Positions 1 to 42,735 of a stretch of 42,735 nucleotides of DNA are shown here, piece by piece. Positions within the stretch are counted from its first letter, which is position 1, and every line of letters starts with the position of its first letter. The stretch is from Pseudomonadota bacterium (GTDB lineage Bacteria > Desulfobacterota > Desulfarculia > Desulfarculales > Desulfarculaceae), in NCBI GenBank assembly GCA_018819925.1, contig JAHJPG010000120.1, positions 1 to 42,735 on the forward strand, written 5' to 3'. A model generated the notes under the pieces. It was not told where the DNA came from. It was given only the letters and a program-made list of their open reading frames with translations, and ran no database searches. The translations under genes were made by a program, and so were the position numbers.

Positions 1-1
1 C

Positions 2-751
2 AGCCGCCCGGCGGCCGCCGAGGAGATAGGCCCCGCGCCCCTGGCGGACGAGACGCCCCTTAGCCAGGAAGAGGCCTCGCGCCTGATCAGCCGCTACCAT
101 CCCGACAGCCCCCAAGCCAAGCGCATCGACATGTTGCGCTCCCAATTGCTCTACCCCTTCCACGGCGAGCCGCCGCGCACCATCTTGATCACCAGCGCCG
201 CACCCAAGGAAGGGCGCAGCCTGCTCACCGCCAACCTGGCAATTTCCTTCGCCCGCGGCTTGCAGCAATACGTCATGGTCATGGACTGCCACCTCACCGA
301 ACCCAGCCAGCACCGGCTGCTAAAGGTCCCCCGCACCCCGGGCCTGACCGATTTTCTGCTCTGGGACGCCGCAGTGGCCGACATCATTCACTGGACCGAT
401 GTGGACAGGCTTTCGGTGATCCCCGCAGGCAGCCCCTCCAACCGATCGGCCGAAATTTTGGCCACCGACAAGATGGCCGGGCTAATCAAGGAACTGCGCT
501 CCCGCTACAAGGACCGCTATATCATCCTGGACAGCCCGCCGGTACAGGCGTTTGACGACCCGGCGGTGCTGGCCCGCATGGTGGAAGCCATCGTGGTGGT
601 GGTGTTGGGAGGGGTCACCGACCGCGAACTGGTCTTGAGAAGCATCCGACAACTGCCCGAGGAAAAAATCCTGGGTCTGGTGCTCAACGACATGAAAGCG
701 GCGGTGATGGACGCCCCCGCCCTGGGTTCACTCTTAGGCGAGGGCGACTAG
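2..751 (+). CDS. BY-kinase/CpsD-like ATPase of EPS cluster (5' partial)
   Basis: The reading frame is open from the left edge, so the N-terminus lies outside the window. The visible 249 residues form a MinD/CpsD-type P-loop domain as in the tyrosine autokinases that accompany exosortase EPS loci, which regulate chain length and export. The Walker-A-like stretch (SAAPKEGRS, near 197-220) is followed by a Walker A' strand VMVMDCHL and a Walker B strand YIILDSPP. Two things are odd. The Walker-A lysine that family members carry (GKS/T) is arginine here (codon 215-217), and the usual tyrosine-rich C-terminal tail is missing (the end reads GSLLGEGD). It may therefore be a weak or inactive kinase acting as a scaffold. 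It ends two bases before the sugar transferase, so it is probably co-transcribed. The family call is strong; activity is inferred to be doubtful. Confidence 0.85.
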   Translation, partial: SRPAAAEEIGPAPLADETPLSQEEASRLISRYHPDSPQAKRIDMLRSQLLYPFHGEPPRTILITSAAPKEGRSLLTANLAISFARGLQQYVMVMDCHLTEPSQHRLLKVPRTPGLTDFLLWDAAVADIIHWTDVDRLSVIPAGSPSNRSAEILATDKMAGLIKELRSRYKDRYIILDSPPVQAFDDPAVLARMVEAIVVVVLGGVTDRELVLRSIRQLPEEKILGLVLNDMKAAVMDAPALGSLLGEGD

Positions 752-753
752 CC

Positions 754-2193
754 ATGCTGATCCTTTCCGGCCGGCCATCCCCTTACATCATCGCCTTCAT
801 CCTGGGCGAGTCCCTATTGATGATTGTGGGAGCGGTGCTGGCGGTGTATTTTCGCCTGGGCACATCGGCCGAGATTTTCACCTTTCGTTACTCCTGGTAC
901 CGCCTGTTGCTGGTTCCGGTGGTGCTGCAGGTCACCTTTTATTACTCCGACCTGCACAACTTTCGCATAAGCCGGCCCTTCATCTGGACCGTGGCCCGGT
1001 TGACCCAGGCCATGGCCGTGGGCACCCTGGCCCTGGCGGTGCTCTACTACTTCATGCCCCGTCTCCTCCTGGGGCGCGGCATTCTCTTCTTGAGCTTCAT
1101 CATCACCACCTTGTTGGTGCTGATCTGGCGCGGCCTGTACCGCTGGGCCCTGCAACAGCGTTTTCTGGCCTCCCGTTTGTTGGTTCTTGGCAGCGGCTCC
1201 CTGGCCGATTCCATCATTGAGGAGATCATCGGCCGCTCGGACAACATCTACAACGTGGCGGGCATCGTGGACCTGTCGGGGCAGGGCTTCAGCCGCCGCG
1301 ATGGCGACGAGCCCACTCCCGAAGTGAACCTGAGCGAGCAATGGGCCTCCCTGCTACGGGCGGAACTGCGCCGAGAAGCCAGCGAGTTGGTGGGGTTGGT
1401 GAACTATTTGGAAGTGGACATGGTGGTGGTGGCCATGGATGAAAAGCGCGGCCGCATGCCCCTGGAGGAACTTCTGGAAGTCCGCATGCTGGGCGTGCCC
1501 ATCATCACCGGAGAGGATTTTTACGAACAAATCGCCGGCCGCATCCTGGCCGACCGTATCCGGCCCGGTTGGCTTATCTTCTCGCCAGGCTTCACCACCA
1601 ACCGATTGCGCAACATCACCAAGCGGGCCATGGACGTGGCCATCAGCGTGTTGGGGCTCATCCTGACCTTGCCCTTCACCCTGCTGGTTTCGGTGGCCAT
1701 CAAGCTGGACAGCAAGGGGCCGCTGATCTACCATCAGGAGCGCACCGGGCAAAACGGACGGCAGTTCCAGGTATTGAAGTTCCGCTCCATGGTTTCCGAC
1801 GCCGAGAAGCTTTCCGGACCGGTCTGGGCCGATGAGGACGACCCACGTATAACCCGGGTGGGGCGATTAATCCGCAAGTTGCGCCTGGACGAGATCCCCC
1901 AGATGTATAATGTACTCAAGGGCGAGATGAGCTTTGTGGGGCCGCGCCCAGAGAGGCCAACCTTCGTGGAGCAGCTTTCCCGGGAATTGCCCTACTACCA
2001 GGAGCGCCTGAAGGCCAAACCGGGCATCACCGGCTGGGCTCAAGTCTGCCACCCCTACGGATCCACGGTAAACGCCGCCCTGGAAAAGCTGAACTACGAT
2101 CTGTATTACATAAAGCACTCCAGCATAAGCATGGACCTGATGATCCTCTTGCAGACAATCAAGATCATTCTTTTTGGCGGGGGAGGACGATGA
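754..2193 (+). CDS. Exopolysaccharide polyprenyl glycosylphosphotransferase (EpsB/WcaJ type)
   Basis: This 479-residue membrane protein has the architecture of initiating sugar transferases: about four or five N-terminal transmembrane segments, a central Rossmann-like CoA_binding_3 region (LLVLGSGSLADSIIEEI), and a C-terminal bacterial sugar-transferase domain from about residue 290 (KRAMDVAISVLG). The domain shows the conserved stretches KFRSM, RLDEIPQ, MSFVGPRPERP and PGITGWAQV. It would transfer a hexose-1-phosphate from a nucleotide sugar to undecaprenyl phosphate, the first step of EPS repeat-unit synthesis at the inner membrane. Its length suits the PEP-CTERM/exosortase-associated subfamily. 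Its ATG sits two bases after the kinase stop and its stop overlaps the exosortase start (ATGA), so it is coupled to both. The sugar specificity cannot be read from the sequence. Confidence 0.93.
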   Translation: MLILSGRPSPYIIAFILGESLLMIVGAVLAVYFRLGTSAEIFTFRYSWYRLLLVPVVLQVTFYYSDLHNFRISRPFIWTVARLTQAMAVGTLALAVLYYFMPRLLLGRGILFLSFIITTLLVLIWRGLYRWALQQRFLASRLLVLGSGSLADSIIEEIIGRSDNIYNVAGIVDLSGQGFSRRDGDEPTPEVNLSEQWASLLRAELRREASELVGLVNYLEVDMVVVAMDEKRGRMPLEELLEVRMLGVPIITGEDFYEQIAGRILADRIRPGWLIFSPGFTTNRLRNITKRAMDVAISVLGLILTLPFTLLVSVAIKLDSKGPLIYHQERTGQNGRQFQVLKFRSMVSDAEKLSGPVWADEDDPRITRVGRLIRKLRLDEIPQMYNVLKGEMSFVGPRPERPTFVEQLSRELPYYQERLKAKPGITGWAQVCHPYGSTVNAALEKLNYDLYYIKHSSISMDLMILLQTIKIILFGGGGR

Positions 2194-3062
2194 CCAAAAG
2201 CAAGCAGGAGCCGCGTAACGCCTCTCCCTTGCTGACTTGGCTGGCCTGGGCCGTGGTGCTGGGTCTTCTGGCCTGGGTCTACGCCCCCCACGTGGCGGGC
2301 ATGGTGGCCAACTGGTGGGCCGACCCCAACTACTCCCACGGCTTTCTGGTGCCGCTAATCTCGGCCTACCTCATCTGGCGGCAGCGCAAGGAACTGGCCG
2401 AGGCGACCAAAAAGCCGAATTACCTGGGCCTGGCGGTGGTGGCCGCCGGTCTGTTGGTGCTGGTGTTGGGCCAATTGGCCCATGAGTTCTACCTTCGCCG
2501 CATAAGCCTGATCCCGGTGATGTGGGGCCTGGTGCTCTTGGCCTGGGGCTGGGGCGTGGCCCGGCGAGTGCTGTTCGCCTTCGTTTATCTCATCCTCATG
2601 GTGCCCCTGCCCTACCTGCTCTACGACGCCGTGGCCTTTCCCCTGCGCCTCATCGCCGCCCAGATCGCCGCTTGGGGCATCCGGCTCTTTGGCATTCCGG
2701 TGTATCTGGAGGGCAACGTCATCCACCTGCCCAACATCGTGATGGACGTGGTGGACGCCTGTTCGGGCATCCGCAGCCTCATCTCCCTGTTGGCGGTGGG
2801 GGTGATCCTGGCCTACCTGATTATTCCCAAGCGCTGGATCAAGGTGGTGGTGGTGTTATTGGTGCCGCCGGTGGCGGTGTTCACCAATGCCCTAAGGGTC
2901 ACCCTGGCCGGCGTGCTGAGTCAGTGGGTGGGGCCCCAGACCCTGGAAGGGGTCATGCACGATTTCGTGGGGTGGCTGGTGTTCATGGCCGGCTTTATTC
3001 TGCTGCTGGCGATCACCTTGCTGCTTAAAAAATTAAGCTCCCCGAGAGAGGAGGCCTCATGA
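2190..3062 (+). CDS. Exosortase (XrtA/XrtD-type transpeptidase-like membrane protease)
   Basis: This is a 290-residue polytopic membrane protein with about eight hydrophobic segments. The three residues thought to be catalytic in exosortases are present: Cys191 in VDACSGIRSL, Arg236 in TNALRVTL and His257 in MHDFVGW. Exosortases recognise short C-terminal sorting signals such as PEP-CTERM on exported proteins and cleave them at the inner membrane, usually in bacteria that build an EPS matrix. The N-terminal NWWADPNYSHGFLVPLIS block is also typical. The gene overlaps the sugar transferase before it and epsI after it by ATGA junctions, so the three are translationally coupled. The exact subtype (A, D or other) was not decided. 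No protein with a clear sorting signal was seen in this window, so substrates must lie elsewhere. Confidence 0.94.
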   Translation: MTKSKQEPRNASPLLTWLAWAVVLGLLAWVYAPHVAGMVANWWADPNYSHGFLVPLISAYLIWRQRKELAEATKKPNYLGLAVVAAGLLVLVLGQLAHEFYLRRISLIPVMWGLVLLAWGWGVARRVLFAFVYLILMVPLPYLLYDAVAFPLRLIAAQIAAWGIRLFGIPVYLEGNVIHLPNIVMDVVDACSGIRSLISLLAVGVILAYLIIPKRWIKVVVVLLVPPVAVFTNALRVTLAGVLSQWVGPQTLEGVMHDFVGWLVFMAGFILLLAITLLLKKLSSPREEAS

Positions 3063-3709
3063 GTTCGCCGCGCGCAACCAGGGGCCTGTTCATCGCCGCC
3101 GGTTTGTTGATCCTGGCCGTGCTGTTTATCGCCGTTGGCCAGGAGGTAAAGCCGCAAACGCTGGCCAAACCCCTGGACCAGCTTCCCTTGGCCCTGGGCT
3201 CCTGGCGGGCCACGGGGCCCGACCAACCCCTGGACAAAAGCACCCTGGAAGCGCTTAGGCCCAGCGACTATCTGCTGCGCAACTACATCAACCCACAGGG
3301 CAGTGTGTGCGCCGTTTTCCTGGCTTTTTTCGCTTTGCAGCAGGAGGGGCAGATTATCCACTCCCCCCGCCATTGCCTGCCGGGCAACGGCTGGCAGATT
3401 TCAAAGCGAACCCTGGTGGAGGTCAAGGGGCCAGGCGGACCCTGGTGGGTCAACCATCTGATCCTGGAGCGCAACCTGGACAAACTCAGCGTGCTCTACT
3501 GGTATCAGGGGCGGGGCCGTCTCCAGGCCGACGAGTACCGCGACCGAATTCGATTGGCGCTGGACGGCATATTACACAACCGCAGCGACGGCTCCCTGGT
3601 GCGCTTGACCATGAAAACACCCCGTGGAGTGCAGCAGGCCCTGGCGCAGCAAAACGAACTGGCCGCCAGACTCATACCGGCCTTGGATAAGATTCTGCCG
3701 CCCTTTTAG
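3059..3709 (+). CDS. epsI: EpsI family exosortase-associated protein
   Basis: A 216-residue protein with one N-terminal membrane anchor (residues about 9-27), followed by a periplasmic EpsI domain. The family hallmark, IIHSPRHCLPGNGW with a conserved Cys and His, lies near residue 100; WYQGRGR and YRDRIRLALDGI follow. EpsI is found as a separate protein or fused to the C-terminus of exosortase, and is required for EPS-linked functions in Methylobacillus-type loci. Its biochemical role is not established. It overlaps the exosortase gene by four bases, so stoichiometric production is likely. No truncation is visible. The family call rests on the motif and on its position directly after exosortase. 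Confidence 0.92.
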   Translation: MSSPRATRGLFIAAGLLILAVLFIAVGQEVKPQTLAKPLDQLPLALGSWRATGPDQPLDKSTLEALRPSDYLLRNYINPQGSVCAVFLAFFALQQEGQIIHSPRHCLPGNGWQISKRTLVEVKGPGGPWWVNHLILERNLDKLSVLYWYQGRGRLQADEYRDRIRLALDGILHNRSDGSLVRLTMKTPRGVQQALAQQNELAARLIPALDKILPPF

Positions 3710-3740
3710 CCGCCGTCAAGCGCCGGCAGAGAGTTGAACC

Positions 3741-5018
3741 TTGGGATTTTTCTTCACACTCCTCTTCATTATTTTCCTCTACGTACGCCCCCAGGAGTTT
3801 TGGGCGGTTCTGCTCGACCTGCCGGTGATGGACGTTATGGCCGGGGGCGCCATGATCTGCGTTTTCTTGGAAGGCTCCTTTGACAAGAACAAGTTCAACT
3901 ACTCTCCCATAGCCAAAATCGTGGTTATCATGTGGCTGTGGTTCGCCTTCACCCAGATTCCCACCGGCTGGCTGGGCGGGATCACCTACAGCCTGCAAAA
4001 GTTCTCCCCCACGGCGATCCTGTTCTATCTCATCGTTCTCACGGTGAACAACCTCGCCAGGCTGCGCATTCTGCTGTGGGTGATGATCATGGTCACCACT
4101 TTTTTGTCGGTGGATGCCATCGTTCAATTTTACACCGGCGTCAGCCTGGTGGGGACCGTGGCCCTGCAGCGCCACATGGGTGAGAGTACGTTCCTGGCCC
4201 AGGCCAAGGGCATAGGCATCTTCGCCGATCCCAACGATCTGGCCTTGCACGTGGTGCCCATACTGGCCTTCTTGCTGCCACCCTTTTACAAGAGGTCCAT
4301 AGGAAAGCACGCGTTTTTCGCGGTGCTGCTGCTCATTCCCCTGGTGACCGGCGTGGTCTACACGCGCTCCCGGGGCGGCATCCTGGCCATGGCCTTCGTG
4401 GCCTGGATATATATGCGTCACCGAGTGGGAATGGTCTTCTCTGTGGTAGGGCTGGTCCTGCTATTCGGCCTGCTGGCGGCCATACCCCGCTTCGACACCA
4501 CCAGTGCAAGCGAGGGCTCGGCCCAGTCACGCCTGGACCATTGGGCCTACGGGTTGCAGTTGTTTCGTGCAAGCCCTATTTGGGGAGTTGGTTGGACCCA
4601 ATTCCGGGCCGATGGCTACAGCCACACCGCCCATAATTCGTTTGTCCTGGTTATGGCCGAAACCGGACTGGTGGGGGCCATGATATGGGTGGCCATGTTC
4701 TACCTGGCCGGCAAGCACATCTTCCGCATGCAGCGCCTCACCCGGGGCCCGCCTTGGGTGGAGCCCATGTCAAAGGCCCTTGAGGCCGCCCTGGGTGGCT
4801 GGATGGTGGGAGCCTTTTTCTTGAGCCAGAGCTACAGTTTTTTTCTGCTAATCCTCATGGGCATAGTGGTGGCGGTGGTAAACATCCTGGCCAAATTGGG
4901 CTTCGATATAAGCGTAACCTGGACCGGCCGCGACACCCGCAACGTCTTTTTCATAGTGATGGGCATGATCATCTTCATCCATGTTTTGGCCAAGACTTTG
5001 CTCGTGGTGGGGGGGTAG
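3741..5018 (+). CDS. O-antigen ligase/polymerase-like membrane protein of exosortase locus
   Basis: This 425-residue protein has about ten hydrophobic segments and a large periplasmic loop typical of the Wzy_C superfamily. The loop carries RSRGG near residue 210 and the conserved HNSFVLVMAETG near residue 300. Members either polymerise lipid-linked repeats or move a glycan to its acceptor; in exosortase loci a related family is described as a putative O-glycosylation ligase. The start is TTG: an in-frame stop lies two codons upstream (3735-3737) and no ATG occurs in the first 25 codons. It follows epsI by 31 bases in the same operon. Whether it is a polymerase or a ligase cannot be told from sequence. 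Confidence 0.88.
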   Translation: MGFFFTLLFIIFLYVRPQEFWAVLLDLPVMDVMAGGAMICVFLEGSFDKNKFNYSPIAKIVVIMWLWFAFTQIPTGWLGGITYSLQKFSPTAILFYLIVLTVNNLARLRILLWVMIMVTTFLSVDAIVQFYTGVSLVGTVALQRHMGESTFLAQAKGIGIFADPNDLALHVVPILAFLLPPFYKRSIGKHAFFAVLLLIPLVTGVVYTRSRGGILAMAFVAWIYMRHRVGMVFSVVGLVLLFGLLAAIPRFDTTSASEGSAQSRLDHWAYGLQLFRASPIWGVGWTQFRADGYSHTAHNSFVLVMAETGLVGAMIWVAMFYLAGKHIFRMQRLTRGPPWVEPMSKALEAALGGWMVGAFFLSQSYSFFLLILMGIVVAVVNILAKLGFDISVTWTGRDTRNVFFIVMGMIIFIHVLAKTLLVVGG

Positions 5019-5024
5019 ACCGCC

Positions 5025-6080
5025 GTGGGCGCCAAAGCCATGGAAATATGGCTGCCGGCCTACCTGCGCCAGGCCCTGCGGCCCCGTCCCCGGGCGCGGG
5101 GGCCGGTGACGATCTGCCTAGCCGTGGCCGACCACTTCGAGCCCTTTTGGGCCGGGGCCGGGGATCAAGAAGCCCTCAGCCGCCTGGCCGCCTGGGAAGA
5201 GGGCCTGCCCGCCCTCACCCAGGGCCTGCGCGACTGCCGGGGCCGGCCGCCCCAGCACGATTTCTTCTATCCCGTGGAGCAGTACCAACCCGAGGTGCTG
5301 GAGCGCCTGGCCGGCCTGTGCCGCCAGGGCCTGGGAGCGGTGGAGGTGCATCTGCACCACCACGGCGAAAGCCCCCGGGAGCTGGAGGATATGCTCACCG
5401 GCTTTGCCGCGAAGCTGCACCAGGAGCACGGCCTGTTGGCCCGCGACCCTCTCACCGGCCAAATCACCTACGGCTTCATCCACGGCAACTGGGCCCTGGA
5501 CAACTCCAGGCCCGACGGCCAGTGGTGCGGCTGCGACCAGGAGATATCCCTCCTGGGCCGCACCGGCTGCTATGGCGATTTCACTTTGCCCTCGGCCCCC
5601 AGCCCCACCCAGACCCGCATCATAAATTCCATCTACTACGCCACCGACGACCCGGCCAAGCCCAAAAGCCACGACCGAGGGGTGCCCGCCGCAGTGGGAC
5701 GGCAACCCTCGGGGGATCTTCTGCTGCTGCAAGGAGTGTTGGCCCTGGATTGGGGCCGGCGCAAATGGGGCCTGCTGCCCCGCCTGGAGGTGTCGGAGTT
5801 GGCCTGGCACAACCCCCCGGACATCCGCCGCCTGCCCCTTTGGCTGCGCTACGCCCCTGTGGTGGCCGGGGCGGAGCAGGTGCGCTTTATAAAGCTGTGC
5901 TGCCACGGCGCGCCCGAGGAGCATCGGCAGGCCCTGCTGGGCAAACCCATGCGGCGCTTCCTAGGGCAGCTATGCCAAGGGTATAATGACGGGCAACGAT
6001 ATCGCCTGATGTTCATGACCTGCCGTGAAATGGTCCAAGCGGTGCATGCCTTGGAGCAGGGGAAGAGCTTGGAGTGCTGA
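5025..6080 (+). CDS. Conserved hypothetical, polysaccharide-deacetylase-superfamily-like
   Basis: This 351-residue cytosolic-looking protein has no signal peptide. I see a conserved-looking N-terminal VADHFEPFW block (Asp36-His37), a histidine cluster EVHLHHHGES, FIHGNWALDNS, and GCYGDFTLPSAPSPTQT. The Asp-His pair followed by the His cluster resembles the metal-binding layout of the NodB/glycoside-hydrolase-deacetylase superfamily, but the classical NodB motifs are not present as such, so deacetylase activity is inference only. The gene starts at GTG (5025) seven bases after the ligase stop; an ATG at 5040 is a possible alternative start. Its end overlaps the next gene by seven bases. Its place in the EPS operon suggests modification or processing of the glycan or its precursors. 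Confidence 0.7.
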   Translation: MGAKAMEIWLPAYLRQALRPRPRARGPVTICLAVADHFEPFWAGAGDQEALSRLAAWEEGLPALTQGLRDCRGRPPQHDFFYPVEQYQPEVLERLAGLCRQGLGAVEVHLHHHGESPRELEDMLTGFAAKLHQEHGLLARDPLTGQITYGFIHGNWALDNSRPDGQWCGCDQEISLLGRTGCYGDFTLPSAPSPTQTRIINSIYYATDDPAKPKSHDRGVPAAVGRQPSGDLLLLQGVLALDWGRRKWGLLPRLEVSELAWHNPPDIRRLPLWLRYAPVVAGAEQVRFIKLCCHGAPEEHRQALLGKPMRRFLGQLCQGYNDGQRYRLMFMTCREMVQAVHALEQGKSLEC

Positions 6081-8758
6081 AAACCGCCGCCATAATTGTG
6101 TTGAACGCGCTTCTGCTCGCCTCGCCCGTTCTGGCCCAGCAAAAGGCCGCCCCGGCCAATACCGTCCCGGCGGCCAAACCGGCGAAGCAGCCGGCCGTTA
6201 ATCAGCCTCCGGCCACCGCCGGGCTCCAGGTGAGTAGCCAGCACCCGCGTCTGCTGCTGACCCCCAACGACCTGCCCCGCCTGCGGGAGATGGCCCTGGC
6301 ACGCACCTTGCGTTGGCGCCAGCTTCTGGTGTGGGCCCTGGAGCCCGCCCGGGAAGGCGCCCTGCCCCACGACGGACCAGGGCTGGCCTTGGTTTCGTTA
6401 GTGCTAGCCACCAGCGAGCCCGAACTCAGCAAGCGCCTGGGGGAATTGGCCGCGCGCTGCGCCCTCGGGGGCGCCCGCTTCGGCACGGTGGAGTCCTTTG
6501 GCGACGGCACCCTGCGCACCAAGGGCGGCAACCGCGACCCCCTGAACATGTTGAACAAGGGCTACACCATCCTGCAGCCCAACTTCGCGTCTCTACGCTT
6601 TTTACCCGTGTCTCGCTACACCGCCAGCGAGGTGACCGCGCGTAGCGACAGCGGCGGCGGCGTGATCCAGGCAGCGGCGGGTGACACATATTGCCTTTTG
6701 CAGGGAGAGATGCTGCCCGCCTCCATCCTTGTGCGCCAAGTGGCCCTCACCTTGGATTGGGCCTGGGCCTACTTCAGCCCCCAGCAGAGGCAAGGCGTGG
6801 CCCGCTGGCTCATTTCCCAGGCCCAGTTCTTTTCCAAGGATGGCTTGGGCTGCTTTGACAGTGAATCCGCCGCCGCCCTTAACTTGAGCGCCCTGGCCGC
6901 CCTGGGAAGCCACGGGTTGGAGCCGGCGGCCGATGACCTGCTCACCCATGCCTGGGAGGTGCGCTTCCGGGGCCATATGCTCCCGTGCCTGCAAAATTTG
7001 GGGGCCGGCGGGGGCTGGTTCGAGGGCGACACCCCCGGAGCCCAGGCCGGCCTGGATCTGATCGTCTTCGCCTTGGCCCTTAAGACCGCTGCCGGCCAGG
7101 AGAACCCGCCCAGGATGGCTTGGTACACCGACCGGTTGGCCTACCTGTTGTTCCGCCTGCTGCCCGGGGTGGCCAAGGCCCCGGCCGGGGCCTACCGCCA
7201 GGTGGCGCCTGGTGGCGACCAAGTGCTGGAGCCGCTGCAAGCCGCCGAGCTGACCCGCATGCAGATGATGGCCCTGTTGTCCCTCAGGCCCAACGACCGC
7301 TCGGCCCGTGCGGCCCGGGCCCTGTTGCTGGACACCCGCACGCCCACCCTGCTGGCCGGCCACCGCAAGGTGTACGATTTCCTATGGCTGGACCCGGCCG
7401 CGCCCACCGCCGCCCTGGCCACGGTGCCCTTGAGCCACTTGGCCCCGGCCACCGGTCAGGCGGTTATGCGCTCGGACTGGTCGTCGCGCTCCACCTGGCT
7501 GGGCTTCAACTGCGGCCCCCACTTCGCCAAGCGCCAGCACCTGGCCGCAGCCAGCTTCATGATCTTCCGCCAGGGCTTTTTGCTGCCCCAGGGTGGGGGA
7601 TATGACGGGCCCACCACCTCCCACGCCTTGAATTACGCCATCCGTAGCGTGGCCCAGAACACCCTTTTGGTTTTCGACCCCCAGGAATACTCCTGGTATG
7701 ACCTGAGAGCGGGCAAGCAACCCAAGGGGACCTACAGCAACGATGGGGGACAGCGCGCCTGGGCCCTGTTCAACGATAAGGGCCAGCCCATCAAAAGCGC
7801 CCCCTGGACCGCCAGCGGTTATGAAAAAGGCAAAGCCCCCTGGGCCAAGCTGGGAGACATATACCAGGTGGCCGCGATCGAGGCCTTGGAGGACCAGCCC
7901 CGCTACGGCTACGTGCGTGGCCGCGCCGCCCAGGCCTACGCCGGCAGCACCCAAAAAATCTCCCGATTCGTGCGGCACATCTTTTTCCTGAGGGCCAACG
8001 GGCCCGACGACGCGGAGTCGGCGGAAGCGGTGGTGGTGGCCGACGACGTGGAGTTGGCCCGCAAGGGCCTTAGCGTGCACTTTGTGCTGCACTTCCCCGA
8101 GCAGCCCGTGCCCGCCGCCGAGCTGAAGAGCCTGGGTCCCGGCCGCTGGCGAGGACCGGCCACATCCCTGGTGGCCAAAGCGGGCGACAGCCGCCTGGAG
8201 GTGGTGCCGGTATGGCCCCCGGACGTCCACCTGGACATCCTGGGAGGGGCGGGCCGGGCGGCTAGTTGGGTGGGTTCGCGCAACTATCCGCCCCGCCCTC
8301 CGGTGGTAAACCCCTACCCCTGGCGGGCTGAGTATGTGCGGGCCGATGCCGCCCTTCTGGCCCAGCCCATGCTGCACGTTTTGCTGCCGGCGGACCAAAA
8401 CAACCCGCAAAGACCCGCCATCAAGGCCCTGTCCACCAAGGACAGCCGCACCATCGGAGTGGTGCTTCACGACTCCGCCTGGCCCAGGGTGCTGGTCCTG
8501 CGCTTGGGCCAACCGGGGGCGGAACCGCCCATATCCTATCGTTACCCCAGCGGCAACAGCCGCCACTTGGTGGCGGGTCTGGCCCCGGGCGCTCAATACA
8601 CGGTGAAGGTGGACCCGTTTCAAATAACCATTAGCCTCGGCCCGGGCCTCAAGGCCACGGCCGCGGGCCTGCTGGCCTTTAGGGTGGCCACGGCCCTGAG
8701 CCCTGCCACCCCCTCCGCGCAAGGCGCCACCACCCCCCCGACCCAGGCCAAGCCTTAG
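6074..8758 (+). CDS. Secreted heparinase II/III-like protein
   Basis: An 894-residue exported protein with a clear signal peptide (hydrophobic residues 3-19, likely cleavage after VLA near residue 21) and a proline/alanine-rich linker to residue about 55. An alpha/alpha-toroid-like region (about 60-450) follows, then a heparinase II/III-like beta-domain that begins near ARSDW-type sequence (MRSDWSSRSTWLGF, about residue 466). Such proteins cleave uronic-acid-containing polysaccharides in the periplasm, and in EPS loci they are thought to trim or release the polymer. The usual His-x-His-Leu-Asp block reads RQHLAAASF here, which could weaken catalysis. The GTG start overlaps the previous gene. 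The family call is good; substrate and activity are unknown. Confidence 0.82.
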   Translation: MLKTAAIIVLNALLLASPVLAQQKAAPANTVPAAKPAKQPAVNQPPATAGLQVSSQHPRLLLTPNDLPRLREMALARTLRWRQLLVWALEPAREGALPHDGPGLALVSLVLATSEPELSKRLGELAARCALGGARFGTVESFGDGTLRTKGGNRDPLNMLNKGYTILQPNFASLRFLPVSRYTASEVTARSDSGGGVIQAAAGDTYCLLQGEMLPASILVRQVALTLDWAWAYFSPQQRQGVARWLISQAQFFSKDGLGCFDSESAAALNLSALAALGSHGLEPAADDLLTHAWEVRFRGHMLPCLQNLGAGGGWFEGDTPGAQAGLDLIVFALALKTAAGQENPPRMAWYTDRLAYLLFRLLPGVAKAPAGAYRQVAPGGDQVLEPLQAAELTRMQMMALLSLRPNDRSARAARALLLDTRTPTLLAGHRKVYDFLWLDPAAPTAALATVPLSHLAPATGQAVMRSDWSSRSTWLGFNCGPHFAKRQHLAAASFMIFRQGFLLPQGGGYDGPTTSHALNYAIRSVAQNTLLVFDPQEYSWYDLRAGKQPKGTYSNDGGQRAWALFNDKGQPIKSAPWTASGYEKGKAPWAKLGDIYQVAAIEALEDQPRYGYVRGRAAQAYAGSTQKISRFVRHIFFLRANGPDDAESAEAVVVADDVELARKGLSVHFVLHFPEQPVPAAELKSLGPGRWRGPATSLVAKAGDSRLEVVPVWPPDVHLDILGGAGRAASWVGSRNYPPRPPVVNPYPWRAEYVRADAALLAQPMLHVLLPADQNNPQRPAIKALSTKDSRTIGVVLHDSAWPRVLVLRLGQPGAEPPISYRYPSGNSRHLVAGLAPGAQYTVKVDPFQITISLGPGLKATAAGLLAFRVATALSPATPSAQGATTPPTQAKP

Positions 8759-8770
8759 CGGAATGGGTTT

Positions 8771-8785
8771 CCCTTTTGCAAAGGG
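8771..8785. repeat. Inverted repeat between lyase-like gene and TPR gene
   Basis: A perfect 6-bp inverted repeat with a three-base loop (CCCTTT TGC AAAGGG) lies 12 bases after the stop of the lyase-like gene. No T-run follows, so it is a weak terminator candidate at best, and it could instead be an operator at the promoter that overlaps it. Confidence 0.4.
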
Positions 8786-8805
8786 GATATGCTAATCATA
8801 ATAAT
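8776..8805 (+). promoter_or_regulatory. Candidate sigma-70 promoter for the TPR gene
   Basis: TTGCAA (8776-8781) is followed after 18 bases by AATAAT (8800-8805), a fair match to sigma-70 -35 and -10 boxes in the most AT-rich stretch of the 171-bp gap. Transcription from here would give a leader of roughly 115-120 bases before the ATG at 8930. This is a sequence match only. Confidence 0.35.
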
Positions 8806-8929
8806 GAGGTGTAGCGCGTTTGGGCACATCTCCATCCTTGGCGAAGCGTTTCAGTGCGGTGGGTCGCGGACGCTGGACCAGGGAGGCAAGGCAGCCGGTC
8901 ACGCGGCGATAAAAATCTCGGAGAGGACG

Positions 8930-11332
8930 ATGGTATCCATGGCAAAGGCAATGGGCAGACTGGGATTGGCGATACTGTTGACAGCCGCCTTCAGCTTTGG
9001 AGGGGCCGCAGCCATGGCCCAGACCAAGGATGAGTTTCTGAAAAAAGGCCTTCAGTATTACGATGCCGGCAAGTTCCGCGAGGCGGCTCTGGAGTTCCGC
9101 AACGCGGTGCAAAAGGACCCGCAGTTCGCCGAGGCCCATTATCGTCTGGCCCTTACCTATCTTAAGCTGGGCGACCTGGGCCAGGCCTATCGCCTGTTCT
9201 TCAATGTGGTGACCCTGGACCCGGACAACTTGGACGCCCAGGTGCGCCTGGGACAGATCGCCTTGTTGGGCGGGCGAGTCAACGAAGCCATGGAGCGGGC
9301 CGACATCGTGCTGAAACAGAAACCCAACGACGTGGACTCCTTAGTGCTCAAGAGCCAGGCCTACAGTCAGCTCCAGGAAACCGCCAAGGCGGTGGTGACC
9401 CTGGAAAAAGCCCTTAAACTGGCCCCAAAACGGGCCGACATCCGCGTGCTGCTCGGCCAACTACACGTGGAGGAAGGCCGGCCCGATCTGGCTGAGAAGG
9501 AATTACGCTCGGCCATCCAAATGGCCCCCAAGCTGCTGACCCCCCGCCTGCTGCTGGTGCGTCTATTTTTGAACATCAAGCAGGACGACAAGGCCCTGGA
9601 AACCCTGCGCGAGGCAGCCAAGAGCCATCCCGACGAGGCCCGCTTGCAGCTGATGCTGGTGGAACTGCTCATGCGCATGCACAAGCCGGGCGAGGCCGAG
9701 GACGCCCTGCAAAAGCTGGTGGCCAGCAACCCCAGCCAAGAGCGCCCCCGACTGGCCCTGGCCCGCCTCTACGCGGTAAACGGCCAATTCGACAAGGCCG
9801 AGCAGGCCTATCTGGCCACGGTGCGCCAGTTCCCCAACTCCATGTGGCCCTCCCTGATGGCCGCCCGCTTCTTCGCCTCCCGGGGCCAGGTGCGCGAGGC
9901 CCTGGCCTATCTGAAACAAGCCGCCAACGTGGCCCCGGAATCGCCGGTGCCCATGAACGCCCAGGCCGAGTTGGACCTGGAGCGGGGCCTCCTGGATGAG
10001 GCGGAAAAGCTCGTCGCCCTGGTGCTCAAGAAGTTCCCGGGCAACACCGCGGGCGATATCCTGCAAGGCCGTTTGTTCATCGCCAGAGGCAACCTGGACA
10101 AGGCCATCGCGGTGCTTACTTCGGTGATCCGCCAACGCCCCAACGACTCCGAGGCCCTCTATCGCCGGGCTCAGGCCTTTGCCACCCAGGGCAAACCGCA
10201 GCTGGCCAGGGCCGATCTGCTCAAAGCGGTGCAGGCCGACCCGTCAGACACCCGAGCCCGCTTCCTGTTGGCCGCCCTATTCGCCCGCACCGGCGAACTG
10301 TTGCAGGCCATCGGCCAGATGGACCAAGTCCTGGCCTTGGAGCCCCGCAACCTGGCCGCCTTGGAGATGCGCGGCCGGCTGTACCTGGCTCAAGGCACCT
10401 ACAGCAAGGCTAAACAAGACTTCGCCAACATCATAAAGCAGGCCCCCAAGGCGGCGGCCGGCTATTACCGCATGGGCATGCTGGCCCAGGCCCAGAAGCA
10501 GGACGCGCAGGCCAAGCAGTTCTACGAGGAAGCCCTCGAGCGCAACCCGGCCAACATCGACGCCCTGATGCGCATCGCCTTTATGGATCTGGCCCAGAAA
10601 AAGCCCGAACAGGCCATCAAGCGCGTGCAGGCCCAGATGTCCAAGGTTGAGCGCAAGGATATGATCTACAACCTCTTGGGCGATCTGTACATGATCCAGG
10701 GAAAGCCGGCGGAAGCGGCCCCCCAATTCCAAAAGGCCCTGGACCTGAACCCCCGCCTGGTGACCGCCCTGATGGGCCTGGCCGCCTCGGCCCGAGCCCA
10801 AAACGACGTTGCCAAGAGCGAGCAGTACCTGACCAAGGCCTTGCAGATCGCCCCCAACAACGCCACCGCCTTGGTTGCCCGAGGCGACGTGTACGAGTTG
10901 ATGGGCAAGATTCCGGCAGCCATGGATGATTACCGCAAATCCCTGTCCCTTAACCGTGATTTCGTGCCCGCCTTGAACAACATGGCCTATCTCTTGGCCC
11001 AGGAGGGCGGAGACAAGAACCTCAACGAGGCCCTGCCCCTGATCCAGCGGGCCAAGCGCCTGGCCCCGGGCGATCCCCGGGTGTTGGACACCCTGGGCTG
11101 GGTGCTCAGTCAGCGGGGAGCCCACTCCAGCGCCCTGGTCGAGTTTGAAGAGGCCAAAAAGCTGACCCCCAACAACCCCACCATCTACTACCACCTGGGG
11201 GCCACCTACGTGGCCATGAACAAGTTGGACAAGGCCAAGACAAACCTGAAAAAGGCCCTCTCCCTGGGTGGCGACTTCCGGGAAAAGGCCGCGGCCGAGC
11301 GCCTTCTCAAGCGCCTCGAGGGTAAAAGCTAG
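8930..11332 (+). CDS. prsT: PrsT-like tetratricopeptide-repeat protein of exosortase system
   Basis: An 800-residue exported protein: signal peptide at residues about 9-29 (ending AAAMA), then almost nothing but tandem 34-residue TPR units (for example KKGLQYYDAGKFREAALEF and AHYRLALTYLKLGDLGQAYRLF), some twenty in all, giving a long superhelix. Length and context fit PrsT, the TPR protein encoded in PEP-CTERM/exosortase loci, which probably scaffolds EPS export in the periplasm or at the outer membrane. The start is the ATG at 8930, with GAGAGGA just upstream; the frame is open further upstream, but that part lacks a signal peptide and a ribosome site. A strong terminator follows at 11,362, ending the operon. 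Confidence 0.88.
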   Translation: MVSMAKAMGRLGLAILLTAAFSFGGAAAMAQTKDEFLKKGLQYYDAGKFREAALEFRNAVQKDPQFAEAHYRLALTYLKLGDLGQAYRLFFNVVTLDPDNLDAQVRLGQIALLGGRVNEAMERADIVLKQKPNDVDSLVLKSQAYSQLQETAKAVVTLEKALKLAPKRADIRVLLGQLHVEEGRPDLAEKELRSAIQMAPKLLTPRLLLVRLFLNIKQDDKALETLREAAKSHPDEARLQLMLVELLMRMHKPGEAEDALQKLVASNPSQERPRLALARLYAVNGQFDKAEQAYLATVRQFPNSMWPSLMAARFFASRGQVREALAYLKQAANVAPESPVPMNAQAELDLERGLLDEAEKLVALVLKKFPGNTAGDILQGRLFIARGNLDKAIAVLTSVIRQRPNDSEALYRRAQAFATQGKPQLARADLLKAVQADPSDTRARFLLAALFARTGELLQAIGQMDQVLALEPRNLAALEMRGRLYLAQGTYSKAKQDFANIIKQAPKAAAGYYRMGMLAQAQKQDAQAKQFYEEALERNPANIDALMRIAFMDLAQKKPEQAIKRVQAQMSKVERKDMIYNLLGDLYMIQGKPAEAAPQFQKALDLNPRLVTALMGLAASARAQNDVAKSEQYLTKALQIAPNNATALVARGDVYELMGKIPAAMDDYRKSLSLNRDFVPALNNMAYLLAQEGGDKNLNEALPLIQRAKRLAPGDPRVLDTLGWVLSQRGAHSSALVEFEEAKKLTPNNPTIYYHLGATYVAMNKLDKAKTNLKKALSLGGDFREKAAAERLLKRLEGKS

Positions 11333-11361
11333 ACAGCAATCCCTAGCAAACGCCGACTCAA

Positions 11362-11392
11362 GCGCCGCCCGTCGGGGCGGTGCTTTTTTTTT
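11362..11392 (+). terminator. Rho-independent terminator of the EPS/exosortase operon
   Basis: A 9-bp GC-rich stem (GCGCCGCCC / GGGCGGTGC, one G-U pair) with a 4-base loop is followed directly by nine T residues. It lies 29 bases after the TPR gene and marks the end of the first transcription unit. Confidence 0.92.
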
Positions 11393-11417
11393 AGGCCCTA
11401 TAAGCCAGGGCGGGAAG

Positions 11418-12170
11418 TCAATGGGCGGTCGCGCCGATCTTTTCAAAGACGGTGTGCAGCCAGATGGGCCGTGGCGAAGCCCAGCGGGTCTGCAACTGGC
11501 TCAGGGCCAACCCCGCCTTGGCCAGGGCCTTCTGCCAGGCGGGGACCACCGGAGGGGTGGTCAGGGGGTCCCGCAGAACCCGCCGCGCTCCTCATGGCCA
11601 TCGGCCCCCCAGAGGTTGCCGGCCATATCCATGAGTCAGGCGCTCAGGGCGTTGGTGCGCTCGGTCTCGCTGGCCATGAAGTTTTGCTGCCGCACCCGGC
11701 AGCGGTCCATGAGCCCTGCCAACTTGGCGAGGTCAAAGGAGTTGAAGTGGCCCCAGGGCCGGTTGCGCCGGCCACGGTTGTGGCAGCGGGTGCGGCCGAT
11801 GCGGATGCCCTGGCGATAGGGGACGCCCACCACCAACTCATGGCGGGCCACCCTCTGTATCTCCGAGCAGGCCCGTGCCAGGTTGGCCGGGGGGGGTGTG
11901 CTCCACCTCGGTGCAAACCACCACGTCGAAGCTTTCGTCCGGGAACCGCAGGGCAGCCACATCGCCTTTCACCGGGGTGATGCCCGGGATGGAGATGTCA
12001 GGTTTTTCCAGGTCCAGGGCGCTAACTTGGCTGAAGCGCTCCAGAAGCAGCTCAGTAAAGTAGCCGCCCCGGGCCCCTATCTCCAGGGCGCTTTGCCGCC
12101 CCCTGGGCATCAGGCGCACGAGGTCGGCGATGCGCTCTTGCTCCTTGGCTGAAAAGCGTTCCAGGTCCAT
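11418..12170 (-). pseudogene. Decayed SAM-dependent methyltransferase
   Basis: Read on the minus strand from the ATG at 12,168-12,170 (with AGGAGGGAGC just upstream), the protein begins MDLERFSAKEQERIADL and contains the SAM-binding strand ALEIGARGGYFTELLL, the acidic turn ALDLEKPD and SFDVVVCTEVEH. At a run of eight C residues (11,889-11,896 on the plus strand) the frame shifts; homologous-looking sequence (PPANLARACSEIQRVARHELVVGVPYRQG) continues in another frame. A TGA at 11,636-11,638 then interrupts it, and after a second frameshift the C-terminus runs to TGA at 11,418. Three separate lesions make a dead gene more likely than one sequencing error. It would have been a class I methyltransferase of about 250 residues, probably acting on surface glycan or lipid. 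It is convergent with the EPS operon. Confidence 0.8.
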
Positions 12171-12209
12171 GCTCCCTCCTGCTGGCGCCGACGCTCCACC
12201 GCTGCCGGG

Positions 12210-12244
12210 GCGGTTGCTTATCAAGGTGCGGTTGCTTATCAAGG
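12210..12244. repeat. Tandem 17-bp direct repeat upstream of secreted protein
   Basis: The 17-mer GCGGTTGCTTATCAAGG occurs twice with one base between copies (12,210-12,226 and 12,228-12,244). A degenerate third unit (GTTGCCTATTC) follows. The block sits between the decayed methyltransferase and the gene at 12,303, where an operator would be expected. Confidence 0.75.
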
Positions 12245-12262
12245 CATAGTTGCCTATTCTAA

Positions 12263-12278
12263 TATTCAGGTATTCAGG
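12263..12278. repeat. Tandem TATTCAGG repeat
   Basis: Two exact, adjacent copies of TATTCAGG lie 25-40 bases before the ATG at 12,303, within the AT-rich stretch where a promoter would sit. This could be part of a regulatory site; nothing else in the sequence decides this. Confidence 0.5.
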
Positions 12279-12302
12279 GGATATTTCTGAAAGGTAATTA
12301 TC

Positions 12303-14006
12303 ATGTTTGAACGGTCAACACGGCGTGGACTCGCCACGCTCCTTTTCGGCTTGGCCTTGTTGGCCCTGCTGGGGCCGGCAAGGATGTGCTTGGCGACGGC
12401 GCCCCAGGCCGACCCCACCGCGCCGGCCTACCGGGGCTTCTTTCCCCCGCCCCAGCCCGTCGGCGAGGTGCCCCTCACCCTGGTGCCCCACCCCCGCGCC
12501 TTGTCCCAGGTGGTGCCGGTGAGCTTCGGTATACCTTTCCCCCCCGGCTGCGTAAGCGATCCCAAGCTGATCTCCCTGGCGGACAACACCGGCCAGGAAA
12601 TGCCCATTCACGTGGAGGTGCTGGCCCGCTGGCTGCCACCGGTGCCCGGCGCACCCTGCATCCGGGCGGTGCTCATCCAGTACCAGGACTACATGGCCTC
12701 CCCGATGCCGCGCACCTACACCCTGCGTTGGGGCAAGCCCCGCCAAAAAACCATGGCCAGGGGCTGGCCGGCCTCGCGGGCTTGGCTCTCGCTTACCGAC
12801 AACTCCTACCCCGCCTTTACGGTGAAAGACCCCACGGTGTGGGCCCTGCTGCCCGCCTCCTGGCTGGGCCAAGCCTTAATCAAAGGGCGTCTGGCTCCAG
12901 CGGGAACCCATCCGGAGTTGAATTGGCTGCACGATGCACACGGAGGTTTTTACAAACAGGCCATCAACCAGCCTATTCTAACGGCATGGCAAAAAAGACC
13001 CGGTATAAATGTTCAAAAGCACTATGGCGTTGATTACCTGAAGAATTCTGAGCCCTGGCTCTTTGACCGCACCACCACCATCTTTCTGCGCTATCTGACC
13101 ACCGGTGGCCTCGAGCCTTTCAAGTTCGCCCTGCGTGATGCGCAGTACTATGCCCACAACGTCCAAGAAAACGGCAGATTCTCCCTGCTGGCCGATGGAA
13201 GGCTGCGCAACGTCATGTACGGCAACCAAGAAGCCCTGACCATCGCATGGTTTTTCAGTGGCCTGCCCGCGTTGCAGACTGCTTCCCAAAGGCTGGTAAA
13301 GCTTCTCGATGCCTGGTATCCAGAGTACAGCCCGGAGCGCACCTTTTGGACCGAGCGCCACCTGGCCTTTCACCTGATGATCGCGACCGCCGCCTATGAG
13401 ATGACCGGCGATCCAGCTCTTTTAAAACGCGCCCGCCATGCTTTTGACATAGCCTACGGCATGCAGACCACGCCCCCGCCGGGCGCCCCGGCCGACGGCT
13501 GCCTGATCCACACCGGGGTGCAGCACTCCTCGAAGGTTAAGGGGTGGATCTGCAGCCCCTGGATGTCGGTGTTTTTAGCCGACGCCATCATGCGCTATTA
13601 CCTCATCAGCGCCGACCCCAGGGTTCCTGAGTCAATAATGATGTTGGGCGATTATTTGGTTAATATGGGGACTTATCGCTTTTATTACAAATCCGCCAAA
13701 TCCACTTACACTTGGCCCTATTACCTTGCCAGTTCGGTGTTAAAAACAGACCCCGCCTCTGACGATTGGCAACACGCACTTGATACAAGCAAAATTTTGG
13801 CTGCGTCAATTTACTTTGCCCGCAAGCAAAATCTACCTTATAAAAAATACCGGCAGTTATATGACGAGCTGATCATCTCGGCCCGTGCAACTTTGCCCAA
13901 AAAACACGGCGGACGAGAAACCGCCTACTCTTTGCACCCTCGGCGTAAGTTCAGTTGGTGGTTCCGCACCACCGCCGATATCCCCTGGCTGCTCAATCAG
14001 CCTTGA
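12303..14006 (+). CDS. Secreted carbohydrate-active-enzyme-like protein, unknown specificity
   Basis: A 567-residue exported protein with a signal peptide (twin-arginine-like RR at residues 7-8, hydrophobic core to about residue 24, then a plausible LATA site). The N-terminal part, with VPVSFGIPFPPGCVSDPKLISLADNTGQEMPIHVEV, resembles the beta-sandwich domain seen in exo-rhamnogalacturonan-lyase/YetA-like proteins. The C-terminal half has repeating helical patterns (for example FHLMIATAAYEMTGDPALLKRARHAFDIAYG) typical of an alpha/alpha toroid found in many glycosidases and lyases. I cannot assign a substrate. The ATG has AAAGG upstream, and direct repeats lie before it. Its 3' end overlaps the convergent methyltransferase by 14 bases. 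The last 250 codons are less GC-rich than the first, which may point to a mosaic origin. Confidence 0.72.
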   Translation: MFERSTRRGLATLLFGLALLALLGPARMCLATAPQADPTAPAYRGFFPPPQPVGEVPLTLVPHPRALSQVVPVSFGIPFPPGCVSDPKLISLADNTGQEMPIHVEVLARWLPPVPGAPCIRAVLIQYQDYMASPMPRTYTLRWGKPRQKTMARGWPASRAWLSLTDNSYPAFTVKDPTVWALLPASWLGQALIKGRLAPAGTHPELNWLHDAHGGFYKQAINQPILTAWQKRPGINVQKHYGVDYLKNSEPWLFDRTTTIFLRYLTTGGLEPFKFALRDAQYYAHNVQENGRFSLLADGRLRNVMYGNQEALTIAWFFSGLPALQTASQRLVKLLDAWYPEYSPERTFWTERHLAFHLMIATAAYEMTGDPALLKRARHAFDIAYGMQTTPPPGAPADGCLIHTGVQHSSKVKGWICSPWMSVFLADAIMRYYLISADPRVPESIMMLGDYLVNMGTYRFYYKSAKSTYTWPYYLASSVLKTDPASDDWQHALDTSKILAASIYFARKQNLPYKKYRQLYDELIISARATLPKKHGGRETAYSLHPRRKFSWWFRTTADIPWLLNQP

Positions 14007-14907
14007 GCACCGCCAAGGCCATGCGGGCCCCCAGGTCCCTGGGCTCATAGCGGCCAGCGAAATCAGGGGCTAAACGCAGGCGCGACAGCAGGGCCAGATC
14101 GTCCTGGTCCGGCCACCACACCCGCTGGTACACCAGCCGCAGCCCGGCGGCCCGGAACAGCGCCAGATATTGGGGCAGGCGCAGGCGGTTCTGATAGTGC
14201 AGGCCGCTGTTGACCAGGCGCCAGCGGGCCTGGTCCAAGGTCAGGAAGTTGTAAACGCTGATGGAGGGATCGAAGTCGGCGTAGTGGTCCTGCATGTTCC
14301 ACAGGTGGCAGATCACCCCCCGGGAGCTCGCCAGGCGGCGGCATTCGGCCAGGATGGCCGGCAGATCCCCGGCGGGAATGTGCTCCAATACGTGGCTGGA
14401 GCTCACCAGGTCGAATCTGCCCGCCTCCAGGCCGGTGGCCCGGGCGTCGGCCGGAGCCTGGTAGGTGATGCCCAGGGCCCGCTCCAGTTGGGCCGTGCTG
14501 GCCGGGGCCCGGGCGGGCCAGGGCCGCAGATCCCTTCCCGCCAGGGCGCACAGCCGGGGCCACTGGGCCCGCAGGTCATCCATGGCTTGGGCCAAGAGGT
14601 CCCATTGGGCCAGGGGGCGCAAATCCACCAGCACCTGGCTCTCCACCCCAAGGGAGCATAGGGACAGGGCGGTGGCCAGATCCTGGCCGGCTCCGAATTC
14701 ATAGGCGCGCCGCGGCCCTTGTGGCAAGGAGCCCCAGAGGCGGGCCGCCTGCATATATTCCACCGCGTTTTTGAAATGCCCCACCAAAAGCTCGGCCGGG
14801 CGGGGCAAGCCATGAGTGATGTAGCGCTGCAAAAGGTAGTTGAGCCGCTGCCCCCGGGGCAGGCCGGATAAGATTTTTTGTAGGCCGGCCTTGGCCAGCC
14901 ACTTCAT
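13993..14907 (-). CDS. SAM-dependent methyltransferase (class I)
   Basis: A 304-residue soluble protein. A Rossmann methyltransferase core lies between about residues 65 and 210: YEFGAGQDLATALSL (SAM-binding loop), VLVDLRPLAQ, then FDLVSSSHVLEHIPAGDLPAILAECRRLASSRGVICHLW, the hallmark post-motif of type 11/12 methyltransferases. The target is probably a sugar or lipid-linked glycan, judging by the company it keeps; this is inference. It forms a two-gene minus-strand operon with the GT2 gene: the GT2 stop overlaps this ATG (ATGA, 14,904-14,907). Unlike the neighbouring decayed methyltransferase at 11,418-12,170, it is intact. Confidence 0.85.
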   Translation of the reverse strand: MKWLAKAGLQKILSGLPRGQRLNYLLQRYITHGLPRPAELLVGHFKNAVEYMQAARLWGSLPQGPRRAYEFGAGQDLATALSLCSLGVESQVLVDLRPLAQWDLLAQAMDDLRAQWPRLCALAGRDLRPWPARAPASTAQLERALGITYQAPADARATGLEAGRFDLVSSSHVLEHIPAGDLPAILAECRRLASSRGVICHLWNMQDHYADFDPSISVYNFLTLDQARWRLVNSGLHYQNRLRLPQYLALFRAAGLRLVYQRVWWPDQDDLALLSRLRLAPDFAGRYEPRDLGARMALAVLKAD

Positions 14908-15842
14908 GCCGGGACCTCCCAGGCGGCCAGGCGGGGGGCAAGTTCACGGGCCAGAGCATCTATGTGGCGGGCGGACACATGGTCGCGGTCAAAGCAGTAG
15001 CGGTGCTTAAGCAGGTAATAGATGATGCCCCGCATGTGGCTGATGGACAGGCGGGACAGGGGGCGCTTGTGGGTAATCTGGCGGGTGTGATGCATCACCC
15101 GCAAGTAGGGATAGTACATCACCGCCCGCCCCGCCTTCCAGCAGCGCAGGCACCAGTCCACGTCCTCGGGTGAATAGAAGATGCGCTCGTCCAGGGGGCC
15201 CACCAAGTCAAAGAGTTCGCGCCGGAAAAACCAGCAGCAGCTAATGGCCGTATGCACCGGCCGGGGCCGCTCAAAGGGAAAATCCGGGTACCAGTCGGTG
15301 TTGCGTTTGGGCCCGCCCCCCATTATGCCCGGCAGCTTGCGCAGCTTGTCACTCAGGGTGGGCAACATCTTAACCGAGTTGTAGACATGTCCGTTGGGCG
15401 TGAGGATGCACGGGGCGGCGATGCCCACTTGGGGAAAATCGTTTAGAAAGCCAAGCACTCCGGCCAGGCCATTTTGCAAAAGCTCGGCATCGGAGTCCAT
15501 GATGCAGACAAACCGGCCCCTCGCCTGCCTCAAGGCCAGGTTGCGCGGCATGGTGGTGCCATAGTTGCGGCCCAGAGTGAGCACGCACAGACGCGGGCCC
15601 AGCACCCGGCTGTAGGCCTCCAACAACTTGGCGGTCTGGTCCCGCGAACCGTTGTCCACCACCCATATTTCCCAGTCCATGCCTGCCTGGGCCGCCATGA
15701 GCGCGGCTGAATTAAGAGCGCCGGGAAGACGGCTGGCGTCGTTGTGGGAGATAATGACAAAGCTGATGTCACGCGATGCAGCCACCGGCGGCTGCATCGG
15801 GCAGCTACTTGATGTAATAATTGTTTTGTTGGATAATTGCAT
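14904..15842 (-). CDS. Glycosyltransferase family 2
   Basis: A 312-residue GT-A enzyme. The nucleotide-sugar half shows ISFVIISHNDASRLPGALNS, WVVDNGSRDQTAKLL and the metal-binding CIMDSDAEL (DxD-type). The acceptor half has FYSPEDVDWCLRCWKAG, as in rhamnosyl- and galactosyltransferase-like GT2 proteins. It would add one sugar to a lipid-linked repeat at the inner face of the membrane. The ATG at 15,842 is chosen; a TTG two codons upstream is in frame, and the first 20 residues are poorly conserved-looking, so an internal start is possible. It is coupled to the methyltransferase downstream and divergent from the GT4 at 15,941. Confidence 0.88.
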   Translation of the reverse strand: MQLSNKTIITSSSCPMQPPVAASRDISFVIISHNDASRLPGALNSAALMAAQAGMDWEIWVVDNGSRDQTAKLLEAYSRVLGPRLCVLTLGRNYGTTMPRNLALRQARGRFVCIMDSDAELLQNGLAGVLGFLNDFPQVGIAAPCILTPNGHVYNSVKMLPTLSDKLRKLPGIMGGGPKRNTDWYPDFPFERPRPVHTAISCCWFFRRELFDLVGPLDERIFYSPEDVDWCLRCWKAGRAVMYYPYLRVMHHTRQITHKRPLSRLSISHMRGIIYYLLKHRYCFDRDHVSARHIDALARELAPRLAAWEVPA

Positions 15843-15906
15843 GGTCAATTCTTTAAAACATCCCTCTTTGTCCGGCGAATAACAACAATTAATCCAGCGT
15901 TTATAG

Positions 15907-15924
15907 TAAACTTTTTAAAGTTTA
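15907..15924. repeat. Perfect palindrome in divergent promoter region
   Basis: TAAACTTT and AAAGTTTA form 8-bp arms separated by TT, five bases before the ribosome site (GAGGA, 15,929-15,933) of the GT4 gene. It could be an operator or a 5' mRNA hairpin that limits translation. The region is shared by the divergent GT2 and GT4 genes. Confidence 0.5.
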
Positions 15925-15940
15925 GCATGAGGAAATTTCA

Positions 15941-17125
15941 ATGCCCGACGCGCCAGAGCTTAAAAAGTCATCACCCGTGCGCGTGCTGGCCTTCACCAAT
16001 CAATATCCAAATCCATTGTATCCCGATTGGGCCCCCTTTAACAGACAACAGTTATCAGAACTGGCCAAGCTGTGCCCCCTGAATCTGGTGGCTCCGGTGC
16101 CCTGGCCTGAAATGCTCAGAGCCCGCCGCTTTTGCCTGCCGCCCCAGGTCCAGCCCTTCCCGGTGCGGTGGCCGGTGTTTTGGTTTATGCCCCGCACGGG
16201 CTTCGCCACCCATGGCCGCAGCCTCTTTTACTCCTGCTGGCCGGCCCTCAGCGCCGCCGCCCGGGAGCACCACCCGGACGTGCTTTTCGCCACTTGGCTC
16301 TATCCCCTGGGACAGGCCGCCCTGTTGGCCGCCAAGCGCCTGGGTCTTCCCCTGGTCATCAAGGTTCACGGCAGCGATCTGCTGGTCCACAAAAACAAGC
16401 CCGCCATTTTGCCCATGCTGCGTCAGGTTTTGCAACAGGCCGCGGCGGTAATCGCGGTGAGTCCCAATCTGGCCCAAGAAGCCCAGGCCCAGGGGGCTGA
16501 CCCGGACAAGGTTTTCCTGGTGCCCAACGGGGTGGACCAGGAGCTTTTCGCGCCCGGCGACAAGCGGGCAGCCCGGCGGCAACTGGGCCTGACCGACGAC
16601 GGCCCCGTGGCCCTGTTCGTGGGCCGGCTTGTGCCGGGCAAGGGCCTGGAAATGGCCCTTGAAGCGTTGGCCGCCCTGCCCGAGGCCAGGCTCCTGGTGG
16701 TTGGCGACGGCCCCCTGCGCTCGGCCCTGGAGGCCCAGGCGGGGCGGCTTGCCCTGGGCCAGCGGGTGATTTGGGCCGGGCCCCAGCCACACGGCGACAT
16801 TCCCCGCTACCTGGCCGCCGCCGACCTGCTGGTGCTGCCCAGCATGTCCGAGGGCGAGCCCAACGTGATCCTGGAGGCCCTTAGCTGCGGACGGCCGGTG
16901 GTGGCCTCCCGGGTGGGCAACATCGCGGGCATGGTGGAGCACGGACGCGAGGGCCTGCTTTTTCCCGCTGGCGACCAGGAGCTTTTTGTGAAATACATGG
17001 GTGAGGCTCTGGAGCGCTCCTGGGACCCCCGGACGTTGCGCCAGAGCGTGGCCGGGCGCAGTTGGGCCGGCGGGGCCCGCAAAATACTTCAGGTGCTCGC
17101 GCAAGCCAGCGGAAAAAAACTTTAG
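15941..17125 (+). CDS. Glycosyltransferase family 4
   Basis: A 394-residue GT-B enzyme. The N-terminal acceptor domain contains NQYPNPLYPDWAPFNRQQ and KVHGSDLL. The C-terminal donor domain opens at ALFVGRLVPGKGLEMALEAL and carries the retaining EX7E motif EGEPNVILE, followed by CGRPVVASRVGNIAGMVEHG and GLLFPAGD. It probably transfers a hexose from a nucleotide sugar to a lipid-linked glycan. The ATG has GAGGA seven bases upstream. A second GT4 gene follows three bases after its stop, so the two are likely one transcription unit. Confidence 0.92.
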   Translation: MPDAPELKKSSPVRVLAFTNQYPNPLYPDWAPFNRQQLSELAKLCPLNLVAPVPWPEMLRARRFCLPPQVQPFPVRWPVFWFMPRTGFATHGRSLFYSCWPALSAAAREHHPDVLFATWLYPLGQAALLAAKRLGLPLVIKVHGSDLLVHKNKPAILPMLRQVLQQAAAVIAVSPNLAQEAQAQGADPDKVFLVPNGVDQELFAPGDKRAARRQLGLTDDGPVALFVGRLVPGKGLEMALEALAALPEARLLVVGDGPLRSALEAQAGRLALGQRVIWAGPQPHGDIPRYLAAADLLVLPSMSEGEPNVILEALSCGRPVVASRVGNIAGMVEHGREGLLFPAGDQELFVKYMGEALERSWDPRTLRQSVAGRSWAGGARKILQVLAQASGKKL

Positions 17126-17128
17126 CCC

Positions 17129-18367
17129 ATGAAACAGGTCCTTTTCCTAACCTATCTCTTCCCCCCGGCGGCCGGGGCCGGGGTGCACCGGCCCATGAGC
17201 TTCGTGCGCCACCTGCCCTCCTTCGGCTGGCAGCCCCAGGTGCTCACCGCCTGGCGGCCCTCTGCCATCGCCTTTGATCCAGCCCTGGTCTGGCGCATCC
17301 CTCCCGAGGTGGAGGTCACCCGCCTGCTGAACATAGAGCCCCGCCGAAAGGCGATGGCCGCCTCTCGAGTCTCCAGTAAACGCCTGCGCCACTTGCTGGC
17401 CAAACTATTTATACCCGACCGACACGTATTGTGGCTGGCCACCGCCCTTCCCCAACTCATGGCCGTGGCCGGGCGCAGCCGGGCCCGCATCATAATGGCC
17501 AGCGCCCCACCCTTCACCACCTTCGTGCTGGGCTACCTGCTGGCCCAGCTCACCGGCCTGCCGCTGCTCTTGGATTTCCGCGACGTGTGGAGCGGCCTGT
17601 ACGCCAGCGGCTACGACCCGGCCCAGACCAGCCTGATCCGCAAACGAGTCGTCTTGGCGCTGGAGGGCAGGATGATTGAGCGGGCCAGCGCAGTAACCAC
17701 GGCCAGCTTCCTGCACGGCAAGGATCTGGCCCGCCTGCATGGCGGCCCCGGCGGCAAGTATTGCTGGATACCCAACGGGTTCGAGAAAGCCGACTTCGCC
17801 CCCGCGCCGCCCAGACCGTCACTGGCCGCCGGGGAAAAAATCACCCTGCTTTACACCGGCACTATCTTTGAAATGACCACCCTGAGCCACCTCTGGGCGG
17901 CCATGGCGCTCTTGTCCGAGCAGGAGCGCAGCCGCTTCAGGGTCAAGCTTATGGGCCAAGCCGCCTCGGGCGAGGTGCTGGATCCGGGCCTGCCCGGCCT
18001 GGAGGTGCGGGTGGAGGGCTATCAGCCCCATGCCCAGGTGGTGCGTGAGATGACCCAAGCCCCGGTGCTGCTGCTGACCCTGGAGCCCGTGCTAAACAGC
18101 CACCAGGTGATCCCCAGCAAGCTTTACGAGTACCTGGCCTCCCGGAGCCACATCCTGGCCCTGGTTCCCCCGGGAGAGGCCGCCATGATCGTGGAGCAAA
18201 ACCGGGCGGGCACCGTGGTGCCGCCCCAGGACCACCAGGCCATCGCCGACTTGTTGCGGGGCTGGACCCGGCAGCCGCCCAAACCCAACCCCGGCGACAT
18301 GCGCCACTTCAGCCGCCGGTCCCAAACCGCCTATCTGGCCAGGATTCTGGAGAGCCATGCCGCCTAA
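17129..18367 (+). CDS. Glycosyltransferase family 4 (WbuB-like)
   Basis: A 412-residue GT-B-fold protein. The N-terminal domain begins QVLFLTYLFPPAAGAGVHRPMSFVRHLP, the glycine-rich start seen in WbuB/GT4 proteins. It continues with SAPPFTTFVLGYLLA and LLLDFRDVWSG, and the C-terminal donor half has LLYTGTIFE and IPSKLYEYLASRSHILALVP. The classical EX7E is not clean here; SKLYEYLA is the usual equivalent in this branch. It should act on the same surface glycan as the GT4 directly upstream (three-base gap). Confidence 0.88.
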   Translation: MKQVLFLTYLFPPAAGAGVHRPMSFVRHLPSFGWQPQVLTAWRPSAIAFDPALVWRIPPEVEVTRLLNIEPRRKAMAASRVSSKRLRHLLAKLFIPDRHVLWLATALPQLMAVAGRSRARIIMASAPPFTTFVLGYLLAQLTGLPLLLDFRDVWSGLYASGYDPAQTSLIRKRVVLALEGRMIERASAVTTASFLHGKDLARLHGGPGGKYCWIPNGFEKADFAPAPPRPSLAAGEKITLLYTGTIFEMTTLSHLWAAMALLSEQERSRFRVKLMGQAASGEVLDPGLPGLEVRVEGYQPHAQVVREMTQAPVLLLTLEPVLNSHQVIPSKLYEYLASRSHILALVPPGEAAMIVEQNRAGTVVPPQDHQAIADLLRGWTRQPPKPNPGDMRHFSRRSQTAYLARILESHAA

Positions 18368-18396
18368 AGTTACCGTTTCACGTGGGAGGATAAATT

Positions 18397-19302
18397 ATGA
18401 AACTTTACTATTATAAGGACGATGTTGGCAATTTTGGAGATGATATCAATCCATGGTTGTGGGATCGCCTGCTCCCTGGCTTCTTTGATGACGATAGCAG
18501 TTCATTATTTGTTGGCATTGGTTCTTTGCTGAATCACCGAATCCCCGCTGAAGCTAGCAAGATTATTTTTTCCTCTGGGTATGGCTATGGTGAACTACCA
18601 ATCATAGATAAAAGCTGGAAGTTTTATTGTGTGCGTGGTCCACTTACAGCGAAAGCACTGGGCCTTCCAAAAAATTGCGCTGTTACTGACGGTGCCACGC
18701 TTATTCGTTCCGTTATCACTAATCAAAAGGAAAGTGTCTATCCTGTATCTTACATGCCCCACTGCGCTAGCGCCCTGAACGCTGACTGGGAGAATATTTG
18801 CCGTGAATTAAGTCTTCACTATATTGATCCTTCAGAATCGGTCGGGTCGACCATAGACGCCATACTGAAATCTGATTTGCTTATTACTGAGGCATTACAT
18901 GGAGCGGTGGTTGCTGACGCACTTCGGACGCCTTGGATTCCGGTGAAGTGCTATAATTACATTTTTGAATTTAAATGGCGTGATTGGCTAGAAACGCTGC
19001 AAATACCTTATGAGCCTTTGACCGTTCCGGAAATGTGGGATGCTGAACGTAATATGAGTATGAAAAGAAAACTCAAATTCGCACTAAAGCGCCGATTGAT
19101 GGCTGTTAGAATCTGGGATAACAGTTGGGAAAAGCCCTCACCGCCAAAGACTAATGCGTTTATACGCCAACAAGTTTTAGAGATTTTAAATAAATGCAAG
19201 AATGATAAAAAGTCATTTTTGAGCACAGACATTATAATAGAAAATCTCACCCAAGAACTCCTTTCAAGATTGGAGCGTTTCAAAAGAAATTTCTCCGTTT
19301 AG
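18397..19302 (+). CDS. Polysaccharide pyruvyl transferase family protein
   Basis: A 301-residue protein opening with KLYYYKDDVGNFGDDINPWLW, the N-terminal signature of pyruvyl-transferase-like enzymes (YYKxxxxNFGDDIN). FVGIGSLLN, FCVRGPLTA-type sequence (YCVRGPLTAKALGLP), DGATLI and TEALHGAVVADALRTPWIPV follow; all are typical of the PS_pyruv_trans superfamily. It would decorate a sugar with a pyruvate ketal, giving the polysaccharide negative charge. It has a good ribosome site (GGGAGGA). It is clearly AT-richer, with different codon use from the two GT4 genes before it, which suggests acquisition with the island to its right. Confidence 0.85.
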   Translation: MKLYYYKDDVGNFGDDINPWLWDRLLPGFFDDDSSSLFVGIGSLLNHRIPAEASKIIFSSGYGYGELPIIDKSWKFYCVRGPLTAKALGLPKNCAVTDGATLIRSVITNQKESVYPVSYMPHCASALNADWENICRELSLHYIDPSESVGSTIDAILKSDLLITEALHGAVVADALRTPWIPVKCYNYIFEFKWRDWLETLQIPYEPLTVPEMWDAERNMSMKRKLKFALKRRLMAVRIWDNSWEKPSPPKTNAFIRQQVLEILNKCKNDKKSFLSTDIIIENLTQELLSRLERFKRNFSV

Positions 19303-19460
19303 TTGGACGAACTCCTTCCCGGCCCCACTGAATCTACCCCAAAGTTTTATGGCTCATAGGCGGAATGCCTGGGTGGATTAGCAAGACCCTACCTCAGGTT
19401 TTCCTGCTTAATTCACGGCCAAAAGTGGGGGTAAATCTAGGCTGAAAATCAATCCAGACG

Positions 19461-20538
19461 ATTATGCATCGGCCTTAACGAGACACTCAGACGTCTGTGC
19501 GCAATTAATTAAGGCGTCGCGCACAACGACGAAGAGTCAGTTTTGTTATTCCTGGTTTTGATAAATTTTAGATTTGATGTATCTAATTGTTAAATACAGT
19601 AATTGTCTAATAATTTCAGCGGCGTGCTTTACAGTGTTAGCTTGTTTTAACATTTTTTGCATATATTTTAAAGATTCTTTGTATGCGCCAAACCATATTT
19701 TTCCCATGGACGCTTTCCTATAGGTTTCGAAAAGGTATGATTTCATATCTATTTCTTTTATCTCTTGTGAAGATATTTTCAATTGCCTCTCCATTACGCT
19801 AACCATGTCATCATCACTGGATTGAACCTGACTTAACCCTTTATGCCCGCGCATATATATTACAAGTGGGCGTTCTATTAAATAAATTCGGTGTTGTCGC
19901 GCAAATCTTATAAAAAAATCCAAATCTTCTGCGGTACTGAGAGACTCATCATACATACCTAATTCTATCATAGTGTCACGCAAAACCATTGATGTGGAGG
20001 GGACAAGACTAGGTGCTTTGAGGACATCTAGCAAGATCATACCATTACGAGGCAAGGCGTCTCGGCGCCTAATTCTGCTAATAAATTCCCATTCCCTGTT
20101 AATACATAGGTAGTCACAAATCACCATTTCAACACTTGGTTCACGTTGAAAAACATCCATTTGAACATTAATTTTGTCAGGTAACCAACAATCGTCACTA
20201 TCTAAAAATGCCAGATATTTACCTGAAGCTTTAGTTATCCCCAGATTTCTTGCGGAAGAGACACCACCATTTTTTTTGTATAAATATTTTACCTTATCAC
20301 CGAATCCACCAACAATCCGCCTAGTATTATCATTGGAGCCGTCATCAATTACAATTATTTCAATGGGTTCATAAGTTTGCAACAATACACTATTAATTGC
20401 ATTGCCAATCATTTTTTCTCTATTATATGTTGGTATTATAGCGCTGACAAGCTCCATTGCTTTCCCCGGCTAGTTGTTGTACTTACTAACAGCTACTAAC
20501 TAACTTGTTTAATATATAACTAGAGGCCGATGCATAAT
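19461..20538. repeat. 15-bp inverted repeats flanking the AT-rich GT2 gene
   Basis: The sequence ATTATGCATCGGCCT at 19,461-19,475 recurs as an exact reverse complement at 20,524-20,538. The two copies bracket just the GT2 gene in about 1.08 kb. The 243-bp stretch between the pyruvyl transferase and the GT2 gene (19,303-19,545) holds no gene I can support. Confidence 0.7.
19546..20457 (-). CDS. Glycosyltransferase family 2
   Basis: A 303-residue GT-A enzyme with textbook motifs: SAIIPTYNREKMIGNAINSVLLQTY, IIVIDDGSNDNT, NLGITKASGKYLAFLDSDDCWLPDKI (DxD) and the acceptor-side STAEDLDFFIRFAR. The C-terminal 80 residues are lysine-rich helices. It would add one sugar to a surface glycan. Its base composition is far more AT-rich than the window average, and it is the only gene between the two copies of a 15-bp inverted repeat, which suggests an acquired cassette. 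The ribosome site GGGGAAA lies just upstream of the ATG. It is convergent with the pyruvyl transferase. Confidence 0.92.
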   Translation of the reverse strand: MELVSAIIPTYNREKMIGNAINSVLLQTYEPIEIIVIDDGSNDNTRRIVGGFGDKVKYLYKKNGGVSSARNLGITKASGKYLAFLDSDDCWLPDKINVQMDVFQREPSVEMVICDYLCINREWEFISRIRRRDALPRNGMILLDVLKAPSLVPSTSMVLRDTMIELGMYDESLSTAEDLDFFIRFARQHRIYLIERPLVIYMRGHKGLSQVQSSDDDMVSVMERQLKISSQEIKEIDMKSYLFETYRKASMGKIWFGAYKESLKYMQKMLKQANTVKHAAEIIRQLLYLTIRYIKSKIYQNQE

Positions 20539-20597
20539 GATCTCCTTTGGCAAGCCCACCCACTAGTTCGGCCTATGGGTGTCGCTTTGAGGACCTT

Positions 20598-22421
20598 TTA
20601 GTCGATAAAAAGGCGATGCACCAACTCGATGCTCAACATCCGGTTGAGAATGTTCAGGTTGCGCATTTGGCCGAGGTCGTTGGCCAAAGCTCGTTGCACC
20701 TGGTTCGCATCGAATAAATTGCGTCTGGTGGCGCTCGGGTCGAGTAGTATTTCCTTGATAAACGGCTGGAAATTTTCGCGGTACCAAGTTTTCCATTTGC
20801 TGATGCGCTGGGTGGGGAAAGGCAGCAGGTCGGCCTTCATCCAGGGAGGCAACTTGGTGGAGTTGGCCACTAGGCTGAGATACCACAAACTATGATAAGA
20901 CCAGCCGACTATCGAATCCAATATCCCGTGCTTTCCGGCGAATTCCCCCCGGTTCGTAGGCATGGCGGAAAGTTTGGGGTCATGAAGCACTAGACAGTGC
21001 AACAGGGTGTCGCCTTGGCGCAGCACCCCAGGCATCCTGAACATCATATCGACCATTTCATTGTCAAGGTAGGGCGACATGGTCCAAGTTTTGTATCTCT
21101 CTGCAAGTTGGTTACCGGCCCATACGCTACGGCACTCATCCAGGCGGCGCATAAGGTGTTCCTGATAAGGCAGCGTTTTATCGCCAAACCAGCCGTTGGG
21201 GCGAGGGTCTATGGTTTGCTTCTGGATAAAACCGCGCAACTCCGGATTGATCATAGCTAAGTCGTGATTTCCCAACACGCCTTCTGCTCCACGGACGAAT
21301 TCAGAGCCGAATTTGCCGGTGACGGTTGAGCTGGTGGGGCGGTCTACCGAGTCCAGGATAAACAAACTGATGGCGTTTTGAACGGAACCGAATCCATCGG
21401 TGAGGTATATGGCGTCAAAGGCCAGGGAGGGGAAATTGTCCAGGAAAGCTTGATCCATTTGGATGAATTGGTGGTCACACCCCAAGTGGACAGCGATTTT
21501 ATTGGCCAGGTAGTGGTCTATCGATTTTCGATCGCAGCCGTAAGTAACGCAACGGGTGCCCCTCTTGGCTTCGTCGTTTATATAGGAGGCGATAATCCGG
21601 GTGTCCCAACCTCCGCTTAAAAAGAAGTTTTTTCCTCCGCTGCTCTCGAAATAGCGGGGAACCAACCCGGTCATTAATTGGGTGACTGCACGGACGGCTT
21701 GGTCCACTTCGATGATTGGCCCCTTGTCCCCCAATGAATCGAAATTGAAATACGTTTTATTGTTTCCGCCGCCCGAGTCAAAGCTCCAAAGAGTGGCGGG
21801 CGGTACCCGGAATATGTTTTCAAAAAGGCTTCGATTTTCCAGAACCCCGCCATAGACCCAGTAGTCGGAAATTCCCTTCATGTCCAAGCTGGCCGGCGCT
21901 ATGTTCATGTGGAACAGCATGTGGATGTCCGACGTCAAAAACAAACCATTATTATTTTTGTAGATATACAGGGGGTACATGCCAAAGCGGTCGATGCCCA
22001 CCAGGACTTTGTGCTGACGCTTGTCTATTACGATTACGGCAAACCATCCATTAAGATACTTAAGATAATTTTCGCCAAAATGAGCGTATAGACTTAGCAG
22101 TAATTGTGCATCACCACCTTCTCCTACTCCTCGGCAATCCGCAGGCAATAAAGCTATAAGTTCGTCTTGATTGGTCAGGTAGCCATCCATTAAGATGGTT
22201 ATATTACCATCTTCGGAACGGCAGCTTGCGCTAGCTTTTAAATTATCATGGCTTGCCATTAAGCAAGTAATGACTGGTGGGAAAACTTCAGATTCTTTGT
22301 CGATCCAGGCCGGTCGTGTAAAATCAACCCAAGCGCTAACTATTTTGTGGTATTTATCCAGTAACTCATTAGCACCGTTGTTTAGATGCGCGAAGAATAA
22401 GCGAGAAATCGGCTCTCTCAT
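20598..22421 (-). CDS. Asparagine-synthase-like protein lacking the glutaminase cysteine
   Basis: A 607-residue two-domain protein. The N-terminal part (about residues 60-220) matches an Ntn/GATase-type fold, with MDGYLTNQDEL and LLLSLYAHFGENYLKYLNGWFAVIVID. The C-terminal part is an AsnB-like adenylating domain with PP-loop LSGGWDTR (about residues 268-275). Classical AsnB needs a Cys directly after the initiator Met for glutamine hydrolysis; here the protein starts MREPISRL, so glutamine-dependent chemistry is unlikely, and the PP-loop Ser is Thr. Such proteins in polysaccharide clusters probably amidate sugar acids or carrier groups with another amine source; this is inference. The start at 22,421 is chosen because AGGGTGA lies five bases upstream; a GTG at 22,430 is inside that site. 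Confidence 0.85.
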   Translation of the reverse strand: MREPISRLFFAHLNNGANELLDKYHKIVSAWVDFTRPAWIDKESEVFPPVITCLMASHDNLKASASCRSEDGNITILMDGYLTNQDELIALLPADCRGVGEGGDAQLLLSLYAHFGENYLKYLNGWFAVIVIDKRQHKVLVGIDRFGMYPLYIYKNNNGLFLTSDIHMLFHMNIAPASLDMKGISDYWVYGGVLENRSLFENIFRVPPATLWSFDSGGGNNKTYFNFDSLGDKGPIIEVDQAVRAVTQLMTGLVPRYFESSGGKNFFLSGGWDTRIIASYINDEAKRGTRCVTYGCDRKSIDHYLANKIAVHLGCDHQFIQMDQAFLDNFPSLAFDAIYLTDGFGSVQNAISLFILDSVDRPTSSTVTGKFGSEFVRGAEGVLGNHDLAMINPELRGFIQKQTIDPRPNGWFGDKTLPYQEHLMRRLDECRSVWAGNQLAERYKTWTMSPYLDNEMVDMMFRMPGVLRQGDTLLHCLVLHDPKLSAMPTNRGEFAGKHGILDSIVGWSYHSLWYLSLVANSTKLPPWMKADLLPFPTQRISKWKTWYRENFQPFIKEILLDPSATRRNLFDANQVQRALANDLGQMRNLNILNRMLSIELVHRLFID

Positions 22422-22438
22422 AGTGTTCACCCTAACAG

Positions 22439-22454
22439 GCTGTTTAAAAACAGC
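22439..22454. repeat. 7-bp inverted repeat upstream of AsnB-like gene
   Basis: GCTGTTT and AAACAGC are separated by AA. The hairpin lies just upstream of the AsnB-like start, in its leader. It could be an operator or the residue of an element end. No T-run follows on either strand. Confidence 0.4.
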
Positions 22455-22544
22455 GTCTTGATAGTTGATTGACGTTTTTCAGGTTCATTATATCTCAATT
22501 ATCGGTTTTACCCGGCCGATCTGGTGACCAGGCAAAAGGAGCGG

Positions 22545-22572
22545 TGAACCGCCCCGATTTTTCCGGAGGCTC
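22545..22572. repeat. Putative IS3-type terminal inverted repeat (one end)
   Basis: The stretch starting TGAACCGCCCCGATTTTTCC resembles the terminal repeats of IS3-family elements and lies directly beyond the transposase C-terminus. The opposite end is not found, consistent with a truncated element. Confidence 0.45.
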
Positions 22573-22574
22573 TT

Positions 22575-23241
22575 TCATCTGAGTCCGGCCACCATGGCCG
22601 GAGTTTCCTGACTCTGATAGTATGCCATCTCGAGTTCTACGGATGGAATGTTTCCTATGGGCTTTAGCAGCCGCCGGTTGTTAAACCAGTCCACCCATTC
22701 CAGGGTGGCGAATTCTACGTCTTCAAGATGGCGCCAGGAGCCGCGCCGGCGGATCACCTCCGTCTTATACGGAGGGCTCTATGCCCGCTTCGGCCAAGCG
22801 CTCCGTGTAGCAGATCGAGACATACCGCACACCACTGTCGCTGTGGTGCACCAAGTAGTCGGTGCCCGGACGAGCCCAGAGCGCCTGCTCCAGCGCGTCT
22901 AGGGCCAGGCCGGTCCGTAGCGGGCCCGAAGCCCGCCAGCCCACGATCATGCATGCAAACACGTCGATGACCAAGGCAACGAATACAAACCCGCGCCATG
23001 TGGCCCCGTAAGTCAGGTCCGCCACACAAGGCTCGTTGGGCCGGCTCGCGGTGAAATTGCGCTTCACTAGGTTGGCTGGCCGGGCGGCGCCGTCGTCCGC
23101 CACGGTGGTTTTGTACTTTTTGCCCCGGACGGCTCCCTGCAGCCCCATGGCCCGCATCGGGTGCTCCACGGTGCGCCTGGGCCCACCCCGATCTCCTCGC
23201 GGTTCAATTGCCGCCAATCGCTCCACTTTTAGACCACCATT
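22575..23241 (-). pseudogene. IS3-family OrfB transposase remnant
   Basis: On the minus strand this encodes the rve/DDE part of an IS3-type transposase: MRAMGLQGAVRGKK, CVADLTYGATWRGFVFVALVIDVF (first Asp) and DYLVHHSDSGVRYVSICYTERLAEAGIEPS (second Asp). The segment that should follow EPS and carries the catalytic Glu (GDSYDNALAE-type) is deleted; sequence resumes in another frame at YKTEVIRRRGSWRHLEDVEFATL and ends normally (WVDWFNNRRLLKPIGNIPSVELE). Another frameshift lies near 23,200, where WRQLNREEIGV is read in a second frame. The element cannot transpose by itself. It borders the AT-rich island and may have taken part in its acquisition. Confidence 0.88.
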
Positions 23242-23328
23242 CACAGCCAGGTACTCAATGCGGGACTGCTCGTTGAAGAACCGTTGTTGGAAGCTGATCA
23301 AGGACGATCCCTTATGACTCTTACCCAC
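23242..23328 (-). pseudogene. IS1595-like transposase N-terminal fragment fused to IS3 remnant
   Basis: The first 29 codons of the 187-codon minus-strand frame (start ATG 23,326-23,328) read MGKSHKGSSLISFQQRFFNE, followed by QSRIEYLAV. This looks like the beginning of IS1595-family transposases (GKSxKGISLxxFQxxF-TE--C-EYL). After that the frame runs straight into IS3 OrfB sequence. The likely reading is an insertion or deletion that joined two dead elements. Homology was judged by eye and is moderate. Confidence 0.5.
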
Positions 23329-23451
23329 GACACACCTCAGGAAACATTATTAACTATACATTAATATGCTATACTTTTTTGGCGTATCCTTATGGCATAT
23401 CCATGGCTTAATGAGATAGACTTCATAAGTTAATCAAAATTTAATAGGTCA

Positions 23452-24591
23452 ATGTTTGGATCGGCATTGAAAAACTCAAAAATCATCACAGTGCTCCAAG
23501 TGTTGGAGAGCCTCGGTATCGGCGGGATGGAACGAGTGACTGTGAATCTGGCCCTGCGAAAGGGGCAAGAAGGCTTCCGTTGCGGCTTGGCTGCGTTGGT
23601 CGAGGGAGGGGGCTTGGAAGAGGAGGTGCGCTCCGCCGGAGTGCCCCTGACCATTATTCATAAAGAAAAACGGTTTGATTGGCGGGCAGTGCGCCGCTTG
23701 GCAGCCGAAGTGGATCGGCTTGGAGCAGATGTTATTCATGCTCACAACACACTGGGTATGCTTTATTCGATAATGGCAGGGAGGCTCACCCGGACACCTG
23801 TGATAACGACTCTGCATGGATCAAGTTTTCAAATGCCGGTTCGCCATCGGCGGCTGAGGCGCTGGATGTCCAGCCAGTGCCGAAATATTGTGTGCGTGAG
23901 TTCCTCGGCCTACAATGCCGCCAGGATGCAGGATCGCATACCGGAACACAGGTTGCGTCTGATTTATAATGGGATATCTCTGGCTAAACCTGATGCGCAA
24001 TCCGCGGCATCCAAGGGCCTGAGGGAAGAATTGCATCTAAACCAGCGGGGCGGCCTATTCATCAGCGTGGGTCGTCTCTCTGCAGAGAAGGACTTACCCA
24101 CCATGATTCGGGCCATGGCCCTATTGCCGGCCAAGGGAGCGCGGGCCCACCTGGCGATAGCCGGAGACGGGCCGGAGAGGATTCCGCTCCAAGAGTTTGT
24201 GCTCTCCCAAGGTCAAGGCGAGCACATAACTATTTTGGGTTCTAGGATGGATGTTCCCGCATTGCTGGCCTCGGCCGATGTGTTCATACAGAGTTCCCTG
24301 ACCGAAGGCACCTCGATCGCCATATTGGAAGCGATGGCCGCCGGCCTGCCCGTCGCGGCAACCGCAGTGGGGGGTAATGTCGAGGTGGTGGTGCCGGAAG
24401 AAACCGGCCTGCTGGTGCCGCCCAGCGACCCTTCGGCCCTGGCCGGAGCCATGAGCGCGCTGTTGGACAACCCCGGGCGCTGCCGGGCCCTGGGAGAGGC
24501 GGGAGCCAGAAGGGTGGCCCAGCACTTTTCCCTGGAGGCCATGGCCGGGGCCTACGCCCTGCTGTACCGCGAAGCTCTAGGCCTTGGTTAG
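23452..24591 (+). CDS. Glycosyltransferase family 4
   Basis: A 379-residue GT-B enzyme. Its N-terminal domain contains VLQVLESLGIGGMERVTVNLA, the glycine-rich loop of GT4 proteins, and VIHAHNTLGMLYSIMAGRLTRTPVITTLHG. The donor domain starts FISVGRLSAEKDLPTMIRAM and shows the retaining motif EGTSIAILE (EX7E), then AAGLPVAATAVGGNVEVV and GLLVPPSDP. A weak promoter-like TATACT (23,370-23,375) lies in the AT-rich gap upstream, which would make this gene the first of its own unit after the IS remnant. Its stop overlaps the convergent radical-SAM remnant by 15 bases. Confidence 0.92.
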   Translation: MFGSALKNSKIITVLQVLESLGIGGMERVTVNLALRKGQEGFRCGLAALVEGGGLEEEVRSAGVPLTIIHKEKRFDWRAVRRLAAEVDRLGADVIHAHNTLGMLYSIMAGRLTRTPVITTLHGSSFQMPVRHRRLRRWMSSQCRNIVCVSSSAYNAARMQDRIPEHRLRLIYNGISLAKPDAQSAASKGLREELHLNQRGGLFISVGRLSAEKDLPTMIRAMALLPAKGARAHLAIAGDGPERIPLQEFVLSQGQGEHITILGSRMDVPALLASADVFIQSSLTEGTSIAILEAMAAGLPVAATAVGGNVEVVVPEETGLLVPPSDPSALAGAMSALLDNPGRCRALGEAGARRVAQHFSLEAMAGAYALLYREALGLG

Positions 24592-25029
24592 GCGGCCGCC
24601 AAGGAGCACTTTGAGGTTGCGCCAAATGCGGTCGCCGTGGCGCAGGTTGATCTTACCGTTTTTAAGCAGATAGAAGCTCTTCAGCGGCATTCCTTTGCGC
24701 AGCTTGGCCTTGATCTGCGACTCGCAGACCCCGGGCAGCAGCATGTTCTGGGACCAGACGTCCTCTATGGTCTTGTCGGGCACCAGGCTGTGGCGCTGGG
24801 CCAGCCGGGCGGTCCACAGGGCGAAGGAAATGCCGTAGATGTCCGGCTTGAACTCGGCGATGGCCGCGATGTGGTCGTCCAGGGAGGCCTGGCCTTCCAA
24901 ATAGCGCACCTCCATCTCACCCTGGTAATGCCGCCGCAAATAGCTGACCAGGTAGAGGATGCCGACGTTGGGATAGCTGAGGTCGTAGTACTGCTCTTTG
25001 CGGGGAGGATCGGCCAGGAGGATGCGCAT
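24577..25029 (-). pseudogene. B12-binding radical SAM protein remnant without radical SAM core
   Basis: The frame starts MRILLADPPRKEQYYDLSYPN and runs through GILYLVSYLRRHY to FKPDIYGISF, the cobalamin-binding N-domain of B12-binding radical SAM enzymes. It should then continue for some 300 residues with the CxxxCxxC cluster, but it switches at about residue 80 to a tail (DKTIEDVWSQNMLLPGVCESQIKAKLRKGMPLKSFYLLKNGKINLRHGDR) that looks like the C-terminal end of the same type of protein. The whole catalytic core is missing in frame, so no radical chemistry is possible. An ATG at 25,044 is also in frame, but it lies inside the terminal repeat of the adjacent mobile element. This is most likely a deletion relic, though a stable short protein cannot be excluded. 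Confidence 0.7.
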
Positions 25030-25034
25030 GGCCT

Positions 25035-25295
25035 TAGCCCGCATATTTCATGAAGGCCGTGCGTCCGGCTGCGCCAGCCACCGGCACCTCGTGTTGTTGG
25101 CTGCGCCCGGTCCTCGACGTAGCCCTGGCTACGCCAGCGGCCCTCGCTTACCAGACGCCTTACCTGCCGGCGGCTGGCTGTGCCGGTTGCGCGTGCAAAC
25201 TGCACCCCGATAAGACCAACACTTTTTTCATAAGGACCGCATAAATACTAATTCGCTGTTTTTTGCCGCACAGCCTTCATGAAATATCCGGGCTA
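25035..25295. mobile_element. MITE-like element, 261 bp with 29-bp terminal inverted repeats
   Basis: The left end (25,035-25,063, starting TAGCCCGCATATTTCATGAA) and the right end (25,267-25,295) are reverse complements with 27 of 29 positions identical. The interior has no coding frame I can support, as expected for a non-autonomous element that needs a transposase from elsewhere. The left end touches the 5' end of the radical-SAM remnant and the right end carries the stop codon of a possible small membrane protein. The middle part (25,064-25,190) is related to the repeat at 31,260. Confidence 0.75.
25064..25190 (-). repeat. Dispersed repeat core, copy A (inside the MITE-like element)
   Basis: Read on the minus strand this core begins CGGCACAGCCA and contains GGTAAGCGAGGGCCGCTGGC, then a GTAGC/GCTAC hairpin and CTACGTCGAGG. 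It aligns over about 125 bases with the plus-strand stretch 31,261-31,392, at roughly three-quarters identity by eye. Confidence 0.75.
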
Positions 25296-25403
25296 GCTCC
25301 GGGCCCTGGCAAGGGTGACCACGGCCACCAAGACCAATGACACGCCCAGGCTCAGGGCCAGGATGATGTTGCTGGCCGCCAAGGCCAGAAGGCGGTGGAG
25401 CAA
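25293..25403 (-). CDS. Possible 36-residue single-span membrane protein
   Basis: On the minus strand a TTG start (25,401-25,403) lies six bases after GGGAGG and opens a short frame that ends at TAG (25,293-25,295). The product starts MLHRLLALAASNIILALSLG, continues VSLVLVAVVTLARARS, and is almost entirely one hydrophobic helix with a basic tail. The good ribosome site and the clean helix favour a real gene; the small size, rare start and lack of any known family argue caution. Its stop codon is formed by the outermost bases of the MITE-like element, so the original C-terminus may have been longer. Confidence 0.4.
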   Translation of the reverse strand: MLHRLLALAASNIILALSLGVSLVLVAVVTLARARS

Positions 25404-25574
25404 GGCGAACCTCCCAGGTGCCGGGGTTGGGGCCAGGCGTCTAGATGCCTAATAATACGAACGCTTGCTAAAGGGTAGGAGCCGGGGGCCGGGTTGTCAA
25501 GCCGGAGCTTGTCCGAGGCCGAATGCGTGTGTTAGCCTACTTTGAGTGTATATGCAATCAATCGGAGGCGTCCC

Positions 25575-26684
25575 ATGGAGGATGTTTACCAGCGCCTGGC
25601 CCAGCACATGGAGCACCTGGTGATGGGCTTTCCTTTTCGCCAACCATTGATCGATCTCATCAGGGAATGTTACTCCCCGCTGGAGGCCGAGGCCGCCTTG
25701 GCCATCCCCGCCGGCCTGGCCCCCCTGGAAACCGCGCCCGAGGGTCAGGTGGCCGCCGCCTCCGGCCTGCCCATGGACGAGGCTATTGAGGCCCTGCGCG
25801 CCTTGGCCGACAGGGGCATGATCTACTCGGCCCGGCGGCTGGACGGCTCCATGGGCTACGCTCTCTTGCAGGTGGGCTACGGCATACCTCAGACCTTTTT
25901 TTGGCATGGGCGCATGGACCAGCGGGCCCGCAAGATGGCCCGCCTGGTGCTGGGTTATTTTGACGTGGACACCACCCGCCAGATCTACGGGGATCGCCCC
26001 ACCAAGACTTTCCGGTACAGCCCGGCCAGCCTGAGCGTGGAGGTGCCCGTGCAGGGGGTGTTCAGCAACGAAATGATGGAGCCGGTGCTGGCCGGGGCCG
26101 GCAAGATCGCGGTGGCTCACTGCGCCTGCCGGGTTGCCGCCCGGGCCCTGGGGCGCACCGATTGCACCCACAGCCTGGAGGTGTGCCTGAAATACGACGA
26201 ACTGGCCGAGTTCGTGGTGGACCGGGGGCTGGCCCGGGCCATCAGCGTTGACCAGGCCCACGCCATATTGGCCAAGGCGGAACTGGAGGGCCTGGTGCAT
26301 ATGGTGGACAACGTGCAGGAGCAGGTGAAGCACACCTGCAACTGCTGCGGCCACTACTGCTGGAACGTGGGCATTATCGCCCGGCGCAAGGTTCCCCGCG
26401 ACGTGCTCATGGCTTGTTATCACATCCGGCGAACCGAGGACGAGGCCTGCCTGGGCTGCGGTCAGTGCGTGGAGCGCTGCCCGGTTAACGCCCTGAGCCT
26501 GGTGGACGGGGTGGCGGTGGTGGATGAGCAATGGTGCATCGGCTGCGGGGTTTGCGCCCTGGACTGCCCCGGGGAGGCCATATCCCTGGTGCGGCGCGTT
26601 CCGGAGCGCCCGCCCAGGGACTTTGGCTTGCTGGTGTCCCAAGTGCGCGCCGAAAAGGCCGCCAACAAGAAAAAAGAGGGCTGA
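25575..26684 (+). CDS. 4Fe-4S ferredoxin-type protein with extra cysteine clusters
   Basis: A 369-residue cytosolic protein. The N-terminal part is helical (winged-helix-like, residues about 10-90). The middle has HCACRVAAR (Cys183, Cys185) with Cys197 and Cys204, then HTCNCCGHYC (Cys255, 257, 258, 262) and Cys281. The C-terminus has two classical 4Fe-4S motifs, CLGCGQCVERCP and CIGCGVCALDCP. It therefore could hold two ferredoxin clusters and at least one more site. Proteins of this kind serve as electron carriers in anaerobes; the partner is unknown. The ATG at 25,575 is preferred since GGAGG lies six bases before it; the frame is open upstream to 25,542. Confidence 0.85.
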   Translation: MEDVYQRLAQHMEHLVMGFPFRQPLIDLIRECYSPLEAEAALAIPAGLAPLETAPEGQVAAASGLPMDEAIEALRALADRGMIYSARRLDGSMGYALLQVGYGIPQTFFWHGRMDQRARKMARLVLGYFDVDTTRQIYGDRPTKTFRYSPASLSVEVPVQGVFSNEMMEPVLAGAGKIAVAHCACRVAARALGRTDCTHSLEVCLKYDELAEFVVDRGLARAISVDQAHAILAKAELEGLVHMVDNVQEQVKHTCNCCGHYCWNVGIIARRKVPRDVLMACYHIRRTEDEACLGCGQCVERCPVNALSLVDGVAVVDEQWCIGCGVCALDCPGEAISLVRRVPERPPRDFGLLVSQVRAEKAANKKKEG

Positions 26685-26750
26685 TCGCTGGGCGCGGCGA
26701 AGGGAGTTGATGGTTTACGCGGTGGGGGGCCGAGGGTTTAAGGGAGGCGG

Positions 26751-27026
26751 TTACTGCAAGGTGTGGTCGTAGAGGGAGCCGAACTGGTTGTGGTGGAACA
26801 ACACCCCCAATTCGCGCAGAAGCTGGTTGGTGGAAACCTCGATTCGGTAGAGATCGTTTTCATTGACCAGGCGGTGGTCCAGAAAAGCCAGCAGTTCGCG
26901 CAGGCGCTCCAGTTGATCTACGATGCCGGGGTTGACATCCTCGGCCGACAGGCGGCGGCTGATGTGGTCGATGACCTCCTGGCAGGAGTCAACCCTTAGC
27001 TGCAACGATCTCTGTTGAGTTTCCAT
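26751..27026 (-). CDS. Small hypothetical helical protein
   Basis: A 91-residue soluble protein (METQQRSLQLRVDSCQEVID at the start), rich in Leu, Glu and Arg with heptad-like spacing, probably two or three helices. Codon third positions are GC-rich as in the surrounding genes, which supports a real gene. It starts three bases after the stop of the holin-like gene on the same strand, so the two are likely co-transcribed. I do not recognise a family. Confidence 0.65.
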   Translation of the reverse strand: METQQRSLQLRVDSCQEVIDHISRRLSAEDVNPGIVDQLERLRELLAFLDHRLVNENDLYRIEVSTNQLLRELGVLFHHNQFGSLYDHTLQ

Positions 27027-27029
27027 GGC

Positions 27030-27437
27030 CTAGTCCCTATGCTCCCACTGCCCCCGTGAGCCCCGGCGCATATCGATGACCTCGATGTTGCCCCTATCGC
27101 CCACCAGGGAGTTGGCCGCCAGGCTGATGATGCTCAGTACCAAGGCTCCCCCCAACGCGGTCCAGAAGCCATGCACCTGGAAGCCGGCCAGCAGGGTGCC
27201 GGTCAGCCAAAGCATGAACGCGTTGATCACCAGGATGAACAGCCCCATGGTGACTATGGTGATGGGCAGGGTGAGCAGGATGAGCACCGGACGGACCAGG
27301 GCGTTGAACACCCCCAAGAACAGGGCGGCCACAAAGGCCCAGCCCACGCCGTTCACCTGGATGCCGTCGAACAGCCAGGAAACGAACAGCAGGCCCAGGG
27401 CGTTGACCACCCACCTGAATAGAAAGCCCATGCGCAT
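27030..27437 (-). CDS. Phage holin family 4-like (DUF360-type) membrane protein
   Basis: A 135-residue protein with four hydrophobic segments: FLFRWVVNALGLLFVSWLF, WAFVAALFLGVFNALVRPVLILLTLPITIVTMGLFILVINAFMLWL and a last one near residue 100. The NALVRPVLILLTLPITIVTMGLF block is the family hallmark. It is named for distant similarity to phage holins, but most members are chromosomal membrane proteins of unknown role; no phage genes lie nearby. The start could be 27,437 or the ATG two codons on (27,431). The small gene at 26,751 follows in the same operon. Confidence 0.88.
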   Translation of the reverse strand: MRMGFLFRWVVNALGLLFVSWLFDGIQVNGVGWAFVAALFLGVFNALVRPVLILLTLPITIVTMGLFILVINAFMLWLTGTLLAGFQVHGFWTALGGALVLSIISLAANSLVGDRGNIEVIDMRRGSRGQWEHRD

Positions 27438-27487
27438 GGGCCAAAGCTATCACAGGCGCGGGAGCCCCGCAAGCCGGGCGCATGTCT

Positions 27488-27525
27488 AAAAAAAAGCAGC
27501 GGGAGCCCGGCCGGGCTCCCGCTGC
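27488..27525 (-). terminator. Rho-independent terminator of the folD-fchA operon
   Basis: A perfect 15-bp stem (27,496-27,510 with 27,511-27,525) is followed on the minus strand by eight T residues. It lies 20 bases after the fchA stop. Confidence 0.93.
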
Positions 27526-27544
27526 GTCGGGCTGTCACTGGAGG

Positions 27545-28183
27545 CTAGCCGCCCATCTTCTCGATGACCCGGGCCATGGCCAGGGTGCGCAGCTTTTCGG
27601 CCTGGGTGAACAAGCGGGCCTTCTCGGCCAGTACGTCCTTCACGAAGTCCTGGTCTTTGATGCTCGGCACGTTGATGTCCACGCTGAGCATGCAAGAGCG
27701 CATGGCGGCCTCGGCCACCATGGCCCCCACGCCCACGTCGCTGATGGCCATGAGGTTGCCGTACTTGGACAAGGCGTCGGCTTCGCTCACGATGTCCAGG
27801 CAGGTCTTGCAGATATCCAGGGGCACCAGGGTGGCCTGCTTGGCCGCGTTTTCCATGGCCTGCTTGCGGGCCGCCTTCTCTTCGTCGGTGTCCTTGGGCA
27901 TCTTGAACACGCCCATGTAGGCGTCGAAGGCCTCCATGTCCTTTACGGTCAGGTCCTTGAGCTTGGCGATCATGCCCATGACCCGGTCCACGCAGCCCTG
28001 GGCCTGGTCCTTGTGCTCTTCGTACTTTTTGTTGGCCAGGGTGAGGTTGCCCACCATGGCCACCATGGAGGCGGCCAGGGTGGCCACCACCGCCGACACG
28101 TTGCCGCCGCCGGGGGTGTGGCTCTTGGATGCCGCGATCTCGATAAAGTCGTTCAGGGTCATTTCATAGACTTGCTGGGCCAT
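27545..28183 (-). CDS. fchA: Methenyltetrahydrofolate cyclohydrolase/cyclodeaminase family protein
   Basis: A 212-residue protein of the FTCD_C family, all-helical. The N-terminal hallmark SHTPGGGNVSAVVATLAASMVAMV is present, as is ALSKYGNLMAISDVGVGAMVAEAAMRSC. FchA converts methenyl-THF to formyl-THF (reversible hydrolysis) in the cytosol. It is 12 bases downstream of folD, in one operon, with its own strong ribosome site (AAGGAGGAGCG). As FolD usually has cyclohydrolase activity too, the pair resembles arrangements in acetogenic and C1-oxidising anaerobes. A formiminotransferase-cyclodeaminase-type role cannot be excluded from sequence alone. Confidence 0.88.
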   Translation of the reverse strand: MAQQVYEMTLNDFIEIAASKSHTPGGGNVSAVVATLAASMVAMVGNLTLANKKYEEHKDQAQGCVDRVMGMIAKLKDLTVKDMEAFDAYMGVFKMPKDTDEEKAARKQAMENAAKQATLVPLDICKTCLDIVSEADALSKYGNLMAISDVGVGAMVAEAAMRSCMLSVDINVPSIKDQDFVKDVLAEKARLFTQAEKLRTLAMARVIEKMGG

Positions 28184-28195
28184 CTTCGCTCCTCC

Positions 28196-29068
28196 TTATT
28201 TGTCAGCGCCCTGGAGCTTGAGGGCCTTGAGCACGTTGCCCATGATGATGGTGGTGGTCAGGCTGCCCACTCCGCCGGGAACCGGGCTCAGGGCCGCGGC
28301 CACCTCGGCCACGTCGGGCTCGCAGTCGCCCACGTACTTGCTCTCGCCCTTGTCGTCCTTGATTTCGTTGACCCCGGCGTCGATCACCACCGCTCCCGGG
28401 CTGATCATGTCTTTTTTCACCAGGCCGGCGAAACCGGCGGCGGCCACTACTATCTCGCCGCGCTGGCACTCGGCGGCCAGGTCCACGGTTTTGGTGTGGC
28501 AAACGGTGACGGTGGCGTCGCGCTTGATCAAAAGGCTGGCCAGGGGCCGGCCCACGGTGTCGCCACGGCCAACCAGAGTGACCCGCTTGCCCTTGAAGTT
28601 GATGCCCGCCCGCTCGGCCAGGGCGATGCAGGAAAGGGGAGTGGCCGGCACCAGAGCCAGGTGCTCTTGGCCGCCCAACAGGTAGCCCCGGTTAACCGGA
28701 TGCACGCCGTCCACGTCCTTCTTGGGATCGATGGCCTCCATGACCTTTTCCTTGGAGATGCCCTTGGGCAGGGGCAACTCCACCAGGATGCCATGCACCG
28801 AGGAGTCCGCGTTCCAGCCCTTGATTTGCTCCAAGATGATATCCTCGCTGGTGTCGGGGGCCATGGTTTGCAGGTCCACCACGATGCCCAGCTTTTCCCC
28901 CACGCCAACCTTGGATTTGGCGTACCACACGCTTCCCGGATCATCGCCCACCAACAGGACGGCAAGCTTGGGCTGCACGCCCTTGGCCTTGAGTCCCTTT
29001 ACCTCTTCGATGATTTCTTCGCGGATCGCATTGGCGATGGGCAAGCCCTTGATCAACTCAGCCGCCAT
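28196..29068 (-). CDS. folD: Bifunctional methylene-THF dehydrogenase/methenyl-THF cyclohydrolase
   Basis: A 290-residue FolD, normal length for the family. The catalytic Tyr-x-x-x-Lys is seen in SVWYAKSK (Tyr and Lys three residues apart), with ELPLPKGI, DVDGVHPVNRG, the nucleotide-binding GRGDTVGRPLASLL and the C-terminal signature PVPGGVGSLTTT. It oxidises methylene-THF to methenyl-THF with NAD(P)+ and can hydrolyse it to formyl-THF. The ATG follows AAAGGAG. A consensus TTGACA lies about 120 bases upstream on the minus strand. It probably serves the THF branch of the Wood-Ljungdahl or a biosynthetic C1 pathway with fchA. Confidence 0.95.
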   Translation of the reverse strand: MAAELIKGLPIANAIREEIIEEVKGLKAKGVQPKLAVLLVGDDPGSVWYAKSKVGVGEKLGIVVDLQTMAPDTSEDIILEQIKGWNADSSVHGILVELPLPKGISKEKVMEAIDPKKDVDGVHPVNRGYLLGGQEHLALVPATPLSCIALAERAGINFKGKRVTLVGRGDTVGRPLASLLIKRDATVTVCHTKTVDLAAECQRGEIVVAAAGFAGLVKKDMISPGAVVIDAGVNEIKDDKGESKYVGDCEPDVAEVAAALSPVPGGVGSLTTTIIMGNVLKALKLQGADK

Positions 29069-29162
29069 GGCCTACTCCTTTCCTGAGACAACGCCTTGAG
29101 TTAGGCAATTAAGTTTGCTTGGCTTTTTCGGTATGCCCGCGCCGTGGGCACGGGCGCCACCA

Positions 29163-29191
29163 AACACAACACAGTGGGCATATGGTGTCAA
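29163..29191 (-). promoter_or_regulatory. Candidate folD-fchA promoter
   Basis: On the minus strand a perfect TTGACA (29,186-29,191) is followed after 17 bases by TGTGTT (29,163-29,168), a poor -10. The -35 match and position upstream of folD favour a promoter; the weak -10 may mean an activator is used. Confidence 0.35.
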
Positions 29192-29225
29192 TCTTTTTCT
29201 GAGGCCAATTCGTCCTGGAGCGCGC

Positions 29226-29254
29226 TTGACATGGCCCCATCTGTCAGTTACCAA
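29226..29254 (+). promoter_or_regulatory. Candidate panB-panE promoter
   Basis: TTGACA (29,226-29,231) is followed after 17 bases by TACCAA, a weak -10. It lies about 130 bases before the panB ATG. Support is from sequence match only. Confidence 0.35.
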
Positions 29255-29386
29255 TGAAGCAACATTCTGCGGCGCGAGCCTTGGTTAGGCCGCTGGTAGC
29301 CCCATGGGGACCCAGACGGCCGCTGTTGCCCGGGCGACGTTGGCCAGTTTTCCACGGCTTCTACCTGGTATTTGGAGGAGAGGACT

Positions 29387-30226
29387 ATGGAGCGCAAGAA
29401 GATCACCGTACCCGAACTCATTCAAAAAAAGAAAACCGGCGAAAAAATTTCCATGCTCACCGCCTATGACTACCCCACCGCCCGTGTGATGGAGCGCGTG
29501 GGGGTGGACTCGGTCTTGGTGGGCGACAGCCTGGGCATGGTGGTGCTGGGCTACGACTCCACGGTGCCGGTGACCATGGACGAGATGCTGCACCACATCA
29601 AGGCGGTGCGCCGGGGCATAAAGAACCCCTTGCTCATAGGCGACATGCCCTTCATGTCCTACCAGGTGAGCGCCCGCCAGGCGGTGGCCAACGCCGGGCG
29701 TATGATGAAAGAGGGCGGCTGCGACTGCGTGAAGCTGGAGGGCGGGGTGGAGGTGACCCCCCAGGTCAAGGCCATCACCGACGCGGGCATCCCGGTGTGC
29801 GCCCACATCGGCCTTACCCCCCAGAGCGTGGCCTCACTGGGCGGCTACAAGGTGCAGGGCAAGGACCTGGGCGGAGCCCAGAAGCTCATCGATGACGCCG
29901 GGGCCCTCTACGAGGCCGGAGCCCGGCTCATCGTGTTCGAGTGCATCCCCTCGGCCCTGGCCGCGGCGATTACCAAAAACACCCCCTTGGTGACCATAGG
30001 CATAGGGGCCGGTCCCGACTGCGACGGCCAGGTGCTGGTGATCCACGACCTGGTGGGACTGGCCGAGCGCAATCCCCCCAAGATGGCCCGCCAGTACGTG
30101 AACCTTTTCCCCCAACTGGAGCAGGCGGTGTCCTCCTATGCCCAGGAGGTGCGTTCCGCCGCCTTCCCCGCCCCGGAGCACGGCTTTGCCATGGACCAGG
30201 CGGTGGTGGATCAACTCAAGTTTTAG
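29387..30226 (+). CDS. panB: 3-methyl-2-oxobutanoate hydroxymethyltransferase
   Basis: A 279-residue PanB of normal length. Family motifs in order: MLTAYDYPTARVME, VGDSLGMVVLGYDSTVPVTMDEM (metal-binding Asp), DCVKLEGGVE (metal-binding Glu), AHIGLTPQSV and VFECIPSALAAAIT. It makes ketopantoate from 2-oxoisovalerate and methylene-THF, the first step of pantothenate and CoA synthesis. The ATG at 29,387 has GGAGGAGAGG directly upstream; an earlier TTG is less likely. panE follows nine bases later. The nearby folD supplies cofactors of the same THF pool, but it is transcribed the other way. Confidence 0.96.
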   Translation: MERKKITVPELIQKKKTGEKISMLTAYDYPTARVMERVGVDSVLVGDSLGMVVLGYDSTVPVTMDEMLHHIKAVRRGIKNPLLIGDMPFMSYQVSARQAVANAGRMMKEGGCDCVKLEGGVEVTPQVKAITDAGIPVCAHIGLTPQSVASLGGYKVQGKDLGGAQKLIDDAGALYEAGARLIVFECIPSALAAAITKNTPLVTIGIGAGPDCDGQVLVIHDLVGLAERNPPKMARQYVNLFPQLEQAVSSYAQEVRSAAFPAPEHGFAMDQAVVDQLKF

Positions 30227-30235
30227 GGGGGCGCC

Positions 30236-31156
30236 ATGAAAATAGCCATTGTGGGCCCCGGAGCCATGGGGCTGATGTTGGCCGCCCGCCTAAAACAGGC
30301 GGGGGCCGAGGTCAGCCTGTTGGACCACCGCGCCCAGCGGGCCCAGATAATCGACCGGCAGGGGGTGTTCCTGGAGCACCCCCAGGGCGAGGACCATTAC
30401 GCCATCCCGGCCAGCGCCCAGCCTGAGATATTGGCCGGCGTCGACTTGGCCATAATTTGCACCAAGGCCTATCACACCCAGGAGGTGGCCCGCGCCCTGC
30501 GGGCCCACCTGGGCCCCCAAGCCCGGGCTCTGACCATGCAAAACGGGGCCGAAAACGTGGAGACCCTGGTGGATGCCTTGGGGCCGGAGAGGGTCCTGGG
30601 AGGCATCACCAGCGAAGGGGCCACCCTGCTGGGCCCCGGCCAGGTCCGCCACGCCGGCCGGGGCCTGACCCACATCGGGCCGGCCCAGGGGCCCGTGGAC
30701 GACTTCACCGCCCAAGTGCTCGAGTTGCTGCTGGCCGCCGGTTTTCAGGCCGAGGCCAGCGAGGGGGTGCAAAACCTCATCTGGACCAAACTGGTCATCA
30801 ACGTGGGCATCAACCCCCTCACTGCCATCTTGGAGGTGCCCAACGGCCGCCTGCTGGAGTTGGCTCCGGCCGGGGAGGTAATGGCCGCGGCGGTGGAGGA
30901 GGCGGTGGCCGTGGGCCGGGCCCTGGGCGTGCGCTTTTTGCACGAGGACATGCTGGCCTCGGTGCAGCAGGTTGCCCGGCGCACCGGAGCCAACATAAGC
31001 TCCATGCTCCAGGACGTGCGGGCCAAGCGGCGCACCGAGGTGGCCTACATCAACGGCGCGGTGGTGCGCCAGGGCGAGCAGGCCGGCGTGCCCACTCCGG
31101 TCAACCAGACCCTGACCCATCTGGTGCAGGCCAAGGAGGCCGGCTACCTGGGATAG
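30236..31156 (+). CDS. panE: 2-dehydropantoate 2-reductase
   Basis: A 306-residue ketopantoate reductase. The N-terminal NADP-binding loop is KIAIVGPGAMGLMLAARL, and the family motifs CTKAYHTQEVARAL, TMQNGAENVE, GGITSEGATL and the catalytic-lysine region LIWTKLVINVGINPLTAI are in place, with EVAYINGAVVRQGEQAGVPTPVN at the end. It reduces ketopantoate to pantoate with NADPH, directly after PanB. RBS AGGGGGG lies upstream. panC and panD are not in this window. The product and partner order is classical. Confidence 0.95.
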   Translation: MKIAIVGPGAMGLMLAARLKQAGAEVSLLDHRAQRAQIIDRQGVFLEHPQGEDHYAIPASAQPEILAGVDLAIICTKAYHTQEVARALRAHLGPQARALTMQNGAENVETLVDALGPERVLGGITSEGATLLGPGQVRHAGRGLTHIGPAQGPVDDFTAQVLELLLAAGFQAEASEGVQNLIWTKLVINVGINPLTAILEVPNGRLLELAPAGEVMAAAVEEAVAVGRALGVRFLHEDMLASVQQVARRTGANISSMLQDVRAKRRTEVAYINGAVVRQGEQAGVPTPVNQTLTHLVQAKEAGYLG

Positions 31157-31193
31157 GGGAACAGGGGCTAGCCCATACTTTTCAAGCACGCAA

Positions 31194-31226
31194 GCGGCAT
31201 GACGGTCTAATGAATCGTCATGCCGC
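31194..31226. repeat. 11-bp perfect hairpin after panE
   Basis: GCGGCATGACG and its exact reverse complement CGTCATGCCGC enclose an 11-base loop, 38 bases after the panE stop. There is no T-run, so termination would be of the non-canonical kind; a repeat-type (REP-like) role is also possible. Confidence 0.6.
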
Positions 31227-31260
31227 GTTACGTTGAGGAGAGCACACCGGCTCCCAATTA

Positions 31261-31392
31261 CGGCACAGCCAGGCGGCGGAGGGCAAGGCGTTCGGTAAGC
31301 GAAGGCCGCAGGTGTAGGTGTAGCTTTAAACTACATCGAGGCCTGAGCGAAGCCGACAACGCAGCCCTCGGTCGTCTGGCGAAGCCGGGCCG
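31261..31392 (+). repeat. Dispersed repeat core, copy B
   Basis: Starts CGGCACAGCCAGGCGGCGGA and includes GGTAAGCGAAGGCCGCAGG, a GTAG-loop-CTAC hairpin with loop CTTTAAA, and ACATCGAGGCC. It aligns to copy A at 25,064-25,190 in opposite orientation. It ends exactly where the oppF stop codon begins. Confidence 0.75.
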
Positions 31393-32364
31393 CTAGCGGA
31401 AGTGGCAGGCGCATCGGTGCCTGGGTTCGATGTCTTTTAAAAGGGGCTCCTCACGGCTGCATATATCCTGGGCCTCGGGGCAGCGGGGGTGGAAGCGGCA
31501 GCCCGGGGGCGGGTTCACCGGACTGGCCACGTCGCCCTTCACCGGCGGCGGGGGCATGACCCGGTGGGGGTCGGCCACCGGCGCGGCGGCCAACAGGGCC
31601 TCGGTGTAGGGATGCCGGGGCGGGCGGTCGAACACCGCCGCCGGGCCCACCTCCACCACCTTGCCCAGGTACATCACCGCCACCCGGGTGGATACGTGGC
31701 GCACCACCGAGAGGTCGTGGGCCACGAAGAGGTAGGTCAGGCCGAAAGTCTCCTTCAAATCCATGAGCAGGTTGAGCACCTGGGCCTGGATGGACACGTC
31801 CAGGGCGCTCACCGGCTCGTCGGCCACCACCAGCTTGGGCCTGAGGGCCAGGGCCCGGGCGATGCCGATGCGCTGGCGCTGGCCCCCGCTGAACTGGTGG
31901 GGATAGCGCCGGGCGTGCTCGGGCCTGAGCCCCACCTCACTGAGCAACTGGGCCACCCGTTCCTTGGCCTCTTGGCGGGTGGCCAGGCCGTGGATCAAAA
32001 GGGGCTCGGCCAGGATGGAGCCCACGTTGAGCCGCGGGTTCAGGGATGTGGCCGGGTCCTGGAAAACCACCTGCATCTGGCGGCGCATGGCCTTGAACCC
32101 GGCCCGGTCCAGGGTGGTCAGGTCCTGGCCCTCGAAGAGCACCCGGCCGCTGGTGGGCTTCAGCAAGCCCAGGGCCAGGCGCCCCAGGGTGGATTTGCCG
32201 CAGCCGCTTTCCCCCACCAGGCCCAGCACCTCGTGGGCCTCCACCGCCAGGTCCACCCCGTCCACCGCATGCACCGTCTGGCGTTGAACGCCCATGAACC
32301 CCGCGCCCACCTTGAAAAACTTGGCAAGGCCTTCCAGGGCCATGAGGGGAGGCGTTTGGCTCAT
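31393..32364 (-). CDS. oppF: Oligopeptide/dipeptide ABC transporter ATP-binding protein
   Basis: A 323-residue ATPase with Walker [14 protein letters not shown]-loop QVVFQDP, signature FSGGQRQRIGIARAL, Walker B KLVVADEP and H-loop VAHDLS. The C-terminal oligopeptide-transporter extension has a cysteine set (GCRFHPRCPEAQDICSREEP) that in this family can bind an iron-sulfur cluster. It would energise uptake of peptides or similar solutes as a partner of OppD. The start at 32,364 overlaps the oppD stop (ATGA), which is preferred over the longer frame inside oppD. No binding protein or permease gene lies next to it. Confidence 0.92.
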   Translation of the reverse strand: MSQTPPLMALEGLAKFFKVGAGFMGVQRQTVHAVDGVDLAVEAHEVLGLVGESGCGKSTLGRLALGLLKPTSGRVLFEGQDLTTLDRAGFKAMRRQMQVVFQDPATSLNPRLNVGSILAEPLLIHGLATRQEAKERVAQLLSEVGLRPEHARRYPHQFSGGQRQRIGIARALALRPKLVVADEPVSALDVSIQAQVLNLLMDLKETFGLTYLFVAHDLSVVRHVSTRVAVMYLGKVVEVGPAAVFDRPPRHPYTEALLAAAPVADPHRVMPPPPVKGDVASPVNPPPGCRFHPRCPEAQDICSREEPLLKDIEPRHRCACHFR

Positions 32365-33362
32365 GCCGCCAGCCTCCGGGCCCGGCGGGCCTGGTCGTGG
32401 TGCAGATAGCAGCGCACCGAGTGGCCCGGCGCCACCTCCACCAAGGCCGGTTCGGCCTGGCGGCACAGGTCGAAGGCCTGGGAGCAGCGGTCGCTGAAGG
32501 CGCAGCCGGGGGGCAACTCGCCCAGGGGGGGCACGATGCCCCCGATGGTGGGCAGCTTTTGCCCCGGCCGGGGGGAGCGGGCCGGCAGGCAGGCCAAGAG
32601 CCCCTGGGTGTAGGGGTGCAAGGGATGGTCGAACAACTCGTCCACCAGGGCGTCTTCCACCAGGCGGCCGGTGTACATCACCATCACCCGGGAGCAGGTC
32701 TGGGCCACCACGGCCAGGTTGTGGGTTATCAGAAGCACCGCCGCCCCGGTCTCGGCCTGGAGGCGGCGCATCAACGCCAAGATCTGGGCCTGGATGGTCA
32801 CGTCCAGGGCGGTGGTGGGCTCGTCGGCGATGAGTAGCTGGGGGTCCAGGGCCAGGGCCATGGCGATCATCACCCGCTGGCGCATGCCCCCGCTGAGTTG
32901 GTGGGGATAGGCCCGGGCCCGGGCCTCGGCCTCGGGGATGCCCACCTTGTGCAGCATCTCCACGGCACGCTGCCATGCCTGGCTTTTGGAAATGTCCTGG
33001 TGGGCCGTGATCTCCTCGGCTATCTGGCGGCCCACGGCGAACACCGGGTTCAGGGAGGTCATGGGCTCCTGGAAGATCATAGACAGTTCGTTGCCCCTGA
33101 GCCCGCGCAGTTGGGCGGGAGGCAGGGTCAAAAGGTCGCGGCCCTGGAACAGGATGCGGCCCATGGCCACCCGCCCCGGAGGAGAAAGCAGCCCCATGAC
33201 GCTCAAGGCGGTGAGCGACTTGCCGCAGCCGCTTTCCCCCACCAGGCCGGCGATCTCGCCCGGAGCCACGGTAAGGCTCAGGCCGTCCACGGCCACGATG
33301 GGACCGGCCTCGGAGTCGAAGACCGTGGTCAGGTCGTCTATATGAAGCAGAGGTTGGGTCAA
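32361..33362 (-). CDS. oppD: Oligopeptide/dipeptide ABC transporter ATP-binding protein
   Basis: A 333-residue ATPase with Walker [28 protein letters not shown], signature [15 protein letters not shown], Walker [17 protein letters not shown], and the family C-terminal cysteine region [17 protein letters not shown]. It pairs with OppF as the two cytosolic engines of a peptide-type importer. It overlaps the glycerate kinase gene by four bases at its start and oppF by four at its end, so the three are translationally coupled. The missing permease genes may lie outside the window. Confidence 0.92.
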
Positions 33363-34714
33363 GAACGCGCCTCCCCGGGGCCGTTCACCAGCATCAGCCT
33401 GAGGTCCATGACGTTGGTGCGGGTGGGCCCGGTGACGATCAAGTCGCCCAGGGGCTTGAAGAAATTGTAGGCGTCGTGGCGGTGCAGGAAATCCCGCGCC
33501 TTGAGCCCCATTTCCTGGCCACGGGCCACGCTTTCACCGTCGGCCCAGGCCCCGGCCGCATCGGTGGGGCCGTCGGTGCCGTCGGTGCCCAGGCTCACCG
33601 CCAGCACTCCGGGCAGGCCGCCCAGGTCCAGGGCCGCGGCCAAGGCGAACTCCATGTTGCGCCCGCCGGTGCCGAACTCTTCGCCCAGGGTCACCGTGGT
33701 CTCGCCTCCGCTGAGCAGGCAACAAGGCGGGGGCAGCGGGTTGCCGCTGGCCAACACCTCCCGCGCCATGGCCGCGTGCATGCGGGCCACGTCCTTGGTC
33801 TCCCCCTCGATGGTGGTGCTCAGAAGCATGGGGGTATAGCCCAGCTTTCGGGCCTGGGCCACCGCCTGGTCTATGGCCATGCGGTTGCTGCTCACGATGA
33901 GATTGGTCACTCCGTCCATGGCGCTGTCGCCGGGCTTGGGGGTGTCTTCCATGACCCCGGCCAAGCCTTGCTCGATGCGCTGGCGCACCGTTTGCGGCGT
34001 CTGCTCCCAGATGCCGTAGCGGGCGAGGATGTCGCGGCACTCTTCCCAAGTGGAGTTGTCGGGCACGGTGGGCCCGGAGGCGATGACGTCCAGGCGGTCG
34101 CCCACCACGTCGCTGATGATGAGGCTTATCAGCTTGCCTGGGGCGGCCAAGCGGGCTAGGTTGCCGCCCTTGAGCTGGCTCAGGTGCTTGCGGATGGCGT
34201 TGATCTCGCCGATATCCGCCCCGCTGGCCAGAAGCAGGCGGGTGGTTTGCTGCTTGTCGGCCAGGGAGATGCCCTCGGCCGGGGCCACCAACAGGGCGCT
34301 GCCGCCGCCGGAGAGCAGGCACAGGAACAAGGTGTCGGGCGCGGCCTCCTGGCGCACCATGGCCGCGATGCTGCGCCCGGCCTCCACCCCCCGGCCGTCG
34401 GGCACCGGGTGGCTGGCTTCCATGATCTCGATGATCTCGGTGGGCGCGCCGTGGCCGTCCTTGACCACCACCCGGCCCGCGCCGATGCGCCCGCCCAAGA
34501 CATGCTCCACCGCCTGGGCCATGGGCGCGCCAGCCTTGCCCGCTCCCACCACCACGATGCGCCGGAAGCGGCCCAGGTCCAGGGTTTGGTTCCCCACGGT
34601 CAAAAGATCGCCTTTCAGGCGAAGGGCGTTGTTCACCGCCCGCCAGGGGTCCACCGAGGCCAGGGCGGCTCCGATTATCTGGCCAGCGTCCGCTCTGAGG
34701 TCTCTTGAGGCCAT
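33359..34714 (-). CDS. Glycerate 2-kinase (MOFRL family)
   Basis: A 451-residue protein of the GckA/TtuD-type family with an N-terminal DUF4147 domain (VVVGAGKAGAPMAQAVE, EASHPVPDGRGVEAGRSI, LLSGGGSALL) and a C-terminal MOFRL domain from about residue 335 (CCLLSGGETTVTL, GGRNMEFALAAAL, GTDGTDGPTDAAGA). It phosphorylates D-glycerate at C2, feeding lower glycolysis from serine, glyoxylate or sugar-acid breakdown. The ATG has GGAG eight bases upstream. It leads a three-gene operon with oppD and oppF, which hints that the transporter brings in a glycerate-yielding solute or serine-rich peptides; this is inference. Confidence 0.92.
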   Translation of the reverse strand: MASRDLRADAGQIIGAALASVDPWRAVNNALRLKGDLLTVGNQTLDLGRFRRIVVVGAGKAGAPMAQAVEHVLGGRIGAGRVVVKDGHGAPTEIIEIMEASHPVPDGRGVEAGRSIAAMVRQEAAPDTLFLCLLSGGGSALLVAPAEGISLADKQQTTRLLLASGADIGEINAIRKHLSQLKGGNLARLAAPGKLISLIISDVVGDRLDVIASGPTVPDNSTWEECRDILARYGIWEQTPQTVRQRIEQGLAGVMEDTPKPGDSAMDGVTNLIVSSNRMAIDQAVAQARKLGYTPMLLSTTIEGETKDVARMHAAMAREVLASGNPLPPPCCLLSGGETTVTLGEEFGTGGRNMEFALAAALDLGGLPGVLAVSLGTDGTDGPTDAAGAWADGESVARGQEMGLKARDFLHRHDAYNFFKPLGDLIVTGPTRTNVMDLRLMLVNGPGEARS

Positions 34715-34786
34715 GCTCGCTTCTCCAGGCTGTTTTAGGGGCAGGCTACCACAAGCTTGGCGGCTTGGGGTGGCTTAACACCACGG

Positions 34787-34816
34787 AAAAGGGGAGCCGC
34801 CCAATGGCGGCTCCCC
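34787..34816 (-). terminator. Terminator after the rhodanese gene
   Basis: A perfect 11-bp stem (GGGGAGCCGCC / GGCGGCTCCCC) with a 4-base loop, followed on the minus strand by four T residues. It lies 38 bases beyond the rhodanese stop. Confidence 0.85.
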
Positions 34817-34853
34817 ACTTTACACCATGATTCCGCTAAGAAAACAGAGAATG

Positions 34854-35456
34854 TTACTTCGCGGAGTACTCTCCACGCTGGCCATCGAACTCACGGAAGA
34901 AGTTCTTGCCCTTGCGCTCTTTGAGCGGCGGCTTGGAGTAATGCATGCCGTTTTTGTCGACGTAGCCGAAGAAGTAGTTGACAACCGGGTAGCCCCGCTT
35001 CACCCAGCCGGTAATACCTCCAGCGGTGCCGTCGGGGGCCTTGTTCACCCAGTAGACATTCTTGTAACCGTACTTATAAAGGAAGCCGGCGATGTAGGCG
35101 GAGCGGGCCTGAGTGCGGCAGAACACCCAAATCTCGGCGTTGGGGTCTTTGATTTTCTTGGGGATGGTGTACATATGGCCGTCATGAATGTGGCTGGAGC
35201 CCTCGATGTGAAACGCCTGGAACTCGGGAACGCTACGCACGTCCAGGATATAAGCGTCCGATTTGCCCGCCAGGACCTCCTGCCATTTTTTGTAGAGATC
35301 GTCTACGTTTTTAACTTTGTCCTTGGGGACTAACGCGGCGAATTCTTTGTTGATTTTTTTCTCGTTGTCCGCCAATGGATTGCCCTTTGCCATGGCAGCG
35401 GTGCTCAGCAGAGCCAAGGCCGCCAAGGCAAACAGGATAACGGCCAATTTCTTCAT
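34854..35456 (-). CDS. Secreted rhodanese-domain protein
   Basis: A 200-residue exported protein. The signal peptide covers residues 1-23 (KKLAVILFALAALALLSTAAMA). The rhodanese domain runs from about 50 to 165, with AYILDVRSVPEFQAFHIEGSSHI and the active-site loop FCRTQARS (Cys113). The loop residues differ from classical thiosulfate sulfurtransferases, so substrate preference is open; sulfur trafficking or redox sensing in the periplasm is likely for this kind of anaerobe. The C-terminal tail is rich in Lys, Gly and Phe. The ATG has a clear CGGAGG site. It is alone in its transcription unit, ending at its own terminator. Confidence 0.9.
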   Translation of the reverse strand: MKKLAVILFALAALALLSTAAMAKGNPLADNEKKINKEFAALVPKDKVKNVDDLYKKWQEVLAGKSDAYILDVRSVPEFQAFHIEGSSHIHDGHMYTIPKKIKDPNAEIWVFCRTQARSAYIAGFLYKYGYKNVYWVNKAPDGTAGGITGWVKRGYPVVNYFFGYVDKNGMHYSKPPLKERKGKNFFREFDGQRGEYSAK

Positions 35457-35567
35457 GTCGCCTACCTCCGTTTTGCGATTGTTTGTGTATCATCAAGACG
35501 GCGCGGCCCCAAAACCGTGTCGCCACAGTTAAACCTGTCATAAAAGGCGATGTCGATTATCAGTCTT

Positions 35568-35999
35568 TTAACACCCCTCGTCAGGCTTGATAGCTGGAAT
35601 ACCAGCTGGGACGGAAGCCTTCGGCGCGGGCGGACTTTGCGGCGTGCTGGCGGCGTCGGGGGCGGCCTGGGGAGCAACGCCGGGCACCGGGGCGCCGGAA
35701 ACCTTGACCTGGCCCGCTTTTTGAATCTGCATGGCCACATCATACATCACGGAGAGGTCGTAATAGGCCCAGGCCTTGGCAGAAAGGGGGTCTGCGATGA
35801 CTGCCTGCTTGAAATATACTTTTGCCGTGCTGTAATCACCCCGGGAAAAGGATTGCTCGCCAAAACGAAGCTTTTCGGCGCATAGCTTCTTGTCCAGGCA
35901 TATCTCGGGTTTGGTTATTTCGGCCGGCACGGCCAGGGCCAAGCCCAAGGCCAAGGCGGCGACCAAACCAAAAACCATAACCAGACGCTTGCTTTTCAT
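35568..35999 (-). CDS. Small exported TPR-like protein
   Basis: A 143-residue protein with a signal peptide (residues about 5-24, ending LAVPA) and one TPR-like helix pair (KLRFGEQSFSRGDYSTAKVYFKQAVIADPLSAKAWAYYDLSVMYDVA). The tail is Pro/Ala-rich and disordered-looking (APQAAPDAASTPQSPPAPKA), ending with DEGC. It probably acts in the periplasm as a small adaptor. The start at 35,999 places a signal peptide at the very N-terminus and has GGTGGGAG upstream; a start eight codons earlier is possible. A sigma-70 promoter match lies upstream. Function unknown. Confidence 0.75.
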   Translation of the reverse strand: MKSKRLVMVFGLVAALALGLALAVPAEITKPEICLDKKLCAEKLRFGEQSFSRGDYSTAKVYFKQAVIADPLSAKAWAYYDLSVMYDVAMQIQKAGQVKVSGAPVPGVAPQAAPDAASTPQSPPAPKASVPAGIPAIKPDEGC

Positions 36000-36083
36000 G
36001 GCTGAATTCTCCCACCCCCCCATGCGAACCCCCTAGCCCAGGGGCCATGGAGCGGGAAAGTATTGCTCGGCTGTTGGATAAAC

Positions 36084-36112
36084 AGTATAACAAGTCAGTT
36101 TTACAAACTCAA
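36084..36112 (-). promoter_or_regulatory. Sigma-70 promoter for the small TPR gene
   Basis: On the minus strand TTGAGT (36,107-36,112) and TATACT (36,084-36,089) are separated by exactly 17 bases, the best promoter match in the window. It lies about 85 bases before the ATG at 35,999. Confidence 0.65.
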
Positions 36113-36166
36113 GGGCCGGGCATGAACCGAAAAGCAAAACAAATCCCAGGTATTAGTGTCGCGTTT

Positions 36167-36195
36167 CCTGCTTTTAAGTATTACTTAAAGGCAGG
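36167..36195. repeat. 13-bp hairpin with 3-base loop in intergenic region
   Basis: CCTGCTTTTAAGT and ACTTAAAGGCAGG pair over 13 positions (one T-G pair) around the loop ATT. No T-run follows on either strand. It sits between the divergent TPR and yggT genes and could be an operator, a structured leader or an element remnant. Confidence 0.6.
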
Positions 36196-36206
36196 GGCTG
36201 GCAGTC

Positions 36207-36235
36207 TTGACAGGATAGGCCCGGGGAATCAGTAT
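36207..36235 (+). promoter_or_regulatory. Candidate yggT promoter
   Basis: TTGACA (36,207-36,212), then 17 bases, then CAGTAT as a weak -10. It lies just after the 13-bp hairpin and about 35 bases before the yggT ATG. Confidence 0.4.
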
Positions 36236-36270
36236 TAGTTTGAATCTTTGCCTTTTCGAGCCGGAACAGG

Positions 36271-36579
36271 ATGGGGATAATGATCTTTTTCCTTAAGATA
36301 CTGCAGTTCATAAGCTGGCTACTGAGTGCTTACATGTGGGTCATAGTAGCTGCGGCGGTGATCACCTGGGTGCGCCCCGACCCCAACAACCCCATCGTGC
36401 GCTTTTTGTTCGCGGTCACCGAGCCGGTCCTTTGGCGGGTGCGCCGTATCATTCCCACCAGTTTCGGCGGGTTCGACATAGCCCCGGTCATCCTGATCCT
36501 AGCCATAATCTTCTTGCAAAACGTGGTCATCGCCGGCTTGATGAGCCTGCTTATCGGCCAGTCCATGAACATACAATAG
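36271..36579 (+). CDS. YggT family membrane protein
   Basis: A 102-residue protein with two hydrophobic stretches: FFLKILQFISWLLSAYMWVIVAAAVITWVRPDPNNPIVRFLFAVTEPVLWRVRRIIP, with the family hallmark (WVRPDPNNPIVRFL and TEPVLxxxRRIIP), then FDIAPVILILAIIFLQNVVIAGL. YggT proteins are inner-membrane proteins linked to osmotic or cell-division functions in various bacteria; the exact role is not known. It leads a plus-strand run with the Nudix gene and selA. An ATG three codons later (36,280) is also possible. Confidence 0.9.
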   Translation: MGIMIFFLKILQFISWLLSAYMWVIVAAAVITWVRPDPNNPIVRFLFAVTEPVLWRVRRIIPTSFGGFDIAPVILILAIIFLQNVVIAGLMSLLIGQSMNIQ

Positions 36580-36629
36580 ATCGGTCCGCCGCCCGGCCGC
36601 GTCCGGCGCCGTGAAAGGCAGGCATCATC

Positions 36630-37187
36630 TTGCCCGGCTGGAAAATCCTTGAAAGCGAAAGCGTGCTTGAGCACCCGGTGCTCAGTGTGACCCGCAGCCT
36701 GCGCCGCCTCGGCGGCCACACCGCCACCTTTGTCACCCTGCAATCCAGCGACTGGGTCAACGTGGTGCCGGTCACTCCCCAGGGCGAGGTGGTGCTCATC
36801 AAGCAATGGCGTCACGGCTCAGGGGACTGGGCGGTGGAGATCCCCGGCGGCCTGGTGGACCCCGGCGAGACGCCCGCCCAGGCCGCGGCCCGAGAACTGG
36901 AAGAGGAAACCGGTTACCAGGCCCGGACGCTTACTTTTTTGGGCAAGGTGAACCCCAACCCCGCCTTGTTCGACAACACCTGCCACACTTTTTTGGCCGA
37001 GGTGGACCCCGAGGCCGGGGAGCCCCGCCTGGAGGCCGGCGAGAGCATCGAGGTGTTTCGAGTCAAGGCCCATGACCTGCCGGCCATGGTGGCCAGCGGG
37101 GATATCGACCACTGCATCGTCATCGCCGCCTTGGCCTTTTTCTGGCTGCACCAGGGGCGGGACCTTGCCTCTGGCCGCGATTTGTAA
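36630..37187 (+). CDS. Nudix hydrolase, ADP-ribose-pyrophosphatase-like
   Basis: A 185-residue cytosolic protein with a complete Nudix box: GGLVDPGETPAQAAARELEE, ending ETGY (pattern GX5EX7REUXEEXGU). An N-terminal beta-region with VTLQSSDWVNVVPVTPQGEVVLIKQWRHG precedes it; this layout suits the ADP-ribose pyrophosphatase subfamily. It would hydrolyse ADP-ribose or related nucleoside diphosphate derivatives with Mg2+. The start is TTG (no better ATG in frame nearby). selA follows 33 bases later. Substrate is by family inference. Confidence 0.88.
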   Translation: MPGWKILESESVLEHPVLSVTRSLRRLGGHTATFVTLQSSDWVNVVPVTPQGEVVLIKQWRHGSGDWAVEIPGGLVDPGETPAQAAARELEEETGYQARTLTFLGKVNPNPALFDNTCHTFLAEVDPEAGEPRLEAGESIEVFRVKAHDLPAMVASGDIDHCIVIAALAFFWLHQGRDLASGRDL

Positions 37188-37220
37188 TAGTAGTAAAAGA
37201 CCCTTAGGCGAGGAGAACCC

Positions 37221-38617
<1,397 letters not shown>

Positions 38618-38621
<4 letters not shown>

Positions 38622-41062
38622 GGTTGCGCCCCTTGCCGCCCGCCGTTCGCCACGAGCTTGGCTACCACGACCTGACCCGCTGCCAGGAGATACTCAAGCC
38701 TCCCTTTCGCAAGGCTCTGGGCTGCGCCCGGATAGATCTTTTGCCTCCACCAGGCTCCGGCGAGCCCAACCAGGAGATTTTGCAAGGTGCTCTGGCCAAG
38801 GGCCGCGCGGTATTCGACCGAACCGGCGGGCGGTTGCTCATACCCCTGCTGGACGGGTTGCGCCCCCTGGGGCTTCTGGCGGCGCACGGGGTGAGCGAGG
38901 AACAACTTCCCGATCAGGTGCGCCCCTTCCTGTCGGCCCTGGTGGAGACCAGCCTAAACCTGGTGCGCTCCCGCCTGGCCGCCCATACCGACGACCTTAC
39001 CGGCCTGGGCAATGAAACCGCCCTGGAGGAGGCCCTCACTTCGGCCGTTGCCCGCCTGAGGGCCGCACCGCCCACGGGCCGCCTGGCTTTGGACGCGGAA
39101 AACCATGACGGGGGCCTGACCCTGGTGGCCCTGAGGCCCAAGGGGCTCTCTGGCTGGCAGGAGCGCCACGGCCGCCGCCTGAGCGATCAGGTGCTCAAGG
39201 ATTTGGCCAGGCTGGCCGGCGAGGCGGCGCCCCGGGCTGCTGTCCTGGCCAGGGTGGGGCAGACCTTTTTTGTGTTGTTGAACGGTTCGGCCAGCGAAGC
39301 CCGCCGGGCGGCGGAGAGCCTGCAAGCCCTGGCGGCCCGGCTTCGATTGGGAGGGGCGGAGCGGGACCCCTGGCCGGTGAGCCTGAGCCTGGGGGCGGCC
39401 TGTCTGGAGCACCGTGGGACCGGCCCGGCTTCCGACGCCGCAGCCCTTGTCAAGCTGCGGGCCGGGCGGGCCTTGCAGGCGGCGGAGCGGGCATCTCTGG
39501 AGGAGCTGCTCTTCTTCGATGAAATAGCGGCCAAGGCCGGGCGGGTGCAGGAGGTCATGCCCCTGGACCGCGTGCTCATCAACCTGGGCCGGGTGCATGG
39601 GCTCACCGAGGGCGACCGCTTGGCGGTGAGCGACCCGGGACGGCCCCCGGAGGAAGCCAAGGCCGAGGTGGCGGTGAGCAAGCTGGGAGCCGAGGAGTCC
39701 CTGGCCGAGGTGGTTCGCCTCGGCCGTCCGGCCAGCCCCTTGCGCCCCGGCGACGCCCTGCACCGTCTGCCTCCCCAGGAGGTCCCCGGCGAGGAGCCGG
39801 ACCGCCGCCAGAGCCTGCTCCTGGCCGGCAGCGAGGTGGCGGTGACCTTGGAGCAAGCCACCGGGGCCCTGGAGCGGCGCTCGCTCATGGCCGCCTACGC
39901 GGCCCTGTGCGCCTCGGATGAGCCCCTGGCCGCCGTGGTCCTGGGGGTTGAGGACCTGGAGGGCGTGGCCGAGGTTACCGGCCGCCTGGGGGCCGAGGCT
40001 CTCCTGGCCGGCCTTACCGACGCCGCCCGCACCGGCTTTGGGGCCGGCGCCATCCTGGGGCGATATTCTCCCGAGGCCATGGCCGTGCTCTTGCCCCAGG
40101 CCGATACCGCCCAGACCTTGGAGGCGGCCCGGGCCACCCTGGAGCTGATGCGCCAGCAGGGGGGAAGGCCGGTGAGGGCCGGGGTGGCCGCCCATCCCCG
40201 GGAAGGTTTCGACACCATGGAAGCCCTGGCAGACGCGGCCAAGGCCCTGGTGCACGCCAACTTCCTGGAGCCCTACAGCGTGGTGGTTTGCGACGCGGTT
40301 AGCCTGAACATCAGCGGTGACGCCCTTTACAACCAGGGGCGGCTGTCCGAGGCGGTGGCCCAATACGAAAAGGCGCTTTTGCTCCAGGCCGATGAAACCA
40401 ACGTGCTAAATTCCCTAGGGGTTTGCCACGGCCGCCTGGGCCAGATGGACCGGGCGGCGGAGTGCTTCCGCCGGGCCCGGGAGGTGGCCCCCCGGGATTT
40501 CATGGCCCACTACAACTTGGGGCTGGCCCTGCTCAGGCTGGGCCAAAACCAACAAGCCCAGGCTTGTCTGGAAAAAAGCCTAGAACTGGAGCCGGGCCAC
40601 GCCGACACCCTGTTCCAGCTGGGCTGCCTGGCCCAGGCCAAGGGCCAGACCAACCAGGCCCTGGATCATCTGCAACGGGCCGCCGCCCAGCCAGCGTGCA
40701 AAAAGGCGGTATACAGCCGTCTGGGCCAGGTGCTGGCCGCCGCCGGCCGGGGAGGCGAGGCCGAGGCCGCCTTCAAACAAGCCATCAAGGCCAACCCCCG
40801 CGACGCCGCCGCCCTGAGCGGTCTGGCCGGACTCTACTTGGAGCGGGGGGCCAACACCGACATCGCCCTGTCCCTGGCGCGGCGCGCCCTGCAACAGGAG
40901 CCGGGGGCGGCCCACCACATGCTCACCGCCGGGCGGGCCCTCATAAAGCTGGGCCGGGCCGAACAGGCCCTGGACCTTCTGAACGACGCCCTGGCCCGCC
41001 ATCCCCAGGATGCCCGGCTACTGAAATTGGCCGCCCAGGCCGGGGAACTGGCCCAAGACTGA
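38618..41062 (+). CDS. Protein with two degenerate GGDEF domains and C-terminal TPRs
   Basis: An 814-residue soluble protein. Residues about 30-120 look like a GAF-type domain. A GGDEF-like domain follows (TDDLTGLGNETALEEAL near 124), but its signature is GQTFF (214-218) instead of GGDEF. A middle segment (VLINLGRVHGLTEGDRLAV) resembles a small beta-barrel. A second GGDEF-like domain (about 425-560) has SPEAM (484-488) where GGDEF is expected. Six or so TPRs fill residues 565-810 (ALYNQGRLSEAVAQYEKALLL). Neither GGDEF-like domain should make c-di-GMP; each may bind a nucleotide or just serve for contacts. The TTG start (38,618) overlaps the selA stop, and TTG codons at 38,624 or 38,633 are alternatives. 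Confidence 0.85.
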
Positions 41063-41149
41063 GCCGCGCCATTTTAATTCCCTAGGGTCCCTGACTCGTT
41101 GGGGCGACATTGATGCCCCCTAACTGCTGTATGGGCATGATAAATAAGT

Positions 41150-41654
41150 ATGTGCGCCGTGCAAGGATTTCGGGGAAAGGGTGGGCCCAAAGATCGTGAT
41201 CCACTCCGATGGCTGGAGAGGCTGCAACGGCTTAGGGGAGTTGTAAAGAAAAGCCAATGCGGTGGGCAATCCGGCCTATCCCGCCCTGGGTATGTTCAAA
41301 GCCCTGCTGCCGCAGTCCTGGTGCAGCCTTTCTGATCGAGAGCTTTTCGGAAACCTTGAAGATCGTATTTCCTTCAGCCATTTCCGCGGCTTTTCCCTGC
41401 GTCATCAGGCGCCTGGCAATTCCACCATCTGCCGTTTTCGCAACGAGATTCATGAGAAGGGTTTGGCATAGCCTCTTCTGGATATGATCAATGCTCAGAT
41501 AGGGGCTGGCGAACTGGAGATCAAGGAAGGTGTCGTCGTGGACGCCAGCTTGCTGGAGAGTTCCCGGCGGCCCAGGAAGCAGCAAGAGGTTTTCCCGGTC
41601 GATGACGATGGCGAAGGAGATGATGACCGTAGTCAAGAGGTGCGGCCAAGGTAG
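41150..41654 (+). pseudogene. IS5-family transposase remnant
   Basis: An N-terminal piece (DRDPLRWLERLQRL) in one frame is followed after a frameshift near 41,255 by GNPAYPALGMFKALLPQSWC, LSDRELFGNLEDRISFSHFRGFSL and STICRFRNEIHEKGLA, the typical N-terminal half of IS5-type transposases (DUF772). TAG at 41,469-41,471 interrupts it; the frame then continues LLDMINAQIGAGELEIKEGVVVDASLLE (first catalytic Asp) to a TAG at 41,652. The C-terminal half is not recognisable; 41,655-41,869 has no supportable gene. The element is dead. Confidence 0.82.
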
Positions 41655-41869
41655 GGCCGCAGCTACACTTGTACGCCATGGCCTTCAACCGCAAGAAGGT
41701 CGTGCGAATGGCGAGTGCATAAAGAGTCCCCGCAGGGCGGCGGTCGCCCACATGGCCCCGGCCAGGGGCGGGACAACAAGAAAACAGCTAGCCCAGATCA
41801 AAATCTGGGCCTAACCAACTGGCAGAACGGTTGATCGGAACGGAAACGAGGCCGAAGATCAGAACCAAG

Positions 41870-42133
41870 AATTATGCAGCGGTCTCGACTTGGGCTACAA
41901 AAAGCACTATCGGATCCATCCATGGTCAAGACCCGTTCGCCAAAAGACGAAATCACATTAACGGCATCGATTCCTTCTGGTCCTTTGCCAAGGCCAGGCT
42001 AATGAAGTTCAATGGGCTCCCTGCTCCCACCTTTTACCTGCATCTGAAAACGTCCGAGTTCAGGTTCAAACACCTAGGGCAAGACCTCTATGCTATTTTG
42101 CTCAAACTCATCAGATATAAATTAGCTAACTAG
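41870..42133 (+). pseudogene. IS1595-family transposase C-terminal fragment
   Basis: One frame reads LDLGYKKHYRIH; after a single-base shift near 41,925 the sequence continues GQDPFAKRRNHINGIDSFWS, FAKARLMKFNGL and FYLHLKTSEFRFKHLGQDLY, the well-known C-terminal block of IS1595 transposases (NHINGIExFW is the hallmark). The N-terminal two-thirds are absent. A fragment resembling the N-terminus of this family lies at 23,242-23,328, on the other strand. Confidence 0.85.
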
Positions 42134-42199
42134 TCAACCCACTTAATTTATTACAACAAGTAAAACTATAAAATTCCCGCACTCCGCGTGCAACGCTCT

Positions 42200-42735
42200 C
42201 TAGCTCAAACCTCGGTGCAGACCGCCGTCAATGAGATAACTGACTCCGGTGATGTAGCTGGAGCGTTCGCTGGCCAAGAAAACCACCAGGTCGGCGAACT
42301 CCTCGGGCCGGCCCATGCGCCCCAGGGGGATGCCGGCCACCACGCCTTGCATGGCCTGCTCCCGGGTGACGCCCCCGGTCTGGGCCCGGTGCTTCAGCAG
42401 CTGATCCACCCGTTCGGTGTGCATCCAGCCGGGCAGCACGTTGTTAACCGTGACCCCGGAGGCTCCCACCTCGTCGGCCAGGGTCTTGGCCCAGCCCACC
42501 ACCGCCGCCCGGATGCTGTTGCTGAGGATCAACCCGGCCAGGGGCTGCTTAACCGACACGCTGGTCATGTTGACCACCCTGCCCCACTTATTCGCCACCA
42601 TGGCCGGCAACAGCGCCCTGGTCATGGCCTGGGCCGAGAGAAGGGTAAGCTCCACCGCCTGGCGCCAAGCCGCCTCGTCCAGTTCCAAAAAGGTTCCGGC
42701 GGGCGGGCCGCCGGCGTTGTTCACCAGGATGTCCA
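42200..42735 (-). CDS. SDR family oxidoreductase, atypical active site (5' partial)
   Basis: The gene runs off the right edge, so its N-terminal NAD-binding loop is not visible. The 177 codons present show [13 protein letters not shown], the SDR NNAG motif, [17 protein letters not shown] (catalytic Ser region), then [19 protein letters not shown] where classical SDRs have Tyr-x-x-x-Lys, and [20 protein letters not shown] with the terminal [13 protein letters not shown]. The Tyr/Lys pair is replaced by an Asn-Ser...Arg pattern, as known for the beta-ketoacyl-ACP-reductase-like SDR branch with an imperfect catalytic tetrad. Substrate unknown. Confidence 0.88.

Follow-up and report, generated by a model that had tools for sequence, protein, structure and literature searches.

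The window analysed here is a 42,735-nucleotide stretch of Desulfarculaceae DNA (contig JAHJPG010000120.1), and two segments of it, one on each strand, resemble each other over about 125 bases. We were interested in whether these segments belong to an interspersed repeat or a structured RNA, and in what governs the position of such a sequence next to genes. The two copies were found where a preliminary description of the window had placed them. They align along their whole length and form the strongest inverted repeat of the window, with a 57-nt stretch that is 82% complementary. Copy B is free-standing and occupies 31261..31387 on the + strand (full-length covariance model match, 120.2 bits); the core of copy A occupies 25066..25185 on the − strand, inside a MITE (113.5 bits). 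The start at 31261 given in the preliminary description was correct, but the end at 31392 was not: the element stops at 31387, and 31392 reaches 5 nt further, to the next stop codon. Copy B is 127 nt long, compared with a family norm of 120 nt, because its apical loop carries a 7-nt expansion, in agreement with the earlier remark that the stem is kept while the loop differs. The position of the element at stop codons, which proved to be its main property, was absent from that description, and so was its spread through a phylum.

Copy number, distribution and conserved fold

A BLAST search of the source genome with copy B returned about 42 genomic copies with E values below 1e-10, and a covariance model built from 47 copies (model R1) found about 100 after opposite-strand duplicates were removed. 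The expectation of further copies with similarity above chance was thus borne out by both methods. The copies are nearly always 118–123 nt long (norm 120) despite an identity of only about 70–80%. Model R1 also detected 34 to at least 90 copies in each of seven congeners, so that family members are present in 8/8 genomes of the genus. Within the Desulfarculaceae, one other sampled genus was positive with R1 (44 copies), and exact-pattern matches among named relatives included members of this same family, one of them Desulfocarbo indianensis. When a broader model made from diverse copies (R2) was used to scan the phylum at a threshold of E 1e-5, matches were obtained in 144 of 297 Desulfobacterota genomes, covering 104 of 201 genera. 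The complete genome of Geobacter sp. AOG1 contains 88 copies.

The exact pattern also matched contigs labelled as other phyla, which may represent transfer or binning error. Clear members were observed on contigs labelled Nitrospirae, Syntrophomonadaceae, Bdellovibrionales, Gammaproteobacteria and Thermodesulfovibrio (loci L103, L106, L109, L130, L138, L154 and others). Spread by phages or plasmids was considered and rejected: the pattern is rare in viral contigs (8 matches in 2.9 million), and no plasmid matched it. Searches against Rfam (release 15) gave 0 matches in the window and, at 12 diverse loci, none above the gathering score that overlapped the element.

The element folds as one long rod, an imperfect palindrome. 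Among the 47 copies, 93% of paired cells are standard pairs and 27 of the 40 pairs show changes on both sides. Double-change cells numbered 166, compared with 47 in shuffled alignments, and the covariation score was 0.29, compared with 0.135 when shuffled and at most 0.063 when slid. In a phylum-wide set of 68 copies, double changes were seen in 18 of 22 pairs. Compensatory changes were therefore found, and with about 100 copies this strong covariation strongly supports the earlier suspicion of an interspersed repeat under selection for structure. Three blocks are nearly invariant: the 5′ arm carries GCAAGGCG, the 3′ arm carries CAACGCAG, and the third block is the apical GGCGTA/TACGYC hairpin. 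The invariant blocks are unpaired or flank bulges, and the other stems vary with their pairing kept. Part of the diverse set was gathered by a pattern built from these blocks; the set found by R1 only shows them too. The tips of the rod differ by lineage yet stay complementary (AAAAAGTCC/GGACTTTTT in many Desulfobacterales and Syntrophaceae, GCCAGGCGGC-type in the source genus).

At paired positions, G-U outnumbered A-C by 78:28 in the source genome and by 117:30 phylum-wide, ratios that serve as indications and not as probabilities since related copies are not independent. This excess indicates that the strand written + at 31261 is the strand whose folding is kept. For copy B, the RNA fold of the + strand gave z = −6.6 and that of the reverse strand z = −2.2, making + the better-folding strand. 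For the gene next to the element this is the template strand. A hairpin of single-stranded DNA is therefore just as likely as a structured RNA, and the structured RNA reading of the preliminary description is unproven.

Placement behind stop codons and orientation to replication

At the window locus, copy B abuts an oppF/dppF-type gene for an oligopeptide/dipeptide ABC transporter ATPase, whose open reading frame spans 31393..32976 on the − strand (start codon uncertain). The TAG stop codon of this gene, at 31393..31395, lies 5 nt from the end of copy B. Pfam matches in the C-terminal half comprise ABC_tran and a complete oligo_HPY C-terminal domain, indicating that the gene is not truncated. 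Its stop codon lies at the identical position in two sister genomes that lack the element (G004 and G005). On the other side is the convergent ketopantoate reductase (PanE/ApbA) gene (30236..31156, + strand, identified by its reading frame and domain match), followed at 31194..31226 by its terminator-like inverted repeat, GCGGCATGACG..CGTCATGCCGC, which was recognised from the sequence and from alignment with G004, G005 and a third relative, G007; a T run comes next in the element-free relatives. The element is present at this locus in the source genome and in G007, and the site is empty in G004 and G005, where the layout is terminator, 14–15 nt, stop codon. The stop codons abutted are native. 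The possibility that the element supplies the stop codon was rejected, because sister genomes without the element share the stop and the window gene is of full length.

The separate terminator-like repeat at this locus also bears on the reading that the family is a plain intrinsic transcription terminator turned repetitive. The element does resemble such a terminator in forming a strong hairpin, rich in GC, that lies behind genes and mostly between convergent ones, but no U tract follows the element (TTTT occurs in the next 12 nt of 1/67 copies) and the terminator-like hairpin of the window locus is a distinct feature beyond it. This explanation is very improbable.

When genes were called around 96 copies, free-standing copies were seen to end 0–6 nt from a stop codon, and the stop-adjacent gene lies on the strand opposite the better-folding strand, which is thus the template strand of the gene. 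Because the gene caller was a home-made hexamer model, the key stop-codon test was repeated without a gene model, scoring stop codons that lie within 12 nt and terminate, in frame, an open frame of 80 or more codons. Such a stop was present at the gene-side end in 45/66 copies of the source genome, 30/53 of G005, 26/30 of AOG1 and 28/73 of the diverse loci. At the other end of the element the counts were 3/67, 4/53, 1/30 and 2/80, respectively, and random positions gave 3.3–4.4%. The difference between the two ends was significant by Fisher test (p 6e-8 to 1e-15). TAG, TAA and TGA were counted 30, 8 and 7 times in the source genome, 18, 6 and 6 times in G005, 11, 8 and 7 times in AOG1 and 8, 7 and 13 times at the diverse loci. 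The use of all three stop codons indicates that placement is not tied to one DNA word. TAG as a DNA target motif was rejected, the excess of TAG being mild in the source genus and none being evident in AOG1 or the diverse loci. Moreover, the flanks between stop codon and hairpin vary freely.

The orientation of the copies follows replication. In the 1.6 of 4.48 Mb of the complete G005 genome that were examined, “−” is the well-folding strand in 33 of the 36 copies located at positive GC skew and “+” in 13 of the 17 at negative skew, which makes 46 of 53 in all (46:7), though only about half of the genes there are co-directional with the fork. In AOG1, which belongs to another class of the phylum, copies switch orientation near 0.96 and 2.92 Mb, where the skew signs match, and 70 of 88 copies agree with the polarity, the breakpoints being fitted. 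The better-folding strand is mostly the leading-strand template. In the source genome, and likewise in G005, about 64% of copies are located between convergent genes; such regions make up 15% of all intergenic regions in G005. The stop of the gene co-directional with the replication fork was used 25:3 in G005. A convergent pair offers both stops, so gene content does not account for this choice.

Turnover, proposed mobility and capture by a MITE

Thirteen stop codons are occupied in both the source genome and G005. About half of them hold recognisable orthologues; at the others, the copies are no closer than random ones. Tandem copies are common; they share an orientation, are spaced 2–12 nt apart and include partial remnants that follow a full copy. 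At three places in G005 (C1:22316-22482, 88957-89199 and 946134-946625), a full element at the stop is followed by fragments that contain the far end only, as though the stop-proximal part of older copies had been overwritten by newer ones. Several elements (G005 C1 near 51127, 111658, 149168 and 183895; C63, C75 and C81 of the source genome, G000) are followed directly by another palindromic repeat, ..GCGATAGCGTAGGTTGGGTTGAGCGCAGCGAAACCCAACAATTCC, which looks like a separate, GTAGG-headed REP-like family. No sign of target-site duplication was detected: flanking repeats of at least 5 nt occurred in 5/67 copies of the source genome, compared with 4.7 in shuffles, and in 1/30 copies of AOG1, compared with 2.0.

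Copy A differs in its surroundings. It lies in a 261-bp element (25035..25295) whose 29-bp terminal inverted repeats, at 25035..25063 (+) and 25267..25295 (−), are 93% complementary. A pattern for these ends gave 60 genomic matches in the source genome and 0 in the control, and about 20 near full-length copies carry the core at an identical internal position; the ends are thus common to many short copies, as in a MITE. The MITE family with these ends (TAGCCCGSATATTTCATGAAGG..) is present in 8/8 genomes of the genus, with 167 end matches in one of them (G003). Among the matches listed for the eight genus genomes, no pair of these terminal repeats stood at the spacing of an insertion sequence that could be the parent. 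Beside the MITE, a truncated-looking reading frame for a B12-binding domain (PF02310) at 24577-25044 has its start inside the left end of the MITE, which may have cut a radical-SAM type gene here. A 187-aa fragment with an integrase core domain (PF00665) at 22765-23328 is apparently an insertion sequence remnant. That the core can exist without the 29-bp ends, as claimed earlier, holds for 67/96 copies examined. MITE-borne cores fall outside the stop-codon rule, with 5/23 near a stop and every one of these at exactly 12 nt. The idea that the hairpin is only the core of a MITE was rejected on these two grounds. Copy A illustrates the past capture of a core by an unrelated MITE, which now spreads it as a passenger without the stop-codon rule.

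How the free-standing copies reached their places was considered in light of these data. The leading account, in which we place about even confidence, is that of an ancient, non-coding, dispersed hairpin-repeat family of Desulfobacterota behaving like REP-type elements, as mobile hairpins established 3′ of stops. The repeats would be, or would once have been, mobile as single-stranded hairpins and would establish just 3′ of stop codons. The polarity could arise if insertion uses the lagging-strand template, or if copies with the strongly folding strand as lagging template are lost through replication slippage. At the mRNA level, the terminating ribosome would cover the hairpin with its footprint, and an effect on termination or on decay from the mRNA 3′ end is probable, as for stop-proximal REPs of E. 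coli. Of the two strands, that of the mRNA folds less well, a point against a role confined to the mRNA. Against the mobile reading, target-site duplications are absent, and the empty sites could also be deletions. No mobilising enzyme was found for the hairpin family.

Alternatively, the element could be a 3′-UTR element beneficial to its host, widely spread, with stop-adjacent copies kept since the hairpin tunes termination, ribosome recycling or mRNA stability, so that position and orientation reflect selection and not targeting. The conservation of the stop-codon position across the phylum is consistent with this, as are the recognisably orthologous copies kept at about half of the comparable orthologous stops and the regulation of translation by stop-proximal REPs in E. 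coli (PMC12306157). However, the peak at 0–6 nt is sharper than expected from tolerance alone, sister species hold unrelated copies at the same stop, and the 46:7 replication polarity has no obvious link to mRNA function; the weaker folding of the mRNA strand argues in the same direction. We regard host benefit as rather unlikely to be the explanation. Just as doubtful is the proposal that the stop codon itself guides the insertion of a mobile hairpin, through a coupling to translation termination or the mRNA and not to a DNA sequence, with orientation locked to the direction of replication. If true, this would add a principle of transposition targeting that is not known from bacteria.

A further candidate is a REP-type repeat that owes its movement to a Y1 (HUH) transposase of the RAYT/TnpA-REP kind, acting on the lagging-strand template. 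The geometry and replication polarity of the family resemble IS200/IS605 biology (PMC6006769), and presence of the element is weakly associated with presence of Y1_Tnp (odds ratio 2.0, p 0.005, not corrected for phylogeny). On the other hand, no PF01797 match was obtained in the source genome, G005, AOG1 and 17 other copy-rich genomes. Only one of the seven Y1 loci of the genus has a copy in its vicinity, at a distance of about 1 kb or more; with six loci lacking flanking copies and none adjacent at the seventh, there is no REPtron. The family moreover has no GTAG foot, measures 120 nt compared with 20–65 nt, and is preceded by any of the three stop codons and not by one tetranucleotide. Mobilisation by RAYT/Y1 was searched for in the genus and in 297 genomes of the phylum and, being dispensable in 20/80 copy-rich genomes, was rejected; we consider it quite unlikely. 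A SINE-like retroelement, in which target-primed reverse transcription at the stop codon would convert the folded RNA into DNA, would account for the polarity through a 3′-OH primer at that codon, and a first BLAST list contained mostly copies without the 5′ part. In 1.6 Mb of G005, however, fragments with only the 5′ end (about 10) were as common as those with only the 3′ end (about 13), indicating no 5′-truncation signature, and this origin is most improbable.

Under either main reading the family is of some consequence: it occurs in about half of the genomes sampled from a major environmental phylum, with about 90–100 copies in the best-counted ones, at the zone where ribosomes terminate. 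If placement is targeted, something would read stop codons during insertion; if it is selected, there would be a phylum-wide layer of 3′-end control. The family offers a clean and countable system for how REP/ERIC-type repeats spread and act, in cultured species such as Geobacter, and a covariance model is supplied for it, as it is missing from Rfam.

Comparison with known repeat families

In integrons, the attC site is a hairpin that follows a stop codon and is folded by the template strand, and VCRs are about 120 nt long. An attC-like site, with gene, stop and a hairpin whose bottom strand folds being recombined by a tyrosine recombinase, would match the family in its position directly behind the stop, in the strand that folds and in length. 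Yet the R″ (RYYYAAC) and R′ (GTTRRRY) sites were both present in 0/67 copies of the source genome and 0/30 of AOG1, and the copies are dispersed behind syntenic chromosomal genes, outside mobile cassette arrays. An attC relationship is hardly credible on this evidence.

ERIC is a dispersed imperfect palindrome of about 127 bp. By description (PMC10969869), it is like the hairpin family in these respects and in having no known transposase, and it is set apart as enterobacterial, filed as a MITE and described there with no stop-codon rule stated. The Chunjie MITE of Geobacter uraniireducens is described in the same source with a size (235 bp) and a copy number (38) comparable to those of the MITE of copy A, whereas the free-standing hairpin core is distinguished by the lack of terminal inverted repeats and target duplications.

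The closest published record is that of Aklujkar et al. 2009 (PMC2700814), which lists 24 “predicted short RNA elements” (Additional file 4), the Gmet_R1 family, in Geobacter metallireducens, also present in G. sulfurreducens, G. uraniireducens and Desulfotalea psychrophila. These elements are intergenic and multicopy, and their central palindrome GRCGTAGCGCTGCTACGCC matches the reverse strand of the apical hairpin of our family (GACGTAGC..GCTACGCC); judged from this motif, Gmet_R1 is probably the same family. That paper places Gmet_R1 in 5′ regions of genes and gives no structure model, stop-codon rule, replication polarity or phylum-wide spread. A search of open-licence papers with sequence words matched PMC2700814 only and returned no family name. 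The repeat had been called undescribed, which is mostly right, since neither a name nor an Rfam match was found, but this 24-copy family sharing its central palindrome was listed in 2009. The stop-codon rule, consensus, replication polarity and phylum-wide family were not found in the open-licence literature searched and appear new to that extent.

REP elements, among them the GTAG- and CGTC-tagged repeats (PMC3733652) and the REPs of E. coli, resemble the hairpin family as intergenic palindromes of high copy number that follow genes and often separate convergent ones. Many E. coli REPs lie within 15 nt of a stop codon, and REPs at this distance stall ribosomes according to PMC12306157, which cites earlier work; this makes them the closest functional parallel. 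The parallel is imperfect because the better-folding strand of our family is not the mRNA strand. REPs are about 20–40 nt long (up to 65 nt), have a tagged foot and mostly go with a Y1 transposase, and in GTAG REPs the TAG stop is often part of the repeat itself; our family, in contrast, measures 120 nt, has no tag, lacks Y1 in many hosts and abuts native stops of three types. It therefore shares with REPs high copy number, extragenic location and a position downstream of genes, but not the short palindrome, the GTAG/CGTC foot or a cognate, flanked Y1 gene. As it matches neither REP nor attC, no Rfam family and no terminator, it is best classed as an interspersed palindromic repeat with a placement rule of its own.
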